From positions 3,348,001 through 3,412,000 of the forward strand of contig NZ_BSDP01000001.1 in NCBI RefSeq assembly GCF_027925245.1: 64,000 nucleotides of DNA, read 5' to 3'. Origin of the DNA: Agromyces rhizosphaerae (GTDB lineage: Bacteria > Actinomycetota > Actinomycetes > Actinomycetales > Microbacteriaceae). A program made the position numbers and the translations under genes. The stretch's first letter is position 1, and every line of letters starts with the position of its first letter. The notes under the pieces are model-generated. The model saw only the letters and a program-made list of their open reading frames with translations. It searched no databases and was not told the DNA's origin. Shown here piece after piece: positions 1 through 64,000 of this stretch.

Positions 1-44
1 AAGACGGCGAGTCGGTCGGTCCAGGTGCGTCGCAGCGTGTCCAC
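1..44 (-). CDS. 5' end of a divergent gene, cut by window edge
   Basis: Only about 14 codons are visible. The start is inferred from a GTG lying 7 bases after a TAGGGT box (minus strand, 52-57), the leaderless arrangement seen at many other genes here. The N-terminus reads MDTLRRTWTDRLAV, and nothing in this stretch identifies a family. It would be transcribed away from the alpha/beta hydrolase gene. The call rests on the promoter and start geometry alone. Confidence 0.4.
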   Translation of the reverse strand, partial: MDTLRRTWTDRLAV

Positions 45-51
45 GTTCGTC

Positions 52-57
52 ACCCTA
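52..57 (-). promoter_or_regulatory. -10 box TAGGGT, leaderless start of left-edge gene
   Basis: TAGGGT on the minus strand, 7 bases before a GTG at 44. It fits the TANNNT boxes found at about twenty other starts in the window. Confidence 0.45.
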
Positions 58-128
58 CGAGCGGGCACCCACATCGATCGGTACCCACAGCGGAGTGGCG
101 TCCGTCCGGACGCCCGCTCGAGCGCCCC

Positions 129-134
129 TACACT
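129..134 (+). promoter_or_regulatory. -10 box TACACT, leaderless start of alpha/beta hydrolase
   Basis: TACACT is followed by 7 bases and then the ATG at 142, so transcription should begin at or next to the start codon. No Shine-Dalgarno sequence precedes the ATG. Confidence 0.6.
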
Positions 135-141
135 GGGTGCG

Positions 142-1059
142 ATGATCGTCGACTCCCCGTATGCCGCCGGGCTCCGGCGTACCCCGGTCCGGCGCCGCAC
201 CGCAACCATCGGGGGAGCGAAGACCCGCTGGTGGGACTACGGCGACCCCGACGCGCTGCGCACCATGGTGCTCGTCCACGGCTTCCGCGGCGACCACCAC
301 GGGCTGGAGCCGGTCGTGGCGCAACTCGACGGCGTGCGGATCCTCGCGCCCGACCTGCCCGGCTTCGGCGCCTCGGGCCCGCTGCCGGGCACGCACGACA
401 TCGACGGCTACGCGGCCTGGCTGCGGGAGTTCGTCGCGCATCAGCAGCTCACGGAGCCTCCCGTCGTGCTCGGCCACTCGTTCGGCTCGATCGTGGTCGC
501 GGCCGCCGTGGCCGGCGGGCTCGAGGCATCCGCCGTCGTGCTCGTCAACCCGATCGCCGCGCCGGCGCTCGAGGGCCCGCGCGCGGTGCTGACCAAGGCG
601 GCCATCGCCTACTACCGCCTCGCGGCCCTGCTGCCGGAGCGGATGGGCTTCGCCCTGCTGCGCAACCGCGCGATCGTGCGCGTGATGAGCATGAGCATGG
701 CGAAGACGGGCGACCGCGGGCTCCGCCGGTTCATCCACGGCCAGCACGACCGGTACTTCTCGGTGTTCCACGACCGCAGGATGCTCCTCGAGGCGTTCCG
801 GGCGAGCGTGGGCAGCAACGTCTCCGACTACGCCGCCGAGGTGCGCGTCCCCGTGCTGCTCGTCGCCGCCGAGCGCGACGACATCACGCCCCTCGAGGCC
901 CAGCACCGGCTCGCGGAACTGCTGCCGGACTCGCGGCTGCGCGTCATCGACGGCGTCGGCCACCTGATCCACTACGAGACGCCCGGCGCGGCGGCCGGGT
1001 ACATCCGGGCGTTCCTCTCCGGGCTCGAGGCGCGCGTCGCCCGGGGGGATGCCGCGTGA
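142..1059 (+). CDS. Alpha/beta-fold hydrolase
   Basis: A 305-residue cytosolic serine hydrolase of the alpha/beta-hydrolase superfamily; the substrate cannot be read from the sequence. The oxyanion-hole motif VLVHGF lies near residues 43-48, the nucleophile elbow GHSFGS places Ser at about 113, an acidic residue follows in LLVAAERDD, and the catalytic His is in DGVGHLIH near the C-terminus. The start is the ATG 7 bases after a TACACT box, not the longer upstream frame. The stop overlaps the GTG of the glycosyltransferase (GTGA), so the two are probably co-transcribed and translationally coupled. Confidence 0.85.
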   Translation: MIVDSPYAAGLRRTPVRRRTATIGGAKTRWWDYGDPDALRTMVLVHGFRGDHHGLEPVVAQLDGVRILAPDLPGFGASGPLPGTHDIDGYAAWLREFVAHQQLTEPPVVLGHSFGSIVVAAAVAGGLEASAVVLVNPIAAPALEGPRAVLTKAAIAYYRLAALLPERMGFALLRNRAIVRVMSMSMAKTGDRGLRRFIHGQHDRYFSVFHDRRMLLEAFRASVGSNVSDYAAEVRVPVLLVAAERDDITPLEAQHRLAELLPDSRLRVIDGVGHLIHYETPGAAAGYIRAFLSGLEARVARGDAA

Positions 1060-2315
1060 GGGTCGTGGTCGACTGCCGGTACACCCGGATCGGTCGGCAC
1101 GACGGCATCAGCCGCTTCACCGCCGGGATCGTCGCCGAGCTCGCGAAGCTCCACCCGGTGACGATGCTGATCAGCGATCGTCGCCAGCTCGAGCTGCTGC
1201 CCGACCTGCCCTGGGTGGTCGTCGGGTCGCCGACCGGCGTCATGGAGCCGTTCATCGCGCGCACGATCAACCGGATGCAGCCCGACATCGTGTTCTCGCC
1301 CATGCAGACGATGGGCTCGTGGGGACGCCGCTACCGGCTGCTGCTCACGCTGCACGACCTGATCTACTACGAGCACCCCACGCCGCCGCGTGACCTGCCC
1401 GCCTTCGTGCGCGTGCTCTGGCGGCTCTACCACCTCGCCTGGTGGCCGCAGCGGATGCTGCTGAACCGCGCCGATGCGGTCGTCACCGTCTCCGACACCA
1501 CCGCCTCGCTGATCGCCGAGCACGGCCTCACCGAGCGGCCCGTCTCCGTGGTGCCGAACGCCGCGGACGCGCTCGTCGAGGTGCGGCGGCCGCGGCGGGT
1601 CCCGACGCGCGGACGTCTGCTCTACATGGGCTCGTTCATGCCGTACAAGGGCGTGGAGACCCTCGTGCTCGCCGCCGCGCGCCTGCCCGGCCACGAGCTG
1701 CACCTGCTGAGCCGCATCTCCGAGTCCGACCGCCGTCGCCTCACTGCCCTCGCGCCGCAGGCCCGGCTCGTGTTCCACGACGGCGTGACCGACGCCGAGT
1801 ACGGCGAGCTGCTCGCGGGCGCGACCGCCCTCGTGCACGCCTCCTCGGCCGAGGGATTCGGCATCCCGCTCGTCGAGGCGATGCGGGCCGGCACGCCGGT
1901 CGTCGTCAGCGACATCCCGATCTTCCGCGAGATCGGCGGGGACGCCGCGCGGTACTTCGCCACCGGCGACCCGGACGGCCTCGCCGCGCAGGTGCGCGCG
2001 CTCGAGGAACCGGGGGAGTGGGAGCGGCGCTCGGCCGCGTCGTTCGAGCGGGCGGGGGCCTTCGCCTGGGACCGCTCGGCGGCACGGCTGCTGGAGCTCA
2101 TGCGCGAGGTCGTGGGCGAGGGCCGGCGTGCCCGGCCGAGGCCGGCCGCACGCGGCCGGCGCTCCGCGAGCACGGGAGGGAGCGCTCGCGTGCTCGACGG
2201 CCTGACGGGCGCGCTCTCGGGCCTCGGCGGGACGCTCGCCGGGGTGACGGCGGCACTCGGCCGGTCGAGCCGATCGGGCGGGCGCTCGAGCGGGCGGCGC
2301 GTCGCTGGTCGCTGA
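1056..2315 (+). CDS. GT4-family glycosyltransferase with basic C-terminal tail
   Basis: A 419-residue glycosyltransferase of the GT-B fold. The N-terminal half has a donor/acceptor domain beginning VVDCRYTRIGRHDGISRF. The C-terminal half has the GT4 features LLYMGSFMPYKGVETL and HASSAEGFGIPLVEAM, whose EX7E pair (about residues 266 and 274) contacts the nucleotide sugar. After about residue 360 the family fold ends and an Arg/Ser/Gly-rich tail of some 55 residues follows, with an amphipathic stretch rich in Leu and Gly. The GTG start overlaps the hydrolase stop. A role in cell-envelope glycan or glycolipid synthesis is inference; sugar and acceptor are unknown. Confidence 0.85.
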   Translation: MRVVVDCRYTRIGRHDGISRFTAGIVAELAKLHPVTMLISDRRQLELLPDLPWVVVGSPTGVMEPFIARTINRMQPDIVFSPMQTMGSWGRRYRLLLTLHDLIYYEHPTPPRDLPAFVRVLWRLYHLAWWPQRMLLNRADAVVTVSDTTASLIAEHGLTERPVSVVPNAADALVEVRRPRRVPTRGRLLYMGSFMPYKGVETLVLAAARLPGHELHLLSRISESDRRRLTALAPQARLVFHDGVTDAEYGELLAGATALVHASSAEGFGIPLVEAMRAGTPVVVSDIPIFREIGGDAARYFATGDPDGLAAQVRALEEPGEWERRSAASFERAGAFAWDRSAARLLELMREVVGEGRRARPRPAARGRRSASTGGSARVLDGLTGALSGLGGTLAGVTAALGRSSRSGGRSSGRRVAGR

Positions 2316-2331
2316 TCCCGCGCGGGACGGC

Positions 2332-3180
2332 TCAGCGGCCGAGCAGGTGGTCGGCGATGCCCGTGAGGGTCTCCGAGGTTCCGGAGTCGAGCTTCACGGT
2401 CGCACGGCTGTCGCCCTTGGTGATGCCGCGGTTGATGACGACGATCGGCATGCGCGCGCGGCGCGCCTGCTCGAGCAGGCGCATGCCGGAGTTCACCACG
2501 AGCGACGAACCCGCCACCAGGAGCACGTCCGAGCTGCGCACGATGGAGGACGCCGCCTGGAACACGTCGCTCGGCACGAACTCGCCGAAGAAGACGACGT
2601 CGGGCTTCAGCGTGCCCTCGCAGACCTCGCACGCGGGCACCACGATCGCGTCGACGTCCTCGACCTCCACATCGCCGTCGGGCGCGAGGCGCACCGCTCC
2701 GGGGCGCGCGAAGGCCGGGTTGAGCTCATCGAGCCGGTCGGCGATCGCGAACCGCGAGTACTGCTGCCCGCAGTCGAGGCAGACCACGCGGTCCATGCTG
2801 CCGTGCAGGTCCACGACGTGCCGGCTGCCGGCGCGGTGGTGGAGCCCGTCGACGTTCTGCGTGACCACGCCGGTCACGTGGCCCGCGAGCTCGAGCTCGA
2901 CGAGCGCGGCGTGTCCGGCGTTCGGCGTCGCCGTGCCGAAGCTGCGCCAGCCGAGGTGGCTGCCGGCCCAGTAGCGCTTGCGCGCGGTCTCCGACGACTG
3001 GAACGCGCTGAAGGTCATCGGGTTCCGCACCGGCGCGCCCTCGCCGCGGTAGTCGGGGATGCCCGAGTCGGTGCTGACTCCCGCACCCGTGAGCACCCCG
3101 ATGCGGGCGCCGCTCATCAGCGCGAGGGCCTCGTCGAGGCCCGCGTCGCGCACGCCCTGCGCCCCCACCGCGGCGGTCAT
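2332..3180 (-). CDS. Sir2-family NAD-dependent protein deacetylase (sirtuin)
   Basis: A 282-residue sirtuin that should remove acyl groups from lysine using NAD+. Seen motifs: GAGVSTDSGIPDYR (about 32-45), TQNVDGLH (107-114), catalytic His in VDLHGS (about 126), and two Cys pairs (CLDC about 134-137, CEVC about 184-187) forming the structural zinc site. The C-terminal NAD-binding stretch has GSSLVVNSG and IVVINRG. The ATG at 3180 is preferred over longer frames because it aligns with the family start. It is overlapped by the stop of a 6-codon upstream frame (3177-3197) that itself has a leaderless promoter. Confidence 0.9.
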   Translation of the reverse strand: MTAAVGAQGVRDAGLDEALALMSGARIGVLTGAGVSTDSGIPDYRGEGAPVRNPMTFSAFQSSETARKRYWAGSHLGWRSFGTATPNAGHAALVELELAGHVTGVVTQNVDGLHHRAGSRHVVDLHGSMDRVVCLDCGQQYSRFAIADRLDELNPAFARPGAVRLAPDGDVEVEDVDAIVVPACEVCEGTLKPDVVFFGEFVPSDVFQAASSIVRSSDVLLVAGSSLVVNSGMRLLEQARRARMPIVVINRGITKGDSRATVKLDSGTSETLTGIADHLLGR

Positions 3181-3197
3181 GCTCGCTCGCACTCCAT
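3177..3197 (-). other. Possible leaderless 6-codon upstream ORF before the sirtuin
   Basis: ATG at 3197 lies 6 bases after a TAGACT box and opens a six-codon frame (MECERA). Its TGA overlaps the sirtuin ATG as ATGA. The geometry suggests a leader peptide that couples translation, but it is too short to test by coding statistics. Confidence 0.35.
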
Positions 3198-3203
3198 GTC
3201 GGA

Positions 3204-3209
3204 AGTCTA
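3204..3209 (-). promoter_or_regulatory. -10 box TAGACT upstream of the sirtuin gene
   Basis: TAGACT on the minus strand, 6 bases before ATG 3197 and about 23 before the sirtuin ATG at 3180. Confidence 0.55.
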
Positions 3210-3274
3210 GACAGACGAAGTTTTCGGGAATGTTTCCATCACTGGCAGGCTGGTGCCGACGAAGGAGGTGCGGC

Positions 3275-4108
3275 ATGCGCGTGCAGGAGGTCGCCGACCC
3301 GGGGCATCCGCTCCTCGGCGACTACACCGACCTCACCGACGTCGCGCTGCGGTCGGCGCGTGAGCCCGCCGAGGGCCTGTACATCGCCGAGTCCGCCAAG
3401 GTGATCCGGCGGGCCCTCGCCGCGGGCCACCGGCCGCGGTCCGTGCTCCTCGAGCCGAAGTGGCTGCCCGACCTGCAGCCGGAGCTCGAGCCGCTCGACG
3501 TCGACGTGCTGGTCGCGGCACCGGCGCTCGTCGAGCAGGTCACGGGCTACCGGGTGCACCGCGGCGCGCTGGCGGCGATGCACCGCCCCGTGCTCGCCGA
3601 CCCCGCTGTGCTGCTGGCGGATGCCCGGACCGTCGTCGTGCTCGAGGACATCGTCGACCACACCAACGTGGGCGCCGTGTTCCGCAGCGTCGCCGGGCTC
3701 GGCGCCGACGCGGTGCTCGTGACGCCCCGCTGCGCCGACCCGCTGTACCGCCGCAGCGTGCGGGTGAGCATGGGCACCGTCTTCCAGGTGCCCTGGACGC
3801 GCGTCGGCGACTGGGACGAGACGCGCGAGGTGCTCCACGGCGCCGGGTTCGAACTCGCCGCCCTCGCCCTCGCCGACGACGCGGTGGGCCTGCGCGAGTA
3901 CGCGCGCGCCCGCCCCGAGCGGGTCGCGATCCTCCTCGGCGCGGAGGGCGACGGACTCAGCCGACGAGCGGTGCGCGCGGCCGACGCCGTCGTCACGATC
4001 CCCATGGCGCACGGCGTCGACTCGCTCAACGTCGCCGCCGCCGGCGCGGTGGCGCTCTACGCGCTCTCCACGGATGGGAACGAGCCGCCCCCGGCACGGT
4101 TAGCATGA
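3275..4108 (+). CDS. TrmH/SpoU-family RNA 2'-O-methyltransferase
   Basis: A 277-residue SPOUT-class methyltransferase expected to use S-adenosylmethionine to methylate a ribose 2'-OH in rRNA or tRNA. The N-terminal RNA-binding domain (about 1-105) contains GLYIAESAKVIRRAL. The knotted C-terminal domain has motif 1 NVGAVFRSVAGLGADAVLV, motif 2 LLGAEGDGLS and motif 3 IPMAHGVDSLNVAAAGAV, all canonical. The start is set by a strong Shine-Dalgarno (GGAGG) 6 bases before the ATG. Its TGA lies inside the -10 box of the next gene. The exact nucleotide target is not deducible. Confidence 0.9.
   Translation: MRVQEVADPGHPLLGDYTDLTDVALRSAREPAEGLYIAESAKVIRRALAAGHRPRSVLLEPKWLPDLQPELEPLDVDVLVAAPALVEQVTGYRVHRGALAAMHRPVLADPAVLLADARTVVVLEDIVDHTNVGAVFRSVAGLGADAVLVTPRCADPLYRRSVRVSMGTVFQVPWTRVGDWDETREVLHGAGFELAALALADDAVGLREYARARPERVAILLGAEGDGLSRRAVRAADAVVTIPMAHGVDSLNVAAAGAVALYALSTDGNEPPPARLA
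4101..4106 (+). promoter_or_regulatory. -10 box TAGCAT, leaderless start of carboxypeptidase gene
   Basis: TAGCAT is followed by 7 bases and GTG at 4114. The box overlaps the stop codon of the RNA methyltransferase gene. Confidence 0.5.
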
Positions 4109-4113
4109 CGGGC

Positions 4114-5391
4114 GTGCCGCCTTCGCATCGCGCCTCGCCGCGCGTCTACCGTCGTCGGCGCATCGTCGTCTTCGGTGCGCTCGCGCTGTTCGTCGCGGCC
4201 GTCACCACCGGCGGCGTGTACACGGCGAACGCGCTGAACGCGGAGGTGCCCGAGGTCGCCGCGACCGTCGAGGTGCCCGACGTCGCCGCGGCACCCGCCG
4301 CCGAGCTCGACGCGCCCGACGTCGGCGCCTACGCGATCGGCGAACTGGACGACGACGGGCTGCTCGCGGCATCCGATGCCGACGAGTCGGTGCCGATCGC
4401 CAGCATCACCAAGGTCGTGACCGCGCTCGTGGTGCTCGACGCGAAGCCGCTCGGCGCCGACGAGCAGGGCCCCGACATCGCGTACACGGCCGCCGACGTG
4501 CAGATCTACTGGCAGACCATCGCCGAGAACGGGTCGAACGCGCCCGTGTTCCAGGGCTCGACGCTGAGCGAACGCCAGAGCCTCGAGGCCGTCATGCTGC
4601 CGTCGGCCAACAACTACGCCAAGTCGCTCGCCATCTGGGCGTACGGGTCGGAGCAGGCGTACCTCGATGCCGCCCGCGCCTGGCTCGACGCCAACGGGCT
4701 CCACGACACCGTCGTGGTCGACACGAGCGGGCTCTCGCCCGAGAGCCGCAGCACGCCGAGCGACCTCGTGCAGCTCGGCAGGCTCGCGCTCCGGCACCCG
4801 GCGCTCGCGTCGATCGTGGCCCAGGAGTCGGCCGTGCTCCCGTCCGTGGGGGTCGTCGAGAACACGAACGAGCTGCTCGGCACCCACGGCGTCGACGGCA
4901 TCAAGACCGGTACGACCGTCGAGGCGGGCGCCTGCCTGCTGTTCTCGGGCGACTACGAGGTCGGCTCGCGCACTGTCACGCTCGTGGGCGTGGCCCTCGG
5001 CGCCGACACGCACCCCGAGTTGAACGCCGAGATCGCCGGTCTGCTCGACACGACCGCGGCGGGCTTCCACGAGATCGACGTGATCGACGCGGGCGACGAG
5101 TTCGCGGGCTACGCCACCGCCTGGGGCGACACCGCCGTGGCGCGGGCCGCCGGCGAGGCATCCGTGCTGGTCTGGAGCGACACCCCGATCACGATCGAGG
5201 TCGACGCCCGGCCGCTCGCGCTCGCGGTGGACGGCACCGACGCAGGCAGCATCACCGTGCGGGCCGGCGACGAGGTCGTCGAGGTGCCGCTCGCGCTCGA
5301 CGGCACCCTCGAGGACCCGGGCACCTGGTGGCGGCTGTCGAACCCGGGCGGGCTCGACCCTCAGTCGTCGGCGAGCGGACCGGCCGAGTAG
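4114..5391 (+). CDS. Penicillin-binding D-alanyl-D-alanine carboxypeptidase
   Basis: A 425-residue serine peptidase of the S11 type that trims D-Ala from peptidoglycan stem peptides outside the membrane. The basic N-terminus (RVYRRRR) and a hydrophobic segment (about 16-38) form a signal anchor. The three penicillin-binding motifs are intact: SITK (Ser97-Lys100), SAN (164-166) and KTG (264-266). The C-terminal 110 residues form a beta-rich domain. GTG 4114 sits 7 bases after TAGCAT and is preferred, though ATG 4105 is in frame. The 3' end overlaps the oppositely oriented SGNH hydrolase gene by 31 bases. Confidence 0.88.
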   Translation: MPPSHRASPRVYRRRRIVVFGALALFVAAVTTGGVYTANALNAEVPEVAATVEVPDVAAAPAAELDAPDVGAYAIGELDDDGLLAASDADESVPIASITKVVTALVVLDAKPLGADEQGPDIAYTAADVQIYWQTIAENGSNAPVFQGSTLSERQSLEAVMLPSANNYAKSLAIWAYGSEQAYLDAARAWLDANGLHDTVVVDTSGLSPESRSTPSDLVQLGRLALRHPALASIVAQESAVLPSVGVVENTNELLGTHGVDGIKTGTTVEAGACLLFSGDYEVGSRTVTLVGVALGADTHPELNAEIAGLLDTTAAGFHEIDVIDAGDEFAGYATAWGDTAVARAAGEASVLVWSDTPITIEVDARPLALAVDGTDAGSITVRAGDEVVEVPLALDGTLEDPGTWWRLSNPGGLDPQSSASGPAE

Positions 5392-6158
5392 GGCCCCGCC
5401 TCCGGGCGCTTCGCCGTCACGAGGTCGCCCGACGACTGGTGGCGGATGCGGCGGATGACCCACGGCACGAGGTACTCGCGCGCCCACTGGAGGTCCTCGA
5501 CGCGCGCGTGCCGCCAGCGCCGCAGCTCGAGGGGCTCGGGCTGCATCGGCTCGAGGTCGTTGTCGACGTTCAGCGCCTGGAGCACCATGCGCGCGACCGT
5601 GTGGTGGCCGAGCTCGTTCAGGTGCAGCCGGTCGGGAGCCCACATGCGCTGGTCCTGGATCTCGTGCAGCGCCCACTGGTCGGCGACGATGCAGTCGTGC
5701 GCCGCGGCGATCGAGCGCAGGTTCTCGTTGTAGATCGCGACCTTGCCCCGGATGCCGCGGAAGACCGGCGAGAAGCCCACGTCGACGCCGGTGAAGATGA
5801 CGATCGTCGCGCGGTCGCGGCTGAGCCGCTGGATGGCGTACTCGAAGCGGCTCGAGATCTCGTCGGGGTCGGTGCCGGGGCGGATCACGTCGTTGCCGCC
5901 CGCCGAGATCGTGATCAGGTCGGGCCGGAGCGCGAGGGCCGGCTCGACCTGGTCGTCGATGATCTGCTGGATCAGGCGGCCGCGGATGGCGAGGTTCGCG
6001 TAGGCGAAGTCGTCGCTGCCGCGCGCGAGCACCTCGGCCACGCGATCGGCCCATCCCCGGTGCCCGCCGGGCACGCCCGGCTCGGGATCGCCGATGCCCT
6101 CGGTGAAGGAGTCGCCGATCGCCACGTACCGCGACCAGGGGTGCTGCTGGGTGACCAT
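5361..6158 (-). CDS. SGNH/GDSL-family hydrolase
   Basis: A 265-residue esterase or lipase-like hydrolase without a signal peptide. The block I motif GDSFTEG near residue 14 carries the nucleophile Ser. Block III is GGNDVI, and block V is DRLHLNELGHH with the Asp-His pair. Substrate is unknown; members act on acyl or acetyl esters of lipids or glycans. The ATG at 6158 lies 7 bases after a CAGAAT box (leaderless). A longer in-frame extension lacks any ribosome binding site. Its end overlaps the carboxypeptidase gene tail to tail. Confidence 0.87.
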   Translation of the reverse strand: MVTQQHPWSRYVAIGDSFTEGIGDPEPGVPGGHRGWADRVAEVLARGSDDFAYANLAIRGRLIQQIIDDQVEPALALRPDLITISAGGNDVIRPGTDPDEISSRFEYAIQRLSRDRATIVIFTGVDVGFSPVFRGIRGKVAIYNENLRSIAAAHDCIVADQWALHEIQDQRMWAPDRLHLNELGHHTVARMVLQALNVDNDLEPMQPEPLELRRWRHARVEDLQWAREYLVPWVIRRIRHQSSGDLVTAKRPEAGPYSAGPLADD

Positions 6159-6165
6159 GGGTCCC

Positions 6166-6171
6166 ATTCTG
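6166..6171 (-). promoter_or_regulatory. -10 box CAGAAT, leaderless start of SGNH hydrolase
   Basis: CAGAAT on the minus strand, 7 bases before ATG 6158. The same box occurs before the patatin gene. Confidence 0.45.
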
Positions 6172-6245
6172 CCGTCCACAGGAGCATCCGGGCCCCGCGT
6201 GCTCGGATGCGCGGACGCGATTCGGAGGGTGTCGGTCGATGCCGG

Positions 6246-6251
6246 TAGATT
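6246..6251 (+). promoter_or_regulatory. -10 box TAGATT, leaderless start of SF2 helicase
   Basis: TAGATT is followed by 8 bases and GTG 6260. It overrules the in-frame ATG 6239, which lies upstream of the box. Confidence 0.5.
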
Positions 6252-6259
6252 CTCGTCGA

Positions 6260-8074
6260 GTGAGCACAGCGACCCCTCCCGGACACCTGCCCGGCACCTC
6301 GGCCGCCGAGCACCTCTCACCGTCGTTCCCCGAGCGCGCCGCGTGGGGCACCGCGAGCAAGCTGCGCGCCTGGCAGGCGGAGGCCCTGGATCGCTACCTC
6401 GAGGCGATGCCGCGCGACTTCCTCGCCGCCGCGACGCCCGGCGCCGGCAAGACGACGTTCGCGCTGCGCCTGGCGGCGGAGCTGCGCGCGCGGCACGAGA
6501 TCGACCGCATCACCGTCGTGGCGCCGACGGACCACCTCAAGCGCCAGTGGGCGGACGCGGCCGCTCGCGCGGGCATCCGCCTCGACCCCGGCTTCCGCAA
6601 CGCCCACGGCAGCCAGGCGCGGCACTTCCACGGGGTCGCGGTCACGTACGCGCAGGTCGCCATGCGCCCCGCGCTGCACCGCGAGCTCACGCTGTCGGGC
6701 CGCACGCTCGTGATCCTCGACGAGGTGCACCACGGCGGCGACACGCTCAGCTGGGGCGACGCGATCCGCGAGGCCTTCCAGCCCGCCACGAAGCGCCTCT
6801 CACTCACCGGCACGCCGTTCCGCTCCGACACCGCGCCCATCCCGTTCGTCGACTACGCGCCCGACGAGCAGGGCGTGCGCGTCTCGCGCACGGACTACGA
6901 CTACGGGTACGGGCGGGCCCTGGCCGACGGCGTCGTGCGCCCGGTGATCTTCATGGTCTACGCCGGCCACATGCGCTGGCGCACCAGCGCGGGCGACGAG
7001 ATGGAGGCCAGGCTCGGCGAGGACAACACGAAGGACATCACGTCGGCCGCGTGGCGGACCGCGCTCGAGCCGAAGGGCGACTGGATCCCCGCGGTGCTGC
7101 AGGCCGCCGACCGGCGCCTCATCGAGGTGCGGCACGCGATCCCGGATGCCGGCGGGCTGGTGATCGCCACGGACCAGTCGACCGCCCGTGCCTACGCGGA
7201 GATCCTCGAGCGGATCACGGGGGAGCGGGCGACCGTCGTGCTCTCCGACGAGAGCGAGGCGAGCGCGCGCATCGAGCAGTTCTCGGCCGGCACCCAGCGA
7301 TGGATGGTCGCGGTGCGCATGGTGTCGGAGGGCGTCGACGTGCCGCGCCTCGCGGTCGGCGTGTACGCGACGTCGGCCTCGACGCCGCTGTTCTTCGCGC
7401 AGGCGATCGGCCGCTTCGTGCGCGCCCGGCGCCGCGGTGAGACCGCGTCGGTGTTCCTGCCCAACGTGCCCGGGCTGATGGGACTCGCGAGCGAGCTCGA
7501 GCGCCAGCGCGACCACGCGCTGGACCGCCGGTCGGGCGATGACGAGGACCCGGGGCTCGACGACGGCCTGCTCGCCGAGGCGAACCGCGAGGAGCAGGCC
7601 TCCGAGGAGCTCGCATCGGAGTGGACCTACGAGGCCCTCGGCTCGAGCGCCACGTTCGACCGTGCGCTCTACGACGGCACCGAGTTCGGCACGCTCGCCG
7701 AGCCGGGCAGCGACGAGGAGCACGACTTCATCGGCATCCCCGGCCTGCTCGAACCGGAGCAGGTGTCCGAGCTGCTGCGCCACCGGCAGGCCCGGCAGGA
7801 GAAGCGGCAGCGGCAGCGACGGCGCTCGGGCGAGGCATCCGCCCCCGCCGCCGACGAGCCCGAGCAGCCGGTCGCGCTCTACCGCACGCTGAAGGAGCAG
7901 CGCACGCTGCTCAACAGCCTCGTCGGCATGTGGTCGCGCCTGTCGGGGGAACCGCACGGCCTCGTCCACGCCGAGTTGCGCCGCCGCTGCGGCGGGCCCG
8001 AGGTCTCGAAGGCCAGCGTGACGCAGCTCCAGTCCCGGATCGACCTGCTGCGCTCCCGGCTCTCGTCCCACTGA
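6260..8074 (+). CDS. DEAD/DEAH-box SF2 helicase
   Basis: A 604-residue ATP-dependent nucleic-acid translocase. Walker A TPGAGKT (59-65), Walker B DEVH (154-157), motif III LTGTPFR and motif VI QAIGRFVRAR are present, so both RecA-like domains are complete. The C-terminal 200 residues are acidic and then strongly basic (RQEKRQRQRRR), ending in a predicted helical segment. It resembles UvrB/RAD25-like actinobacterial helicases of unassigned function. It stands alone with its own leaderless promoter; the MFS gene 24 bases downstream has a separate -10 box. Confidence 0.88.
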   Translation: MSTATPPGHLPGTSAAEHLSPSFPERAAWGTASKLRAWQAEALDRYLEAMPRDFLAAATPGAGKTTFALRLAAELRARHEIDRITVVAPTDHLKRQWADAAARAGIRLDPGFRNAHGSQARHFHGVAVTYAQVAMRPALHRELTLSGRTLVILDEVHHGGDTLSWGDAIREAFQPATKRLSLTGTPFRSDTAPIPFVDYAPDEQGVRVSRTDYDYGYGRALADGVVRPVIFMVYAGHMRWRTSAGDEMEARLGEDNTKDITSAAWRTALEPKGDWIPAVLQAADRRLIEVRHAIPDAGGLVIATDQSTARAYAEILERITGERATVVLSDESEASARIEQFSAGTQRWMVAVRMVSEGVDVPRLAVGVYATSASTPLFFAQAIGRFVRARRRGETASVFLPNVPGLMGLASELERQRDHALDRRSGDDEDPGLDDGLLAEANREEQASEELASEWTYEALGSSATFDRALYDGTEFGTLAEPGSDEEHDFIGIPGLLEPEQVSELLRHRQARQEKRQRQRRRSGEASAPAADEPEQPVALYRTLKEQRTLLNSLVGMWSRLSGEPHGLVHAELRRRCGGPEVSKASVTQLQSRIDLLRSRLSSH

Positions 8075-8085
8075 GGGCGCGCCGC

Positions 8086-8091
8086 TAGGGT
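8086..8091 (+). promoter_or_regulatory. -10 box TAGGGT, leaderless start of MFS transporter
   Basis: TAGGGT is followed by 6 bases and GTG 8098. Confidence 0.5.
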
Positions 8092-8097
8092 GAGCAC

Positions 8098-9558
8098 GTG
8101 AGCCGATCCTCGCGTGTGCTCGTCGTCGCGGTGATCGTGTCGTTCTGCGCGTTCCTCGACGGTGCGATCACCAATGTGGCGCTCCCCGCGATCTCGGAGC
8201 AGATGGGCGGGGGGCTCGTGCTGCAGCAATGGGTCGTCGACGCGTACCTGCTGACCCTCGGCTCGCTCATCCTGATCGCGGGTTCGCTGTCGGACTCGTT
8301 CGGCCGGCTCCGCATCATCCGCATCGGGCTGTACGGCTTCGGCGTGACCTCGCTGCTCTGCGCGCTCGCACCGACCGGTGAGGTGCTGGTGGTCGCTCGC
8401 GCGCTGCAGGGCGCCGCGGGCGCGCTCCTGGTGCCGAGTTCGCTCGCGCTCATCGTCTCGACGTTCTCGGGCCCCGAGCAGGGGCGCGCCATCGGCCGCT
8501 GGACCGCCTGGACCACCTCGGCGTTCCTGGTCGGCCCGCTGCTCGGGGGCATCCTCGTGGATGCCGTGTCCTGGCGGCTGATCTTCGCCGTCAACATCGT
8601 GCCGATCGTCGCCGTGCTGGTGCTCATGCGCCCGCTCGGACGCGACGAGCCGTTGCTCGACCGACCGCGGGTCGACTGGCTCGGCGCGGTGCTCGGCGTC
8701 GTCGGGCTGGGCGGCACGGTGTTCGCCCTGATCGAGCAGGGCCGGTTCGGCTGGGGGTCGCCCGTGATCCTCGTGCCGTTCGTCGTCGGCGTCGCGGCCC
8801 TGGCGCTCTTCGTCTGGTGGGAGGCACGGGTCGCCGCGCCCATGCTGCCCCTCGCGTTGTTCCGGGCGCGCAACTTCGCGATCGGCAACCTGTCGACGTG
8901 GTTCGTGTACGCGGGCTTCGCCTTCGGCCCGTTCGCGATCACGATCTTCGTGCAGGAGGTCGGCGGTTACACGGCGTTCCAGGCCGGCCTCGCGACCCTG
9001 CCGCCCACGGTCATGCTCGTGCTGCTCGGCTCGTGGTTCGGCGGGCTCGCCGGCCGGTACGGCCCGCGCCTGTTCATGGCGGTCGGCCCGCTGGTCGCCG
9101 CCGTCGGCTTCCTGCTCACGCTCGCCGTCGACGCGGACGCGTTCTACTGGACCCAGTTCCTCCCCGGCGTCCTGCTGCTCGGGCTCGGCATGGCGATCAC
9201 CGTGGCGCCGCTGACGTCCGCGATCCTCGGCGCGGTCGACCCGACCCACGCGGGCATCGGGTCGGCGGTCAACAACGCGGTCGCCCGCATCGCGGGACTC
9301 GTCGCGGTCGCGTTCTCGGGCGTGATCGTGGGCGCCTCCCTCGACGTCGTCGGGTACCACCGGGCCGCGATCGCCACGGCGGTCATGCTCGCGATCGGCG
9401 GCGTGATCTCCGCGCTCGGCATCACGAACCGGGCCGAGCCGATCCGGGTCGCGGCGCTGGTCGACGAGGTTGCATCGCCGCAGGCATCCGCCCCCGCACC
9501 GAACACCGCGACGACCCGCGCGGCAGAACCCGCCCCCGACGATCCGGAGCGCGCATGA
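8098..9558 (+). CDS. MFS drug exporter, DHA2 (EmrB/QacA) type
   Basis: A 486-residue integral membrane protein with about 14 hydrophobic segments, as expected for the 14-helix DHA2 branch of proton-coupled exporters. Motif D1 appears as LDGAITNVALPAI in helix 1, and the loop motif GSLSDSFGRLR follows helix 2. Motif C-like Gly/Pro patterning (TSAFLVGPLLGG) in helix 5 marks an antiporter. The C-terminus is a short Ala/Pro-rich cytoplasmic tail. Its stop overlaps the Lrp regulator ATG (ATGA), so regulator and pump form one unit; the regulator may sense the exported compound. Confidence 0.88.
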   Translation: MSRSSRVLVVAVIVSFCAFLDGAITNVALPAISEQMGGGLVLQQWVVDAYLLTLGSLILIAGSLSDSFGRLRIIRIGLYGFGVTSLLCALAPTGEVLVVARALQGAAGALLVPSSLALIVSTFSGPEQGRAIGRWTAWTTSAFLVGPLLGGILVDAVSWRLIFAVNIVPIVAVLVLMRPLGRDEPLLDRPRVDWLGAVLGVVGLGGTVFALIEQGRFGWGSPVILVPFVVGVAALALFVWWEARVAAPMLPLALFRARNFAIGNLSTWFVYAGFAFGPFAITIFVQEVGGYTAFQAGLATLPPTVMLVLLGSWFGGLAGRYGPRLFMAVGPLVAAVGFLLTLAVDADAFYWTQFLPGVLLLGLGMAITVAPLTSAILGAVDPTHAGIGSAVNNAVARIAGLVAVAFSGVIVGASLDVVGYHRAAIATAVMLAIGGVISALGITNRAEPIRVAALVDEVASPQASAPAPNTATTRAAEPAPDDPERA

Positions 9559-10034
9559 CCACCACGCCGAACGAACTCGACCGCATCGACCGCGCGCTCC
9601 TCCGCGCGCTCTCACGCAACGCCCGGGCCTCCGGGTCGGTGCTCGCCGCCGAGGTGGGCGTCGCGGAGTCGACGGTGTCGTTGCGCATCCGCAAGCTGCA
9701 GGCAGGCGGGTTCATCCGCGGCTACCACGTCGACATCGACCTCGAGGCCCTCGGCGCGTCGCTGCAGGCGCTCATCGCCGTGCGCCTGGTCAAGCACGCG
9801 CGCAGTGAGATCGACGAGTTCCGGGCCGCGGCCACGCACTTCCCGGGCGTGCTCGGGCTGTTCCACATGGCCGGCGCGGAGGACTACCTGCTGCACGTCG
9901 CGGCGCGCGACGCGAGCGAGCTGCGGGAGTTCGTGCTGAGCTACCTCACCGGCCATCCGGCGGTCGCCCACACCGAGACGAACCTCATCTTCGAGTACGC
10001 CGACGGCGACGGGTGGCAGGAGCTCGTGCAGTGA
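9555..10034 (+). CDS. Lrp/AsnC-family transcriptional regulator
   Basis: A 159-residue regulator with an N-terminal winged helix-turn-helix (about 8-60, with LDRIDRALLRALSRNARASGS) and a C-terminal RAM ligand-binding domain (about 70-150). Lrp proteins bind amino acids or related metabolites and form octamers or dimers. Coupling to the upstream exporter (ATGA overlap) suggests it controls that pump and itself. The following 137 bases before the VIT-family gene contain one clear -10 box. Confidence 0.88.
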   Translation: MTTTPNELDRIDRALLRALSRNARASGSVLAAEVGVAESTVSLRIRKLQAGGFIRGYHVDIDLEALGASLQALIAVRLVKHARSEIDEFRAAATHFPGVLGLFHMAGAEDYLLHVAARDASELREFVLSYLTGHPAVAHTETNLIFEYADGDGWQELVQ

Positions 10035-10129
10035 CGCGCGCCAGACGGCGCCGGCGGCGGGGCGCGGTTCGGTGCTCCGAAATGCTGCCAATCGGGCGGG
10101 CCGGCATGGGGTCGACGGCGGCGCGCGAC

Positions 10130-10135
10130 TAGCGT
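10130..10135 (+). promoter_or_regulatory. -10 box TAGCGT upstream of ferritin-like/VIT1 gene
   Basis: TAGCGT lies 36 bases before the ATG at 10172, giving a leader of about 30 nucleotides with a strong Shine-Dalgarno (GGAGGAGG type) at 10160-10167. Confidence 0.5.
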
Positions 10136-10171
10136 GGTCGCCGGCCGCACGGGCCGTCAGGAGGAGGCTCC

Positions 10172-11257
10172 ATGCCGCAGGACGCACGATCGGACGCCGC
10201 CGCGCGAGCGAGGTGGCGCCGGTACCTGGCCGACGAGCGCGCCGAGGCCGCCGTGTACCGCGAGCTCGCCGGGCGCCGCACGGGAGAGGAACGCGAGATC
10301 CTGCTCGCCCTCGCCGAGGCCGAGCGGCGCCACGAGGCGCACTGGATGCGCCTGCTCGGCGACGACGACGGGCGGATGCCCCGGGCCGACCTGCGCACCC
10401 GCATGCTCGCCGGGCTCGCCCGGCGGTTCGGCTCGATCTTCGTGCTCGCGCTCGCGCAGCAGGCCGAGGCGCGCTCGCCCTACGCCGACGACCCGGACGC
10501 CACCAGGGCGATGGCCGCCGACGAGAAGATCCACGGCGAGGTCGTGCGCGGGCTCGCCGCCCGGGGGCGCCGGCGGCTCTCGGGCACGTTCCGCGCGGCG
10601 GTGTTCGGCGCGAACGACGGGCTCGTGTCGAACCTCGCGCTCGTGCTCGGCATGGCGGCGACCGGGGTCGACCGCAGCGTGGTGCTCTTCACCGGCATCG
10701 CCGGGCTTCTGGCCGGTGCGCTCTCGATGGGCGCGGGGGAGTACGTGTCGGTGCGTTCGCAGCGCGAGCTGCTCGAGGCATCCGCCCCCGACCCCGCGGC
10801 GCGGGCCGCACTGCCCGACCTCGACGTCGACGCGAACGAGCTCGCACTCGTCTACCGGGCCCGCGGGATGGACCCGCAGGAGGCGACCGCGCACGCCGGG
10901 CGCGTGATCGCGGGCGTGCGCGCGCAGGGCGACGTGGCCTCCGGGTCGATGCCGGCGGCCCACGACGACGCCGAGGCCGTGGGCACGGGCATGTCGGCCG
11001 CGATCTCGAGCTTCTGCTTCTTCGCCTCGGGGGCGCTCATCCCCGTGCTGCCGTACCTGTTCGGCGCCGATGGGACGGTGGCGCTGGTGGTCGCGCTCGT
11101 GCTCGTGAGCGTGGCGCTGCTCGCCACCGGGGCGGTGGTCGGCATCCTGTCGGGGGCGTCGCCCGCGAAGCGCGCGCTGCGCCAGCTCGCGATCGGGCTC
11201 GGCGCGGCAGCGGTCACCTACGTGCTGGGGCTCGCGTTCGGCACCACGCTGGCCTGA
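10172..11257 (+). CDS. Ferritin-like domain fused to VIT1/CCC1-family metal transporter
   Basis: A 361-residue protein. Residues about 10-140 form a rubrerythrin/ferritin-like four-helix region with Glu/His positions (DERAEAAVYRELA, EAERRHEAHW, DEKIHGEV) suited to a di-iron site. The rest is a VIT1-type transporter with VFGANDGLVSNLALVLG in helix 1, the SMGAGEYVSVRSQRE loop and three C-terminal helices. VIT1 proteins move Fe2+ or Mn2+ out of the cytosol by proton antiport, so a detoxification role is likely. Metal and direction are inferred from the family. Confidence 0.88.
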   Translation: MPQDARSDAAARARWRRYLADERAEAAVYRELAGRRTGEEREILLALAEAERRHEAHWMRLLGDDDGRMPRADLRTRMLAGLARRFGSIFVLALAQQAEARSPYADDPDATRAMAADEKIHGEVVRGLAARGRRRLSGTFRAAVFGANDGLVSNLALVLGMAATGVDRSVVLFTGIAGLLAGALSMGAGEYVSVRSQRELLEASAPDPAARAALPDLDVDANELALVYRARGMDPQEATAHAGRVIAGVRAQGDVASGSMPAAHDDAEAVGTGMSAAISSFCFFASGALIPVLPYLFGADGTVALVVALVLVSVALLATGAVVGILSGASPAKRALRQLAIGLGAAAVTYVLGLAFGTTLA

Positions 11258-11281
11258 GCGGATGCTCCGGGGCGGCCGCCC

Positions 11282-12145
11282 TCAGCGGTCGTCGCCCGCG
11301 GTGACGAAGTCGATGAGCTCCTCGACGCGACCGAGGAGGGCCGGCTCGAGGTCGTTCCAGTCGCGCACCGCGCCGAGGATCCGCTGCCAGGCGCGCGCGA
11401 TGTCGGCCTGGTCGTCGTGCGGCCAGCCGAACGCGGCGCACACCCCGTGCTTCCACGAGGTGCCCTTCGGGATCACGGGCCAGGCGTCGACACCGAGGCG
11501 TGCGGGCTTCACCGCCTGCCAGACGTCGACGTAGGGGTGCCCCACCACGAGCACGTGCGCGCCGTGCGGGCCGCGCGCGACCCGGTCGGCGATCGCCTGC
11601 TCCTTGGAACCGGGCACGAGGTGGTCGACCAGCACGCCGATGCGCTTGCCCGCCGACGGCGCGGTCTCGCGCACGATCGCGTCGAGGTCGTCGACGCCCT
11701 CGAGGTACTCGACCACCACGCCCTCGGCCCGGAGATCGGTGCCCCAGACCTTCTCGACGAGCTCGGCGTCGTGCCGTCCCTCGACGAAGATGCGACTCGC
11801 CCGGGCGGTGCGGGCGCGGCGCTGCTCGGGTGCGAACGAGCCCGACGCGGTGCGGGCGCGGGTGGCCGGTGCCTGCATCGTGGGCGCGGTCAGCTTCACC
11901 GGCTGGCCCTCGACCAGGAACCCGGTGCCGAGCGGGAAGAGCCGTCGTGCGCCGTGCCGGTCCTCGAGCACGACGTTCCGGCTCTCGAACCCGACGACCG
12001 CGCCGCACCAGCCGGTGTCGGCGCGCTCGACCACGAGGTCGCGCTCGGCGGGCACCTCGGGGATCGTGCGGCGCCCGCGTGCGCGCCAGTCGCCCGCGAG
12101 CACATCGCTGCCGTACCGGTCGTGGGTATCGCTGTCGAATGGCAC
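11282..12145 (-). CDS. DUF3097-family protein
   Basis: A 287-residue soluble protein matching the actinobacterial DUF3097 family, whose function is not established. It has a beta-rich N-terminal third (WCGAVVGFESRNVVLEDRHG), a middle segment RIFVEGRHDAELVEKVWGTDLR that recalls a TOPRIM-like fold, and a conserved HPYVDVWQAVKPARLG stretch. The Glu in VEGRHDAEL and Asp residues in GVLVDHL would suit metal binding. The GTG at 12145 lies 6 bases after TAGCCT. It is not co-transcribed with the upstream MFS gene, which ends at 12199. Confidence 0.82.
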   Translation of the reverse strand: MPFDSDTHDRYGSDVLAGDWRARGRRTIPEVPAERDLVVERADTGWCGAVVGFESRNVVLEDRHGARRLFPLGTGFLVEGQPVKLTAPTMQAPATRARTASGSFAPEQRRARTARASRIFVEGRHDAELVEKVWGTDLRAEGVVVEYLEGVDDLDAIVRETAPSAGKRIGVLVDHLVPGSKEQAIADRVARGPHGAHVLVVGHPYVDVWQAVKPARLGVDAWPVIPKGTSWKHGVCAAFGWPHDDQADIARAWQRILGAVRDWNDLEPALLGRVEELIDFVTAGDDR

Positions 12146-12151
12146 CGCACG

Positions 12152-12157
12152 AGGCTA
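12152..12157 (-). promoter_or_regulatory. -10 box TAGCCT, leaderless start of DUF3097 gene
   Basis: TAGCCT on the minus strand, 6 bases before GTG 12145. Confidence 0.5.
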
Positions 12158-12198
12158 GCCGAGCGCCGTTTCCGCGCCGCCCCGACACCCCGCGTCGA

Positions 12199-13365
12199 TC
12201 ACGCAGGAGGCGTCGACTGCGCGCGGCGGGCCAGGCCGAGCGTCCAGGCGGCGCCTGCGAGCGCGACGAGCGCGCCGACCGCGAACGCCCAGGGGATACC
12301 CGACGACGCGGCGACGAAGCCCAGCAGGATCGGGCCGATGCCGAGCCCCAGGTCGATCGCCGCGCTCGCGGTGCCCGACGCGAGCCCGCGCTCGGCGGGT
12401 GACGCCGTCGCGAACACGGCCGAGAAGAACGCGGGCGTGCTGAACGCGACGCCGACGCCGAGCACGATGGCGCCGACGACGAGTCCGCCCACGTCGCGCC
12501 ACAGCGCGGCGATGACCAGGCCGGTCGCGATCGCGCCGAGCGCCGCCGCGCCCAGCGGCAGCGACGGCAGCCGGTCGGGCACGCGCGCGAACGCGATCCG
12601 GCACACGACGACCACGACCCCGAAGGTGAGGAGCGCGACGCTGGCGTTGCCGATGCCGACGTCCAGGGCGTGCAGCGAGGCGAACGCGAGGTAGCCGCCC
12701 ATGGCGATGAGCGCGGTGAGGAAGCCGAGCGAGATCGGCAGTGCGGGCCGGTGGAGGATGCGCAGCGGGGCGCCCGGGGGCGTGCGCTCGCTGCTCGTCT
12801 CGCCGACGACCAGTCCGAGCGCGGCGGCGACCAGCGCGAGCCCGGTCGCCCCGATCCAGACGGCGGCGTAGCCGCCTGCGCCGATGAGCGCCTCTGCGAG
12901 CGGCGGGCCGAACGCGAGCCCGAGGTAGAGTCTGAGCGAGTTGATGGACAGCGCCTCGCCCATGCGCTCGGGCGGGGCGATGTCCGCCAGGGCGGCGAAG
13001 ATCGACACGAAGAACGCCGCCTCGGCCACGCCCGCGAGGAGCCGGAGCAGCACGACGACGACCAGGTCGTCGGCGACCAGGAGCAGTCCCAGCGAGGCCG
13101 CGGCGATGAGCGCACCGCCCAGGATGAGCGGTCGGCGCCCGATCCGGTCGCTCAGCCGGCCCGCGAACGGCCGCAGCACGAGCGCCGAGACCGCGAAGGC
13201 CCCGACCGCGATGCCCGCCCCGGCCTCGTCGCCCGCGACGGGCCCGGTCACGAACAGGGGCAGCGCGAAGAGCGCCATGCCGACTGCCGTGAAGTACAGC
13301 AGCTCGGTTGCGGTGAGCGCGATGAACGCCCGAGTGTAGAGCGGTGCCGGTGGTACCGAGGCCAT
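12199..13365 (-). CDS. MFS transporter, 12-helix type
   Basis: A 388-residue membrane protein with 12 predicted helices, probably an efflux carrier of the DHA1 type. The helix 2-3 loop motif GRLSDRIGRRPL is intact. The substrate cannot be deduced. The ATG at 13365 is chosen because the GGGAGG ribosome site lies 7 bases upstream; an in-frame GTG two codons earlier would leave almost no spacing. A TAGCGT box at 13417-13422 and a 17-base inverted repeat over the expected transcript start suggest repression by a dedicated regulator not encoded next door. Confidence 0.87.
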   Translation of the reverse strand: MASVPPAPLYTRAFIALTATELLYFTAVGMALFALPLFVTGPVAGDEAGAGIAVGAFAVSALVLRPFAGRLSDRIGRRPLILGGALIAAASLGLLLVADDLVVVVLLRLLAGVAEAAFFVSIFAALADIAPPERMGEALSINSLRLYLGLAFGPPLAEALIGAGGYAAVWIGATGLALVAAALGLVVGETSSERTPPGAPLRILHRPALPISLGFLTALIAMGGYLAFASLHALDVGIGNASVALLTFGVVVVVCRIAFARVPDRLPSLPLGAAALGAIATGLVIAALWRDVGGLVVGAIVLGVGVAFSTPAFFSAVFATASPAERGLASGTASAAIDLGLGIGPILLGFVAASSGIPWAFAVGALVALAGAAWTLGLARRAQSTPPA

Positions 13366-13399
13366 TGCCACACCTCCCGGGCCGACGCGCCCTCGGGTC

Positions 13400-13416
13400 G
13401 GGCACGACCAGTGCCC
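13400..13416. promoter_or_regulatory. Candidate operator, inverted repeat over the MFS transcript start
   Basis: GGGCAC-N5-GTGCCC, a perfect 6-base inverted repeat. It directly follows the -10 box of the minus-strand MFS gene and spans the expected +1 position, a usual repressor site. Confidence 0.45.
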
Positions 13417-13422
13417 ACGCTA
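13417..13422 (-). promoter_or_regulatory. -10 box TAGCGT of the MFS gene
   Basis: TAGCGT on the minus strand, 51 bases before ATG 13365, with a leader carrying the GGGAGG ribosome site. Confidence 0.45.
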
Positions 13423-13559
13423 CTCCCGACTTCCTCGGCGACGGCGCGGGCGTGATATCCACAGAATCGGAGCCCGTCGGCCTCGGTCGTCGCGGGTCTG
13501 AGAGGGTCGATTCCGGCGTCCGCGCACCCGCCGGATGCCGCACCACGAAGGAGTCGTTC

Positions 13560-15110
13560 ATGGAGATCGCCGGATTCTTCGGCATCCTGGTCATCGTCGG
13601 CATCGCGGTCGTCGCCGCGGTGGTCATCGGCCTGATCGTCCTGCTGTTCGCGCGCAGCTGGATCAAGGTCGCGAGGGCCGACGAGGCCCTCGTCATCTCG
13701 GGCCGCAAGCAGAAGGTGCAGCGCAGCGTCATCGGCGCGGACGGATCGACCCGTTCGGAGCTGTCGGAGTCGCCGGTCACCGTCATCGTCAACGGCAAGT
13801 CGCTGGTGAACCCGATCACGCAGCGACACGAGATCATCTCGCTCCGCTCCCGCCAGGTCTCGCTGAACGCCGAGGCGCAGTCGCTCGACAACGTCACGCT
13901 GAACGTCGACGGCGTTGCGATCGTGAAGATCGGCTCCGACCCGCTGTTCGTCCGCCGCGCGGCGGAGCGCTTCGCGTCGCAGGACAAGGCGATCGAGCAG
14001 TTCACGACCGAGCAGCTCGAGGGTGCGCTCCGCGGCATCGTCGCGACGCTGTCCGTGGTCGAGCTGATGCGCGAGCGCAAGAAGTTCTCCGACCAGATCG
14101 CCGCCGACGTGTCGCACGAACTCGCCGAGCAGGGGCTCATCCTCGACTCGTTCCAGATCAAGGGCATCACCGACGAGGTCGGCTACATCCAGTCGCTCGG
14201 CGCCCCCGAGATCCAGGCGAAGCGCCAGGCCGCCGAGATCGCGCAGACGAACGCCGACCGCGCGATCAACCAGAAGATCATCGCCAACCAGGAGGCGAAC
14301 CTCATCGAGCAGACGGCGCTCGACACGAACACCGCCAACGCGGACGCCGGCGTCGGCCGTGCCCGCGCCGAGGCGGAGCAGGCCGAGCACCTGGCTCGTG
14401 CCCGCGCGGAGCAGGCCGTGCTGCAGCAGCAGGCTGAGAACACGCAGGCCCGGCTCGACGCCGAGGTGAAGCGCGTCGCGGACGCCTCCCGGTACGAGGC
14501 GGAGACCCGCGCGCAGGCCGACCTCTACACGCGCGAGCGCTCGGCCGAGGCCGCCGCGATCGAGCAGGTCAAGCAGGCGGAGGCCCGCACGCGCATCGCC
14601 GAGCAGCAGGCGGAGGCCGACAAGGCCCGCGCCACCGGTGAGGCCGCAGCGGCCGAGGCGAAGTCGGCCGGTGAGGCGAGCGCACTGCGCGAGCTCGCGG
14701 ACGCCGAGGCGTCGGCCCGCCGTCTGAAGGCCCAGGCCGAGGCGGACGCGATCCGCGCCGAGGGCGAGGCCCGTGCCGCGGCCGTCGAGGCCGAGGCGCA
14801 GGCGATCGCGTCGAACCAGGAGGCGTTCCTGTCGCAGCGGGTGCTCGAGGTGCTGCCGTCGATCATGGCGGAGTTCGCGAAGGGCTACTCGGCGATCGGC
14901 AGCGTCTCGATCGTCGGCGGCAGCGAGGACGGCGCGAGCGGCGTCGTGGGCGGCGACAGCGCGAAGGCGATGCGCTCGGTGTTCGACAGCGTCGAGGCGG
15001 CCACCGGCCTCGACATCGCCGCGATCATCCAGGGCCAGGCGGTCGGTCGAGGCATCGGCGCTGGCGTCTCGGAGGCCGCGCTCTCGAAGAACGGCTCGCA
15101 CGACTCCTAG
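13560..15110 (+). CDS. Flotillin-like SPFH-domain protein
   Basis: A 516-residue membrane-associated scaffold. One N-terminal membrane segment (about 5-32) is followed by an SPFH/Band 7 domain (about 35-215). A long Ala/Glu/Gln/Arg-rich coiled coil runs from about 220 to 430, and the short C-terminal region is Gly/Ser-rich. This order matches flotillins, which oligomerise in membrane microdomains. A good Shine-Dalgarno (AAGGAG) lies before the ATG. No NfeD partner is adjacent, unlike the second SPFH gene at 35.8 kb. A CAGAAT box at 13462-13467 could be its promoter. Confidence 0.87.
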   Translation: MEIAGFFGILVIVGIAVVAAVVIGLIVLLFARSWIKVARADEALVISGRKQKVQRSVIGADGSTRSELSESPVTVIVNGKSLVNPITQRHEIISLRSRQVSLNAEAQSLDNVTLNVDGVAIVKIGSDPLFVRRAAERFASQDKAIEQFTTEQLEGALRGIVATLSVVELMRERKKFSDQIAADVSHELAEQGLILDSFQIKGITDEVGYIQSLGAPEIQAKRQAAEIAQTNADRAINQKIIANQEANLIEQTALDTNTANADAGVGRARAEAEQAEHLARARAEQAVLQQQAENTQARLDAEVKRVADASRYEAETRAQADLYTRERSAEAAAIEQVKQAEARTRIAEQQAEADKARATGEAAAAEAKSAGEASALRELADAEASARRLKAQAEADAIRAEGEARAAAVEAEAQAIASNQEAFLSQRVLEVLPSIMAEFAKGYSAIGSVSIVGGSEDGASGVVGGDSAKAMRSVFDSVEAATGLDIAAIIQGQAVGRGIGAGVSEAALSKNGSHDS

Positions 15111-15117
15111 CCCCTCT

Positions 15118-15177
15118 CGAGACCCGTCGAAAGACTGCGCTCTGGCACGCCAGAGCGCAGCTTTCTGACGGGTCTCG
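15118..15177. repeat. 60-base palindromic element, copy 1
   Basis: Arms CGAGACCCGTC and GACGGGTCTCG enclose a second perfect 12-base pairing (CTGCGCTCTGGC with GCCAGAGCGCAG) and a 5-base pairing (GAAAG with CTTTC). A transcript would fold into one hairpin of 28 pairs with single-base bulges and a very small loop. It lies in the gap between two convergent genes. Confidence 0.9.
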
Positions 15178-15191
15178 GAAGTGATCTGGGT

Positions 15192-15251
15192 CGAGACCCG
15201 TCAAGAACCTGCACTCTGGCCCGCCAGAGCGCAGCTTTCTGACGGGTCTCG
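15192..15251. repeat. 60-base palindromic element, copy 2
   Basis: A tandem copy of the preceding element, 14 bases further on. The outer arms are identical, while the left inner arm is diverged (CTGCACTCTGGC, AAGAAC). The right arm matches copy 1 exactly over 29 bases. The pair may act as a two-way terminator between the flotillin and dnaE2 genes. Confidence 0.88.
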
Positions 15252-15289
15252 GTCGCGTGGGGGCGGATGCCGCGGGGTGACGCCCCGCG

Positions 15290-18200
15290 TCAGCGGAAGT
15301 CGCGCGAGCGGTTCGCCGCCGACACGGCGAGCGACTCGAACCGGTCGGCGACGAGGTTCGTCACGCCCTCGGGGGAGCGCTCGAGCACTCCGCGCACGAC
15401 CATGGCGGGCGCCTCGCGGGCGACCCGTCGGAACCGGGTCCAGACCCCGACCCCGGCGATGACGTTCAGCGTGCCCGACTCGTCCTCGAGGTTCAGGAAC
15501 GTGATGCCGCTCGCGGTCGCCGGCCGCTGCCGGTGCGTGACGACCCCGCCCACCTCGATGCGCCGACCGTTCTCGGCCGCCCCGAGCCGGTCGATGCGGA
15601 GCGCCCCGCGCGCGTCGAGGTACTCGCGCACGTGCCGAATGGGGTGGTCGTCGGTCGACACGCCCGTCGCCCAGAGGTCGTAGACGACCTGCTCGGCGTC
15701 GGTGAGCATCGGCAGCAGCGGCGGCTGCACCACGACCACGGAGCCGGCGAGCGTGTCGGGGCGGTCCTGCGCGGCCTCACCCGCGAGCCAGAGCGCCTGC
15801 CGCCGGTCGAGGTCGAAGCCCGCGAACGCCCCGGCGGCCGCGAGCGCCTCGAGCTGCTCGGTGTCGAGCCCGACCCGGCGGGCCACGTCGGCCATGTCGC
15901 GGTACGGACCGCGCGCCTCGCGCTCGGCCACGATCCGCTCCGCCACCGCATTCCCGATCGAGTGGATCTCGGCGAGCCCCAGCCGCACGGCGAACGCCCC
16001 GTCGCGCCGGTGCGCCGCGCCCTCGTCGGGCGCCGACCGGTCGAACGGCCCGACCGGCGGCTGCACGTCGTCGAGGCATCCGTCGCGCCCGGTCGCGGGT
16101 CGCCTCGCGGCATCCGACCCGCCCAGCCCCTCACCCGCGAGCGGCTCGAGCACCGCCTCGGCGCCCGACCGCTGCACGTCGGGCCGCAGCACCTCGACGC
16201 CGTGCCGGCGCGCGTCGGCCGTGAGCGTCTGCGGCGAGTAGAACCCCATCGGCTGGGCGCGCAGCAGCGCGGCGAGGAACGCGGCGGGGTAGTGCAGCTT
16301 GAACCACGAGCTGGCGTAGACGAGCAGGCCGAAGCTGATCGCGTGGCTCTCGGCGAAGCCGAAGTTCGCGAACGCCTGGATCTTGCCGTAGATCGCGTCG
16401 GCCGTCTCCTGGTCGATGCCGTTGCGCGCCATGCCCGCGTAGAGCTTCTCGCGCAGCGAGTCGATGCGCTCGATGCCGCGCTTGGAGCCCATCGCGCGGC
16501 GCAGCAGGTCGGCGTCTTCCGCGGTGCAGTCGCCGACCGCGACGGCCATCTGCATGAGCTGCTCCTGGAACAGCGGCACGCCCTTGGTGCGCGAGAGCAC
16601 GGGTTCGAGCTTCGGATGCAGGTAGGTGACCTCCTCCTGCCCGGTCGCGCGGCGGATGTACGGGTGCACCGCGCCGCCCTGCACGGGCCCCGGGCGGATG
16701 AGCGCGATCTCGACGACGAGGTCGTAGAACCGGCGGGGCTTCAGCCGGGGGAGCGTGCCCATCTGCGCGCGGGACTCGACCTGGAACACGCCGATCGAGT
16801 CGGCGCGGCAGAGCATGTCGTAGACCGCCTGCTCCTCCTTCGGCAGGGTCGCCAGCGACCACTCCTCGCCCGTCGCGGCGTGCACGAGGTCGATCGCGTA
16901 CTGCAGCGCGGCGAGCATGCCGAGCCCGAGCAGGTCGAACTTCACGAGGCCCATCCAGGCGCAGTCGTCCTTGTCCCACTGCAGCACGGTGCGCTTCTCC
17001 ATGCGGGCGTGCTCGATGGGGCAGACCTCGCCCACTGGCCGGTCGGTGAGCACCATGCCGCCGGAGTGGATGCCGAGGTGCCGCGGGAACCCCAGCACCT
17101 GCTCGGCGAGCTCGACGACCGGCTGCGGGATGTCGTGGTCGTCCGTCGAGACCACCGACCCCCAGCGCTCGACCTGACGCGACCAGGCGTCCTGCTGGCC
17201 GGTGGAGTAGCCGAGCGCCTTGGCCATGTCGCGCACCGCGACCTTCGGCCGGTAGCTGATCACGTTCGCGACCTGCGCGGCGTTCTGCCGGCCGTACTTC
17301 TCGTAGACGTACTGGATCACCTCCTCGCGCCGGTCGGAGTCGAAGTCGACGTCGATGTCGGGCTCCTCGTCGCGCATGCTCGAGAGGAACCGCTCGAACG
17401 GCAGCTCGTAGAAGATCGAGTCGACCGCGGTGATGCCGAGCACGTAGCAGACGGCCGAGTTCGCGGCAGAGCCCCGGCCCTGGCAGAGGATGCCCCGGGA
17501 GCGCGCCTCCCGCACGATGTCGTGCACGATCAGGAAGTAGCCGGGGAAGTCCTTCTGCTCGATGACGTCGAGCTCCTGCGCGATGCGGTCCCGCACATGC
17601 GCCGGGTCGCCCGGGTAACGCTCGGCGGCGCCCCGCCAGGCGAGCTCGCGCAGCCAGCTCATGGGCGTGTGCCCCGCGGGCACCTCCTGCCGGGGCAGCC
17701 GCGGCCGGGCGCTCCGCAGCCGGAACGACAGCTCACCCGCCAGGTCGACCGTGCGCGACACGGCGCCGGGGTAGCGCGCGAACCGCTCGGCCATCTCCGT
17801 GCCGGAGCGCAGGTGCGCGGTGCCGGTCGCGGGCAGCCAGCCGTCGAGTTCGTCGAGGCTGCGTCGGGCCCGCACGGCGGCGACGGCGGAGGCGAGCCGG
17901 TGCTCGGGCGGCGTGGCGAAGTGCACCGCGTTGGTCGCGAGCACGGGCATGCCGTGGCGGCCCGCGAGCCCGGCGAGCAGGTCGTTGGCGTCCTGGTCGC
18001 CCGGATGCCCGTGGTCGAACAGCTCCACGAAGACGTTCTCACGGCCGAAGCGCTCGGCCAGTCGCTCGAGCTCGCGGCCCGCGGCATCCGCCCCGCCCGT
18101 CTCGAGCGCGCGGCGCACGGTGCCCTTGCGGCATCCGCTCAGCACCGCCCAGTCACCGCCCGCCCGCTCGCCGAGCTCGTCGAGGTCGTAGGTCGGCCGG

Positions 18201-18718
18201 CCCTTCTCGCCGCCCGCGAGCTGTCCGGCCGTGATGGCCGACGCGAGCCGGTGGTAACCGGCCTCGCCGCGCGCGAGCACGAGCAGGTGGTCGCCCTCGG
18301 GATCGGCCATGCCCATCTGCGGGGTGGTGAGGCCGAGCGAGAGTTCCGCGCCGTACGCGGTCGCGAGCTCGGGGAACGCCTCGGCGGCCTCGGCGAAGCG
18401 CACGATGCCGTAGAACCCGTCGTGGTCGGTCAGGGCGAGGCCGGCGAGCCCGAGCCGGTGCGCCTCCTCGACGAGCCGCTCGGGCTGGCTGGCACCGTCG
18501 AGGAAGCTGAACGCGGAGTGCACGTGCAGTTCGGCGTACGGCACGGTCGCCTCGGGTGCCGCCTCCTCGTCGGCGGGCGGGCGGTACGGATGCCGCTTGC
18601 GGGAGAACGCCGGACCGTCGCCGCCGTCCGCGATCGGCCGGGGCGGCCCGGGGCGGCTCGCGTCCGACAGGGTGCGCTCGAGCTCCGACCACGGGATCGG
18701 CGGGTTGTTCCAGCCCAT
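15290..18718 (-). CDS. dnaE2: Error-prone DNA polymerase III alpha subunit DnaE2
   Basis: A 1142-residue C-family polymerase that makes mutagenic translesion synthesis with ImuA' and ImuB. The N-terminal PHP domain begins AELHVHSAFSFLDGAS (His65, His67). The palm carries PDIDVDFDSDRR with catalytic Asp residues, followed by GSAANSAVCYVLGI and FGFAESHAISFG. A C-terminal OB fold includes IEVGGVVTHRQRP. Between VLRPDV and VRLGLAEIHSIG there is a low-complexity insertion of about 50 residues. It starts by TGATG overlap with imuB, as the last gene of an SOS-controlled operon. Confidence 0.95.
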   Translation of the reverse strand: MGWNNPPIPWSELERTLSDASRPGPPRPIADGGDGPAFSRKRHPYRPPADEEAAPEATVPYAELHVHSAFSFLDGASQPERLVEEAHRLGLAGLALTDHDGFYGIVRFAEAAEAFPELATAYGAELSLGLTTPQMGMADPEGDHLLVLARGEAGYHRLASAITAGQLAGGEKGRPTYDLDELGERAGGDWAVLSGCRKGTVRRALETGGADAAGRELERLAERFGRENVFVELFDHGHPGDQDANDLLAGLAGRHGMPVLATNAVHFATPPEHRLASAVAAVRARRSLDELDGWLPATGTAHLRSGTEMAERFARYPGAVSRTVDLAGELSFRLRSARPRLPRQEVPAGHTPMSWLRELAWRGAAERYPGDPAHVRDRIAQELDVIEQKDFPGYFLIVHDIVREARSRGILCQGRGSAANSAVCYVLGITAVDSIFYELPFERFLSSMRDEEPDIDVDFDSDRREEVIQYVYEKYGRQNAAQVANVISYRPKVAVRDMAKALGYSTGQQDAWSRQVERWGSVVSTDDHDIPQPVVELAEQVLGFPRHLGIHSGGMVLTDRPVGEVCPIEHARMEKRTVLQWDKDDCAWMGLVKFDLLGLGMLAALQYAIDLVHAATGEEWSLATLPKEEQAVYDMLCRADSIGVFQVESRAQMGTLPRLKPRRFYDLVVEIALIRPGPVQGGAVHPYIRRATGQEEVTYLHPKLEPVLSRTKGVPLFQEQLMQMAVAVGDCTAEDADLLRRAMGSKRGIERIDSLREKLYAGMARNGIDQETADAIYGKIQAFANFGFAESHAISFGLLVYASSWFKLHYPAAFLAALLRAQPMGFYSPQTLTADARRHGVEVLRPDVQRSGAEAVLEPLAGEGLGGSDAARRPATGRDGCLDDVQPPVGPFDRSAPDEGAAHRRDGAFAVRLGLAEIHSIGNAVAERIVAEREARGPYRDMADVARRVGLDTEQLEALAAAGAFAGFDLDRRQALWLAGEAAQDRPDTLAGSVVVVQPPLLPMLTDAEQVVYDLWATGVSTDDHPIRHVREYLDARGALRIDRLGAAENGRRIEVGGVVTHRQRPATASGITFLNLEDESGTLNVIAGVGVWTRFRRVAREAPAMVVRGVLERSPEGVTNLVADRFESLAVSAANRSRDFR

Positions 18719-20286
18719 CAGTCGTACCTCGCCTCGGCGCGCCACTCGTCGGCGTCGCGCACGAGCAGCCAGGCCGCGCCGTCGTCGTCGACCACCTGGA
18801 ACCGGTGCGCGCGCCGGGCGGTCGCCTCGTCCCACCACCGTTCGACGACGGGCCACGGACCGGCCCACGCGCGCACCCGTCGCTGCCCGCCCGGCGCGAG
18901 CCCCGCGACCGTGAAGGCAGCGGGCGGCGCGCTGATCGACCCGCGTTCGTCGACGGTGACCACGGCCCCGTCGGCGTCGACGAGCCCGGCCGGCACCCGC
19001 TCGCGGAACACGGTGGCGGGCAGCGGCGACGGCAGCGACCCGGGCCAGGGGCGGTCGGATGCTCCCTCCGGCGGCCGGTCGCCCCACGGCACGTGCACCT
19101 CGCGGTCGGCCAGCATGCGCCCGCCCCCGATGGTCGCGGTGACGACGCCCTCGTGCCCGAGCATGCCCTGCACGCGGGTGAGACCGTGGTGCACGCGCTC
19201 GTCGGGGCCCGTGCCCCAGAGCCCCTCCTCGTGGTTGCCCGTGGAGTCGAGCCGCTCCGGGTGCACGCGCACGCGTGCGATCGGCGAGCGCAGCCCCGCG
19301 CCGGCGCTGCCCGAGCCCTGCAGCTGCCAGCGGATGCGGTCGACCACGTCGCCCGGCGTGAACCAGCGCGGGTGCAGCCAGTCGCGCGCCGAGACGCCGC
19401 CCTCGTCGTCGACGATCTCCACGTGCACGGCCGTGCAGACCAGCTTCGCGGCGGTGAGGCGCTCGATGAACGACTCCGCACGCGTGCGGAACGCGAACGC
19501 GAGCTGGTCGATGCGGTCGAGCGGCGGCTCGAACTCCACCTGCTCGTCCCACTCGGGCGGTGGCGTTCGCGCGAGCACGCGGGCGCCGTCGCGACCCGCC
19601 GCCCGGTCGTGCGCGAGCGAGCCCGTCGGCCCGAACCGGCGCAGCACGTCGTCGGCGGGCAGCGCGGCGAACTCGCCGAGCCGGCGCACGCCGAGCCGGT
19701 GCAGCAGGGTCGCGGTGCGCGGGTCGACGAGCACGCCCACGGGCAGCGGTGCGATGAACGCGGCCGATCCGCCGGGCTCGACCCGCCGCACCGGTGCCGA
19801 ATCCGAGGTCGCGCGCGCCGCCTGCTCGGCCGCGAACGGCCCGTCGGCGACGCCGACCCGCACCGGCAGGCCGAACCCGCCCACCGCGGCCCGCAGCGCC
19901 TCGGCCGCCTCGGCCTCGCCGCCGTAGTACCGCACCGGCCCGCGCGCCCGCACCGCGAGCGCGCCCGGGCGCAGCAGCTGCACGCCGGGCGTGGTCTCCT
20001 CGACCCGCCGCACGACCGGCTCGAACGCGCGCGCGTCGAGCGCGGCGTCGTAGTCGAGCAGCTCGAGTGCGGGGGAGCGATACTGCGCCTCGCGCAGCTT
20101 CAGCCCCCGTGCGACCCCGTCGCGCCGGGCCGCCGCCGAGCACGCGAAGACGAGCCCCTTCTCGACCAGCGCGAGCGGCGACTCGAGCGACAGGCCGGCC
20201 TCGCGCGCGGCCGCGATGACCGGCCAGTCGGGGCACCACACCACGATGGTGCGCCGCGGGTCGGATGCCTCGGGCACGACGCTCAT
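18718..20286 (-). CDS. imuB: ImuB, inactive Y-family polymerase adaptor
   Basis: A 522-residue Y-family polymerase homologue that acts as the adaptor linking DnaE2 and ImuA' to the beta clamp. The fold is recognisable (RRTIVVWCPDWPVIAA, LLDYDAALDARAFEPVV, helix-hairpin-helix LHRLGVRRLGEFAALP). The acidic catalytic residues of active Y polymerases are missing: DXD is WCPDW and the SIDE-like motif is absent. I did not find an unambiguous clamp-binding motif. It overlaps imuA' by ATGA and dnaE2 by TGATG, so the three subunits should be made together. Confidence 0.9.
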   Translation of the reverse strand: MSVVPEASDPRRTIVVWCPDWPVIAAAREAGLSLESPLALVEKGLVFACSAAARRDGVARGLKLREAQYRSPALELLDYDAALDARAFEPVVRRVEETTPGVQLLRPGALAVRARGPVRYYGGEAEAAEALRAAVGGFGLPVRVGVADGPFAAEQAARATSDSAPVRRVEPGGSAAFIAPLPVGVLVDPRTATLLHRLGVRRLGEFAALPADDVLRRFGPTGSLAHDRAAGRDGARVLARTPPPEWDEQVEFEPPLDRIDQLAFAFRTRAESFIERLTAAKLVCTAVHVEIVDDEGGVSARDWLHPRWFTPGDVVDRIRWQLQGSGSAGAGLRSPIARVRVHPERLDSTGNHEEGLWGTGPDERVHHGLTRVQGMLGHEGVVTATIGGGRMLADREVHVPWGDRPPEGASDRPWPGSLPSPLPATVFRERVPAGLVDADGAVVTVDERGSISAPPAAFTVAGLAPGGQRRVRAWAGPWPVVERWWDEATARRAHRFQVVDDDGAAWLLVRDADEWRAEARYD

Positions 20287-21029
20287 CCGGCGACCCGCCG
20301 CAGCGGCGCGGCCGGCGCCTCCGCCCCGGGCAGCGCATCTGTCGCACCGCCCTCGTCGACCCGCTCAGCCGCCGCGGCCACCCCCGGCAGCAGCAGCCGC
20401 GCGGTGCTCGCACGGCCGAACCCGCCCCGGCCCGACGCGGTGACGACCGCCTCGCGCGCGGCGAGCCGCCCGTGCCCGTCGCCGAGTCCGGTCCAGCGGC
20501 TCTCCGCGACCCGCAGCTGCACCTCGCTCTGCGGCCAGGTGCCGTCGACCACGAGCGCCGCACGGCGCTGGCGAAGCCGGGCTCCGAGCCGCGAGGCATC
20601 CGTCGCCCCCACCGCCTCGGGCGGGCGCACCGCCACGACCGGGATCACGTCGACGAGCGCGGCGACCACCGCGAGCCAGTGCCGCCCCGGCGCGGGCACG
20701 AGCACGAGCCGATCGAGGTCGAGCCCCGCGAGCCTGGCGGCCTCGGCGCCGAACCCCGGCACGCCGACCACCGCGACCCACGAGCCGGCGCCCGACGCGC
20801 CGGCGAGCATCGCCATGACGAGGCTGGTCGAGCCCTCGACGCCGTACGCGCCACCCTCGCGCAGCACCCCGCCCGGCAGCAGGTCGTGCAGCGCCGGCAG
20901 CGTCGGGATCGCCCGCCCCTCGAGCCGCGTGGACTGCATGTCGGCGATGCGCGCGCGCAGGGCGTCGGCGCGTTCGCGGGCCTCGCCCGCGGAGACGCGG
21001 GACGGCCGGAGGGGAGCGGTGAGTGCCAC
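20283..21029 (-). CDS. ImuA'-type mutasome protein, RecA-like fold
   Basis: A 248-residue RecA/SulA-like protein, the first gene of the imuA'-imuB-dnaE2 mutasome operon. The region aligned with a P-loop (about 62-70, YGVEGSTSL) lacks the Walker Lys, so ATP hydrolysis by a normal mechanism is unlikely. Known ImuA' proteins bind ImuB and help recruit the complex to lesions. The start is a GTG at 21029, 8 bases after a perfect LexA box. A start codon with little leader fits expression only on derepression. Confidence 0.85.
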   Translation of the reverse strand: MALTAPLRPSRVSAGEARERADALRARIADMQSTRLEGRAIPTLPALHDLLPGGVLREGGAYGVEGSTSLVMAMLAGASGAGSWVAVVGVPGFGAEAARLAGLDLDRLVLVPAPGRHWLAVVAALVDVIPVVAVRPPEAVGATDASRLGARLRQRRAALVVDGTWPQSEVQLRVAESRWTGLGDGHGRLAAREAVVTASGRGGFGRASTARLLLPGVAAAAERVDEGGATDALPGAEAPAAPLRRVAG

Positions 21030-21034
21030 ACCCC

Positions 21035-21063
21035 ATGTTCGAACGTATGTTCGAATGAGTCAA
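21035..21063 (-). promoter_or_regulatory. SOS promoter of the imuA'-imuB-dnaE2 operon
   Basis: Minus strand TTGACT (-35, 21058-21063) and GAACAT (-10, 21035-21040) are 17 bases apart. The LexA box lies between and partly over them, so bound LexA would block RNA polymerase. Confidence 0.75.
21038..21055. promoter_or_regulatory. LexA (SOS) box
   Basis: TTCGAAC-N4-GTTCGAA, an 18-base perfect inverted repeat that matches the Gram-positive LexA consensus CGAAC-N4-GTTCG. It is the only such box I found in the window. Confidence 0.92.
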
Positions 21064-21106
21064 GCGGCGGATGCCACTCGTCCCGCCGGAATTCCCCGGA
21101 AACGAC

Positions 21107-21136
21107 GAACGGCCGGATCATCCGATCCGGCCGTTC
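21107..21136. terminator. Hairpin terminator after tRNA-Leu
   Basis: A 13-base perfect stem (GAACGGCCGGATC with GATCCGGCCGTTC) and a 4-base loop begin 8 bases after the tRNA 3' end. The T-run downstream is weak (GTCGTTTCC). It also isolates the mutasome promoter from tRNA transcription. Confidence 0.75.
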
Positions 21137-21144
21137 TCACACCG

Positions 21145-21230
21145 TGCGCGAGGGGGGACTTGAACCCCCACGCCCTAATACGGGCACTAGCACCTCAAGC
21201 TAGCGCGTCTGCCAATTCCGCCACCCGCGC
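21145..21230 (-). tRNA. tRNA-Leu, anticodon GAG
   Basis: An 86-nucleotide class II tRNA with a long variable arm. The acceptor stem GCGCGGG pairs with CTCGCGC (one G-T pair), then A73; CCA is not encoded. The D-arm holds the Leu-typical TGGCGGAATTGGCAGACGCG. The anticodon stem CTAGC/GCTAG encloses the loop TTGAGGT, giving anticodon GAG. The T-arm is GGGGG-TTCAAGT-CCCCC. It reads CUC and CUU codons. Confidence 0.95.
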
Positions 21231-21347
21231 GTGTGTTGCGAACCCGCGATCTCCCGCAGGCCCGAGAGAAGACACTACCACGAATCGGATGCTCCGCCGA
21301 ACCGGGCAGCCGTCCACCGGCGCCCGGGCGCGCCGACGCATCCGGGG

Positions 21348-21353
21348 TAGCGT
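21348..21353 (+). promoter_or_regulatory. -10 box TAGCGT, leaderless start of M20 peptidase
   Basis: TAGCGT is followed by 7 bases and ATG 21361. Confidence 0.55.
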
Positions 21354-21360
21354 GAGTGGC

Positions 21361-22689
21361 ATGTCCGACGCATCCGCCCACCCGAGCCCGACCGGCATCG
21401 ACGAGCTCGAGCCGACGGCCCGGATCGCCCGCGACCTGATCCGGTTCGACACCACGAACCACGGGGAGGGGCGCTCCGAGGGCGAGACCGAGGCGGCCGA
21501 GTACGTCGAGGCGCACCTGGCCGGCATGGGCCTCGCTCCGCAGCTGTTCGACGCGGCGCCCGGGCGCACGAGCGTCGTGGCCCGCGTGCCGGGGGCGAAC
21601 CCCGACAAGCCCGCGCTGGTCGTGCACGGGCACCTCGACGTCGTGCCCGCCGACCCGCGCAACTGGAGCGTCGACCCGTTCGCGGGCGAGGTGCGCGACG
21701 GCCTGCTCTGGGGCAGGGGAGCGGTCGACATGAAGGACATGGACGCCATGATCCTGACCGCCGTCGGCGACATCCTCGCCTCGGGCCGGCAGCCCGAGCG
21801 CGAACTCGTGCTGGCGTTCTTCGCCGACGAGGAGGCGGGCGGCATCTACGGCTCGCACTGGATGACCGACAACCACCCGGAGGTGTTCGCGGGCGCGACC
21901 GAGGCGATCAGCGAGGTCGGCGGCTACTCGGTGCACCTGGGCGGGCAGCGCGCCTACCTGCTGCAGACGGGGGAGAAGGCGCTGGTCTGGATCCGCCTCG
22001 TCGCACGCGGCCCCGCCGCGCACGGCTCGCGGCTCGTCCGCGAGAACGCGGTCGTGCGGCTCGCCGAGGCGGTCGCCGCGCTCGGGCGCGAGGAGTGGCC
22101 GCTGCACCTGGTCGACACCACGCGCGCGCTGGTCGCCGAGATCGCCCGCGTCACCGGCGCGGACCCGCAGCAGGTCTCGCCCGACGAGCTCGTGCTCCGC
22201 ACCTCGGCAGCGGGCTTCCTCAGCGCGACCCTGCGCACCACGACCAACCCGACGCTGCTGAGCGCCGGCTACAAGCACAACGTCATCCCCGACCGCGCCG
22301 AGGCGCTGATCGACATCCGCACGCTCCCGGGCGAGGAGGACGCGGTGCTCGCGCGCGTGCGCGAGATCGTCGGCGACGACATCGAGATCGAGACGGTCGT
22401 GCGCGACGTCGGCCTCGAGACGCCGTTCAGCGGCCCGCTCGTCGACACGGTCAAGGCGACCCTCGAACGCCACGACCCGGGCGTGCCGGTCTTCCCGTAC
22501 CTGCTCTCGGGCGGCACCGACAACAAGGCGCTCAGCCGCCTCGGCATCGCCGGCTACGGCTTCGCCCCGCTCCGGCTGCCCGCCGACCTCGACTTCCCGG
22601 CCATGTTCCACGGGGTGGACGAGCGGGTGCCGCTGGACGCACTAGTCTTCGGGAGCAGGGTCCTCCACGACCTGCTGCTCGAGTACTGA
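21361..22689 (+). CDS. M20-family metallopeptidase
   Basis: A 442-residue cytosolic di-zinc peptidase or deacylase of the M20/ArgE/DapE/CPG2 group. First-metal and bridging residues are in VHGHLDVVP (His91, Asp93) and GRGAVDMKD (Asp123). The catalytic and metal Glu pair is in FADEEAGG (157-158), and a C-terminal ligand His in [11 protein letters not shown] dimerisation lid domain (about 200-330) interrupts the catalytic domain. Substrate is probably a peptide or N-acyl amino acid, not resolvable further. The start follows the leaderless rule. Confidence 0.9.
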
Positions 22690-22747
22690 GCGACCTCCAC
22701 CGCAACGAACGCGGCCCCGCCGCGCGGGGCGGAAGGCGAGCCCCGGC

Positions 22748-23566
22748 ATGATCGAAGCGCTGATCCTCGGACTCGTGCAGGGACTCACCGAGTTCCTGCC
22801 GATCTCCTCCAGCGCGCACCTGCGCATCCTCGGCGAGTTCCTCCCGAACGCCGCCGACCCGGGCGCGGCGTTCACGGCGATCGTGCAGATCGGCACCGAG
22901 GCGGCCGTGGTCGTCTTCTTCTGGCGCGACATCGTGCGCATCGTCTCGCGCTGGTGGCTCGCGCTCTGGGGCCGCGTGCCCCGCAACGACCCCGACGCGC
23001 GCATGGGCTGGCTGATCATCCTCGGCTCGATCCCGATCGTCGTGCTCGGCCTCATCTTCCAGGAGCAGATCGAGACGACGCTCCGCTCGCTCTGGATCGT
23101 CGCCACGACGCTCATCGTCTTCGGCATCCTGCTCGGCATCGCCGACTGGATCGGCGCGAAGCGCCGGAAGCTCGAGGACCTCACCTACGGCCACGGCATC
23201 ATCTACGGGTTCGCGCAGGCGCTCGCACTCATCCCGGGCGTCTCGCGCTCGGGCGGCACGATCACCGCGGGCCTCCTCATGGGCTACGAGCGTGCCGCGG
23301 CCGCCCGCTACGCGTTCCTGCTGGCGATCCCGGCGGTCTTCGGCTCCGGCTTCTACCAGCTGTTCAAGAGCTGGGGCGAGCCCGGCGTCTACGGCCCGGT
23401 CGAGACGGCCGCCGCCACGCTCGTCGCGTTCGTGGTCGCGCTGCTCGTGATCGCGTTCTTCATGAGCTACATCTCGAAGCGGAGCTTCCTGCCGTTCGTG
23501 ATCTACCGGGTGCTGCTCGGCGGCACCATCATGGTGCTGCTCGCGACGGGCACGATCGACGCCTGA
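22748..23566 (+). CDS. uppP: Undecaprenyl-diphosphatase UppP
   Basis: A 272-residue membrane enzyme that dephosphorylates undecaprenyl diphosphate, recycling the lipid carrier for peptidoglycan and wall polymers; family members confer bacitracin tolerance. The signature [11 protein letters not shown] (about 15-25) and the second active-site motif GVSRSGGT are both present, with seven to eight predicted helices. It lies 58 bases after the M20 gene and could be read with it, though no partner function is implied. Confidence 0.95.
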
Positions 23567-23644
23567 CGGCGGTCCTTGCGAGGGGCGAGCGGATGCCCCT
23601 GGGCCGACGCCGCGAGTCGACGAGCGGATGCCGCCTGACGGCGC

Positions 23645-24556
23645 TCAGTCGCGGGGCCGCCAGGGCTCCTCGCCGCGGGGGTCGCCGCGACCGTCGCCGC
23701 GACGCCTGAGGTACTTCTCGAACTCCTGCGCGATCGCCTCGCCGCTCGCCTCGGGGGAGTCGACCGTGTCGCGCGCCTGCTCGAGCTGCTCGATGTAGGC
23801 CGCCATGTCCTCGTCGTCCGCGGCGAGCGCGTCGACCCCGGCCTCCCAGGCCGCGGCGTCCGACTCCAGCGAGCCGCGCGGCACGCTGAGCCCGGTGATG
23901 TCCTCGAGCTTCGACAGCAGCGCGAGCACCGCCTTCGGCGAGGGCGAGTTGTGCACGTAGTGCGGCACCGAGGCCCACAGCGACAGGGTCGGGATGCCCG
24001 CGCGCTCGGAGGCGTCCGACAGCACGCTCAGGATGCCGACCGGGCCCTCGTAGCTCGACCGGTCGATGCCGAGCTCGTCGCGCACCTCGGCGTTGTCGCT
24101 CGAGACGAACACCGACAGCGGGCGCGTGTGCGGGGCATCCGCCAGCATCGCGCCGAGGAAGATCACGACCTCGATGCCGGCCGACAGCGCGCCGTCGACG
24201 ATCTCCGACGCGAAGCCCTTCCAGGTGCGTGCGGGCTCTGCGCCGATCAGCACGTGCACCTGCTCGGCGCCCGGCCCGGTGACACGGTCGTCGCCCGCGA
24301 ACTGCTGCGGCGCGGGACCGAGCAGTCGCGCGCCCGGCCAGGTGAGCCGGCGCACGCCGTCGTCGCCCATCGCGACCGTCGGCCGGGTGAACTGGTAGTC
24401 GTAGTAGAGCTCGGGGTCCACCGCGCCGATCTCGACCAGGTCGAGGTGGTCGATCAGGGCCTGCGCCGCCCCCGACGCGGCCTCGCCGGCGTCGTTCCAG
24501 CCCTCGAAGGCCACGACGAGGATCCTGCCGCCGTTGATCCCGTGTTCGTCTGCCAC
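23645..24556 (-). CDS. PAC2-family protein
   Basis: A 303-residue soluble protein of the PAC2 family, named after a eukaryotic proteasome-assembly chaperone. Family landmarks are VVAFEGWNDAGEAA at the N-terminus, FTRPTVAM, and a long middle region with LGAMLADAPHTRPLSV. In actinobacteria its role is unsettled; it is often found near the proteasome and trmI loci, as here. The GTG start at 24556 has a GGAGGGG site somewhat far upstream. It is transcribed divergently from the HAD-trmI pair. Confidence 0.85.
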   Translation of the reverse strand: MADEHGINGGRILVVAFEGWNDAGEAASGAAQALIDHLDLVEIGAVDPELYYDYQFTRPTVAMGDDGVRRLTWPGARLLGPAPQQFAGDDRVTGPGAEQVHVLIGAEPARTWKGFASEIVDGALSAGIEVVIFLGAMLADAPHTRPLSVFVSSDNAEVRDELGIDRSSYEGPVGILSVLSDASERAGIPTLSLWASVPHYVHNSPSPKAVLALLSKLEDITGLSVPRGSLESDAAAWEAGVDALAADDEDMAAYIEQLEQARDTVDSPEASGEAIAQEFEKYLRRRGDGRGDPRGEEPWRPRD

Positions 24557-24603
24557 TACGTCCGCGTATTCCCCTCCGAGCGGCTCGCGCCGTCCTCAGG
24601 TCC

Positions 24604-24609
24604 ACAATA
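24604..24609 (-). promoter_or_regulatory. -10 box TATTGT of the PAC2 gene
   Basis: TATTGT on the minus strand, 47 bases before GTG 24556. It is only 11 bases from the divergent TAGACT box of the HAD gene, so the two promoters nearly overlap. Confidence 0.4.
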
Positions 24610-24620
24610 GGCGCTGCACG

Positions 24621-24626
24621 TAGACT
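24621..24626 (+). promoter_or_regulatory. -10 box TAGACT, leaderless start of HAD phosphatase
   Basis: TAGACT is followed by 8 bases and GTG 24635; the in-frame TTG at 24626 lies within the box itself. Confidence 0.5.
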
Positions 24627-24634
24627 TGACGGCC

Positions 24635-25315
24635 GTGAACCAAGCCCTTCCCGCCGCGGTCCTCTGGGACATGGACGGCACCCTCGTCGACACGGAGCCG
24701 TACTGGATCCGTGCCGAGACCGCGCTCGTCGAGTCGTACGGCGGCACCTGGACCCACGAGGACGGGCTCCAGCTCGTCGGCAGCGGGCTGTGGGACTCCG
24801 CACGCATCCTGCAGCGCTACGGGGTGGACCTGCCCGCCGACCGGATCGTGCACGGGCTGACCGACGAGGTCCGCGCCCTGCTCGCGACCGAGGGCGTGCC
24901 CTGGCAGCCGGGTGCGCGCGAGCTGCTCCAGGCCGTGCGCGAGCGGGGCATCCGCACCGCCCTCGTCACGATGTCGATCCGCTCCATGGCCGACGACGTC
25001 GTCGCGGCCATGGGATTCGAGGCGTTCGACGCGGTGGTCTCCGGTGACGAGGTCGAGCACCCGAAGCCGCATCCCGATCCGTACCTCCGCGGCGCAGAGC
25101 TGCTCGAGGTGCCGATCGGCCGATGCCTCGCGATCGAGGACTCGCCGACCGGGCTCGCCTCGGCCATGGGCGCGGGCGCGGTGACGCTCGGCGTGCCGCA
25201 CATCCTGCCGCTCGACGACGCGCCCGCCGACGCGCGCTGGGCGAGCCTCGACGGCCGCACGGTCGACGACCTCGCCGCGGTGTTCGCCGCGGCGCGCACG
25301 GGGGAGCACGCATGA
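24635..25315 (+). CDS. HAD-superfamily phosphatase, beta-phosphoglucomutase-like
   Basis: A 226-residue HAD hydrolase with a helical cap after motif I. Motif I is DMDGTLVD (nucleophile Asp12, acid Asp14), motif II is LVTMS, motif III Lys is in HPKPHPDPYL, and motif IV is IEDSPTG. The substrate is probably a small phosphorylated metabolite. Its stop overlaps the trmI ATG (ATGA), a conserved actinobacterial pairing, so both are made from one transcript. Confidence 0.9.
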   Translation: MNQALPAAVLWDMDGTLVDTEPYWIRAETALVESYGGTWTHEDGLQLVGSGLWDSARILQRYGVDLPADRIVHGLTDEVRALLATEGVPWQPGARELLQAVRERGIRTALVTMSIRSMADDVVAAMGFEAFDAVVSGDEVEHPKPHPDPYLRGAELLEVPIGRCLAIEDSPTGLASAMGAGAVTLGVPHILPLDDAPADARWASLDGRTVDDLAAVFAAARTGEHA

Positions 25316-26313
25316 CCGTCGCATCCGCCCCGCAGCCCAGCGGGCCCTTCACCGTGGGCGACCGGGTGCAACTGACCGGCCCCAAGGGCCGCCTGCACAC
25401 GATCACGCTCGAGCCCGGCAAGGTGTTCCACTCGCACAAGGGCGGCATCGCCCACGACGACCTGATCGGGCTGCCCGACGGCTCGGTCGTCGTCAACCAG
25501 GCCGGCATCGAGTACCTGGCGCTGCGCCCGCTGCTCGCCGACTTCGTCATGTCGATGCCGCGCGGCGCCGCGATCGTCTACCCGAAGGACGCCGCGCAGA
25601 TCCTCGCGCAGGCCGACATCTTCCCCGGGGCGAGCGTGGTCGAGGCCGGCGTCGGCTCGGGCGCGCTGTCGCTCTGGCTGCTGCGCGCCATCGGCGCGGG
25701 CGGGCGACTCATGTCGTTCGAGCGCCGCGAGGAGTTCGCCGACGTCGCGCGCGGCAACGTGCAGACCTACTTCGGGCACGTGCCCGAGAACTGGAGCATC
25801 ACCGCGGGAGACCTCGCGCACACGCTGCCCGAGGTCGCGCCCGAGGCATCCGTCGACCGCGTCGTGCTCGACATGCTCGCGCCGTGGGAGACCCTCGACG
25901 CCGTCTCGACCGCGCTGAAGCCCGGCGGCGTGCTGCTCTGCTACGTCGCGACCGCAACCCAGCTCTCGCGCGTCGCCGAGGCGATCCGCGCGACCGGCGG
26001 CTACACGAACCCCGCCTCGAGCGAGACCATGGTGCGCGGCTGGCACGTCGAGGGGCTCGCGGTGCGGCCGGACCACCGGATGGTCGCGCACACGGGCTTC
26101 CTGATCACCGCCCGCCGGCTCGCGCCGGGTGTGCTGCTGCCCGACCTGAAGCGCCGCGCCTCGAAGTCCGACTTCAGCGACGAGGACGTCGAGGCGTGGA
26201 CCCCCGGCGCGCTCGGCGAGCGGGTCGTCAGCGACAAGGCGCTGCGCAAGCGCGTGCGCGAGGCGGGCACGGCGGCCGAACTGGCGCAGAGGCGCGGCTC
26301 CGACGACGGGTAG
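25312..26313 (+). CDS. trmI: tRNA (adenine-58-N1)-methyltransferase TrmI
   Basis: A 333-residue Rossmann-fold enzyme that makes m1A58 in the T-loop of tRNAs from S-adenosylmethionine. The N-terminal beta-barrel domain (about 10-75) is followed by the SAM motif EAGVGSGALS (111-120) and the catalytic LDMLAPW (Asp about 187). The last 50 residues are charged. In many actinobacteria the proteasomal ATPase, dop, pup, prcBA and pafA follow; here the FKBP lipoprotein gene comes next. Confidence 0.93.
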   Translation: MTVASAPQPSGPFTVGDRVQLTGPKGRLHTITLEPGKVFHSHKGGIAHDDLIGLPDGSVVVNQAGIEYLALRPLLADFVMSMPRGAAIVYPKDAAQILAQADIFPGASVVEAGVGSGALSLWLLRAIGAGGRLMSFERREEFADVARGNVQTYFGHVPENWSITAGDLAHTLPEVAPEASVDRVVLDMLAPWETLDAVSTALKPGGVLLCYVATATQLSRVAEAIRATGGYTNPASSETMVRGWHVEGLAVRPDHRMVAHTGFLITARRLAPGVLLPDLKRRASKSDFSDEDVEAWTPGALGERVVSDKALRKRVREAGTAAELAQRRGSDDG

Positions 26314-26316
26314 GAT
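26311..26316 (+). promoter_or_regulatory. -10 box TAGGAT upstream of FKBP lipoprotein
   Basis: TAGGAT overlaps the trmI stop and lies 55 bases before the GTG at 26372. Confidence 0.45.
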
Positions 26317-26371
26317 GCTTCCGGCCGCACCCGGCGACCGCCACCCGAACGAGAACACGAATCGAGGACCC

Positions 26372-27313
26372 GTGCGAAGGACTCTCGCCCTCATCGCGAC
26401 CGGAGGCGCCCTGACGCTCGCCCTGACCGGATGCGCCGGGCTGATCCCCGACGAGGACGCCACGGGCCCCGGCCCGGCGACCGACCTGGTCGAGGTCACG
26501 GGATCGTTCGGCACGACGCCGCGCGTGAGCTTCCCGACCCCGGTGATCGCGACCGAGACCGAGTGCGACGTGCTCATCGAGGGCTCCGGCGACACGCTCG
26601 AGCCCGGCCAGAAGGCGCTCGTGAAGCTGTCGGTGTACAACGCGGCGACCGGCGTGACCATCCAGCAGGCGGACCGCAGCGCGGACCCGATCCCCGCGGT
26701 GCTCGACGAGGGCACGCTCCTGCCCGGCCTCTTCGCCGGACTGCAGTGCGCCACCGAGGGGTCGCGCGTGCTGATCGCGGTGCCCCCGGCCGACGGGTTC
26801 GGCGAGCAGGGCAGCGTGCAGCTCGGCATCGCCCCCGACGACACGCTGTTCTTCGTGGTCGACGTCGAACGCACCTACCTGCCGCGTGCGAACGGCGTCG
26901 AGCGCGCCGGCGTCGCCGGCTTCCCGGCCGTCGTGCTCGCACCCGACGGGCGTCCCGGCATCACCGTGCCGAGCGATGACGCCCCGGACGAGACGCAGGT
27001 CGCGGTGCTCAAGCAGGGCCACGGCGAGACCGTCGAGTCGGGCGACTCGGTGACGGTGCACTACACGGGCGTGCTCTGGGACACGAACGAGGTCTTCGAC
27101 TCCAGCTGGCAGTCGGGCAGCCCGGCGTCGTTCACCGTCGGCGACGGCGGCGACGTGATCCCCGGCTTCTCCGAGGCCATCGTCGGCCAGCAGGTCGGCA
27201 GCCAGGTGATCGCGACGATCACCCCCGAGGACGGATACGGCGAGCAGGGCAGCGGCGCGGTGCCGCCGAACGCCACGCTGGTCTTCGTGGTCGACATCCT
27301 GGGGATCGACTGA
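26372..27313 (+). CDS. FKBP-type peptidyl-prolyl isomerase lipoprotein
   Basis: A 313-residue exported lipoprotein: basic start VRRT, hydrophobic segment and lipobox LTGC (Cys21). Residues about 60-180 form a degenerate FKBP-like domain with GFGEQGS. Residues about 215-313 form a canonical FKBP domain with SVTVHYTGVLWDTNEVFDSSW and VIPGFSEAIVGQQVGS. It should catalyse proline isomerisation during folding of secreted proteins. The start GTG has a GAGG site 3 bases ahead; the longer in-frame ATG lies inside the promoter. FKBP genes commonly precede pafBC in Micrococcales. Confidence 0.9.
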   Translation: MRRTLALIATGGALTLALTGCAGLIPDEDATGPGPATDLVEVTGSFGTTPRVSFPTPVIATETECDVLIEGSGDTLEPGQKALVKLSVYNAATGVTIQQADRSADPIPAVLDEGTLLPGLFAGLQCATEGSRVLIAVPPADGFGEQGSVQLGIAPDDTLFFVVDVERTYLPRANGVERAGVAGFPAVVLAPDGRPGITVPSDDAPDETQVAVLKQGHGETVESGDSVTVHYTGVLWDTNEVFDSSWQSGSPASFTVGDGGDVIPGFSEAIVGQQVGSQVIATITPEDGYGEQGSGAVPPNATLVFVVDILGID

Positions 27314-27331
27314 CCCGAGCCCGCGCGTCGG

Positions 27332-27337
27332 TATGAT
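27332..27337 (+). promoter_or_regulatory. -10 box TATGAT, leaderless start of pafB
   Basis: TATGAT is followed by 7 bases and GTG 27345. Confidence 0.6.
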
Positions 27338-27344
27338 CGCTGCT

Positions 27345-28358
27345 GTGCCGTCGTCAGCCCCGTCGAACAAGGACCGCGTGTCCGTCGAGGAACGGCTGTT
27401 CAGCCTCGTGCTGGCGCTGCTCGCGACCGAGTCCGGACTGACGAAGTCGGAGATCCTGTCGACGGTGCAGGGCTACCGCCAGCGCTACGACCGGGTCGGT
27501 GCGAACCAGGCCCTCGAGCGGCAGTTCGAGCGCGACAAGGACGACGTCCGCGACCTCGGCATCCCGATCGAGACCCTCGAGTCGCCCGATCGCCCGGGCG
27601 ACAACCAGGCGCTGCGGTACCGCATCCCGAAGGGCCTCTACGACCTGCCCGACGACGTCACGTTCACGCCCGAGGAGTCGGCGCTGCTCGCGCTCGCGGC
27701 GACCGTCTGGCGCGAGGGCAGCCTGTCGGGCGAGTCCCGCCGGGCGCTCACGAAGCTCCGCTCGCTCGGCGTCGAGCCGCGCGAGCCGGTCATCGGGTAC
27801 GCCCCGCGCCTGCGCGTGCGCGACTCGGCCTTCGAACCGCTCAGCCAGGCGCTCGACCGACGTCAGGTCGTGCGGTTCGACTACCTCCGGCCCGGCGGCT
27901 CGGCCCCGCGTCGCCGCACGGTCGCCCCGTGGGCCGTCGTGCTGCACGAGGGTCGCTGGCACCTGTACGCCTGGGACCGCGAGCTCGGCGCGCGTCGCAC
28001 CTTCCTGCTCTCGCGCATCGTGGGCGACGTCTCGGTGGTGCCCGGCAGCACGTTCGACGCGCCCGAGCCCGGCATGGCCGAGCAGGCCCTCGCGGAGCTC
28101 GACGCGCTGTGGCGCGACCAGGTCGCCTCCGTCGAGGTCGAGCCGGGCAGCGACGCGGCCGTGCGGCTCGCCCGCCGGCGCGGCGCGACCGCCGACGGCA
28201 CGGGCTACCGCCTGCACTACACCGACGCCGAGATCGTCGCGGACGAGATCGCCGCGTTCGGGCCCGAGGTTCGGGTCACGGCGCCCGACACGCTCGCCGA
28301 CGGGGTGCGGGCGCGCCTCGCACGGGTGGCAGCCGCCCACGCCGAGGAGGACGCCTGA
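27345..28358 (+). CDS. pafB: PafB, WYL-domain DNA-damage regulator subunit
   Basis: A 337-residue regulator with an N-terminal winged helix (about 10-75), a WYL domain (about 145-225, with RQVVRFDYLRPGG and WHLYAWDRE) and a C-terminal extension. PafB and PafC act together as a LexA-independent transcription activator of DNA-repair genes in mycobacteria; single-stranded DNA bound by the WYL domains is the proposed signal. The stop overlaps pafC (TGATG). The leaderless GTG is preferred to the TTG/ATG four codons upstream. Confidence 0.92.
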   Translation: MPSSAPSNKDRVSVEERLFSLVLALLATESGLTKSEILSTVQGYRQRYDRVGANQALERQFERDKDDVRDLGIPIETLESPDRPGDNQALRYRIPKGLYDLPDDVTFTPEESALLALAATVWREGSLSGESRRALTKLRSLGVEPREPVIGYAPRLRVRDSAFEPLSQALDRRQVVRFDYLRPGGSAPRRRTVAPWAVVLHEGRWHLYAWDRELGARRTFLLSRIVGDVSVVPGSTFDAPEPGMAEQALAELDALWRDQVASVEVEPGSDAAVRLARRRGATADGTGYRLHYTDAEIVADEIAAFGPEVRVTAPDTLADGVRARLARVAAAHAEEDA

Positions 28359-29353
28359 TGGCCAAGCCACCGCCGCTCAAGGCGCAGGACAAGCTGGCGT
28401 TCCTGCTCTCGCTCGTGCCCTACCTGCTCGACCACGGCCGCGTGAGCGTCGCCGAGGCGGCCGAGCACTTCGCCGTCGACGAGGAGGCGATCCGCCAGGC
28501 GGTGCGCCTCATCGCGGTGTCCGGCGTGCCCGGCGACACCCACGCCTACCAGCACGGCGACCTCTTCGACATCTCCTGGGACGAGTTCCTCGACCACGAC
28601 CGCATCGTGATCGTGCAGCAGGTCGCGATCGACGACTCGCCGCGCTTCTCGGCCCGCGAGGCGGCGGCGCTCATCGCGGGCCTGCAGTACCTCTCGGCTG
28701 TGCCGGAGAACCTCGATCGGGAGCGCATCGGCTCGCTCATGGCGAAGCTCGCGCGCGGCGCCTCGGCGACGCCGAGCTCGGTCCAGGTGGCGGGGGGCGA
28801 TGCGGATGCCGCGCTCACGCTGGTGCGCGACGCCGTCGGGTCGGAACGGCAGATCGAGTTCGACTACCTGAACGCGCAGGGCGGCCGCGAACGGCGGCGC
28901 GTCGATCCGCTGCGCATCGAGTCGTCGGACGTCGACTGGTACGTGCGCGGCTGGTGCCACCTGCGCGAGGCCGTCCGCACCTTCCGCATCGACCGCATGA
29001 GCGAACTCGTCGTCACCGACGAGCCCATCGCCTTCCGGGCCAGCGACGTGGCGCTGCCGGACCAGCTCTTCCAGGGCAGCGACGACGACCTCGTGATCAC
29101 GGTCGACGTGGCCGTCAGCGCACTGCCGCTGCTCGGCGACTACCTGGTCGACGTCGGCCGGGTCGAGGCGGGCGCCGATCGCGTGCGCGCGTCGATCCGC
29201 GTCGCGCACTTCCACGGGCTCAAGCGGCTCGTCGCGGGCCTGCCCGGACTGATCACCGTGCTGGCGCCCGAGGATGCGAGGCGCGCGGTGCGCGACTGGG
29301 CTGCCGCCGGCCTCGCCCGGTACGACGACGGGAACGATTCGGATACGGTCTGA
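28358..29353 (+). CDS. pafC: PafC, WYL-domain DNA-damage regulator subunit
   Basis: A 331-residue partner of PafB with the same plan: winged helix (about 8-75), WYL domain (QIEFDYLNAQGG, DVDWYVRGWCHLRE, TFRIDRMSEL) and C-terminal extension. It is joined to pafB by a 1-base overlap, so equal amounts are expected. Retention of pafBC without adjacent pupylation genes agrees with a role in transcription, not in the proteasome for which it was first named. Confidence 0.92.
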   Translation: MAKPPPLKAQDKLAFLLSLVPYLLDHGRVSVAEAAEHFAVDEEAIRQAVRLIAVSGVPGDTHAYQHGDLFDISWDEFLDHDRIVIVQQVAIDDSPRFSAREAAALIAGLQYLSAVPENLDRERIGSLMAKLARGASATPSSVQVAGGDADAALTLVRDAVGSERQIEFDYLNAQGGRERRRVDPLRIESSDVDWYVRGWCHLREAVRTFRIDRMSELVVTDEPIAFRASDVALPDQLFQGSDDDLVITVDVAVSALPLLGDYLVDVGRVEAGADRVRASIRVAHFHGLKRLVAGLPGLITVLAPEDARRAVRDWAAAGLARYDDGNDSDTV

Positions 29354-29395
29354 GTCCGGTGACCACACCGGGCTCCTCGCCCGTGCACCGCACGG

Positions 29396-29401
29396 TAGAC
29401 T
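29396..29401 (+). promoter_or_regulatory. -10 box TAGACT upstream of tatA
   Basis: TAGACT lies 35 bases before the tatA ATG, giving a leader of about 30 nucleotides. It separates tatAC from pafBC as a transcription unit. Confidence 0.55.
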
Positions 29402-29436
29402 TGCCGCACACTCCCCGCCGAAAGACGAGAGCCCCT

Positions 29437-29691
29437 ATGTTTGCGAACCTCACCGGATGGCACTTCCTGATCATCCTGGTCGTCATCCTCCTCCTGTTCG
29501 GCGCGCCGCGCCTGCCTGCGCTGGCTCGCAGCCTCGGGCAGTCGATGAAGATCCTCAAGAGCGAGGTCCGCCAGGACGGCGACGACGCCGACGGCACCGA
29601 GGCGAAGGCGAAGAGCGACCAGTCCGGCACCGCCGAGCAGGCCGCCGACGAGTCCGCCACCAAGCGCACCGACTCCGGCACGAGTTCCTGA
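29437..29691 (+). CDS. tatA: Twin-arginine translocase subunit TatA
   Basis: An 84-residue pore-forming subunit of the Tat export system for folded proteins. A single N-terminal membrane helix (about 6-22) ends in FGAPRLPALARSLGQSMK, the usual hinge and amphipathic helix, followed by a charged, disordered tail rich in Asp, Glu, Lys and Ser. Encoded 4 bases before tatC, its partner. No tatB gene is nearby; in actinobacteria tatB is normally elsewhere. Confidence 0.95.
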   Translation: MFANLTGWHFLIILVVILLLFGAPRLPALARSLGQSMKILKSEVRQDGDDADGTEAKAKSDQSGTAEQAADESATKRTDSGTSS

Positions 29692-29695
29692 CCCG

Positions 29696-30490
29696 GTGGC
29701 CGCGAGAGCACCTCGCGGAGCCAACCGCGAGAAGCGCATGTCGCTCGGTGAGCACCTCATCGAGCTTCGCAACCGGCTGTTCAAGTCGGCGATCGCCATC
29801 GTGGTCGGCGCCGTCCTCGGCTGGATCCTGTCCGAATGGGTCTGGGACGCGCTGCGCGAGCCGGTCAACCAGATCGTCGAGTCGCAGTCCCGCGACGCCG
29901 AGATCACCTATCCCACGATCACCGGCGCGTTCGACCTGCGCCTGCAGATCGCGTTCACGCTCGGCATCGTGATCGCGAGCCCGGTGTGGCTGTACCAGGT
30001 GTTCGCGTTCCTGGTGCCCGGGCTGAACAAGAAGGAGCGGCGCTACACGTTCGCCTTCTTCTTCACGGCGATCCCGCTCTTCTTCGCCGGGTGCGCGGCC
30101 GGCTGGTACGTGCTCCCGAACGTGGTCGCCCTCATGACGAGCTTCGTGCCGAGCGACGACGTGAGCTACCTCGATGCGAAGATCTACTTCGACTTCGTGC
30201 TGAAGCTCGTGCTGGCGATCGGCATCGGCTTCGTCGTGCCCGTGTTCCTCGTGCTGCTGAACTTCGTCGGCATCCTGAGCGCGGCGACCCTCATCAAGTC
30301 GTGGCGCATCGCGATCCTCGTGATCGTGCTGTTCACCGCACTGGCGACGCCGGCCGCCGACGTCATCTCGATGTTCATGCTCGCGATCCCGATGATCCTG
30401 CTCTACTTCGTCGCGTGGTTCATCGCATACCTGCATGACAAACGCGCCGCGAAGCGCCTGCGTGAGCTCGAGGAGGGCCTGGCTGCCTAG
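29696..30490 (+). CDS. tatC: Twin-arginine translocase subunit TatC
   Basis: A 264-residue membrane protein with six helices, the receptor for twin-arginine signal peptides. The conserved MSLGEHLIELRNRL stretch at the cytoplasmic N-terminus contains the signal-peptide contact residues. The motif FVPGL-type LVPGLNKKERR and the Glu in the third helix region are as in the family. The GTG start is 4 bases after the tatA stop. The C-terminus is basic. Confidence 0.95.
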   Translation: MAARAPRGANREKRMSLGEHLIELRNRLFKSAIAIVVGAVLGWILSEWVWDALREPVNQIVESQSRDAEITYPTITGAFDLRLQIAFTLGIVIASPVWLYQVFAFLVPGLNKKERRYTFAFFFTAIPLFFAGCAAGWYVLPNVVALMTSFVPSDDVSYLDAKIYFDFVLKLVLAIGIGFVVPVFLVLLNFVGILSAATLIKSWRIAILVIVLFTALATPAADVISMFMLAIPMILLYFVAWFIAYLHDKRAAKRLRELEEGLAA

Positions 30491-30493
30491 GCT
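30488..30493 (+). promoter_or_regulatory. -10 box TAGGCT, leaderless start of helY-like helicase
   Basis: TAGGCT overlaps the tatC stop and is followed by 6 bases and GTG 30500. Confidence 0.5.
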
Positions 30494-30499
30494 GGAGGC

Positions 30500-32932
30500 G
30501 TGATGACCCTGAGCCCCGCCGAGCGGTACGAGCGGTCCCGGCAGCAACGGGCGGGCTCGCGCGTCGCCGAGTTCGCCGGTCGGCTCGGTTTCGACCTCGA
30601 CCCGTTCCAGCGCGCCGCGTGCGCCACCCTCGACGAGGGGCGCAGCGTGCTCGTCGCCGCCCCGACCGGCGCCGGCAAGACGATCGTCGCCGAGTTCGCC
30701 GTGCACCTGGCCATGCTGGACACCCGCGCCAAGGTCTTCTACACGGCGCCGATGAAGGCGCTCAGCAACCAGAAGTTCCAGGAGCTGCAGGCCGTCTACG
30801 GGGCGTCCGAGGTGGGCCTGCTCACGGGCGACACCAACGTCAACTCGAGCGCCCGCATCGTCGTGATGACGACCGAGGTGCTGCGCAACATGCTCTACGC
30901 CGGCTCCCCGCTGCTCGAGGACCTCGCGTTCGTGGTCATGGACGAGGTGCACTACCTGGCCGACCGGTTCCGCGGGGCGGTCTGGGAGGAGGTCATCATC
31001 CACCTCCCCGAGGAGGTGCGGCTCGTCTCGCTCAGCGCCACGGTCTCGAACGCGGAGGAGTTCGGCGACTGGCTGCAGGCCGTGCGCGGCGACACCGACG
31101 TGATCGTCTCCGAGGAGCGACCCGTGCCGCTCGAACAGCACGTGCTGGTGCGCAGCAAGATGCTCGACCTGTTCGACTCGTCGGGCCGCGCGGCGACGCA
31201 CCGCGTGAATCCCGAGCTCGTGCGGCTGGCGCAGGCGGGCGGACGGTCGCTGCAGGGGCGCTCCTCGCGCGGCCGCCGCGGCAGCGACCGGGGCAGGTGG
31301 CACGCGCAGCGCGGCGCGACCGGGCGCCTCGACCGGTCCGAGGTCATCCAGCAGCTGCACGACACCCACCTGCTACCGGCGATCGTCTTCATCTTCTCGC
31401 GCGCGGGATGCGACCAGGCGGTCCGGCAGGTGCTGCGCTCGGGTCTCCGCCTCACGAACGCGTCGGAGCGCGAGGAGATCCGCGAGGTCGTGGAGGAGCG
31501 CTGCCGCACGCTCCGCGACGAGGACCTCGCCGTGCTCGGCTACTACGAGTGGCTCGAGGGGCTGCAGCGGGGCGTCGCCTCGCACCACGCGGGCATGCTG
31601 CCCGCGTTCAAGGAGGTCGTCGAGGACCTCTTCCAGCAGAAGCTGCTGAAGGTCGTCTTCGCGACCGAGACCCTGGCGCTCGGCATCAACATGCCCGCCC
31701 GCACGGTCGTGCTCGAGAAGCTGGAGAAGTTCAACGGCGAGGCGCGCGTGCCGATCACCCCGGGGGAGTACACGCAGCTGACCGGGCGCGCCGGCCGCCG
31801 CGGCATCGACGTCGAGGGGCACAGCGTCATCCAGTGGGCCGACGGGCTCGACCCGCAGGCGGTCGCCTCCCTGGCGTCCCGCCGCAGCTACCCGCTGAAC
31901 TCGAGCTTCCGGCCCACCTACAACATGGCCGTGAACCTCATCGACCGGTTCGGCCGTGAGCGCACGCGCGAGATCCTCGAGTCGTCGTTCGCCCAGTTCC
32001 AGGCCGATCGCGCGGTCGTCGACCTCGCGCGCACGGTGCGCAAGCAGGAGGAATCGCTCGCCGGCTACGCCGAGGCGATGGAGTGCCACCTGGGCGACTT
32101 CGCCGAGTACGCGCGCATCCGGCGCGACATCAGCGACCTCGAGCGGAAGAACTCGCGCGGCGGCTCCTCGCACGCGCAGCGCGAGCAGATCCAGCGCGAG
32201 CTCGGCGACCTGCGCAAGCAGATGCGCCGGCATCCGTGCCACGGCTGCGCCGACCGCGAGGCGCACTCGCGCTGGGCCGAGCGCTGGTGGCGCCTGCACC
32301 GCGAGAACCAGAAGCTCACGGGCCAGATCCGCACCCGAACCGGCGCGATCGGCAAGGTGTTCGACCGTGTCACCGACGTGCTGCTCGAGCTCGACTACGT
32401 GCGGGAGACCGCCGCCGGCGTCGCCCTGACCGCCGCGGGCCGCTCCCTCCGCCGCATCTACGGCGAGCGCGACCTGCTGGTCGCCGAGTCCCTGCGCCGG
32501 GGGCTCTGGCGGCAGCTGGACGCCCCGTCCCTGGCCGCCATCGCCGCGGCGATCGTCTACGAGCCGCGTCGCGACCTCATCGACGCAGACGAGCGGATGC
32601 TCCCGCGCGGCGCCTTCCGCCTCGCGCTCGACCGCACGCGCGACGCGTGGAGCGAGCTCGACGACATCGAGCGCGAGCACCGGCTCTCCGGCAGCGAGCC
32701 GCTCGCGACCGCGCTCTGCACGGCGATGCACGCGTGGACGCGGGGCGACTCGCTCGGCCAGGTGCTCGAGATCGCGGACATGGCCGCGGGCGACTTCGTG
32801 CGCTGGGCCAAGCAGGTGATCGACCTGCTCGACCAGCTCGGCACGGCCGCCGACCCGGAGATCGGCGGCACCGCCCGGCGTGCGATCGACGCCATCCGCC
32901 GGGGCGTCGTCGCCGACGGGACCTTCGCATGA
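30500..32932 (+). CDS. Ski2-like SF2 RNA helicase (HelY family)
   Basis: An 810-residue helicase related to Ski2/Mtr4. Walker A is AAPTGAGKT (53-61), DEVH is at 148-151, motif III is SLSATVSN, and motif VI is QLTGRAGRRG. A basic Ser/Arg/Gly loop (about 248-272) sits between the core domains. A coiled stalk (about 515-615) contains CHGC-type cysteines, and a C-terminal DSHCT-like domain follows. Such actinobacterial HelY proteins are thought to act in RNA processing. It follows tatC by conserved synteny, and its stop overlaps lnt (ATGA). Confidence 0.92.
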   Translation: MMTLSPAERYERSRQQRAGSRVAEFAGRLGFDLDPFQRAACATLDEGRSVLVAAPTGAGKTIVAEFAVHLAMLDTRAKVFYTAPMKALSNQKFQELQAVYGASEVGLLTGDTNVNSSARIVVMTTEVLRNMLYAGSPLLEDLAFVVMDEVHYLADRFRGAVWEEVIIHLPEEVRLVSLSATVSNAEEFGDWLQAVRGDTDVIVSEERPVPLEQHVLVRSKMLDLFDSSGRAATHRVNPELVRLAQAGGRSLQGRSSRGRRGSDRGRWHAQRGATGRLDRSEVIQQLHDTHLLPAIVFIFSRAGCDQAVRQVLRSGLRLTNASEREEIREVVEERCRTLRDEDLAVLGYYEWLEGLQRGVASHHAGMLPAFKEVVEDLFQQKLLKVVFATETLALGINMPARTVVLEKLEKFNGEARVPITPGEYTQLTGRAGRRGIDVEGHSVIQWADGLDPQAVASLASRRSYPLNSSFRPTYNMAVNLIDRFGRERTREILESSFAQFQADRAVVDLARTVRKQEESLAGYAEAMECHLGDFAEYARIRRDISDLERKNSRGGSSHAQREQIQRELGDLRKQMRRHPCHGCADREAHSRWAERWWRLHRENQKLTGQIRTRTGAIGKVFDRVTDVLLELDYVRETAAGVALTAAGRSLRRIYGERDLLVAESLRRGLWRQLDAPSLAAIAAAIVYEPRRDLIDADERMLPRGAFRLALDRTRDAWSELDDIEREHRLSGSEPLATALCTAMHAWTRGDSLGQVLEIADMAAGDFVRWAKQVIDLLDQLGTAADPEIGGTARRAIDAIRRGVVADGTFA

Positions 32933-34494
32933 CCGCCGCGCTGCACGAGCGCGAGACGCCGGGCACCGTCCGGGCCACCCGGCCGATCCTGCCGCTCTGG
33001 GCCGCCTTCGCGGTCGCGGTCGCCGGCGGCGTCGTGTACGACCTCGGCTTCCCCGACCTCGGCATCTGGCCGCTCGCGTTCCTCGGCATCGGCATGGTCC
33101 TCGTCGCCCTCATCGGGCGCGGCGCGTGGAGCGCGCTCGGCGTCGGCTACGCGTTCGGGGCCGCGTTCTGGCTGACCCACGTCGGCTGGACCTCGCTCTA
33201 CCTCGGGCCGGTGCCCTGGCTCGCCCTGTCGCTGTTCGAGTCGGTCTTCGTCGCCGTCGGCGCCGTCGCGATCACGCTCGCATACCGATGGGTCCCCGCG
33301 ATCGGCACCTCGCGCTGGGTGCGCCTCGTGCTGCTCCCGCTCGTGGTGGCGGCGCTCTGGATCGCGCGCGAGTTCGCGTCCGGCACCGTGCCGTACGGCG
33401 GATTCCCGTGGGCGCGCGCCGCGGCGAGCCAGTCGGAGAGCCCGTTCGCCCCGCTCGTCTCGTGGATCGGCTTCACCGGGCTGTCGTTCGTCATGGTCTG
33501 GGTGGTCGCCGCGGTGATCGAGCTGCTCCGGCTCCGCGGCTGGCGACGCCCGCGCCGCGCGCTGCCCGTCGCCGTCGTGGTCCTGGTCGCCGCGCTCCTG
33601 CCCGCCTGGCCGACGTCGGCCGCCGGGTCGTTCCGGGTCGCGAGCGTGCAGGGAAACGGGCCGTCGGGCTACTTCGACCAGCGCGAGCGAGGCGACGTGC
33701 TGCGCGCGCAGCTCGACGCGACGGAGCCGATCCTCGACGAGTCGGGCCTCGACCTGGTGCTCTGGCCCGAGGGAGGTTCCGACCTCGATCCCACCAGGGA
33801 TGCCTCGGCCGCGGCGATCTTCGACGACCTCGCCACCCGTGCCGACGCCCCGGTGCTCCTCAACACCGTCACCACCACGGGCGACGAGTTCTTCAACTCG
33901 TCGCTCCTCTGGGTCGCGGGGGAGGGGTCCGTCGCGCAGTTCGACAAGCGCAACCCGGTGCCGTTCGGCGAGTACATCCCCGATCGCGACTTCTACTACG
34001 CGCTCGCCCCCGACCTCGTGGGCCTCGTGCAGCGCGGGTACAGCCCCGGCACCAACTCGCCGGTGTTCGACATCGACGGCGTGCTCGCGGGCCTCGCCAT
34101 CTGCTTCGACGTGATCTACGACGGGCTCATCTGGGAGGGCGCGCGCGACGGCGCACAGGTCTACCTGCTGCAGACGAACAACGCCGACTTCCGCGGCACC
34201 GACGAGAACCTCCAGCAGCTCGCGTTCGCGAGGCTCCGCGCCATCGAGACCGGTCGTCCGGTCGTCAACCTCTCGACGACGGGCACCAGCCAGGTCATCG
34301 CCGCCGACGGCCGCACCGTCGACGCGCTCCCGGCGTACGAGGCGGGCGCGATGGTGACCGACGTGCAGCTGCGCGACGGGCTCACCCCCGCCGTGGTGCT
34401 CGGCGCCTGGGTGCCGTGGACGCTCACGCTGCTCGGCCTCGGCGGCCTGGCGCTCGGATGGGTCCGGACGCGACGAACCGGCCGCAACCCGTAG
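32929..34494 (+). CDS. lnt: Apolipoprotein N-acyltransferase Lnt
   Basis: A 521-residue membrane enzyme that N-acylates the terminal Cys of lipoproteins. Seven hydrophobic segments occupy about 20-235; then an extracellular nitrilase-like domain carries the catalytic triad Glu in LWPEGG (about 280), Lys in FDKRNPVPFGEY (about 340) and Cys in AICFD (about 391). A final helix anchors the C-terminus. The ATG overlaps the helicase stop. Its own stop codon sits in the loop of a strong hairpin. Lipoprotein substrates in this window include the FKBP and CtaC. Confidence 0.93.
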   Translation: MTAALHERETPGTVRATRPILPLWAAFAVAVAGGVVYDLGFPDLGIWPLAFLGIGMVLVALIGRGAWSALGVGYAFGAAFWLTHVGWTSLYLGPVPWLALSLFESVFVAVGAVAITLAYRWVPAIGTSRWVRLVLLPLVVAALWIAREFASGTVPYGGFPWARAAASQSESPFAPLVSWIGFTGLSFVMVWVVAAVIELLRLRGWRRPRRALPVAVVVLVAALLPAWPTSAAGSFRVASVQGNGPSGYFDQRERGDVLRAQLDATEPILDESGLDLVLWPEGGSDLDPTRDASAAAIFDDLATRADAPVLLNTVTTTGDEFFNSSLLWVAGEGSVAQFDKRNPVPFGEYIPDRDFYYALAPDLVGLVQRGYSPGTNSPVFDIDGVLAGLAICFDVIYDGLIWEGARDGAQVYLLQTNNADFRGTDENLQQLAFARLRAIETGRPVVNLSTTGTSQVIAADGRTVDALPAYEAGAMVTDVQLRDGLTPAVVLGAWVPWTLTLLGLGGLALGWVRTRRTGRNP

Positions 34495-34510
34495 GGGTTC
34501 GGCCGGTTCG
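34474..34510. terminator. Hairpin terminator with the lnt stop codon in its loop
   Basis: CGAACCGGCCG and AACCC pair with GGGTT and CGGCCGGTTCG, giving 16 pairs with one bulged C and loop GTAG. The TAG at 34492-34494 ends lnt. It is placed between convergent lnt and rbpA, so it could serve both. No U-tract is present. Confidence 0.7.
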
Positions 34511-34527
34511 ATGTGCGGATCAGCGGC

Positions 34528-34905
34528 TCAGGCGCCGATCTTGTGCTCGTCGCGGGCCTCGCCGCGACGTGCACGCAGGTAGGCGAGGCGCTCCTCGAGG
34601 AGCTCCTCGAGCTCGGCGCGCGTGCGGCGCTCGAGCAGCATGTCCCAGTGGGTGCGGCCGGTCTTCTCGGCCGAGCGGTCCACCTCGACGGGCTTCGAGT
34701 CGACGAGCAGCGTGGCCTCGCGCGCGCAGTTGCGGCACTCCCACGTCTCGGGGATCTCGGCCTCGGTCGAGAAGACCATCACGGTCTCGCGGCTGCAGTG
34801 CTCGCAGCGGTAGGTGTACTCCGCTCGGTCGGCGAACACGACGCCCTCTTCACTCTGCAGGCTCTGTGCTCCGAGGCGCATTCCTCGCAGACTCCGGTCG
34901 GCCAT
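34528..34905 (-). CDS. rbpA: RNA polymerase-binding protein RbpA
   Basis: A 125-residue actinobacterial transcription factor that binds the housekeeping sigma factor and RNA polymerase and stabilises open promoter complexes. The N-terminal tail MADRSLRGMRLGAQSL is the conserved polymerase-contacting segment. The zinc-fold core has cysteines at 34, 37, 57 and 60. The C-terminal sigma-interaction helix is EELLEERLAYLRARR. A strong Shine-Dalgarno (AAGGAGGG) and a TATAAC box precede it. Confidence 0.95.
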   Translation of the reverse strand: MADRSLRGMRLGAQSLQSEEGVVFADRAEYTYRCEHCSRETVMVFSTEAEIPETWECRNCAREATLLVDSKPVEVDRSAEKTGRTHWDMLLERRTRAELEELLEERLAYLRARRGEARDEHKIGA

Positions 34906-34937
34906 GACGCCCTCCTTCCCTCGATCGTCTCCGAACC

Positions 34938-34943
34938 GTTATA
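34938..34943 (-). promoter_or_regulatory. -10 box TATAAC of rbpA
   Basis: TATAAC on the minus strand, 32 bases before the ATG at 34905. No clear -35 partner is seen. Confidence 0.45.
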
Positions 34944-34997
34944 GACGACCAAGCTGGGCGTTCCCTTCCCGCCGGCTGCATGATTGCCAGTGGATTC

Positions 34998-35750
34998 TCA
35001 GCCGGGCGAGCGCTCCCGCAGCACGGCGACGGCGAGGTCGGCGCGATCGGTGACGATGCCGTCGACCCCGAGGTCGAGCAGCCGGTGCATGTCGGCGGGC
35101 TCGTTGACGGTCCAGACGTGCACCTCGGCACCCGCCTCGTGCACGCGACGCACGAACCGGGGCGTGACGATGCGCAGGCCGCGCACCGACTCGGGCACCT
35201 GCAGGGCCACGGCGCCCCGCAGCATCCGTCGCACCGACCGCCCGCTCCGCACCCATGTGGCGACCAGGACGCGCAGCACCCCCAGCGAGCCGGGAGAGGT
35301 GGCGACGCACGGCAGCGCCTGGGCGGCGCGCACCCGGCGCCCCTCGTCGAACGACGTCAGCAGCACGCGATCGGATGCCCCGGCGGTGCGGATCGCGGCC
35401 ACGGCCGGCGCCAGCACGTCCTCGGCCTTCAGGTCGATGTTGAAGCGCGCGTCGGGGAACTCGGCGAGGGCCTCCGCCAGCATGGGCATGCCGTGGCCGC
35501 CACCGAGGTCGAGCCCGGCGAGCTCGGCGGCGGTGAGGTCCGACACCTTCCGGTCGAGGCCGGCCACGCGACGCAGGTCGGGGTCGTGCGCGACCATCGC
35601 GATGCCGTCGGCCGAGAGGTGCACGTCGGTCTCGACGATGCGGATGCCCGTCGCGAGCGCCGCCCGGAACGCCGCGAGCGTGTTCTCGGGCGCATCGAGC
35701 GCCAGCCCCCGGTGCGCGAGCACCCTCGGGGGCGGTCCCTCCAGCAGCAT
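34998..35750 (-). CDS. Glycerophosphodiester phosphodiesterase
   Basis: A 250-residue TIM-barrel enzyme that splits glycerophosphodiesters into glycerol 3-phosphate and an alcohol. The catalytic and metal residues appear in LAHRGLALDAPENTLAAF (His13, Arg14, Glu), ETDVHLSADG and VAHDPDL. The C-terminal motif VWTVNEPADM is also typical. There is no signal peptide, so it works inside the cell. It starts 8 bases after the SPFH gene end and is probably the last gene of the nfeD-SPFH unit. Confidence 0.92.
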   Translation of the reverse strand: MLLEGPPPRVLAHRGLALDAPENTLAAFRAALATGIRIVETDVHLSADGIAMVAHDPDLRRVAGLDRKVSDLTAAELAGLDLGGGHGMPMLAEALAEFPDARFNIDLKAEDVLAPAVAAIRTAGASDRVLLTSFDEGRRVRAAQALPCVATSPGSLGVLRVLVATWVRSGRSVRRMLRGAVALQVPESVRGLRIVTPRFVRRVHEAGAEVHVWTVNEPADMHRLLDLGVDGIVTDRADLAVAVLRERSPG

Positions 35751-35758
35751 CCGCCCGG

Positions 35759-36700
35759 TCAGTCGCGCGGAGCGGCGGGTCCGCCCGACGGGGGAGCGGT
35801 CCGGCCGGCCCCGAACGCCGAGCTGACGCCCTTCAACGCCTCGGTGAGCTCGCTCGGCACGATCCAGAGCTTGTTCGCGTCGCCCTGGGCGATCTCCGGC
35901 AGGGTCTGGAGGTACTGGTACGCGAGCAGCTTGGGGTCGGGGTCGCCGCGGTGGATCGCGTCGAAGACCGTCGTGATCGCCTGGGCCTCGCCCTCGGCGC
36001 GGAGCACGGCCGCCTTCGCATCACCCTCCGCCTTGAGGATGGATGCCTGCCGTCGGCCCTCGGCCTCGAGGATGGCGGACTGCTTGGTGCCCTCGGCGGT
36101 GAGGATCGCGGCGCGGCGGTCGCGTTCGGCGCGCATCTGCTTCTCCATCGAGTCCTGGATGGAGAGGGGCGGGTCGATCGCCTTGAGCTCGACGCGGGAG
36201 ACGCGGATGCCCCACTTGCCGGTGGCCTCGTCGAGCACGATGCGCAGCTTCGAGTTGACCTCCTCGCGGCTGGTCAGCGCCTCCTCGAGGTTCATGCCGC
36301 CGACCACGTTGCGGAGGGTGGTCGTGGTGAGCTGCTCGACCGCGCCGAGGTAGCTCGCGATCTCGTACGTCGCCGCGCGCGCATCCGTCACCTGGAAGTA
36401 GACGACCGTGTCGATCGAGACGACGAGGTTGTCCTCGGTGATGACCGGCTGCGGCGGGAACGAGACGACCTGCTCGCGCATGTCGACGAGCGGGCGCACC
36501 CGGTCGATGAACGGCACGAGGATGTTGAGGCCCGGCGTGAGCGTCTTGTGGTAGCGGCCGAGCCGTTCGACGACGCCGGCGTACGCCTGCGGGATGATCC
36601 GGATGGCGCGGATCAGCACGACGATCACGAAGACGCCGACCGCGACCAGCAGGACGATGAGGAAGAGCTGACCGACCACGTCGGTCACTGCACTGGGCAT
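35759..36700 (-). CDS. SPFH/Band 7 membrane protein, stomatin-like
   Basis: A 313-residue stomatin/QmcA-like protein. One N-terminal membrane helix (about 10-32) precedes the SPFH domain (about 35-215, with QAYAGVVERLGRYHKTLTPGLN and DPPLSIQDSMEKQMRAERDRRA). An Ala/Glu-rich helix (about 190-250) and a Pro-rich tail follow. Stomatin-like proteins build ring-shaped membrane scaffolds and work with NfeD proteins, and an nfeD gene lies directly upstream with 30 bases between. Confidence 0.9.
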   Translation of the reverse strand: MPSAVTDVVGQLFLIVLLVAVGVFVIVVLIRAIRIIPQAYAGVVERLGRYHKTLTPGLNILVPFIDRVRPLVDMREQVVSFPPQPVITEDNLVVSIDTVVYFQVTDARAATYEIASYLGAVEQLTTTTLRNVVGGMNLEEALTSREEVNSKLRIVLDEATGKWGIRVSRVELKAIDPPLSIQDSMEKQMRAERDRRAAILTAEGTKQSAILEAEGRRQASILKAEGDAKAAVLRAEGEAQAITTVFDAIHRGDPDPKLLAYQYLQTLPEIAQGDANKLWIVPSELTEALKGVSSAFGAGRTAPPSGGPAAPRD

Positions 36701-36730
36701 TGTGGGGCTCCTGTCGGGTGCGCCGGCCGG

Positions 36731-37201
36731 TCAGGGCGTGGCGCGTTCGGTGGGGATGATGACGACGGTGGCGCCGTCGACGAGGGTCACGAGCACGGTC
36801 TCGCCCGGGGTGACCGTGCGCTGCTCGGTCGTGGGGGAGAGGCGGGCCGTCCAGGTCTCGCCGTTGGCGAGCTTCACGAGCCCGGAGTTCGCCTCGACGG
36901 GGCTCAGCACGCGCCCGGTCATGCCGAGCAGCGCGGCGATGTTGCTCGGCGTGGGGTCCTCGCCCTTGCGCATGTATCGCAGCAGCACCGGGCGGATGGT
37001 GAGGATGAGCAGCACCGACACCCCGGCGGCGATGAGGAACTGCAGCCACCACGGCAATCCGAGCAGGTCTGCACCGAGCCCGGCGATCGACCCGAAGGCG
37101 ATCATGAGGAACGTGAACTCGAGCGTGAGGAGCTCGATGATGATGCAGACGACGATGAAGATCAACCAGACGAGCCACACGTACTGGGTGAGATCGATCA
37201 T
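36731..37201 (-). CDS. NfeD-family membrane protein
   Basis: A 156-residue short NfeD protein: three to four hydrophobic segments (about 8-80) and a C-terminal OB-fold domain (about 95-150, with GMTGRVLSPVEANSGLVKLANGE). NfeD proteins partner with stomatin or flotillin proteins in membrane quality control. It is the first gene of the minus-strand unit with the SPFH and phosphodiesterase genes. ATG 37201 has a GAAGGGG site 7 bases upstream; a GTG two codons earlier is possible. Confidence 0.9.
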   Translation of the reverse strand: MIDLTQYVWLVWLIFIVVCIIIELLTLEFTFLMIAFGSIAGLGADLLGLPWWLQFLIAAGVSVLLILTIRPVLLRYMRKGEDPTPSNIAALLGMTGRVLSPVEANSGLVKLANGETWTARLSPTTEQRTVTPGETVLVTLVDGATVVIIPTERATP

Positions 37202-37267
37202 GTACACACGCCCCTTCGACGCCTGTCTCGAAGCTATCACCGGCGGGGTCCGGAATGGGCGCGTTGG

Positions 37268-37273
37268 TAGGGT
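37268..37273 (+). promoter_or_regulatory. -10 box TAGGGT, leaderless start of SDR protein
   Basis: TAGGGT is followed by 6 bases and GTG 37280. Confidence 0.55.
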
Positions 37274-37279
37274 CTTCCT

Positions 37280-38047
37280 GTGAACAATCCTCTGGCTCCC
37301 GGCTCCCTCACCGGCACGACCGCACTCGTCACCGGATCCTCCCGCGGCATCGGCGCCGACACCGTCCGCTACCTCTCCGGGGCGGGCGCGAACGTCGTCG
37401 TGAACTACCGCAACAAGGAGGCGCGTGCGCGCAAGCTGGTCGACGAGCTGACGGCCGCCGGCGGGCGCGCGATCGCGGTCGGCGCGGACCTCACCGACCC
37501 CGACTCGGTCGCCCGCATGATGCAGGAGGCCAAGGATGCGTTCGGCGGCATCGACATCCTGGTGCTCAATGCCTCCGGCGGCATGGAGTCGGGCATGGCG
37601 GAGGACTACGCCATGGTCCTGAACCGCGACGCGCAGGTCAACGTGGTCGAGCGCGCGCTGCCGGTGCTGAACCCGGGTGCGCGCATCGTCTTCGTCACGA
37701 GCCACCAGGCGCACTTCATCCACACCACGCCGACCATGCCCGAGTACGAGCCCGTCGCGCGCTCGAAGCGGGCCGGCGAGGATGCGCTCCGCGAGCGGAT
37801 CCCGGCGCTCACCGAGGCCGGGTTCGGCTTCGTCGTCGTCTCCGGCGACATGATCGAGGGCACGATCACGGCGACGCTGCTCGAGCGGGCGAACCCCGGC
37901 GCGATCGACGCGCGCAAGGAGCAGGCCGGGCGCCTCTACAACGTCTCGGAGTTCGCCGCGGAGGTGGCATCCGCCGCCGTCGACCCGGTGCCGGACTCGC
38001 ACACCCGGTACGTCGGTGACGTCTCGGGCTTCAGCACCACCGAATAG
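37280..38047 (+). CDS. SDR-family protein with displaced active-site Tyr
   Basis: A 255-residue Rossmann-fold protein of the short-chain dehydrogenase/reductase family. The cofactor motif TGSSRGIG (about 18-25) and an NAG-like NASGG are present, with VFVTSHQAH giving the Ser position. The usual YXXXK is not intact: the only Tyr near the Lys is seven residues before it (YEPVARSK). Either Tyr is supplied differently or the protein is not a classical oxidoreductase. It stands alone, 40 bases before a GAP-family membrane gene. Confidence 0.85.
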   Translation: MNNPLAPGSLTGTTALVTGSSRGIGADTVRYLSGAGANVVVNYRNKEARARKLVDELTAAGGRAIAVGADLTDPDSVARMMQEAKDAFGGIDILVLNASGGMESGMAEDYAMVLNRDAQVNVVERALPVLNPGARIVFVTSHQAHFIHTTPTMPEYEPVARSKRAGEDALRERIPALTEAGFGFVVVSGDMIEGTITATLLERANPGAIDARKEQAGRLYNVSEFAAEVASAAVDPVPDSHTRYVGDVSGFSTTE

Positions 38048-38087
38048 TCGGTTCGCCGGCGGGAGCCGGTAGCAGGGGAGGGGCACC

Positions 38088-38759
38088 GTGCTGGAGGCGA
38101 TCGCGCACGTCCTGCCCGTGTCGCTGGCCATGGCGATCAGCACGGTGCCGATCATGGCGACGATCCTGATCCTGCTGTCGCCGAACCGGAAGCGGTCGGC
38201 GGTGCCGTTCCTCATCGGCACGGTCGTCGGGCTCGCCCTCGTGGTGACGCTCACGACGCTCGGTGCGCGGGCGATCCCGACGCCGCGATTCGACCGGCAG
38301 CCCGACGTCGCCCTCGGCATCGCCGAGATCCTGGTCGGGCTCGCCCTGATCGCGTTCGGCGTCTTCCGCTTCCGTCGCTCGCTGCGCAACCCGGAGTACA
38401 CGATGCCCCGGTGGCTGTCGGCGGTCTCGTCGTTCGGTCCCTGGTCGTCGCTCGGCGTCGCACTGGCCCTCAACGTGCGCCCGAAGGCGATTCTGCTGGC
38501 CACCGCGGCGGGGCTCAACATCCGCGGAGCGGAACTCTCAGCGGGGGAGTCCGCCGCGGTCATCGCGGTCTACACGATCATCTCGGCGTCGAGCGTCGCG
38601 GTGCCGATCGTGCTCACGCTGATCGCCCCCGACCGCATGACGCCCCGCATCGTGCGCATGCGCGAGTGGATGGTGCGCAACAACGGGGCGGTCACGGCCG
38701 TGATCGTGCTGTTGATCGGCGTGGTCGTGTTCGGCTACGGCCTCGAGTCGGTCAGCTGA
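38088..38759 (+). CDS. GAP/Sap-family integral membrane protein
   Basis: A 223-residue protein with six hydrophobic segments resembling the GAP (Sap, sulfolipid-addressing) family, relatives of LysE-type exporters. The features are the FLIGTVVGLALV-type Gly-rich helix and a conserved LGVALALNVRPKAILLATAAGL stretch split by a loop. The mycobacterial members help export glycolipids; the cargo here is unknown. The GTG start has a GGAGGGG site 4 bases upstream. It may be co-transcribed with the SDR gene. Confidence 0.75.
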   Translation: MLEAIAHVLPVSLAMAISTVPIMATILILLSPNRKRSAVPFLIGTVVGLALVVTLTTLGARAIPTPRFDRQPDVALGIAEILVGLALIAFGVFRFRRSLRNPEYTMPRWLSAVSSFGPWSSLGVALALNVRPKAILLATAAGLNIRGAELSAGESAAVIAVYTIISASSVAVPIVLTLIAPDRMTPRIVRMREWMVRNNGAVTAVIVLLIGVVVFGYGLESVS

Positions 38760-38801
38760 CCCCGAAGGTCGGGCCGAGCCGGCTCGAGGCACGTCTTCCG
38801 G

Positions 38802-39401
38802 TCAGGCCGTGACGTCCCGCCCGAAGGTGAACGCGCGCACGACCTGGACGATGCCGAGGATGATCAGCCCGATGCCCAGGACGATGAAGATCACCTCGAT
38901 CAGCATCGGCGAGAACAGCAGCACGATGCCGGCGACGATGCTCAGGATGCCGAAGAAGATCGTCCATCCCTTCGAGGTCGAGTCACCCGCCTGCGCCAGC
39001 GCGACGACGCCCTCGATGATCCACACGATCCCGATGAGCACGCCCATGAAGATCGCGAGGAACTCGGCGGTGGCGGCGAGGTTGGCGAATGCGAGCACCG
39101 CGGCGACGACGAAGAGGAGCCCGAGGATGATGTCGAGGGCCCTCGCCCCGCCCTTCAGCCCGCGGGAGAAGACCCCCACGCCCAGGTAGACGAGGCCGGC
39201 GATGAGCAGGTAGACCGCGAGCATCACGGTGATGGCGACGACTGCGCCCTTCGGCCAGAAGGTGATGAGGACGCCGAGGATCAGGGCGATGACGCCGCTG
39301 ATGCCCAGTGCGGCTCGGACGCCGTTCACGGCCGTCTTCGTCAGGGTGTCGGCGTCGAGCGTGAACGACGCGAACATCGGCGTCGGCTGGGGACTGGACA
39401 T
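38802..39401 (-). CDS. HdeD/DUF308-family membrane protein
   Basis: A 199-residue membrane protein with six helices arranged as repeated pairs, as in the HdeD/DUF308 family linked to acid and envelope stress. Each pair contains small-residue helices such as GVIALILGVLITFWP and GLLFVVAAVLAFANL, and the motif IVWIIEGVVAL is typical. The start is set by GGAGG 8 bases before the ATG; an upstream in-frame extension is not hydrophobic and lacks such a site. Confidence 0.87.
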   Translation of the reverse strand: MSSPQPTPMFASFTLDADTLTKTAVNGVRAALGISGVIALILGVLITFWPKGAVVAITVMLAVYLLIAGLVYLGVGVFSRGLKGGARALDIILGLLFVVAAVLAFANLAATAEFLAIFMGVLIGIVWIIEGVVALAQAGDSTSKGWTIFFGILSIVAGIVLLFSPMLIEVIFIVLGIGLIILGIVQVVRAFTFGRDVTA

Positions 39402-39541
39402 GCGGATGACCTCCTGTGTGGGCGGATTCGTCGCGTTCAGGCTATTCCCAGAGAATCGGGACCCGCGGGACCTTCGGCCTCGTGTCGAGCCATCCTCTCC
39501 GGCACGCTGGCAGCGTCCGCTGCAGTGAGGAGCACACCCAC

Positions 39542-39769
39542 ATGGACGCCATGACCGAACGGTCGGCACGGGCCGACCAGCGACGGAAGAACACCGACGC
39601 GATCCTCTGGCACGTCGGCGTCTTCGTGATCATCAACGGGTTCTTCTGGTTCCTCGACTGGTTCACCGGCGGTGGCTTCACCTGGGCCTACTGGATCACG
39701 CTGTTCTGGGGGCTCGGCCTCGCATTCCACACGCTCGCCTGGGCGATCGGGCTGCGCACGCCGCGCTGA
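39542..39769 (+). CDS. 2TM-domain small membrane protein
   Basis: A 75-residue protein with a charged N-terminus (SARADQRRKNTDAILWH) and two helices rich in aromatic residues joined by a short Gly loop, which matches the 2TM domain (histidine-kinase-like membrane anchor) of actinobacteria and Bacteroidetes. Function is unknown. A GAGGAG ribosome site lies 9 bases before the ATG. Confidence 0.8.
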   Translation: MDAMTERSARADQRRKNTDAILWHVGVFVIINGFFWFLDWFTGGGFTWAYWITLFWGLGLAFHTLAWAIGLRTPR

Positions 39770-39816
39770 GTCCGGGAGCGTTGCGCGGATACGCGCCCGT
39801 GCTGCATCCTGTCGCC

Positions 39817-40320
39817 ATGACCGATCGGGGCGGCGACACCTTCCGAAGCGTGTACTGGGTCAAGCGCGCTGTGTATCGCGGCGACCGGCCCGGTCCGATC
39901 GCGCGTTGGCTGAACGCGTTCTGGGCGAAGCAGTACGCCTCCGGCGGAAGCCTCTCGCGCGATCGCGACGTCACCCTCGAGGTGCGCGGCCGCACGAGCG
40001 GCAAGACGATCGCGTCGCCCGTCGTCATGGCGGATCTCGACGACTCCTGGTACCTGGTCTCGATGCTGGGGGAGCACGCGAACTGGGTCCGCAACGTGCG
40101 CGCCGCCGAGGGGCGGGCCACGATCCGGCGCGGCGAGCCGACCTCGGTCACGCTCGACGAGGTGCCGGTCGCCGAACGGGCGCCGATCCTCAAGCGCTAC
40201 CTCGATGTCGCCCCGGGCGCTCGCCCGCACGTGCCGGTCGAGCGCCGCGCGCCCGAGGAGGAGTTCGCCGCGATCGCCGCGGACTTCCCGGTGTTCCGCA
40301 TCGACGGGCTCGGCGCCTGA
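39817..40320 (+). CDS. Deazaflavin (F420)-dependent nitroreductase-family protein
   Basis: A 167-residue protein of the split beta-barrel DDN family, which reduces or oxidises substrates with cofactor F420. Family traits are VRGRTSGKTIASPVVM, DSWYLVSMLGEHANWVRNV and RAAEGRATIRRG. F420 synthesis genes are not in the window. The ATG at 39817 is chosen because the upstream in-frame codons do not continue the conserved N-terminus. No convincing ribosome site precedes it, so translation may be leaderless. Confidence 0.8.
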   Translation: MTDRGGDTFRSVYWVKRAVYRGDRPGPIARWLNAFWAKQYASGGSLSRDRDVTLEVRGRTSGKTIASPVVMADLDDSWYLVSMLGEHANWVRNVRAAEGRATIRRGEPTSVTLDEVPVAERAPILKRYLDVAPGARPHVPVERRAPEEEFAAIAADFPVFRIDGLGA

Positions 40321-40333
40321 GCGCGGCGACGGC

Positions 40334-41362
40334 TCACTCGGCCGGCGCGTGCCGGTCGATCCAGCCGTCGATCGCCTCCCACTCGTCCATCAGCCACTCC
40401 GCGCGTTCGTCGTGGTCGACCGGGATGCTCGGGCGGTGCACGGTCCAGAACCGCATCAGGATCGTCTTGTCGGTCGGCAGCTCGCGCCAGACGTCGCCGG
40501 CCGAGCGGATGCGTTCCAGGCCGGTGTGCGCGACGAAGTAGACATCCGCGTCGGGGGAGCCGTCGAGCGCGGCGAACAGGCCGCCCGGCCGGGGCGCCAT
40601 CACGTGCATCATGCCCGCGGCCCGTTCCGCCGCACGGTGCAGCCCCGCAGCGTGCAACCGCGCGATCGCGCGTTCGCGCCGCTCGGGCGTGAAGTTGCCG
40701 CCCTCGGGGAAGATCACGAACGCGTCGCCCGCGCCCATGTCGCTGGCCAGCTCGCGGATGCGGTCGTGCACGCTCGTGTCCCGTTCCCGCCGCTGGCCCG
40801 TGAACGGCGGCGGCGCGATGAACCGGTTCGGCAGTCGATTGAGCACGACGTCGACGGCCGGGTCCCACTGCATGGTGTCCTTCAGCACGATCCGCGGCGA
40901 CCGGTCGAACCAGTTGAGCACCGCGTGGATCAGCACGAACGAGTCGGCGGGGCCCGCGTGCCGGCTCGCGATCACGCACGGGTTCGCGTCGTCGTGGAAC
41001 CCCGGGGGGACGCGCACGTCGATGTCGAGCCGCAGCACCCAGTGCGCGTTCCAGAACAGCGCCCGCAGCATCCACGCGACGAAGCGGTAGTGCAGGTGCT
41101 GCATGCGCGGCCGATGCAGCCGCCAGCCGAAGCCCGACGCGATCCACAGCCCCAGCATGCCGAACAGCGCCGCAGCCTCCCAGAGCAGGTAGACGTTGAT
41201 CATCCACGCGAGCCGGGGGATGCGGAACTTCCAGCCCATGATCAGCGACGCGATCGCGCCGACGGCGAACCACACCGGTACGGCGAGGGTCACGACGAGC
41301 GCGAGCAGCACCACCAGCGGGGCGATCACGACCCGCCGTACCCACACCGGTGGGAGCCTCAT
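40334..41362 (-). CDS. 1-acylglycerol-3-phosphate acyltransferase-like (PlsC family)
   Basis: A 342-residue membrane-bound acyltransferase. Two to three N-terminal hydrophobic segments (about 12-85) precede the acyltransferase domain, with the HX4D motif in SRHAGPADS (about 135) and FPEGGNFTP (about 221). It should transfer an acyl chain to a glycerophospholipid precursor or glycolipid. The ATG overlaps the stop of the patatin gene (ATGA), so a lipase and an acyltransferase are produced together. Confidence 0.87.
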   Translation of the reverse strand: MRLPPVWVRRVVIAPLVVLLALVVTLAVPVWFAVGAIASLIMGWKFRIPRLAWMINVYLLWEAAALFGMLGLWIASGFGWRLHRPRMQHLHYRFVAWMLRALFWNAHWVLRLDIDVRVPPGFHDDANPCVIASRHAGPADSFVLIHAVLNWFDRSPRIVLKDTMQWDPAVDVVLNRLPNRFIAPPPFTGQRRERDTSVHDRIRELASDMGAGDAFVIFPEGGNFTPERRERAIARLHAAGLHRAAERAAGMMHVMAPRPGGLFAALDGSPDADVYFVAHTGLERIRSAGDVWRELPTDKTILMRFWTVHRPSIPVDHDERAEWLMDEWEAIDGWIDRHAPAE

Positions 41363-42198
41363 CGCCGGCGGCCGCCCGGGAGCGTGCCGAGCGATGCCTG
41401 CTCGGCGAGATAGGCGACGGATGCCTCGTAGCCGATGTCGATCCGCCGCTGCAGCGCCGCGATGGAGAGGTGCTTCACGACGCGGTTGTCGCGCGACGAG
41501 GTCGTACCCGTCGGCAGCACGTGCATGCGGACGCCCTTCGGGAGCGCGGCCGAGTCGCGTGCGAACCGGTGCCGGCGCGAGATCTCGAACGCGATGCGCG
41601 CCGTGCCGAGGTGCGACTGCGGGGCGCTGAGCGGGTGCTCGATGCGCCCGACCTGCAGCACCATGATGTCGGTCGCGCCCGCGGTCACGGCCTCGCCCAC
41701 CGGGATCGAGTTCACGAGCCCGCCGTCGACGAAGTGCTCGTCGCCGATGCGTACCGGACGAAACACTCCGGGCAGCGACGCCGACGCGAGCACCGCGGGC
41801 ACCAGGGGACCGCTGGTGAACCAGTGCTCGGCGGCGCGCTCGATGCTCGCGGCGCAGCACCGGAACTCCACCTGGAGGTCGCGGAAGCTGCGTGCGCCGC
41901 CCAGACCGCCCTCGAGCAGCCGTCGCACGGGCGCCATCGTCATCACGTGCGACCTGCCGAGACGGATGCCCGTGCCGCTCGTCAGCCCACGGGCATCCTT
42001 CGACGACCAGGCGTGCTCGAGCCGCTCGAGGCTGTCATCGACATCAGCCGCGATGATCGCGCCGTTGACCGCGCCGATCGAGGTGCCGACGATGAGGCTC
42101 GGCCGGATGTCGCGCTCCAGCAGCGCCCGGAGCATCCCGACCTGGCCGGCACCGAGCACGCCGCCACCGCCGAGGACGTACGCGACCTTGGTGCGCAT
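41359..42198 (-). CDS. Patatin-like phospholipase
   Basis: A 279-residue acyl hydrolase of the patatin family. The oxyanion motif GGGGVLGAGQVG (about 10-21), nucleophile elbow GTSIG (Ser40) and catalytic Asp in FVDGGLVNS form the Ser-Asp dyad. There is no signal peptide, so it should act on inner-leaflet or cytosolic lipids. The ATG lies 6 bases after a CAGAAT box. It forms an operon with the downstream acyltransferase, suggesting a deacylation-reacylation cycle (inference). Confidence 0.88.
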   Translation of the reverse strand: MRTKVAYVLGGGGVLGAGQVGMLRALLERDIRPSLIVGTSIGAVNGAIIAADVDDSLERLEHAWSSKDARGLTSGTGIRLGRSHVMTMAPVRRLLEGGLGGARSFRDLQVEFRCCAASIERAAEHWFTSGPLVPAVLASASLPGVFRPVRIGDEHFVDGGLVNSIPVGEAVTAGATDIMVLQVGRIEHPLSAPQSHLGTARIAFEISRRHRFARDSAALPKGVRMHVLPTGTTSSRDNRVVKHLSIAALQRRIDIGYEASVAYLAEQASLGTLPGGRRR

Positions 42199-42204
42199 GC
42201 CGCC

Positions 42205-42210
42205 ATTCTG
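42205..42210 (-). promoter_or_regulatory. -10 box CAGAAT, leaderless start of patatin gene
   Basis: CAGAAT on the minus strand, 6 bases before ATG 42198. Confidence 0.45.
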
Positions 42211-42272
42211 CCGCAGGCCGCGGCGCGAGCGCGCGCTTTCCGTCGGCACGTACGGAGGGGGAGAATCGCCCC

Positions 42273-42419
42273 ATGGCCGAAGCGGACGAGATCGCGGAAC
42301 GAAAGCGCCTCGCAAAGGTGATGGACGAGATCATCGAGCGTGGCAGGACTCGTGCAGCGACCGTCGACCACGCGGATACCGACGAGATCGACTATGACGA
42401 GCATGGTCTGCCGAGGTAG
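42273..42419 (+). CDS. 48-residue small protein, possible antitoxin
   Basis: A 48-residue acidic, helical protein (MAEADEIAERKRLAKVMDEI at the start, ending DEHGLPR). It has no membrane segment. The length and tail, and a second short frame beginning 4 bases after its stop, fit the antitoxin of a VapBC-like pair. A GAGAAT box lies 6 bases before the ATG, so the message may be leaderless. I do not recognise the family firmly; a stand-alone small protein is also possible. Confidence 0.5.
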   Translation: MAEADEIAERKRLAKVMDEIIERGRTRAATVDHADTDEIDYDEHGLPR

Positions 42420-42422
42420 CTA

Positions 42423-42542
42423 GTGGACGCCTTCGACACCGACATTCCCTCAGAACTTCTGAGCACTCGGAATCTGCGCGGAATCACTCGTGGGAGGACG
42501 CGTGGATCCGCTCGAACCAAGTTGTCCCGTATAGTCCGATAA
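42423..42542 (+). pseudogene. Possible remnant of a PIN-domain toxin gene
   Basis: A 39-codon frame starting GTG directly after the small protein gene. It opens VDAFDTDI, like PIN-domain toxins that begin with a strand ending in an invariant Asp. It then runs into PSELLSTRNLRG and a basic end without the rest of the fold. An internal deletion of a VapC-type gene would explain this. The identification rests on only a few residues. Confidence 0.3.
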
Positions 42543-42552
42543 TGCACATTAT
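42539..42552. promoter_or_regulatory. AT-rich inverted repeat, candidate operator
   Basis: ATAATG-CA-CATTAT, a perfect 6-base inverted repeat with a 2-base spacer. It follows a TATAGT box (42530-42535) by a few bases in an unusually AT-rich patch. It suits a small dimeric regulator. Confidence 0.4.
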
Positions 42553-42645
42553 GTCAGTTTGTGCTGGGCGGATGCTTCCCTCTGCAGACTTCTGCACAGC
42601 ATCCACCACCCCACTGACCTGAAGGGCGCGTCCACAGGTTGCGCT

Positions 42646-42834
42646 GTGCCGACCAAACGCTCCACGCGCCTGCGAGAGGATTCGGGCGTGCGCCCTGGCC
42701 GCGAACCTCCCCGCCCCCTCCGGGCTCTCGCGCGCGTGCTGGGCTGGCTCTCCCGGGTCGAGGTCATCGTGGGCCTGGCTCTCGCGCTGCTCATCACCTT
42801 CGCCGTCGCCTTCTCGCTCGGCACCGATCGGTGA
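42646..42834 (+). CDS. Small single-helix membrane protein, hypothetical
   Basis: A 62-codon frame from GTG. A basic, Pro-rich N-terminal half is followed by one clear membrane helix (VEVIVGLALALLITFAVAFSL) and a short end. No family is recognised. There is no good ribosome site, and alternative GTG starts exist, so only the membrane half is well supported. The 42.55-42.92 kb stretch otherwise holds only the AT-rich repeat and the promoter of the next gene. Confidence 0.4.
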   Translation: MPTKRSTRLREDSGVRPGREPPRPLRALARVLGWLSRVEVIVGLALALLITFAVAFSLGTDR

Positions 42835-42924
42835 TCCCCTCAGTCGTGCAGCACAGCGCCCCTTCCCGCCAGCCGAACGCGGTGCCAAACTGAGGATTAT
42901 TCACCCTGTGACGAGGAGGTCACG

Positions 42925-43341
42925 ATGAGCAGTACAGCTGTGAACGAGATCGAGGGGGTACTCCAGGAGTGGTCCACGTCGTACAAGGCCAAGGACATCG
43001 ACGCGCTGATGGACATGGCGGTCGGCGAGGACGCCCAGCTCGTCGGTACCGGCGCCGACGAGGTGCGGTTCGGCCTCGCCGAGTACCGCACCCAGGCGGA
43101 GCGCGACTTCGCGCAGGCCGACGCGGACATGCGGTTCAGCAACGTGCACGCGACGATCATCGGCGATGCCGCGTTCGCCTACTGCGACGTCACCGTCGCG
43201 GGCTCCATCGGCGATCAGACGTTCGAGATGCCCGGCCTGCGCCTGACCGTCGGCCTGGTGCGCACCGACGACGGTTGGCGCTTCGTGCAGACCCACCTGT
43301 CGGCGCCCGCCGGCGGGCAGGCCGAGGGGCAGTCGTTCTAG
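42925..43341 (+). CDS. NTF2-like (SnoaL/DUF4440-type) protein
   Basis: A 138-residue cone-shaped alpha+beta barrel protein. The N-terminal helices (EGVLQEWSTSYKAKDIDALMDM) and strands FSNVHATIIGDAAFAYCDVTV and GLRLTVGLVRTDDGWRFVQTHLS follow the SnoaL-like pattern. Members bind small ligands or act as simple isomerases or hydrolases; the function here is unknown. An AGGAGG ribosome site lies 6 bases before the ATG, and GATTAT at 42895-42900 is a possible -10. Confidence 0.85.
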   Translation: MSSTAVNEIEGVLQEWSTSYKAKDIDALMDMAVGEDAQLVGTGADEVRFGLAEYRTQAERDFAQADADMRFSNVHATIIGDAAFAYCDVTVAGSIGDQTFEMPGLRLTVGLVRTDDGWRFVQTHLSAPAGGQAEGQSF

Positions 43342-43371
43342 CCGCACTGACCTGGCACGACCGCGGAGGCG

Positions 43372-43818
43372 TCAGGCGGCGAGCTCGGCCGGCTCGGGGG
43401 CATCCGCTCGCTCTCGACCGATGGCGCGCCCGAGCGCCGTCATGAGCAGCACCAGCCCGGCGGTCAGCAGCATGTGCCCGAGCCCGGCGATGCCCGCGAT
43501 CATCGGCCCGGCCTGCTCCCCCAGCACGGTCAGCGACCCGTGCCAGACGAGCATTGCCGCGGTCAGCACGACGCCGGCGTTGTAGGTCCAGAGGAACCAG
43601 CCGAACAGACGGCTGCGCGAGAGCCCGAACATCCGCTCGAGCACGAGCACGACCAGCAGCACGAGGAACCCGAGCGTCAGCAGGTGCGTGTGCGCGAGCC
43701 CGAGCTGCGTCGACTCCCCCGCCGGGAAGCCGTTGAGCTTGGTGAACTCCCGGTAGAAGAGGCCCGAGAGCAGGCCGGCGACGAGGTAGACGAACGAGGC
43801 GGTGAAGAGACGGCGCAC
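43372..43818 (-). CDS. DUF2871-family membrane protein
   Basis: A 148-residue protein with four membrane helices. The start MRRLFTASFVYLVAGLLSGLFYREFTK and the motif QLGLAHTHLLTLGFLVLL fit DUF2871, a family of heme-copper-oxidase-like four-helix proteins with conserved His residues but no assigned role. The conserved HTH pair and a later His in GLGHMLLT could bind heme or metal (inference). It has its own start, 73 bases downstream of the next membrane gene. Confidence 0.82.
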   Translation of the reverse strand: MRRLFTASFVYLVAGLLSGLFYREFTKLNGFPAGESTQLGLAHTHLLTLGFLVLLVVLVLERMFGLSRSRLFGWFLWTYNAGVVLTAAMLVWHGSLTVLGEQAGPMIAGIAGLGHMLLTAGLVLLMTALGRAIGRERADAPEPAELAA

Positions 43819-43891
43819 GGTGGATCCTTTCGAGGTTGCCGTGACAGCCTCCCCCTCGGCGCGGGCGTGCGGATCAACCGAACGGTTGAGA

Positions 43892-44287
43892 TCAGGCCGC
43901 GAGAGCGAGCTCGCCGTAGCCCAGCGCGATGAGCAGCGAGAGCCCGGTGAGCACGATCGACACCGGCACCATGACCGCGCGCTCCGGCACGCTTCGCGAC
44001 ACGGCGTTCATGAGGATGCCCAGCGCGAAGTAGCCGACGACCACCCACATCGCGACCTCCGAGAACGCACCGCCGAAGATGTCGATGAGGCCCACACGAT
44101 CCCACGCGATCGCGGCGATGAACGCGTAGACCACGATCGAGACTGCGCTGCCGACCCGGAGACGCGGGGGCAGCAGCCGGTGCTGGCCGCCCCAGGCGAA
44201 TCGGCCGAGGGGTGCGCCGAGCACGAGCGCGAGCTGGAAGACGGCGAGCAGGACGAGCACCGCGGTGAGCGCGAGGGCGAAGGGCAC
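43892..44287 (-). CDS. Four-helix integral membrane protein, hypothetical
   Basis: A 131-residue protein with four predicted helices and no enzyme motif. The loop GAPLGRFAWGGQHRLLPPRLRVGS between helices 1 and 2 is the most distinctive part and recurs in uncharacterised actinobacterial proteins. The GTG at 44287 lies 7 bases after a TACCGT box, so I prefer it to the in-frame GTG at 44332, which would add a non-hydrophobic extension and abut the response regulator stop. Confidence 0.7.
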   Translation of the reverse strand: MPFALALTAVLVLLAVFQLALVLGAPLGRFAWGGQHRLLPPRLRVGSAVSIVVYAFIAAIAWDRVGLIDIFGGAFSEVAMWVVVGYFALGILMNAVSRSVPERAVMVPVSIVLTGLSLLIALGYGELALAA

Positions 44288-44294
44288 GACACTC

Positions 44295-44300
44295 ACGGTA
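44295..44300 (-). promoter_or_regulatory. -10 box TACCGT, leaderless start of four-helix protein
   Basis: TACCGT on the minus strand, 7 bases before GTG 44287. Confidence 0.45.
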
Positions 44301-44336
44301 GCGGTGGTGAGGCGACGGGCGGCACCCTCCACCGGC

Positions 44337-44960
44337 TCAGAGCAGCCCGACCTCCCGGGCCACCGCGCTCGCGCGCGTGCGCGAGTCGACGCCGAGCTTG
44401 TCGTAGACGTGCACGAGGTGCGTCTTCACGGTCGCCTCGCTCACGAACAGGCGCTTCGCGATCTCGCGGTTCGACGCACCGGTATCGAGCGCGCGCAGCA
44501 CGTCGAGCTCGCGTTCGGTGAGGTTCACGCGCGGCGCGCGCTTCGCCGCGTTCACCCGCGCGCTGAGCGCGGGCGACAGCACGGTGCCGCCCGCGGCAGC
44601 GCGCCGCACTCCGGCGACGATCTGCTCGGGTGACGCGTCCTTCAGCAGGTAGCCGGAAGCCCCCGCCTCGATCGCCGCCAGCACCTCGGCGTCGCGGTCG
44701 AACGTCGTCAGGATCACCACGACGAGCGACGGATCCGCCTTGCGCAGCGCCGCGGTCGTGCGGATGCCGTCCATCCCCTCCCCCAGCCGGAGGTCGCAGA
44801 GCACCACCTGCGGGTGCCGGAGCCGGGCGAGCGTGACCGCCTCCTCCCCCGTCGCCGCGACGCCCACGACGTCGACGCTGCCGCTGGTCCCCAGCACCGC
44901 GCGCAGGCCCGTGCGCACGACCGGGTGGTCGTCGACCAGCAGCACGCGGATCCCGCTCAC
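44337..44960 (-). CDS. NarL/LuxR-type response regulator
   Basis: A 207-residue DNA-binding response regulator. The receiver domain has the acidic pair Asp10-Asp11, phospho-acceptor Asp56 (VVLCDLRLG), Thr in ILTTFD and Lys107. The C-terminal LuxR helix-turn-helix covers about 143-205 (LTERELDVLRALDTGASNREIA). The GTG start overlaps the kinase stop (GTGA). Genes controlled are unknown; the adjoining membrane proteins are candidates. Confidence 0.93.
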   Translation of the reverse strand: MSGIRVLLVDDHPVVRTGLRAVLGTSGSVDVVGVAATGEEAVTLARLRHPQVVLCDLRLGEGMDGIRTTAALRKADPSLVVVILTTFDRDAEVLAAIEAGASGYLLKDASPEQIVAGVRRAAAGGTVLSPALSARVNAAKRAPRVNLTERELDVLRALDTGASNREIAKRLFVSEATVKTHLVHVYDKLGVDSRTRASAVAREVGLL

Positions 44961-46219
44961 CGCGACCCCTCGCTCGCCAGGCGCGGCACCGACGCCGACA
45001 GGGCCGTCCCGTCCCCCGGCGCGCTCTCGATCTCGAGGTCGCCGCCGAGCTCGCGCATGCGCGCGCGCATCGACACGAGCCCGTATCCCCCTTCGTCGCC
45101 GACGGTCCCCCGCGTCTTCCACGCGGTCGCGTCGAAGCCCGCCCCGTCGTCGACGACGTCGAGTCGCACGCTGTCACCGGCATCCGACAGGCTCACCACG
45201 ACCCGCGTGGCGCGCGAGTGAGTCCGCACGTTGGCGAGTGCGGACTGCGTGGTCCGCAACAGGGCGATCTCCGCGGCGGTCGAGAGTGCGGCGCCGTGCA
45301 CGTCGATACGCAGGTCGGTGCGGATGCCGGCCTCGGTCTCCACCCTCCCGAGCATCCGTCGCAGCGCGTCTCCCAATCCCGAGCCCTGCAGCTCGCTCGG
45401 TGCGAGCGCGTGAACGATGCGGCGCGTGTCGGCGAGTCCCTCGCGCGCGAGGAGCTCGATCTGCGCGAGCTGCGCGTCGTGCTGCGAGCCCGAGCCCTGG
45501 GCGGCGCGGGCGAGCATGGCGATCGAGGTCAGGCTCTGCGCGACGGTGTCGTGGATGTCACGCGAGAGACGCGTGCGCTCCATCCCCGCGCCCGTCTCGC
45601 GCTGGGTGCGTGCGAGCTCGTCCTGCAGCTCGGAGGTCTCCCGCTGCGCCGCCCGGAGCGACTCGATCAGGCGACGGCGATCGCGCGCGTCGCGCAGCAG
45701 CTCGAGGTAGCCGCGCGCGATGCCGACCGCGAACGCCCCGCCGACGAGCGGGCCGATCACCTCGGCGTACGTGGTCTCGCCGCCGTGGAGCACGGGTGCG
45801 ATGACGACGGTCGCGAGGATCAGGGTGCTCAGCACGAGTGCACCGGGGAACCAGAGGATGAACCCCGCGAGCAGCCAGAGCGGGAACGCGAGCCAGACGT
45901 ACTCGGGCGACACCACGACGCAGACGACCCAGGCGATCACGAGCACGCCCAGCCATCGCGCCGCGACGCTCGAGTCCTTCAGTCCGTCGCCGAGCAGCGG
46001 GCCCGCGCCGGCGCAGCCGAGGAACAGCAACGTGGCCGTGATGACGCCGAAGGCGGGCGTGCCGTCCGCGAGCGCGCGCACCGCGGCGACCGCGAGCAGC
46101 ACGAGCGTGATGACCGCCAGCCCCACGCGGATCGCCCGGCTCGTGGCCGCTCCGGCCACCCGTCCGACGAATGCGCGCTCTCCAGGGGGACGGGGCGGCT
46201 TCGCCGCGGCGTTCGACAT
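44957..46219 (-). CDS. NarL-type sensor histidine kinase
   Basis: A 420-residue membrane kinase. Five or six helices occupy about 30-172 with almost no extracellular loop, so the sensor is probably intramembrane. The HisKA_3 dimerisation domain has RLSRDIHDTVAQSL (His223), and the HATPase_c domain has DVVDDGAGFD and GGYGLVSMRARMRELGG. It phosphorylates the response regulator encoded next. ATG 46219 is chosen because it begins the family-like N-terminus; a 13-codon extension is possible. Confidence 0.92.
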   Translation of the reverse strand: MSNAAAKPPRPPGERAFVGRVAGAATSRAIRVGLAVITLVLLAVAAVRALADGTPAFGVITATLLFLGCAGAGPLLGDGLKDSSVAARWLGVLVIAWVVCVVVSPEYVWLAFPLWLLAGFILWFPGALVLSTLILATVVIAPVLHGGETTYAEVIGPLVGGAFAVGIARGYLELLRDARDRRRLIESLRAAQRETSELQDELARTQRETGAGMERTRLSRDIHDTVAQSLTSIAMLARAAQGSGSQHDAQLAQIELLAREGLADTRRIVHALAPSELQGSGLGDALRRMLGRVETEAGIRTDLRIDVHGAALSTAAEIALLRTTQSALANVRTHSRATRVVVSLSDAGDSVRLDVVDDGAGFDATAWKTRGTVGDEGGYGLVSMRARMRELGGDLEIESAPGDGTALSASVPRLASEGSR

Positions 46220-46270
46220 ACCCGCTATCCTGCCGCGCCGGGCGCGGTCCGGACGCATCCGTCCCCAGCT

Positions 46271-47002
46271 TCACGCGCGCAGGGCGAACGCGCGCTGCAG
46301 CACCAGCCGCTGCCCCAGCGTCCACGTGACCGTCGTGGCGAGGTAGACGCCCGCGGCCAGCGGCACGAACGGCACGATCGCGGCGGTGAGGAACTGCAGC
46401 GCGCCCGTCGAGCGCCGCGCCCAGGCGGGCACGCCGGCCGTGTCGCCGGGCGCGAACGCGCGGCGCGACAGCTCGCCGGCGACGATCGCGATGGCGACCA
46501 GCACGAGCGTGACCACGACGAGCGTCGGCGACAGGGCGGATGCCACGGCTGACGCCGCGAACGACTCGCCGAGCGGCACGCCGAACGCCGTCGCGGCGAG
46601 GATCACGTTCTGGTGCCCCGCGATCGTCGGCAGCACCAGCGTCGCGTAGGCGAACGACAGCACGGGCGCCTGCGCGAGCATCGGCAGGCACCCGGCGGCC
46701 GGAGACACGCGCTCCGCGGCGTAGAGGTCGCGGAGCTCCTCCTGCAGCCGTTCGGGGCGGTCGCGGTACTGCTCGCGCAGGCGTGAGACGCGCGGAGCGA
46801 GTCGGCGGCGGTCGCGTTCCGCGCGGGCCTGCGCGACGGCGAGCGGCAGCAGGCAGGCGCGCACGAGCGCGGTCGCGAGCACGATGGCGAGGGCGGCGCT
46901 CGCCGGGCCGGCGAACGGGTCGATCGCGTCGGCGAGGTGCAGCAGCGCGGTGGCGACGTGGTCGACGAGGGCGGCGAGCAGGGGCAGGTCGAACGGGTTC
47001 AT
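46271..47002 (-). CDS. YidC/Oxa1-family insertase paralogue
   Basis: A 243-residue membrane protein of the YidC/Oxa1/Alb3 family with five predicted helices. The conserved core is seen in LATALVRACLLPLAVAQARAERDRRRLAPRV, containing the hydrophilic-groove Arg and the cytoplasmic coiled hairpin, and in AGCLPMLAQAPVLSFAY. It is shorter and more Ala-rich than the canonical YidC, and its neighbours are not rnpA or rpmH. It is therefore a second, specialised insertase. The partner DUF6412 gene lies 98 bases upstream on the same strand. Confidence 0.82.
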   Translation of the reverse strand: MNPFDLPLLAALVDHVATALLHLADAIDPFAGPASAALAIVLATALVRACLLPLAVAQARAERDRRRLAPRVSRLREQYRDRPERLQEELRDLYAAERVSPAAGCLPMLAQAPVLSFAYATLVLPTIAGHQNVILAATAFGVPLGESFAASAVASALSPTLVVVTLVLVAIAIVAGELSRRAFAPGDTAGVPAWARRSTGALQFLTAAIVPFVPLAAGVYLATTVTWTLGQRLVLQRAFALRA

Positions 47003-47100
47003 GGGATGGTCCTCGGGGTCGATGACGGGTGTCGGTCCGTATCGGCCGCGGGAGCGCGGTCAGCGGGCGGGCGTTCCGTGCCCGGTCGAGCAGCCTTCGC

Positions 47101-47403
47101 TCAGGCGGCCGTCGAGCCGCCGCCGGGTGCCCGGGGGCGCACGCTGCCCGCCGCATCCGGATCGCACTGCGCGAGGAGGAACGAGACGTCGACGGTCTGG
47201 CCCCGGTACACCACGGCACTCGCGTCGGCGACGGCGCGGATGGGGGCACGCAGCACCGCCACCAGCGCCGCGACTGCGACGAGCGAGACCACGACCAGCA
47301 GCAGGCCCTGCGAGCCGGCGACGGCGAGGCCGTCCGCCGCGGCCGCCACGACATCGGCCGCGAGCGCGACGAACCGCGCCAGGATCGCCACCGCTACCGC
47401 CAT
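47101..47403 (-). CDS. DUF6412-family small membrane protein
   Basis: A 100-residue protein with two hydrophobic segments (about 5-30 and 33-56) and a C-terminal tail with VDVSFLLAQCDPDAAGSVRPRAPG. The AQCDPDAAG-type motif and the location before a YidC paralogue match DUF6412. The function is unknown; it may be a partner or client of that insertase. The ATG lies 7 bases after TATGGT. Confidence 0.75.
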   Translation of the reverse strand: MAVAVAILARFVALAADVVAAAADGLAVAGSQGLLLVVVSLVAVAALVAVLRAPIRAVADASAVVYRGQTVDVSFLLAQCDPDAAGSVRPRAPGGGSTAA

Positions 47404-47410
47404 GTGCGAC

Positions 47411-47416
47411 ACCATA
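47411..47416 (-). promoter_or_regulatory. -10 box TATGGT, leaderless start of DUF6412 gene
   Basis: TATGGT on the minus strand, 7 bases before ATG 47403. On the plus strand the overlapping TACCCT (47415-47420) could serve the divergent EamA gene. Confidence 0.5.
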
Positions 47417-47462
47417 CCCTTGGCATGTCGGGCGCGCCGCGCTCGCCGCCGGAGGGAGCCGG

Positions 47463-48401
47463 ATGCCCCGTCAGGTCCTGGTCGCGACCGCGCAGGCGTT
47501 CCTCGTGACCCTCCTCTGGTCGTCGTCGTGGGTGCTCATCCGCATCGGGCTCGACGACGCGCTGCCCCCGCTGGTCTTCGCCGGGCTGCGGTACGGGCTC
47601 GCAGCCCTCCTCCTGCTCGCGATCGCCGTCGCCCGTCCGCGCACGCGAGCCGACCTCCGCTCACTGACGCGGCGCCAGTGGGGCGAGCTCGTCGCGCTCG
47701 GACTCATGATGTACGCGATCACGCAGGGCGCCCAGTTCGTGGGGCTCGCCCTGCTCCCGGCCGCCACCCTCAGCCTCTTCTACTCGCTCACCCCGGTCGC
47801 GGTGGCGATCGGGGCGCTGCTCGCGCTCGGGGAGCGCGTCGGGCGGGGCGGCGTGCTCGGCCTCGCGCTCACGGTCGTTGGCGGAGTGACCTACTTCCTC
47901 GCGGGCGGCGGCGCGGGTGCGACGCTGGCAGGGGTCGCCGTCGCGCTCGTCGGGCTGCTCGCGAACGCGGCCGCGTCCGTGCTCGGCCGCGGTGTCAACG
48001 CCCGTGCGCACGTGTCCGCGCTCGCCGTCACGGCCCCGTCGATGGCGATCGGCGCCGCGGCGCTGCTCGGCACCGGGCTCGCCGTCGAGGGGCTCCCGCA
48101 GGTCTCCGCCCGGGGCTGGGGCATCATCGTCGTGCTCGCGGTCGTGAACACGGCACTCGCGTGGACCCTCTGGAACCACACCCTGCGCACGCTCCGCGCC
48201 GCGCCGTCGGCCGCGATCAACAACACGATGCTCATCCAGATCGCGGTGCTGGCCGCGATCTTCCTCGGCGAGCCGCTCGCGGCGCTGCAGTGGATCGCGC
48301 TCGCCGTCGTGGCGCTCGGCACGTTCCTGGTGCAGTTCTCCGGGTCGGGCACGCGGCCCGTCGGCCGCAGGTCCGCGCGCCCGTCGCCGGACGACCGCTG
48401 A
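47463..48401 (+). CDS. EamA/DMT-family transporter
   Basis: A 312-residue transporter of the drug/metabolite superfamily with ten helices in two EamA repeats. Repeat 1 begins LVTLLWSSSWVLIRIGLDDALPP and repeat 2 begins GVAVALVGLLANAAASVLGR. These are usually exporters of metabolites; the substrate is unknown. The start is supported by GGAG 5 bases before the ATG. Convergent neighbours are absent, and the SDR gene downstream has its own leaderless promoter. Confidence 0.88.
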   Translation: MPRQVLVATAQAFLVTLLWSSSWVLIRIGLDDALPPLVFAGLRYGLAALLLLAIAVARPRTRADLRSLTRRQWGELVALGLMMYAITQGAQFVGLALLPAATLSLFYSLTPVAVAIGALLALGERVGRGGVLGLALTVVGGVTYFLAGGGAGATLAGVAVALVGLLANAAASVLGRGVNARAHVSALAVTAPSMAIGAAALLGTGLAVEGLPQVSARGWGIIVVLAVVNTALAWTLWNHTLRTLRAAPSAAINNTMLIQIAVLAAIFLGEPLAALQWIALAVVALGTFLVQFSGSGTRPVGRRSARPSPDDR

Positions 48402-48437
48402 CGGGCCGCGCCGGCTGCCCCTGGCACGCGACTGGCA

Positions 48438-48443
48438 TATCGT
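48438..48443 (+). promoter_or_regulatory. -10 box TATCGT, leaderless start of SDR oxidoreductase
   Basis: TATCGT is followed by 6 bases and ATG 48450. Confidence 0.5.
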
Positions 48444-48449
48444 GGGCGC

Positions 48450-49220
48450 ATGACCGACCCCGCAGCATCCGACCGACGCCCGGTCACGCTGATCACCGGA
48501 GGCGGCCGCGGCATCGGCGCCGCGATCGCCCGCAGGCTCGCCGCCGACGGCCACGACCTCGCGCTCACCTACCGGGTGCGCGCCGACGAGGTGCGGCAGG
48601 TGGCCGAGGAGTGCTGCGCGGCCGGCAGCGAGGTCGCGGTCATGCGGGCCGACCTCGCCGACCTCGCCCAGGTGCGCGCGCTCGTGCCGTCGGTGCTCGA
48701 CCACTTCGGACGCATCACCGGGCTCGTGAACAACGCCGGCATCACCGGCACCATCGGCGAGTTCCTCGACGTCGACGACGACGAGGCCGAGCTCGTGCTC
48801 GACGTGAACGTGCTCGCGCCGATGCTGCTCGCGAAGGACGCCATCGCGCACATGGCGACGGACCGGGGCGGCGAGGGCGGCTGCATCGTCAACATCTCCT
48901 CCGGTGCCGCGGTGAGCGGCGCCCCGCACACGTACGTGCCGTACGCGATGAGCAAGGCGGCGCTCAACGCCATGACGACCGGGCTCGCCAAGGAGTTCGC
49001 CGCCGTGGGAGTGCGGGTCAACACCGTCTCCCCCGGCACGACGCACACCGAGATCCATGCGGATGCCGGTCGGCCGAACGCTCCCGAGGAGCGCGCGCCG
49101 AACATCCCGATGCGCCGGGCCGGCGAGCCGCATGAGATCGCCGGCGCCGTCGCCTACCTCTTCAGTGCGGATGCCTCGTACACGACGGGTGCCGACATCC
49201 GCGTCGCGGGCGGCAACTGA
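48450..49220 (+). CDS. SDR-family oxidoreductase, FabG-like
   Basis: A 256-residue classical short-chain dehydrogenase/reductase. The cofactor motif TGGGRGIG (about 16-23), NNAG in LVNNAGITG, the active-site Ser in NISSG and YAMSK with the catalytic Tyr and Lys are intact. The C-terminal RVNTVSPGTTHTEIH and the final GADIRVAGGN are FabG-like. The substrate is unknown. It ends 6 bases from dhaM, which is on the other strand. Confidence 0.9.
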   Translation: MTDPAASDRRPVTLITGGGRGIGAAIARRLAADGHDLALTYRVRADEVRQVAEECCAAGSEVAVMRADLADLAQVRALVPSVLDHFGRITGLVNNAGITGTIGEFLDVDDDEAELVLDVNVLAPMLLAKDAIAHMATDRGGEGGCIVNISSGAAVSGAPHTYVPYAMSKAALNAMTTGLAKEFAAVGVRVNTVSPGTTHTEIHADAGRPNAPEERAPNIPMRRAGEPHEIAGAVAYLFSADASYTTGADIRVAGGN

Positions 49221-49226
49221 GCCTGT

Positions 49227-49937
49227 TCAGGCCTCGCCGAAGCCCGACTCGACGAGCTCCGCGAGCGCGTCCACCGCGGGCCGTGCCCGGTCGTCGTCGG
49301 AGGAGATGGTCACCGCGTCGCCGCGCACCGCGCCGAGCGACATGATCGCGAGCAGGCTCTTCGCGTCCTTCCCGTCGACCCGGACGTGCGCGTCGAACGT
49401 GCTCGCGAGGCGCACGAACTCCGCCGCCGGGCGCGCGTGCAGGCCCGCCTCGTTGCGCAGCGTGACCGTGCGCTCGTAGCGCACCGGGTCGGTCGCCCGT
49501 CCCGGGTCCCACTCCGCGTCGCCCGAGGTGGCCTCCTGCCCCCCGGCGGCCGTCGCCGCCGCGACCACCTCGTCGAGCGAACCACCGGTCTGTGCGACCA
49601 CCGCGGCCGCCACGCCGCCCTCGACGAGCGGGGCGTCGACCACCCGCACCCTGGCGCGCTGCTCGTCGTCGACGAAGTCGAGCGCGGTCTCGGCGGTCAG
49701 TACCGCGCTGCCGAGGTCGAAGAGCACGGCGGCTCCCCTGCCGGCGTCCGCGGCGGCGATCCCCTCCGAGACCTTCGCGAAGCTCGTGCCGATCCCGCCG
49801 TCGTCGGTGCCGCCCGCCGGCACCATCACGACGTCCTCGGCCATCTGGCGCGCGAGCTGCACGAGACCGTCGGCGATGGCCGCCGAGTGCGAGACGAAGA
49901 CGAGCCCGACCCTGGACTCGTGCGGGTCAGGTGTCAC
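49227..49937 (-). CDS. dhaM: DhaM, PTS phosphotransfer subunit of dihydroxyacetone kinase, with HPr domain
   Basis: A 236-residue protein that passes phosphate from the PTS to the ADP held by DhaL. The N-terminal EIIA-mannose-like domain (about 8-130) has the active His17 in FVSHSAAIADG. The C-terminal HPr domain (about 153-236) has His167 in GLHARPA and the regulatory Ser region KSLLAIMSLG. The fusion lets one protein relay phosphate. The GTG start overlaps the dhaL end by about 11 bases. Confidence 0.92.
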   Translation of the reverse strand: MTPDPHESRVGLVFVSHSAAIADGLVQLARQMAEDVVMVPAGGTDDGGIGTSFAKVSEGIAAADAGRGAAVLFDLGSAVLTAETALDFVDDEQRARVRVVDAPLVEGGVAAAVVAQTGGSLDEVVAAATAAGGQEATSGDAEWDPGRATDPVRYERTVTLRNEAGLHARPAAEFVRLASTFDAHVRVDGKDAKSLLAIMSLGAVRGDAVTISSDDDRARPAVDALAELVESGFGEA

Positions 49938-50583
49938 GGCGCTCCGCCGCATCCGCCGCCGCCTCGGCCGCCGCGCGCAGCACAAGCGCGCTCGACTCCG
50001 CGCCCGGGTCGCGGTGGCCCGCCGAGCGCTCGCCGAGGTAGCTCGCCCGGCCTTTGCGCGCCACGAGCGGCTCGGTGTCGGCCGCGCCCTGCTCGGCCGC
50101 ACTCGCGGCGGCCTCGAGCACGTCGCGCACATCGGACCCGGACTCCGCGGCGGCCGCCGCCGCGTCCACCGCGGGCGTCCACGCGTCGACCATGGTCTTC
50201 TCCCCGTGCTGCGCCTTGCCGCGCAGCACGATGCCGTCGCGCGCCGCGGTCAGGATCGCGACGACGTCGGCCGGCCCGAGCTCGTCGAGGCCCTGCGCCG
50301 CGCCGGAGGCCTTCAGGAACGCGGTGCCGTACAGCGGGCCGGCCGCGCCGCCGACGTTGGAGATGAGCGTGGTGGCGACGAGCATGAGCGCGTCGGCCGG
50401 GGTCGAGTCGTCGGGCAGGCCGTCGAGCGCCGCGAGCGCCGCCTGGTACCCGCGGTGCAGGTTCTCGCCGTGGTCGCCGTCGCCGATCGCGCGGTCGAGC
50501 GCCGTGAGGTCGGCCCGGTGCGCGGCGACGGCGTCGGCGCTCCTTCGGACCCAGTCCGTCGCCCAGTTGCTGTCAACGTCCAT
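49927..50583 (-). CDS. dhaL: DhaL, ADP-binding subunit of dihydroxyacetone kinase
   Basis: A 218-residue all-helical subunit that holds ADP as a coenzyme. The metal-binding aspartates are in LDRAIGDGDHGENLHRG (Asp30, Asp35, Asp37). The Gly-rich GGAAGPLYGTAF and ARKGRASYLGERSAGHRDPG segments form the nucleotide site. The enzyme makes dihydroxyacetone phosphate in the cytosol. It sits between dhaK (27 bases upstream) and dhaM (overlap). Confidence 0.95.
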   Translation of the reverse strand: MDVDSNWATDWVRRSADAVAAHRADLTALDRAIGDGDHGENLHRGYQAALAALDGLPDDSTPADALMLVATTLISNVGGAAGPLYGTAFLKASGAAQGLDELGPADVVAILTAARDGIVLRGKAQHGEKTMVDAWTPAVDAAAAAAESGSDVRDVLEAAASAAEQGAADTEPLVARKGRASYLGERSAGHRDPGAESSALVLRAAAEAAADAAERRDT

Positions 50584-50610
50584 GCCGCTCCTCGCTCTCG
50601 GTGCCCCGCA

Positions 50611-51612
50611 TCAGCGCCCCCACCGCAACGATGCGGTCTGCACGGGAGCATCCCACAACTCGATGCGCTCGTCGTCGAGGCGCAGCAGCGTCAGTGCACA
50701 ACCCTGCATCTCGAGTGCCGTGATCTGATCGCCCACGAGCGATCGAGCGACCTCGATGCCCTCCTCGGCGAGGCGCTCCGCCGCGCGCCGGTAGACGATG
50801 TACAGCTCCGACAGGGGCGTGCCGCCCATGCCGTTGGCCATGAGCAGCACGCGATCGCCCCGCTCGTACGGCAGGTCGGGCAGGATCGCGTCGAGGAGCC
50901 GGTCGACGACGCGGTCGGCGGGCTCGAGCGGAAGGGTCTCGCGGCCCGGCTCGCCGTGGATGCCGATGCCGAACTCCATCTCGTCCTCGGCCAGCGTGAA
51001 GCTCGGCTCGCCCGAGTGGGGCACGATGCACGGCGTGAGCGCGACCCCCATCGACCGCGCGTCGGCGTTGACGCCCTCGGCGATCGCCGCCACCTGCGCC
51101 AGGTCGTCGCCGCGCTCGGCCGCGGCGCCGGCGATGCGCTCGACGAGCACCGTTCCGCCCGTGCCGCGACGTCCTGCGGTGTACAGCGAGTCCTTCACCG
51201 CGACGTCGTCGTCGGTGACGACGCTGCGGACCTCGATCCCGTTCGCCGCCGCGAGGTCGGCCGCCGTCTCGAAGTTCAGCACGTCGCCCGTGTAGTTCTT
51301 CACGATGTGCAGCACCCCCGCCCCGCCGTCGACCGCCTGCGTCGCGGCGAGGATGCGGTCGGGTGTCGGCGAGGTGAACACGGCGCCGGGCACCGCGGCG
51401 TCGAGCATGCCGAACCCGACGTACCCCGCGTGCAGCGGCTCGTGCCCGCTGCCGCCGCCGCTGACGAGGCCGACCTTGCCGGCCACCGGGGCGTCCCGTC
51501 GCACGACGTACAGCGGCTCGGGCACGACGCGCACGAGGTCGGCGTGGGCGGCGGCGAACCCCGCCATCGACTCCGCGACCACGTCCTCCGGCGCGTTGAT
51601 GAGCTTCTTCAT
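50611..51612 (-). CDS. dhaK: DhaK, dihydroxyacetone-binding subunit
   Basis: A 333-residue subunit that binds dihydroxyacetone covalently. [15 protein letters not shown] (about 52-66) forms part of the substrate site. The His of [10 protein letters not shown] (near residue 217) is the hemiaminal-forming residue of the family. The first gene of dhaKLM; the ATG has a GGAGGGG site. The longer in-frame GTG start adds a sequence not found at the N-terminus of the family, which begins MKKLIN. Confidence 0.95.
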
Positions 51613-51666
51613 GCCCCTCCCCTCGCACGCGGGCGCCCCGTCGGCCACGATGCGGCGCCCGTGCCC

Positions 51667-51672
51667 AACCTA
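51667..51672 (-). promoter_or_regulatory. -10 box TAGGTT of dhaKLM
   Basis: TAGGTT on the minus strand, 54 bases before the dhaK ATG. The leader contains GGGCGCC and GGCGCCC arms that could pair. Confidence 0.4.
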
Positions 51673-51732
51673 CGCCGCGTGCGGGCCAAGCGGCAGCCCC
51701 GGACGGGCGCTGTCGGGCTGGTGCCCGCGTCG

Positions 51733-51738
51733 GTATCG
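51733..51738 (+). promoter_or_regulatory. -10 box TATCGT of glpK
   Basis: TATCGT lies 40 bases before the glpK ATG. It is divergent from the dhaK promoter about 60 bases away, so shared control of both units is possible. Confidence 0.4.
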
Positions 51739-51778
51739 TGGATGCCGCGCGTCGATGCGCGACCCGGGAGGCACGCTG

Positions 51779-53293
51779 ATGGGCGAGTACGTGATCGCGA
51801 TCGACCAGGGCACCACGAGCACGCGCGCGATGGTGTTCGATCACGGCGGCGGCATCGTCTCGACCGGGCAGCTCGAGCACCGGCAGATCCTCCCGCGCGC
51901 CGGCTGGGTCGAGCACGACCCGATCGAGATCTGGCGCAACACGGGCGAGGTGATCGGCCAGGCGCTCGGGAAGGCGAGCATCACGCGCCACGACATCGCG
52001 GCGATCGGCATCACCAACCAGCGCGAGACCGCTGTCGTCTGGGATCGCTCCACGGGCCTGCCCGTCTACAACGCCATCGTCTGGCAGGACACCCGCACGC
52101 AGCCCATCGTCGACCGCCTGTCGGCCGACGGAGGCCCCGGCAGGTTCGCCGAGACGACCGGCCTGCCGCTCAACACCTACTTCTCGGGGACGAAGCTCGC
52201 GTGGATCCTCGAGCACGTCGAGGGCGCCCGTGCCCGCGCCGAGGCCGGCGAGTTGCTCTTCGGCACCATCGACACCTGGCTCCTCTGGAACCTGACCGGC
52301 GGAGTGTCGGGCGGGGTGCATGCGACGGATGTCACGAACGCCAGCCGCACCCTGTTCATGGACCTCGAGACCCTGCAGTGGGACGACGAGATCCTCGCCG
52401 CGTTCGACGTGCCGCGCGCGATGCTGCCCGACATCCGCTCCTCCTCCGAGGTCTACGGCACCGCGGCACCCTCCAGCCTGCTGCGCGAGACGCCGATCGC
52501 CGGCATCCTCGGCGACCAGCAGGCGGCCACCTTCGGGCAGGCCGCATTCGACGCCGGCGAGTCGAAGAACACCTACGGCACGGGCAACTTCCTGATCGTG
52601 AACACCGGCGAGGAGATCGTCCGCTCCGACAACGGGCTCCTCACCACCGTGGGCTACCGCCTGGGCGACGGACCGGCCCACTACGCCCTGGAGGGGTCCA
52701 TCGCGGTCACCGGCTCTCTCGTGCAGTGGGTGCGCGACAACCTCGGGCTCATCTCGACCGCCGCGGAGATCGAGGAGATCGCCAAGACGGCCGACGACAA
52801 CGGCGGCGCCTACTTCGTGCCGGCCTTCTCCGGGCTCTACGCGCCCTACTGGCGGCCGGACGCCCGCGGCGCGCTCGTCGGCCTCACCCGCTTCGTGCAC
52901 AAGGGGCACCTCGCCCGCGCGGTGCTCGAGTCCACCGCGTTCCAGACCCGCGAGGTGCTCGACGCCGTGATCGCCGACACCGGCACCCCGCCGACCGAGC
53001 TGAAGGTCGACGGCGGCATGACGGCCAACGACACGCTGCTGCAGTTCCAGGCGGACATCCTGGGCATCCCCGTGGTGCGCCCGGTCGTCGCGGAGACGAC
53101 CGCGCTCGGCGCCGCCTACGCGGCCGGCCTCGCGACCGGCGTGTGGAGCGACCTCGACGAGCTCCGCGCCAACTGGAAGGAGGACCGGCGCTGGGAGCCC
53201 GACATCGACCAGGCCGAACGGGACCGCCTCATGCGCCAGTGGCGCAAGGCCGTCACGAAGACCTTCGACTGGGTCGACGAGGACGTCAGCTGA
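51779..53293 (+). CDS. glpK: Glycerol kinase GlpK
   Basis: A 504-residue FGGY kinase that makes glycerol 3-phosphate from glycerol and ATP. The phosphate-1 motif [15 protein letters not shown] is at the N-terminus. Substrate contacts are in [12 protein letters not shown] and [10 protein letters not shown], and the FGGY signature region near [17 protein letters not shown]. The adenosine motif is [27 protein letters not shown] site precedes the ATG. Head-to-head with dhaKLM, it completes a glycerol/dihydroxyacetone unit. Its end overlaps the trpD end by 8 bases. Confidence 0.96.
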
Positions 53294-54338
53294 CGGTCGC
53301 CGCGACCCACGCCTCGAGCTTCGCCGCCGCGGCGCCCGAGTCGATCGCCTCGGCCGCGACGGCGAGCTGCTCGCGGAACCGGTCGAGGATGGGGCGCTGC
53401 AGCTGGGAGGGATCGCGCGCGAGCTCGTACGAGACGAGCCCTGCCGCCGCGTTGAGCAGCACGATGTCACGCACCGGGCCCGCCGCGCCGGCGAAGACCT
53501 CGCGCACGACCTGCGCGTTGTGCGCCGCGTCCCCGCCGAGCAGGTCGGCGATCTGCGCGCGTGCGATGCCCAGGTCGCGCGGGTCGAGGTCGTGCTCGCG
53601 CACCGTACCGCCCGACACCTCCCAGATGTGGCTGTGACCGGTGGTCGTGAGCTCGTCGAGCCCGTCGTCGCCGCGGAACACGAGCGCCGTCGCCCCGCGC
53701 GTCTGGAAGACGCCGACGATCAACGGCACGCGGTCGAGCTGCGCGACGCCCACGGCGGAGGCCTCGGCGCGCGCCGGGTTGCAGAGCGGGCCGAGGATGT
53801 TGAACACGGTCGGGATGCCGAGGTCGGCACGGGTCGGACCCGCGTGACGGAACCCCGGGTGGAAGGCCGCCGCGTAGACGAAGGTGATGCCGACCTCGTC
53901 GAGCACGGCCGAGACGCGCGCGGGCTCGATGCCGAGGTCGACGCCGAGCGCGGCCAGCACGTCGGAGGAGCCCGAGGCCGAGCTCGCGGCGCGGTTGCCG
54001 TGCTTGACGACGGGTACGCCGGATGCCGCCGCGACGATCGAGGCCATGGTCGACACGTTCACCGTGCCGACGCGGTCGCCGCCCGTGCCCACGATGTCGA
54101 GCGCCATCGGGTCGACGTCGAGCGCGACGGCGTGCTCGAGGATCGCGTCGCGGAACCCGACCACCTCGTCGACCGTCTCGCCCTTGGCGCGCAGCGCGAC
54201 CAGGAAGGCCGCCAGCTGCGCGGGGCTCGCGGAGCCGGTCATCACCTGCTCCATGCACCATGCCGCCTCGGCGACGCTCAGGTCCTCGCGGTCGAGGAGG
54301 GCGGTCAGGACCGACGGCCAGGTGGGGGTCTCGGGCAT
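53286..54338 (-). CDS. trpD: Anthranilate phosphoribosyltransferase TrpD
   Basis: A 350-residue enzyme that joins anthranilate to phosphoribosyl pyrophosphate in tryptophan synthesis. The PRPP-binding [14 protein letters not shown], the [15 protein letters not shown] stretch and [29 protein letters not shown] are diagnostic. It stands apart from other trp genes, next to the respiratory cluster, a placement common in actinobacteria. The ATG lies 6 bases after a TAGGAT box. Confidence 0.96.
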
Positions 54339-54344
54339 GCCACG

Positions 54345-54350
54345 ATCCTA
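54345..54350 (-). promoter_or_regulatory. -10 box TAGGAT, leaderless start of trpD
   Basis: TAGGAT on the minus strand, 6 bases before ATG 54338. Confidence 0.55.
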
Positions 54351-54372
54351 GCCAGACCCGATTCCCTGCGGA

Positions 54373-54391
54373 TTCACGGGCCGTTCACGGG
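54373..54391. repeat. Direct repeat TTCACGGG in trpD/ctaE divergent region
   Basis: Two TTCACGGG copies with starts 11 bases apart, one helical turn, lie just upstream of the expected trpD -35 position. They could be a regulator site; no regulator is identified. Confidence 0.35.
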
Positions 54392-54466
54392 TGATAACGA
54401 GGGTCGCTCCCATCCGTTTCCGAGACACGTACGGCACCCTGCTCAAAACCGGCCTGAGAAATCGGC

Positions 54467-54472
54467 CATAAT
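54467..54472 (+). promoter_or_regulatory. -10 box CATAAT, leaderless start of ctaE
   Basis: CATAAT is followed by 7 bases and GTG 54480. The in-frame ATG at 54471 overlaps the box and would lie upstream of the transcript start. Confidence 0.55.
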
Positions 54473-54479
54473 GGGGAGC

Positions 54480-55115
54480 GTGACGAGCTCCTCAATCGCC
54501 CCTGCGGCCACATCGCCCGTGATCAACAGGCCCAACACCGTCGCGGTGGGCACGATCGTCTGGCTGGGCAGCGAGGTGATGTTCTTCGCCGGCCTGTTCG
54601 CGATCTACTTCACCCTGCGCTCGACCTCGCCGGAACTGTGGAACTTCGAGGCCGGACGCCTGAACGTCCCGTACGCGGCCATCAACACCGCGATCCTGGT
54701 CGCCTCGTCCTTCACCGCGCAGTTCGGCGTGTTCGCTGCGGAGAAGTTCCAGCCGCGACGCACCGGCGGGCCCTTCAACCTCATGAAGTGGGGTCTCGTC
54801 GAGTGGTTCCTGCTGAGCTACGTGCTCGGCGCGATCTTCGTCGCCGGCCAGGTGCTCGAGTACGCCACGCTCGTGTCCGAGGGCATCGCGCTCGACTCGA
54901 ACGCCTACGGCTCGGCCTTCTACCTGACCACCGGCTTCCACGCGCTCCACGTGACCGGCGGCCTCATCGCCATGCTCCTCGTGGTCGGCCGTGCCTACGC
55001 GGTCTCGCACTTCGGCCACAAGGAGGCGACCAGCGCGATCGTCGTGTCGTACTACTGGCACTTCGTCGACGTCGTCTGGATCGGCCTGTTCTTCGTCATC
55101 TACGTCCTCAAATGA
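54480..55115 (+). CDS. ctaE: Cytochrome c oxidase subunit III CtaE
   Basis: A 211-residue membrane subunit of the aa3 oxidase with five helices, the actinobacterial form lacking the first two helices of longer homologues. [20 protein letters not shown] and [12 protein letters not shown] with [14 protein letters not shown] are family hallmarks. It begins the ctaE-qcrCAB operon, which encodes parts of the bcc-aa3 supercomplex. The GTG start follows the leaderless promoter. Confidence 0.95.
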
Positions 55116-55165
55116 CGCACCGGGAGCCCACGAACATCCGCATGCACCGCAACAGGAAGAGAACG

Positions 55166-55957
55166 ATGACCAGCTCGAAGCGTCGGACGGGACGACGTTC
55201 CCCGCTCGCCACCGTGGCGCTCCTCGCCCTCGGGCTCGTGTTCACCGGCGGCGCGTACGCCGCCTTCAGCACGGGCACCGCGCAGGCCGAGGTCGACGCG
55301 ACCTCGCAGCAGACGATCGAGGAGGGCAAGAAGCTCTTCCAGGCCAACTGCGCCACCTGCCACGGCCTGGATGGCGAGGGCGCCGAGGCCGGTCCGAGCC
55401 TCATCGGCGTCGGCGCGGCAGCGGTCGACTTCCAGGTCGGCACGGGCCGAATGCCCATGCAGATGCAGGGCCCGCAGGCCGAGCAGAAGCCGGTGCAGTT
55501 CACCGATGAGCAGACCAAGCAGCTCGCCTACTACGTGGCGTCACTCGGACCGGGCCCGGACATCCCGGCGGACCACCTCGTCAACGGCGGCGGCGACGCG
55601 GCGAACGGTGCCGAGCTCTTCCGCATCAACTGCGCGATGTGCCACAACGTGGCCGGTGCCGGCGGCGCGCTCACCGAGGGCAAGTACGCTCCCGCGCTGA
55701 ACGACGTCTCGGGCGTCCACATCTACGAGGCGATGGTCACGGGCCCGCAGAACATGCCGGTGTTCAACGACCTGAACATCACCCCCGAGGACAAGCGCGA
55801 CATCATCACCTACCTGCAGTACATCCAGGACAACCGCTCCCCCGGCGGATTCGAGCTCGGCTCGCTCGGCCCGGTGTCCGAGGGCCTCTTCATCTGGATC
55901 TTCGGTCTCGGCGCGATCGTCGCGATCACGGTGTGGATCACGGCGAAGTCGAACTAG
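55166..55957 (+). CDS. qcrC: Cytochrome bc1 diheme cytochrome c subunit QcrC
   Basis: A 263-residue membrane-anchored diheme cytochrome c. An N-terminal helix (about 15-33) is followed by two c-type domains with heme motifs CATCH (62-66) and CAMCH (156-160). A C-terminal helix (about 240-258) is the second anchor. It replaces both cytochrome c1 and soluble cytochrome c in actinobacteria, moving electrons from the bcc complex to CtaC. ATG 55166 has a GGAAGAG site 3 bases upstream; ATG 55142 is an alternative. Confidence 0.95.
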   Translation: MTSSKRRTGRRSPLATVALLALGLVFTGGAYAAFSTGTAQAEVDATSQQTIEEGKKLFQANCATCHGLDGEGAEAGPSLIGVGAAAVDFQVGTGRMPMQMQGPQAEQKPVQFTDEQTKQLAYYVASLGPGPDIPADHLVNGGGDAANGAELFRINCAMCHNVAGAGGALTEGKYAPALNDVSGVHIYEAMVTGPQNMPVFNDLNITPEDKRDIITYLQYIQDNRSPGGFELGSLGPVSEGLFIWIFGLGAIVAITVWITAKSN

Positions 55958-55993
55958 GCGCACGGGCTACGAGGAAGCGTAAGAAGGAGAACC

Positions 55994-57070
55994 ATGGCAC
56001 AGGACGACAACGACGGTACTGAAATCGTCGCTGCCGGCTCGTCATCGCACGGGCAGGAGGTCGCCGCCTCCCCCGGGACCGCAGTGATCCCTGCGGACGG
56101 ATTCGAGAACCCCGGATTCCCCGAGCACCGCAAGCGCGTCACCGACCTCGACCCGAAGAAGGCGAAGTCGGCGGAGCGCGGCGTCTACACGCTGTTCTAC
56201 CTCTCGATCGTCGGCAGCGTCTGGGCGATCGCGGCGTACATGCTGTTCCCGATGGAGTCGGGAGACGTGTTCGACGTCCGGCTCAACAACCTGTTCTTCG
56301 GGCTCGGCGTGGCGCTCGCACTGCTCGCCATCGGCTTCGGCGCGGTGCACTGGGCCAAGGCGCTCATGCACGACGTCGAGCTGGCCGACGAGCGTCACCC
56401 CGTCCGCGGCAGCGAGGAGACCCGTGCCGCCGCGGTCAAGGTGTTCCAGGACGCCGACCAGGAGTCCGGCTTCACGCGCCGTTCGGCGATCCGCAACAGC
56501 CTCATCGGTGCGCTGGTCGTGTTCCCGCTTCCCGCCGTCGTGCTGTTCCGCGGGTTCGCCCCGCAGGACCAGAACCCGGTCGAGCTGCTCAGCCACACCA
56601 TGTGGGCCGAGGGCACGCGCCTCACGCTCGACCCCTCCGGCGTGCCCATCAAGGCGTCGGACGTCACGATCGGCAGCGCCTTCCACGTGATCCCCGAGGG
56701 CCTCAACGAGCTCGAGCACCACAAGCTCGAGGAGAAGGCCAAGGCCGCCGTGCTCCTCATGCGCCTGAACCCGGAGGAGCTCAACGAGACGGCCGACCGT
56801 GCCGACTGGTCGTACCAGGGCATCGTCGCGTACTCCAAGATCTGCACGCACGTCGGATGCCCCGTGGCTCTGTACGAGCAGCACACGCACCACCTGCTCT
56901 GCCCCTGCCACCAGTCGCAGTTCGACGTCGCGAACCACTGCGAGGTCATCTTCGGCCCGGCGAAGCGGCCGCTCCCCCAGCTGCCGATCGCAGTCGATGA
57001 CGAGGGCTACCTCGTCGCGCAGAGCGACTTCACCGAACCCGTCGGCCCGAGCTTCTGGGAGCGTCATTGA
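55994..57070 (+). CDS. qcrA: Cytochrome bc1 Rieske iron-sulfur subunit QcrA
   Basis: A 358-residue subunit with an N-terminal cytoplasmic region, three membrane helices (about 65-85, 98-120 and 168-187) and a Rieske domain facing outward. The 2Fe-2S ligands are in CTHVGC (Cys284, His286) and CPCH (Cys303, His306), with the disulfide Cys289 and Cys305 present. The three-helix form is typical of actinobacteria. An AGAAGGAGAA ribosome site precedes the ATG. Confidence 0.96.
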   Translation: MAQDDNDGTEIVAAGSSSHGQEVAASPGTAVIPADGFENPGFPEHRKRVTDLDPKKAKSAERGVYTLFYLSIVGSVWAIAAYMLFPMESGDVFDVRLNNLFFGLGVALALLAIGFGAVHWAKALMHDVELADERHPVRGSEETRAAAVKVFQDADQESGFTRRSAIRNSLIGALVVFPLPAVVLFRGFAPQDQNPVELLSHTMWAEGTRLTLDPSGVPIKASDVTIGSAFHVIPEGLNELEHHKLEEKAKAAVLLMRLNPEELNETADRADWSYQGIVAYSKICTHVGCPVALYEQHTHHLLCPCHQSQFDVANHCEVIFGPAKRPLPQLPIAVDDEGYLVAQSDFTEPVGPSFWERH

Positions 57071-58683
57071 GCACCGCAGTCCCGACCACCAGCGCCCCCG
57101 CCAAGCGGAAGGGCGGCTTCACGGCCGCCGCTTCGAACTACATCGATGAGCGCACGAGCATCTCGACCGTCGTCAAGGAGCTCGGCCGCAAGGCCTTCCC
57201 CGACCACTGGTCGTTCCTGCTCGGCGAGATCGCGCTGTTCAGCTTCGTCGTCGTGCTCATCACGGGCACGTTCCTGACGTTCTTCTTCCAGGCCTCGATG
57301 GCCGAGGTGCACTACGAGGGCTCGTACGTGCCCCTCAAGGGCATCGAGATGTCGGTCGCGATGGCGTCGACCCTCGACATCTCATTCGACCTGCGCGGCG
57401 GCCTGTTCGTGCGCCAGATGCACCACTGGGCGGCCCTGCTGTTCGTGGCGGCCATCGGCCTGCACATGCTGCGCATCTTCTTCACCGGTGCGTTCCGCAA
57501 GCCGCGCGAGCTCAACTGGGTCATCGGCTTCGTGCTCTTCGTGCTCGCGATGGGCGAGGGCTTCACCGGCTACTCACTCCCCGACGACCTCCTCTCGGGC
57601 AACGGCCTCCGCATCATCGACGGCATGATCAAGGGCATGCCGGTGATCGGCACCTGGACCTCGTTCCTGCTGTTCGGCGGCGAGTTCCCGGGTACCGCGA
57701 TCGTCGGGCGCCTCTACACGCTCCACATCCTGCTGCTGCCCGCAATCATCGTCGCGCTGATCGCGGTGCACCTGCTGTTCGTGGTCGTGCACAAGCACAC
57801 GCAGTACGCCGCGCCGGGCAAGACGCCGCTCAACGCGGTCGGTCCGCCCGTCATGCCCGTGTACGCGGCCAAGGCCGGTGGCTTCTTCTTCATCGTCTTC
57901 GGCGTGCTCGCACTCATCTCGTCGCTGTTCACGATCAACCCGATCTGGAACTACGGCCCGTACGACCCGTCGCCGGTGTCGGCCGGTACGCAGCCCGACT
58001 GGTACATCGGCTTCGCCGACGGCGCGCTGCGCCTCATCCCGCCGGGGTGGGAGTTCGTCTGGCTCGAGCGCACGTGGTCGTTCAACATCCTCGTGCCGCT
58101 CGTGGGGCTGCTGGTCTTCCTGGGCCTCGTGTTCATCTACCCGTTCATCGAGGCGTGGGTCACGGGCGACAAGCGCGAGCACCACATCGCCGACCGTCCG
58201 CGCAACGCGCCGACGCGCACCGCGATCGGTGCCGCGGGTGTCACGTTCTACGCCGGCCTCTGGGCCGCGGCGAGCTCGGACCTCATCGCGACGCACTTCA
58301 AGCTCACGATGGAGGGGGTCATCCATTCGCTCCAGGCGGTGGTCATCCTCGGGCCGTTCCTCGCGTACTTCATCACGAAGCGCGTCTGCATCGCCCTGCA
58401 GAAGAAGGACCGCGAGGTCGTGCTGCACGGCTACGAGTCGGGCCGCATCGTGAAGCTGCCCGGCGGCGAGTTCATCGAGGTGCACCAGCCCCTCGACGAG
58501 TACGACCGCTGGCGCCTCGTGAGCTACGAGAGCTATGCACCGCTCATGATCCGTCCCGACGCGCAGGGCAAGATCTCGGTGTGGCAGAAGATGCGCGCAG
58601 GCGTCTCGCGGTGGTTCTTCGAGGACCGCATCGCGCCCGTCACCCGCGGCGAGCTCGAGGCATCGCACTCGGACCACCACTGA
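57067..58683 (+). CDS. qcrB: Cytochrome bc1 cytochrome b subunit QcrB
   Basis: A 538-residue membrane subunit that oxidises menaquinol. Heme-ligand histidines lie in the second and fourth helices (MHHWAALLFVAAIGLHMLR; GRLYTLHILLLPAIIVALIAVHLLF). The quinol-site motif is the PDWY region (QPDWYIGFADGALRL), and GFTGYSLPDDLLSG is the actinobacterial variant of the Qo loop. The C-terminal extension of about 120 residues is cytoplasmic. The start is TTG, overlapping the qcrA stop (TTGA). This subunit is the target of bcc inhibitors in mycobacteria. Confidence 0.96.
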   Translation: MSTAVPTTSAPAKRKGGFTAAASNYIDERTSISTVVKELGRKAFPDHWSFLLGEIALFSFVVVLITGTFLTFFFQASMAEVHYEGSYVPLKGIEMSVAMASTLDISFDLRGGLFVRQMHHWAALLFVAAIGLHMLRIFFTGAFRKPRELNWVIGFVLFVLAMGEGFTGYSLPDDLLSGNGLRIIDGMIKGMPVIGTWTSFLLFGGEFPGTAIVGRLYTLHILLLPAIIVALIAVHLLFVVVHKHTQYAAPGKTPLNAVGPPVMPVYAAKAGGFFFIVFGVLALISSLFTINPIWNYGPYDPSPVSAGTQPDWYIGFADGALRLIPPGWEFVWLERTWSFNILVPLVGLLVFLGLVFIYPFIEAWVTGDKREHHIADRPRNAPTRTAIGAAGVTFYAGLWAAASSDLIATHFKLTMEGVIHSLQAVVILGPFLAYFITKRVCIALQKKDREVVLHGYESGRIVKLPGGEFIEVHQPLDEYDRWRLVSYESYAPLMIRPDAQGKISVWQKMRAGVSRWFFEDRIAPVTRGELEASHSDHH

Positions 58684-58709
58684 CGCAACCGCCTCGGATC
58701 GGGCACCGC

Positions 58710-59564
58710 ATGACCGATCGACGACCCGTCGATCTGCTGCGGTGCCCGTTCTGCGTCTCCGCCCTCGACGGCGATGCCGCGGCGACCGTGCGCTGCGAGC
58801 GCGGGCACGCGTTCGACGCGAACCGTCGCGGATACCTCACGCTCTTCCCCCGCAAGCGCCCGAACGTCCGGGGCGACACGACGGCGATGCTCGCCGCACG
58901 CGAGCGGGTGCTCGACAGCGCAGCGTACCTCGCACTGCGCGAGGCCGTGGCCGAAGCGGTCGCGACGGATGCCCCCGAGCACGTCGTCGTCGCCGATCTG
59001 GGATGCGGCACCGGGCAGTACGCCGTCTCCGCACTCGCGCGCCTCGACGACCCGGCCGGCGCCGTCGTGGCGGACCTCTCCTCCGACGCCGTCAGGCTGG
59101 CCGTACGGCGTCTGCGCGGGGCATCCGTGCCGGTCGCCGTCGGCGTCGTGCTCGACCTCTGGTCGCCGCTGCCGCTCGCGTCAGGCGCGTTCGACCGGGT
59201 GCTCAACGTGTTCGCGCCGCGCAACCTGCCCGAGTTCGCGCGCATCCTCGCTCCCGGCGGACGGCTGGTCACGGTCATTCCGGCCGATGACCACCTCGCC
59301 GAGCTCCGCGCGGGCGGCGCCATGATCGACGTGCGGGCCGGCAAGCGGGAGCAGGTGCTGTCGGATGCCGCGGCGGCAGGCCTCCGCCTCGTCGACTCCG
59401 TGCACGTCGCCGGCGAGCTCGCGCCGACGGCGCAGCTGGTCGACGACCTCGTGGCGATGGGCCCGTCCGCCCACCACCCACGGGGCGACCGACCGACGAC
59501 CGGCGAGCTGCCGCCGCGCATCAGCACCGCCGTCGACGTGCTGGTCCTCGCCCGCGCGGTCTGA
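58710..59564 (+). CDS. RlmA-like 23S rRNA guanine-N1 methyltransferase
   Basis: A 284-residue enzyme with an N-terminal zinc finger (Cys12, Cys15, Cys29, His33 in CPFC and CERGH) followed by FDANRRGYLTLFP, and a Rossmann domain with ADLGCGTGQY. This plan matches RlmA(I)/RlmA(II)/TlrB, which methylate G745 or G748 of 23S rRNA; the RlmA(II) branch modulates macrolide sensitivity. Which G is used cannot be read here. It follows qcrB by 26 bases but is unrelated in function. Confidence 0.88.
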   Translation: MTDRRPVDLLRCPFCVSALDGDAAATVRCERGHAFDANRRGYLTLFPRKRPNVRGDTTAMLAARERVLDSAAYLALREAVAEAVATDAPEHVVVADLGCGTGQYAVSALARLDDPAGAVVADLSSDAVRLAVRRLRGASVPVAVGVVLDLWSPLPLASGAFDRVLNVFAPRNLPEFARILAPGGRLVTVIPADDHLAELRAGGAMIDVRAGKREQVLSDAAAAGLRLVDSVHVAGELAPTAQLVDDLVAMGPSAHHPRGDRPTTGELPPRISTAVDVLVLARAV

Positions 59565-59576
59565 CGGCCACGGGAG

Positions 59577-59582
59577 CATACT
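59577..59582 (+). promoter_or_regulatory. -10 box CATACT, leaderless start of methyltransferase
   Basis: CATACT is followed by 6 bases and GTG 59589. Confidence 0.45.
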
Positions 59583-59588
59583 GGGTCC

Positions 59589-60248
59589 GTGGACCCATGC
59601 TGCGAGCCGGGCGACTCGAGCCGATACGAGGCGATCTTCGACACGGAGTTCGCAGAGTCCGTCGCGCGGGACTATCGGCGACGCGGACTCCCCCGGCTCG
59701 AGCGGCGCATCCTGGCGTTCGCCGACCACGTCGGCGTGCAGGACGCCTCCGTGCTGGAGATCGGCGGCGGCGTCGGTGAGCTCCAACTCGAGCTGCTCGA
59801 GCGCGGCGCCGCGCATTCGGTGAACCTGGAGCTGTCGGGCGAGTACGAGCGCATCGCGCAACGGCTGCTGTCCGAGCACGGGCTCGAGCGCCGAGCGACA
59901 CGACATGTCGGCCTCGATCTCGCGGAGCATCCCGACGTGGTCGCTCCCGCCGACCTGGTGGTGCTGAACCGCGTGGTGTGCTGCTATCCGCACGCCGTGC
60001 GGCTGCTCACCGCCGCCGCCGATCGTGCCACGCGCGCGCTCGTGTTCACGCACCCGCCGCGCACGCCGTTCACGCGAGTGAGGACGGGCGTCAAGAACGC
60101 GCTGCGCCGCCGCAGCGGCCAGTCCTTCCGCGGATACGTGCACCGCCCCGACCTGATGGTCGAGGCGGTGCGCGCGTGCGGATTCGAGGTGCCGCTCCGG
60201 AGCCGGGGGTTCCGCTGGTGGCTCGTCGGTGCGATCAGGCCCGCATGA
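59589..60248 (+). CDS. Class I SAM-dependent methyltransferase
   Basis: A 219-residue methyltransferase. The SAM motif I is VLEIGGGVGELQLEL (about 56-70), motif II is SVNLELSGEY, and VVLNRVVCCYPH is like the ChlM/BchM group (Mg-protoporphyrin O-methyltransferase-like). The C-terminal RGYVHRPDLMVEAVRACGFEV is typical of small-molecule methyltransferases. Substrate is unknown. An N-terminal CC pair is near the start, in MDPCCEPG. Confidence 0.85.
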   Translation: MDPCCEPGDSSRYEAIFDTEFAESVARDYRRRGLPRLERRILAFADHVGVQDASVLEIGGGVGELQLELLERGAAHSVNLELSGEYERIAQRLLSEHGLERRATRHVGLDLAEHPDVVAPADLVVLNRVVCCYPHAVRLLTAAADRATRALVFTHPPRTPFTRVRTGVKNALRRRSGQSFRGYVHRPDLMVEAVRACGFEVPLRSRGFRWWLVGAIRPA

Positions 60249-60266
60249 GCCCGACGCGCCCCGCCA

Positions 60267-60683
60267 CTATCGTGCGAAGTTGCCGCGGTAGTACTCGTAG
60301 GTCCAGCCGACGAGGCTGATCACGACGACGGGCAGCGAGATGAACGTGATCCAGAAGCCGACCGCGAGTCCGAGGAAGCCGAGCGCGGCGGCGGCGGCGA
60401 GCATGATCGGCCACCAGCTCCACGGGCTGAAGAAGCCGAGCTCCGCGTCGCCGTCGTCGATGTTCGCGTCGAGACGGTCCTCCGGGAGCTCACCGCCCTG
60501 TGCGTGATGCACCCTGCCGAGGTAGAAGGCGATGAACGCCGCGAGCACGGCGCTGAGGCCGATCGCGACCAGGCCGACCCACTCCGGCTCGCCGTACTCG
60601 AGGATCGCCCAGACGATGTACGCGACGTCGGCGAGTGCGAAGAACGCGCCGATGATCCAGAAAATGGCGACATTCGCGCGCAT
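60267..60683 (-). CDS. ctaF: Cytochrome c oxidase subunit 4 CtaF
   Basis: A 138-residue membrane subunit specific to actinobacterial aa3 oxidases, with four helices in two pairs (about 3-28, 35-55, 90-108, 112-130). FFSPWSWWPIMLAAAAA and EYYRGNFAR at the C-terminus are conserved. It directly follows ctaD with no gap (TAGATG), the last gene of ctaCDF. Confidence 0.93.
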   Translation of the reverse strand: MRANVAIFWIIGAFFALADVAYIVWAILEYGEPEWVGLVAIGLSAVLAAFIAFYLGRVHHAQGGELPEDRLDANIDDGDAELGFFSPWSWWPIMLAAAAALGFLGLAVGFWITFISLPVVVISLVGWTYEYYRGNFAR

Positions 60684-62420
60684 CTACTTGACCTTCCCTT
60701 CCGTGACCTCGTAGGTCGGAGCATCCGGGGCGTCCTTGGCCGGCCCGATGCCGATCGGAAGTGCGGCCTCGGGGTGGTTGAGGTCGAACGCCGGCGACTC
60801 CGACCGGATGCGCGGGATCGACGTGAAGTTGTGGCGCGGCGGCGGGCAGCTGGTCGCCCACTCGAGCGAGCGGCCGTAGCCCCACGGGTCGTTCACCGTC
60901 ACCTTGGGCGCACGGCGGGCCGTGATGAAGACGTTCAGGAAGAACGGGATCAGCGAGACCGCGAGGATCATCGCGCCGATCGTCGAGAGCTGGTTCATCC
61001 AGGTGATGTTGTCCTCGGGCAGGTACGAGTAGTACCGGCGCGGCATGCCGACCACGCCCAGCCAGTGCTGGATGAGGAAGGTGGTGTGGAAGCCGATGAA
61101 CAGCAGCCAGAAGTGCCACTGGCCGAGGCGCTCGCTCAGCATCTTGCCGGTCCACTTCGGCCACCAGAAGTAGAAGCCGGCGAACATCGCGAACACGACG
61201 GTGCCGAAGACGACGTAGTGGAAGTGCGCCACGACGAAGTAGCTGTCGGAGACGTGGAAGTCGAGCGGCGGCGACGCCAGGATGACGCCGGTCAGCCCGC
61301 CGAACACGAACGTGATGAGGAAGCCGAGCGACCACACGAGCGGCATCTCGAACGTGATCGAGCCTCGCCACATCGTGCCGATCCAGTTGAAGATCTTCAC
61401 GCCCGTCGGTACCGCGATGAGCATGGTCAGCAGCGCGAAGAACGGCAGCAGCACCGAGCCGGTGACGTACATGTGGTGCGCCCACACGGTCACCGACAGC
61501 GCGGCGATCGCGATCGTGGCGTACACGAGGGTCTTGTACCCGAAGATCGGCTTCCGGCTGAAGACGGGGAAGATCTCGGAGACGATGCCGAAGAACGGCA
61601 GCGCGATGATGTAGACCTCCGGATGGCCGAAGAACCAGAACAGGTGCTGCCAGAGGATGACGCCGCCGTTCGCGGGATCGTAGATATGGGCCCCGAAGAT
61701 GCGGTCGGCCGATGCGGCGAGGATGGCCGCGGCGAGCACCGGGAAGGCCAGCAGCACGAGGATCGACGTCACGAGGGTGTTCCACGTGAAGATCGGCATG
61801 CGGAACATGGTCATGCCGGGAGCGCGCATCGTGATGATCGTGGTGATGAAGTTCACCGCGCCCATGATCGTGCCGAAGCCCGACATGCCGAGGCCGAGCA
61901 TCCAGAGGTTGCCGCCGATACCCGGTGAGAACGTCGTGGACGCGAGTGGCTGGTAGGCGAACCAGCCGAACGACGCGGCGCCCTGCGGGGTGAGGAAGCC
62001 GGCGACGGCCATCAGCGAGCCGAAGTTGAACAGCCAGTAGGCCAGCGCGTTCAGTCGCGGGAACGCGACGTCGGGCGCGCCGATCTGCAGCGGCATGAGC
62101 ACGTTCGCGAAGCCCGCGAACAGCGGGGTCGCGAACATGAGCAGCATGATCGTGCCGTGCATCGTGAACAGCTGGTTGTACTGCTCGCGCGTCTGGAGGA
62201 TCTCCAGGCCCGGCTCGAACAGCTGCGCACGGATGATCAGCGCCATGACGCCGCCGATGCAGAAGTAGATGAACGAGGTGATCAGGTAGAGGTACCCGAT
62301 GACCTTGTGGTCGGTGGAGGTGAGCCACTTGACCAGGATGTTGCCCTTGCGCTCCACGGAGGGAGGGCCGAAGGGCGACGGGCTGGCGCTCGGCCGAGCC
62401 GGTGCGGCGGTGGTGCTCAT
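60684..62420 (-). CDS. ctaD: Cytochrome c oxidase subunit I CtaD
   Basis: A 578-residue catalytic subunit with twelve helices, heme a, and the heme a3-CuB site where O2 is reduced. The heme a ligand His is in [11 protein letters not shown], the CuB His-Tyr pair in [14 protein letters not shown], further CuB histidines in VWAHHMY, and heme a3 and a ligands in [11 protein letters not shown]. The Glu of the proton channel is in GHPEVY. The ATG has GGAG upstream, 5 bases after the ctaC stop. Confidence 0.97.
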
Positions 62421-62425
62421 GTCGC

Positions 62426-63319
62426 TCAGTTCTCCTCTTCGTGCTCGACGACCTCGGGCGCGCCCGTGCCCGGCAGGTTCTGGTTGCGGTCGTACTCGCT
62501 CGACAGCTGGCCCGTCTGGCCGGCCGCGCGGAGCGAGTCGATGTAGGCGTCGTACTCGGCCTGCGAGACGACCTCGACGTTGAAGAGCATGAGCGAGTGG
62601 TACTCGCCGCACAGCTCGGCGCACTTGCCGGCGTAGGTGCCCTCGCGCATGGGCTCGATCGACATGTAGTTGGTCTTGCCCGGGTACATGTCCTTCTTGT
62701 AGAGGAAGTCGACGACCCAGAAGGAGTGGATCACGTCGCGCGACTCGAGCTCGATCTCGATCTTCTGGTTGACCGGGAGCACCAGCGTCGGCACCTCCGA
62801 CTCGACCAGCGAGCCGTTCGAACCCTCCTCGACCTGGCCCTGGATGCCGGGCGAGTAGACGTTCTCGTCGACGTAGTTGAAGTCCCAGGCCCACTGCTTG
62901 GCGATGACCTCGATGGTGACGTCGGGGTTCTCGAACCGCGCCTCGATCTCGTTCTGGTCGCGCACGGTGAAGGCGAAGAAGCCGAGCACCAGGATCAGCG
63001 GGACGACCGTGTAGAAGACCTCGATCGGCATGTTGTAGCGCAGCTGCACCGGCAGGCCGGTCTGGCCGCGACGGCGGCGGTAGACGACGACGGCCCAGAT
63101 CGTCAGGCCCCACGTGACGACGCCGACGACGAGCAGCACGATCCACGAGGTGACCCACAGGCCCGAGATCCGCTCGGTCTGGTTCGTCGTGGGCGCCTCA
63201 CCCTCGACGAACCCCGGGAGGAAACCGTTCAACTGCGCCTGCGTGCATCCGGCGAGGACGATTGTGAGTGTCGCTGCGATCGGAAGAGCAGCCCATCGGA
63301 GACGGCGGTTCTGGCGCAC
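62426..63319 (-). CDS. ctaC: Cytochrome c oxidase subunit II CtaC
   Basis: A 297-residue lipoprotein that receives electrons from QcrC through the CuA centre. The signal peptide ends in lipobox LAGC (Cys25). Two helices (about 55-78 and 98-118) lead to the outer cupredoxin domain. CuA ligands are His in DVIHSFWV and Cys, Cys, His, Met in [12 protein letters not shown]. The start is GTG with GAAAGG upstream. A TAGGCT box at 63376-63381 is the likely promoter of ctaCDF. Confidence 0.96.
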
Positions 63320-63375
63320 CGGTGACCTTTCGGGAGATTCGTAGGCACTTCTCAGTGAAGTGGTGATCGTCCCCT

Positions 63376-63381
63376 AGCCTA
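63376..63381 (-). promoter_or_regulatory. -10 box TAGGCT of ctaCDF
   Basis: TAGGCT on the minus strand, 56 bases before GTG 63319. Confidence 0.45.
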
Positions 63382-63454
63382 CTCTGACCCGCCGCCCACC
63401 GTGTGCACGATAGGGTGTCGCGTCGCATGCGGCGGGAACGCATCCGGGTACGAC

Positions 63455-63489
63455 GAAGCGGGGGCGCCCCTGAGGGCGGCCCCCGCTTC
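63455..63489 (-). terminator. Hairpin terminator after erpA
   Basis: GAAGCGGGGGC-GCC pairs with GGC-GGCCCCCGCTTC across a short loop, with one bulge, 12 bases after the erpA stop. It keeps erpA and ctaCDF transcripts apart. Confidence 0.75.
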
Positions 63490-63501
63490 CGTGGGTTCGT
63501 C

Positions 63502-63855
63502 TCAGTGGAACGAGTCGCCGCAGGCGCAGCTGCCCTGCGCGTTCGGGTTGTCGATCGTGAAGCCCTGCTTCTGGATGGTGTCCTCGAAGTCGATCGCGGC
63601 GCCGTCGAGGTACGGCACCGACATGCGGTCGACGATGACCTCGACGCCCTCGAAGTCGACGGTCGCGTCGCCGTCGAGGAGGCGCTCGTCGAAGTAGAGC
63701 TGGTAGATCAGCCCCGAGCATCCGCCCGGCTGCACGGCGACCCGCAGGCGGAGGTCGTCGCGGCCCTCCTGCTCGAGCAGGCTCTTCACCTTGGCGGCGG
63801 CCGTGTCGCTCAGCGTGACGCCGTGTGCGGCCGTCTCGGTGGTGGTCTGCGTCAT
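63502..63855 (-). CDS. erpA: Iron-sulfur cluster insertion protein ErpA
   Basis: A 117-residue A-type carrier that hands Fe-S clusters to target proteins. The three cluster Cys are Cys46 in GGCSG and Cys110 and Cys112 in SCACG near the C-terminus. The C-terminal CACGDSFH follows the family pattern. It may supply the respiratory and other Fe-S proteins; genes for cluster assembly are not in the window. GAGGAG lies before the ATG, and a TAGAAT box is 42 bases upstream. Confidence 0.95.
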   Translation of the reverse strand: MTQTTTETAAHGVTLSDTAAAKVKSLLEQEGRDDLRLRVAVQPGGCSGLIYQLYFDERLLDGDATVDFEGVEVIVDRMSVPYLDGAAIDFEDTIQKQGFTIDNPNAQGSCACGDSFH

Positions 63856-63897
63856 GGTGCTCCTCGATCGATCGCGTCTGACGGGGTGTCCGGTGCG

Positions 63898-63903
63898 ATT
63901 CTA
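63898..63903 (-). promoter_or_regulatory. -10 box TAGAAT of erpA
   Basis: TAGAAT on the minus strand, 42 bases before the erpA ATG. Confidence 0.55.
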
Positions 63904-63936
63904 CCCCGGGCGGATGCCCCTGGGCCCGGTTCGCAC

Positions 63937-64000
63937 TCAGGCGCCGCGCAGGTCCAGGCGCGCCAGGAACAGTGCCTCGGTGAGCACCGAGCGCTTGAAC
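63937..64000 (-). CDS. 3' end of a gene cut by the window edge
   Basis: An open frame of 20 codons ending in TGA (…FKRSVLTEALFLARLDLRGA). Its codon use fits the neighbouring genes and it ends just upstream of the erpA promoter. The family cannot be recognised from this fragment. Confidence 0.5.
   Translation of the reverse strand, partial: FKRSVLTEALFLARLDLRGA

Follow-up and report, generated by a model that had tools for sequence, protein, structure and literature searches.

The window considered here is the whole stretch of 64,000 nucleotides of Agromyces rhizosphaerae DNA that was analysed, and positions within it are counted from its first letter. Two palindromic elements occupy a gap on which two genes converge, one for flotillin and one for a DnaE2-type polymerase. 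The features of the locus are as follows.

13560-15110 (+): flotillin gene, own gene prediction including its start; Pfam Band_7 and Flot
15118-15177 (no strand): element copy 1, 60 bp; 56-bp core at 15120-15175; outer arms 38 bp apart
15120-15139 (+): left half-site of copy 1, AGACCCGTC-GAAAGA-CTGCG
15156-15175 (-): right half-site of copy 1, AGACCCGTC-AGAAAG-CTGCG
15178-15191 (no strand): linker between both 60-mers, 14 nt; 18 bp between the 56-bp cores
15192-15251 (no strand): element copy 2, 60 bp; core at 15194-15249
15194-15213 (+): left half-site of copy 2, AGACCCGTC-AAGAAC-CTGCA
15230-15249 (-): right half-site of copy 2, AGACCCGTC-AGAAAG-CTGCG
15290-18718 (-): DnaE2-type DNA polymerase III alpha gene; Pfam PHP, DNA_pol3_alpha and finger
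18718-20286 (-): ImuB-like gene, next after the dnaE2-type gene

An earlier sequence-only reading of this DNA had proposed two near-identical 60-base palindromes, 14 bases apart, in a non-coding gap between convergent genes, with a changed left inner arm in copy 2. All of this is borne out. The flotillin gene (+) and the dnaE2-type gene (-) flank the pair; a direct repeat of 90% identity links 15117-15178 to 15191-15252 with a start spacing of 74, which is also the spacing in bp between the core starts; and inverted-repeat arms of 29 nt, 86% complementary in each copy, were located at 15118-15146/15149-15177 in copy 1 and at 15192-15220/15223-15251 in copy 2. The right halves are identical and copy 2 differs in its left inner arm. 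The length of 60 bases is upheld by the family as a whole, since the two positions next to the 56-bp core still show conservation, mostly as G and C (0.83 bits at -1 and 1.39 bits at -2), and position -3, at 0.33 bits, does not rise above the background of more distant bases.

Predicted single-strand folds reach -53.2 kcal/mol for copy 1 (z -8.8) and -45.9 kcal/mol for copy 2 (z -6.5), and neither was matched by any of 200 shuffles. A comparison of 14900-15500 with Rfam returned five matches at E values of 1 or less, the best at 4e-06, all of them to microRNA precursor models (mir-5984, mir-1343, mir-281); all five lie below the gathering scores and were rejected as a reflection of hairpin shape. 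The region 15290-21029 (-), in which a third ORF of the same orientation accompanies the dnaE2-type and ImuB-like genes, resembles an imuA-imuB-dnaE2 cassette, imuA being assigned by position only.

Copies in the genome and their placement

The genome of Agromyces rhizosphaerae, searched as one contig of 3,607,789 bases with a 171-bp query around the pair, yielded 77 matching pieces. Many of these match other places at E < 1e-5, which rules out chance and a local duplication. Both 9-bp outer arms are exact in 38 copies (spacer of 36-48 bp), and 40 copies are obtained at a spacer of 38 with up to two mismatches. The full count is 41 copies in 28 clusters, two of these copies being the window pair; it was made on fetched regions, the tolerance being three mismatches and the spacer range 30-46 bp, after removal of matches in a shifted register and of one match that was unrelated. 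The element was thus rightly expected to recur, its absence elsewhere having been named beforehand as the outcome that would speak for a local event.

The consensus of the element is CG-AGACCCGTC-RA-N4-CTGCG...CGCAG-N4-TY-GACGGGTCT-CG, and that of the half-site CG-AGACCCGTC-RA-N4-CTGCG-YTC, with positions 1-9 and 16-19 near-invariant and position 20 mostly G. The distance between outer arms is exactly 38 bp in 40 of the 41 copies and 37 bp in one slightly decayed copy. Three copies show an arm mismatch, one each, in a search that is blind to strongly decayed copies. Half-site matches with up to two mismatches number 92 forward and 91 reverse, as compared to 26 and 31 with a backward control. 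Among the places listed, half-sites outside complete elements comprise none with 0 mismatches and two with one mismatch; the lack of perfect solo half-sites among these places makes it less likely that the elements originated as the terminal repeats of some larger insertion sequence.

The predicted intergenic placement, enriched between convergent genes, was recovered. None of the 28 clusters lies inside a gene predicted by our codon-usage caller, which misses some genes or gene parts (an example is the length of a 309-aa gene at locus L052), and two of them reach 4 and 26 bases into the end of a predicted gene. The surrounding gaps are convergent in 12 cases, tandem in 13 and divergent in 3. 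The convergent share, 12/28, exceeds the 16/101 found among gaps above 80 bp (Fisher p 0.004), a background that itself includes the element-bearing gaps. For 25 of the 28 clusters the closest gene end is a 3' end, with a median distance to the nearest end of 15 bp; in the classification of gaps the cluster at 2709496 was entered as a single copy, its class (convergent, 3'-end) being unaffected.

Several side observations concern individual sites. With dnaA at 1.590 Mb, 27 of the 28 clusters lie within 1.2 Mb on either side; the dnaA-distal third of the chromosome is avoided, the window pair being the sole exception (p 0.0002, tested after the pattern had been seen). The 309-aa gene (L052:4182-5108, about 2,789,030-2,789,956 of the genome, G000) has element dimers on both sides, each with a spacing of 83, and shows a weak, below-cut-off match to the restriction-endonuclease-like PF18741. 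The same dimer-flanked arrangement recurs in another Agromyces genome (G016, locus L204), and the locus L096 of a metagenome assembly (MAG) has one dimer, its start falling inside another copy. A TetR-family gene (L051:4191-4817) lies between an element dimer and a single element.

Spacing of tandem copies

Tandem copies were compared at 31 independent loci from four Agromyces species, after merging of orthologues; in these comparisons the genome G001 and the MAG were counted as one species. The spacing is 72-74 bp at 16 loci, 82-84 bp at 13, 91 bp at one and 94 bp at one, and spacings of 75-81 and 85-90 bp are absent from this set. Twenty-nine loci therefore stand at about 7 or 8 helical turns, 94 bp corresponds to about 9 turns and 91 bp is off phase. 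Thirty loci deviate by no more than 1.5 bp from 73, 83.5 or 94 bp, for which a uniform null gives a p of about 1e-15 with windows chosen post hoc. A triple in G016 (469714/469795/469877), which lies outside the 31-locus test set, has spacings of 81 and 82 bp, the former outside the phase window. The sole tandem pair found in g33, a second genus of the same family, is spaced by 73 bp, its partner copy having two arm mismatches.

The linkers have little sequence in common. Between unrelated loci, the similarity of linker cores equals that of shuffled sequences (0.324 vs 0.318; 0.333 vs 0.344), and whole linkers are slightly above it (0.374 vs 0.316; 0.387 vs 0.333) because their ends carry the conserved CG. 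The length of orthologous linkers is unchanged in 17 of 21 pairs and off by 1 in the other 4. Outer flanks, a control that is not length-matched and in which many pairs are counted in both directions, are unchanged in length in 8 of 78 rows, within 1 in 21 and changed by more than 1 in 57. As judged by these comparisons, linker length is conserved and linker sequence is free, and the hallmarks of a phased array, in which linkers of unconstrained sequence set the copies whole helical turns apart, are found at 30 of the 31 loci under post hoc windows.

Relatives, descent and covariation

Exact Agromyces arms occur in 4 of 60 relatives' genomes, the own genome included (38 copies in it, 49 in G001, 12 in G006 and 47 in G016), and the backward control gave 0 in all 60. 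The wider arm pattern GAYCCGTCR-N36-YGACGGRTC is present in 11/60 Agromyces genomes and in 10/16 genomes of g33, so that the anticipated presence in relatives is confirmed. With carriers making up only 11 of the 60 Agromyces genomes, a cognate protein would either fall outside the universal core factors or have a site that has drifted. The inner block of g33 (GCCC or GCGC) sits one base nearer the arm. Within the order, the wider arm was found in 5 of 396 genomes, with more than one copy only in the own genome and in G008, also an Agromyces. When up to two mismatches were allowed, Agromyces arms matched 39 of 398 genomes of a family sample; outside the own genome and g33 these matches are one copy each (two in one genome), those listed show no apparent relationship, and single matches also arose in about a dozen genomes with the backward control. 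A GTDB-wide arm scan returned 51 stretches, 33 of them from the Agromyces MAG, and the 18 outside Agromyces were discarded as all unrelated inside by eye. A phage origin was likewise set aside, as the two viral-contig matches look unrelated inside.

In the g33 and other Agromyces sub-families, among 28 distinct copies inspected, 22 are nearest a 3' end, 3 nearest a 5' end and 3 in-gene. Two g33 species (L131 and L138, near 3002) have a copy in frame within an ABC transporter gene, between the membrane and ATPase domains, and a third (L136, near 3002) has one within a predicted gene.

At an aldehyde-dehydrogenase-like gene end (loci L145-L163, the gene being named by resemblance), a quite different palindrome, GCGGATGCCGC...GCGGCATCCGC, recurs in many of the other Agromyces genomes and is a candidate for a second repeat family; the genomes bearing it there are without the present sub-family. 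Given these other palindromes, a structure at this gene end may be generally needed.

Orthologous sites were compared using 59 copy pairs (non-independent), 16 linkers and 78 flanks, sites of unequal copy number being excluded. Identity amounts to 99.1% in the arms, 92.2% in the inner blocks, 77.5% in the centre, 65.7% in the N6 spacer, 56.0% in the linkers and 78.6% in the near flanks. Random copy pairs are 98.8% identical in the arms and 45.2% in N6. With incomplete regional sampling, 32 of 60 orthology clusters are present in more than one genome. This, together with an N6 identity higher in orthologous than in random pairs, indicates that many copies are shared by descent with their arms held.

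Pairing between the two halves was examined by covariation. The N6 halves of Agromyces do not covary (2.67 of 6 positions paired vs 2.72 when re-dealt, p 0.72) among 157 copies (40 + 52 + 13 + 52), and a first test on 39 own and 48 MAG copies had the same N6 outcome; stem pairing is therefore not the conserved feature in that genus. The four central positions of the Agromyces copies covary weakly (p 0.024 pooled, p 0.0025 for own copies alone). In g33 the halves do covary, with 4.98 of 6 N6 positions paired vs 4.12 when re-dealt and 0 of 3000 shuffles as high (53 copies), as expected of a hairpin or cruciform role, or if one half had recently been copied onto its partner. On this ground a hairpin role is possible in g33. 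The mean predicted fold of 161 distinct copies is -33.8 kcal/mol; half-sites have no stem-loop of their own and fold worse than shuffled sequences (-3.30 vs -4.69 kcal/mol, n 293).

Possible function and comparison with known systems

What the sequences themselves show is a family with near-invariant arms set a constant 38 bp apart, phased spacing, a characteristic position and a conservation of arms and linker length above that of neighbouring bases; protein binding, bridging of copies and a barrier role are what we infer. We give about an even chance to the reading that these elements are dispersed double-stranded DNA sites for a putative oligomeric protein, acting as a barrier at gene ends. 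Each 60-bp element would be a double-stranded site made of two inverted bipartite half-sites (an outer and an inner block), a putative sequence-specific oligomeric protein would grip both halves, and complexes on adjacent elements would touch on the same face of the helix. Such bridging would explain the 7, 8 or rarely 9 turns and the linkers of free sequence and fixed length. At gene ends the complex might stop or insulate read-through transcription or pin supercoils, in both directions; a barrier appears to be the likeliest job because the sites lie mostly just behind stop codons and often between convergent genes. The in-frame copies of the ABC transporter gene also fit a DNA site better than a terminator.

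Other observations pull the opposite way. The g33 covariation, the weak central covariation in Agromyces and the strong folds count against a pure binding-site reading, and the phasing argument is weakened by the 91-bp locus, the later G016 triple and the post hoc windows. The two spacing classes could alternatively originate from two founder dimers with different linkers, spreading as units with rare indels. A broader and more doubtful proposal, advanced here only tentatively, is that of a boundary system of the Microbacteriaceae, in which a putative oligomeric protein would occupy dozens of 60-bp gene-end sites in 7-, 8- or 9-turn arrays as two-way barriers, the recognition sequence having drifted (AGACCCGTC...CTGCG, AGATCCGTC...TGCGC, GACCCGTC...GCCC) with the geometry kept.

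A rather unlikely alternative to the protein-bound sites is a bidirectional RNA element, each copy of which, transcribed either way, would fold to end transcription or to protect mRNA 3' ends. The strong predicted hairpins of the window copies, the location after stop codons and in convergent gaps and the covarying halves of g33 favour it, as do the other strong palindromes at the gene end compared in many Agromyces without this sub-family, which would be expected if hairpin function mattered there. However, no T-tailed terminator-like site (GC-rich stem followed by a T-run) occurs in 14800-15600, the Agromyces copies combine arms frozen in sequence and a fixed length with an N6 that does not covary, RNA folding does not predict spacing in DNA turns, and some copies are in frame within an ABC transporter gene. 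Actinobacterial terminators often lack a U-tract.

A non-autonomous mobile palindrome, broadly MITE- or REP-like, without RAYT, moved by another enzyme and kept at gene ends as the least harmful place, is unlikely in our estimate. It agrees with the dispersed copies, the patchy presence among species, the genus- and lineage-specific sub-families and the 1-3 copies per site. Copy number (1, 2 or 3 per site) differs in 10 of the 32 shared clusters and some orthologous gaps are empty in sister species, so that units have been gained or lost. On the other side, no clean target duplication was seen at the empty sites inspected, and arms remain 99.1% conserved though spacers and linkers have diverged by a third or more. 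Arm mismatches are confined to 3/41 own copies (strongly decayed copies being invisible to the search), no 0-mismatch solo half-site was present among the listed places, unlike what the ends of a longer element would leave, and helical phasing is not predicted by mobility.

The REP/BIME-type repeat with a cognate RAYT (Y1 tyrosine transposase) put forward by the sequence-only reading is not supported and is highly improbable. The elements are palindromic, intergenic, tandem and placed at 3' ends, as are published REPs in the part of PMC3733652 available. However, Y1_Tnp (PF01797) is present in 0 of the 14 carrier genomes tested (the own genome, 3 other Agromyces and 10 g33), out of 21 known carriers; the single PF01797 match among 19 genomes lies in a non-carrier. 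The half-site profile is devoid of a GTAG/GGAG-type tag beside a stem-loop unit, the halves forming no stem-loop and folding below the shuffled level, and a REP-type reading leaves the whole-turn tandem spacing unexplained.

Repeated palindromes between bacterial genes are usually put down to REPs mobilised by a RAYT or to RNA hairpins. The frozen arms, free spacers and kept lengths and phase observed here argue for a further role as protein-bound DNA; if this is true, a gene-end barrier protein awaits discovery in a well-populated actinobacterial family. No description of the present family was found in the literature searched, which covered few subscription papers and included the parts available of PMC3733652, PMC12306157, PMC5217419 (CRISPR only) and PMC8355165. 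The same literature yielded neither helical phasing joined to repetitive extragenic palindromic elements nor REPs with RAYT in actinobacteria, and among the literature matches listed for the arm sequences none concerns bacterial repeats by title. The U-tract-less intrinsic terminators and hairpin clusters of PMC8355165, in the portion available, resemble the elements as hairpins directly behind stop codons, whereas the Agromyces elements conserve sequence and not pairing (N6), have a fixed length and are phased.

By the tests made, the family belongs neither to the RAYT-associated nor to the CGTC-tagged REPs. The latter were reportedly described by Di Nocera et al. in 2013. In the available part of PMC3733652 they have a terminal CGTC tag, an own stem of 8-9 bp with a loop of 4-5 nt, and occur mostly as head-to-head dimers. 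Neither such a terminal tag nor such a stem-loop is found here, CGTC sitting within the arm; the intergenic, 3'-end-proximal position and the lack of a dedicated transposase are shared (only Y1 transposases were searched). According to the same part of that source, the likeness extends to palindromic form, a position behind genes, often between convergent genes, and some in-gene copies; the Agromyces arm contains CCGTC, and in some of the published dimers the spacers are alike in length and differ in sequence. Unlike those REPs, the unit is here one 60-bp inverted repeat, its halves have no stem-loop and the tandem copies are phased.

As with the BIMEs of E. coli, the elements are repeats at the 3' ends of transcription units that are proposed to be protein-bound DNA. 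In E. coli, BIME-1/RIB elements are bound by IHF and BIMEs by gyrase. IHF and gyrase are also mentioned in the portion of PMC3733652 available. The Agromyces and g33 carriers tested differ from E. coli in having no Y1 transposase. By analogy, the family would partly work like the REP/BIME repeats bound by IHF or gyrase.
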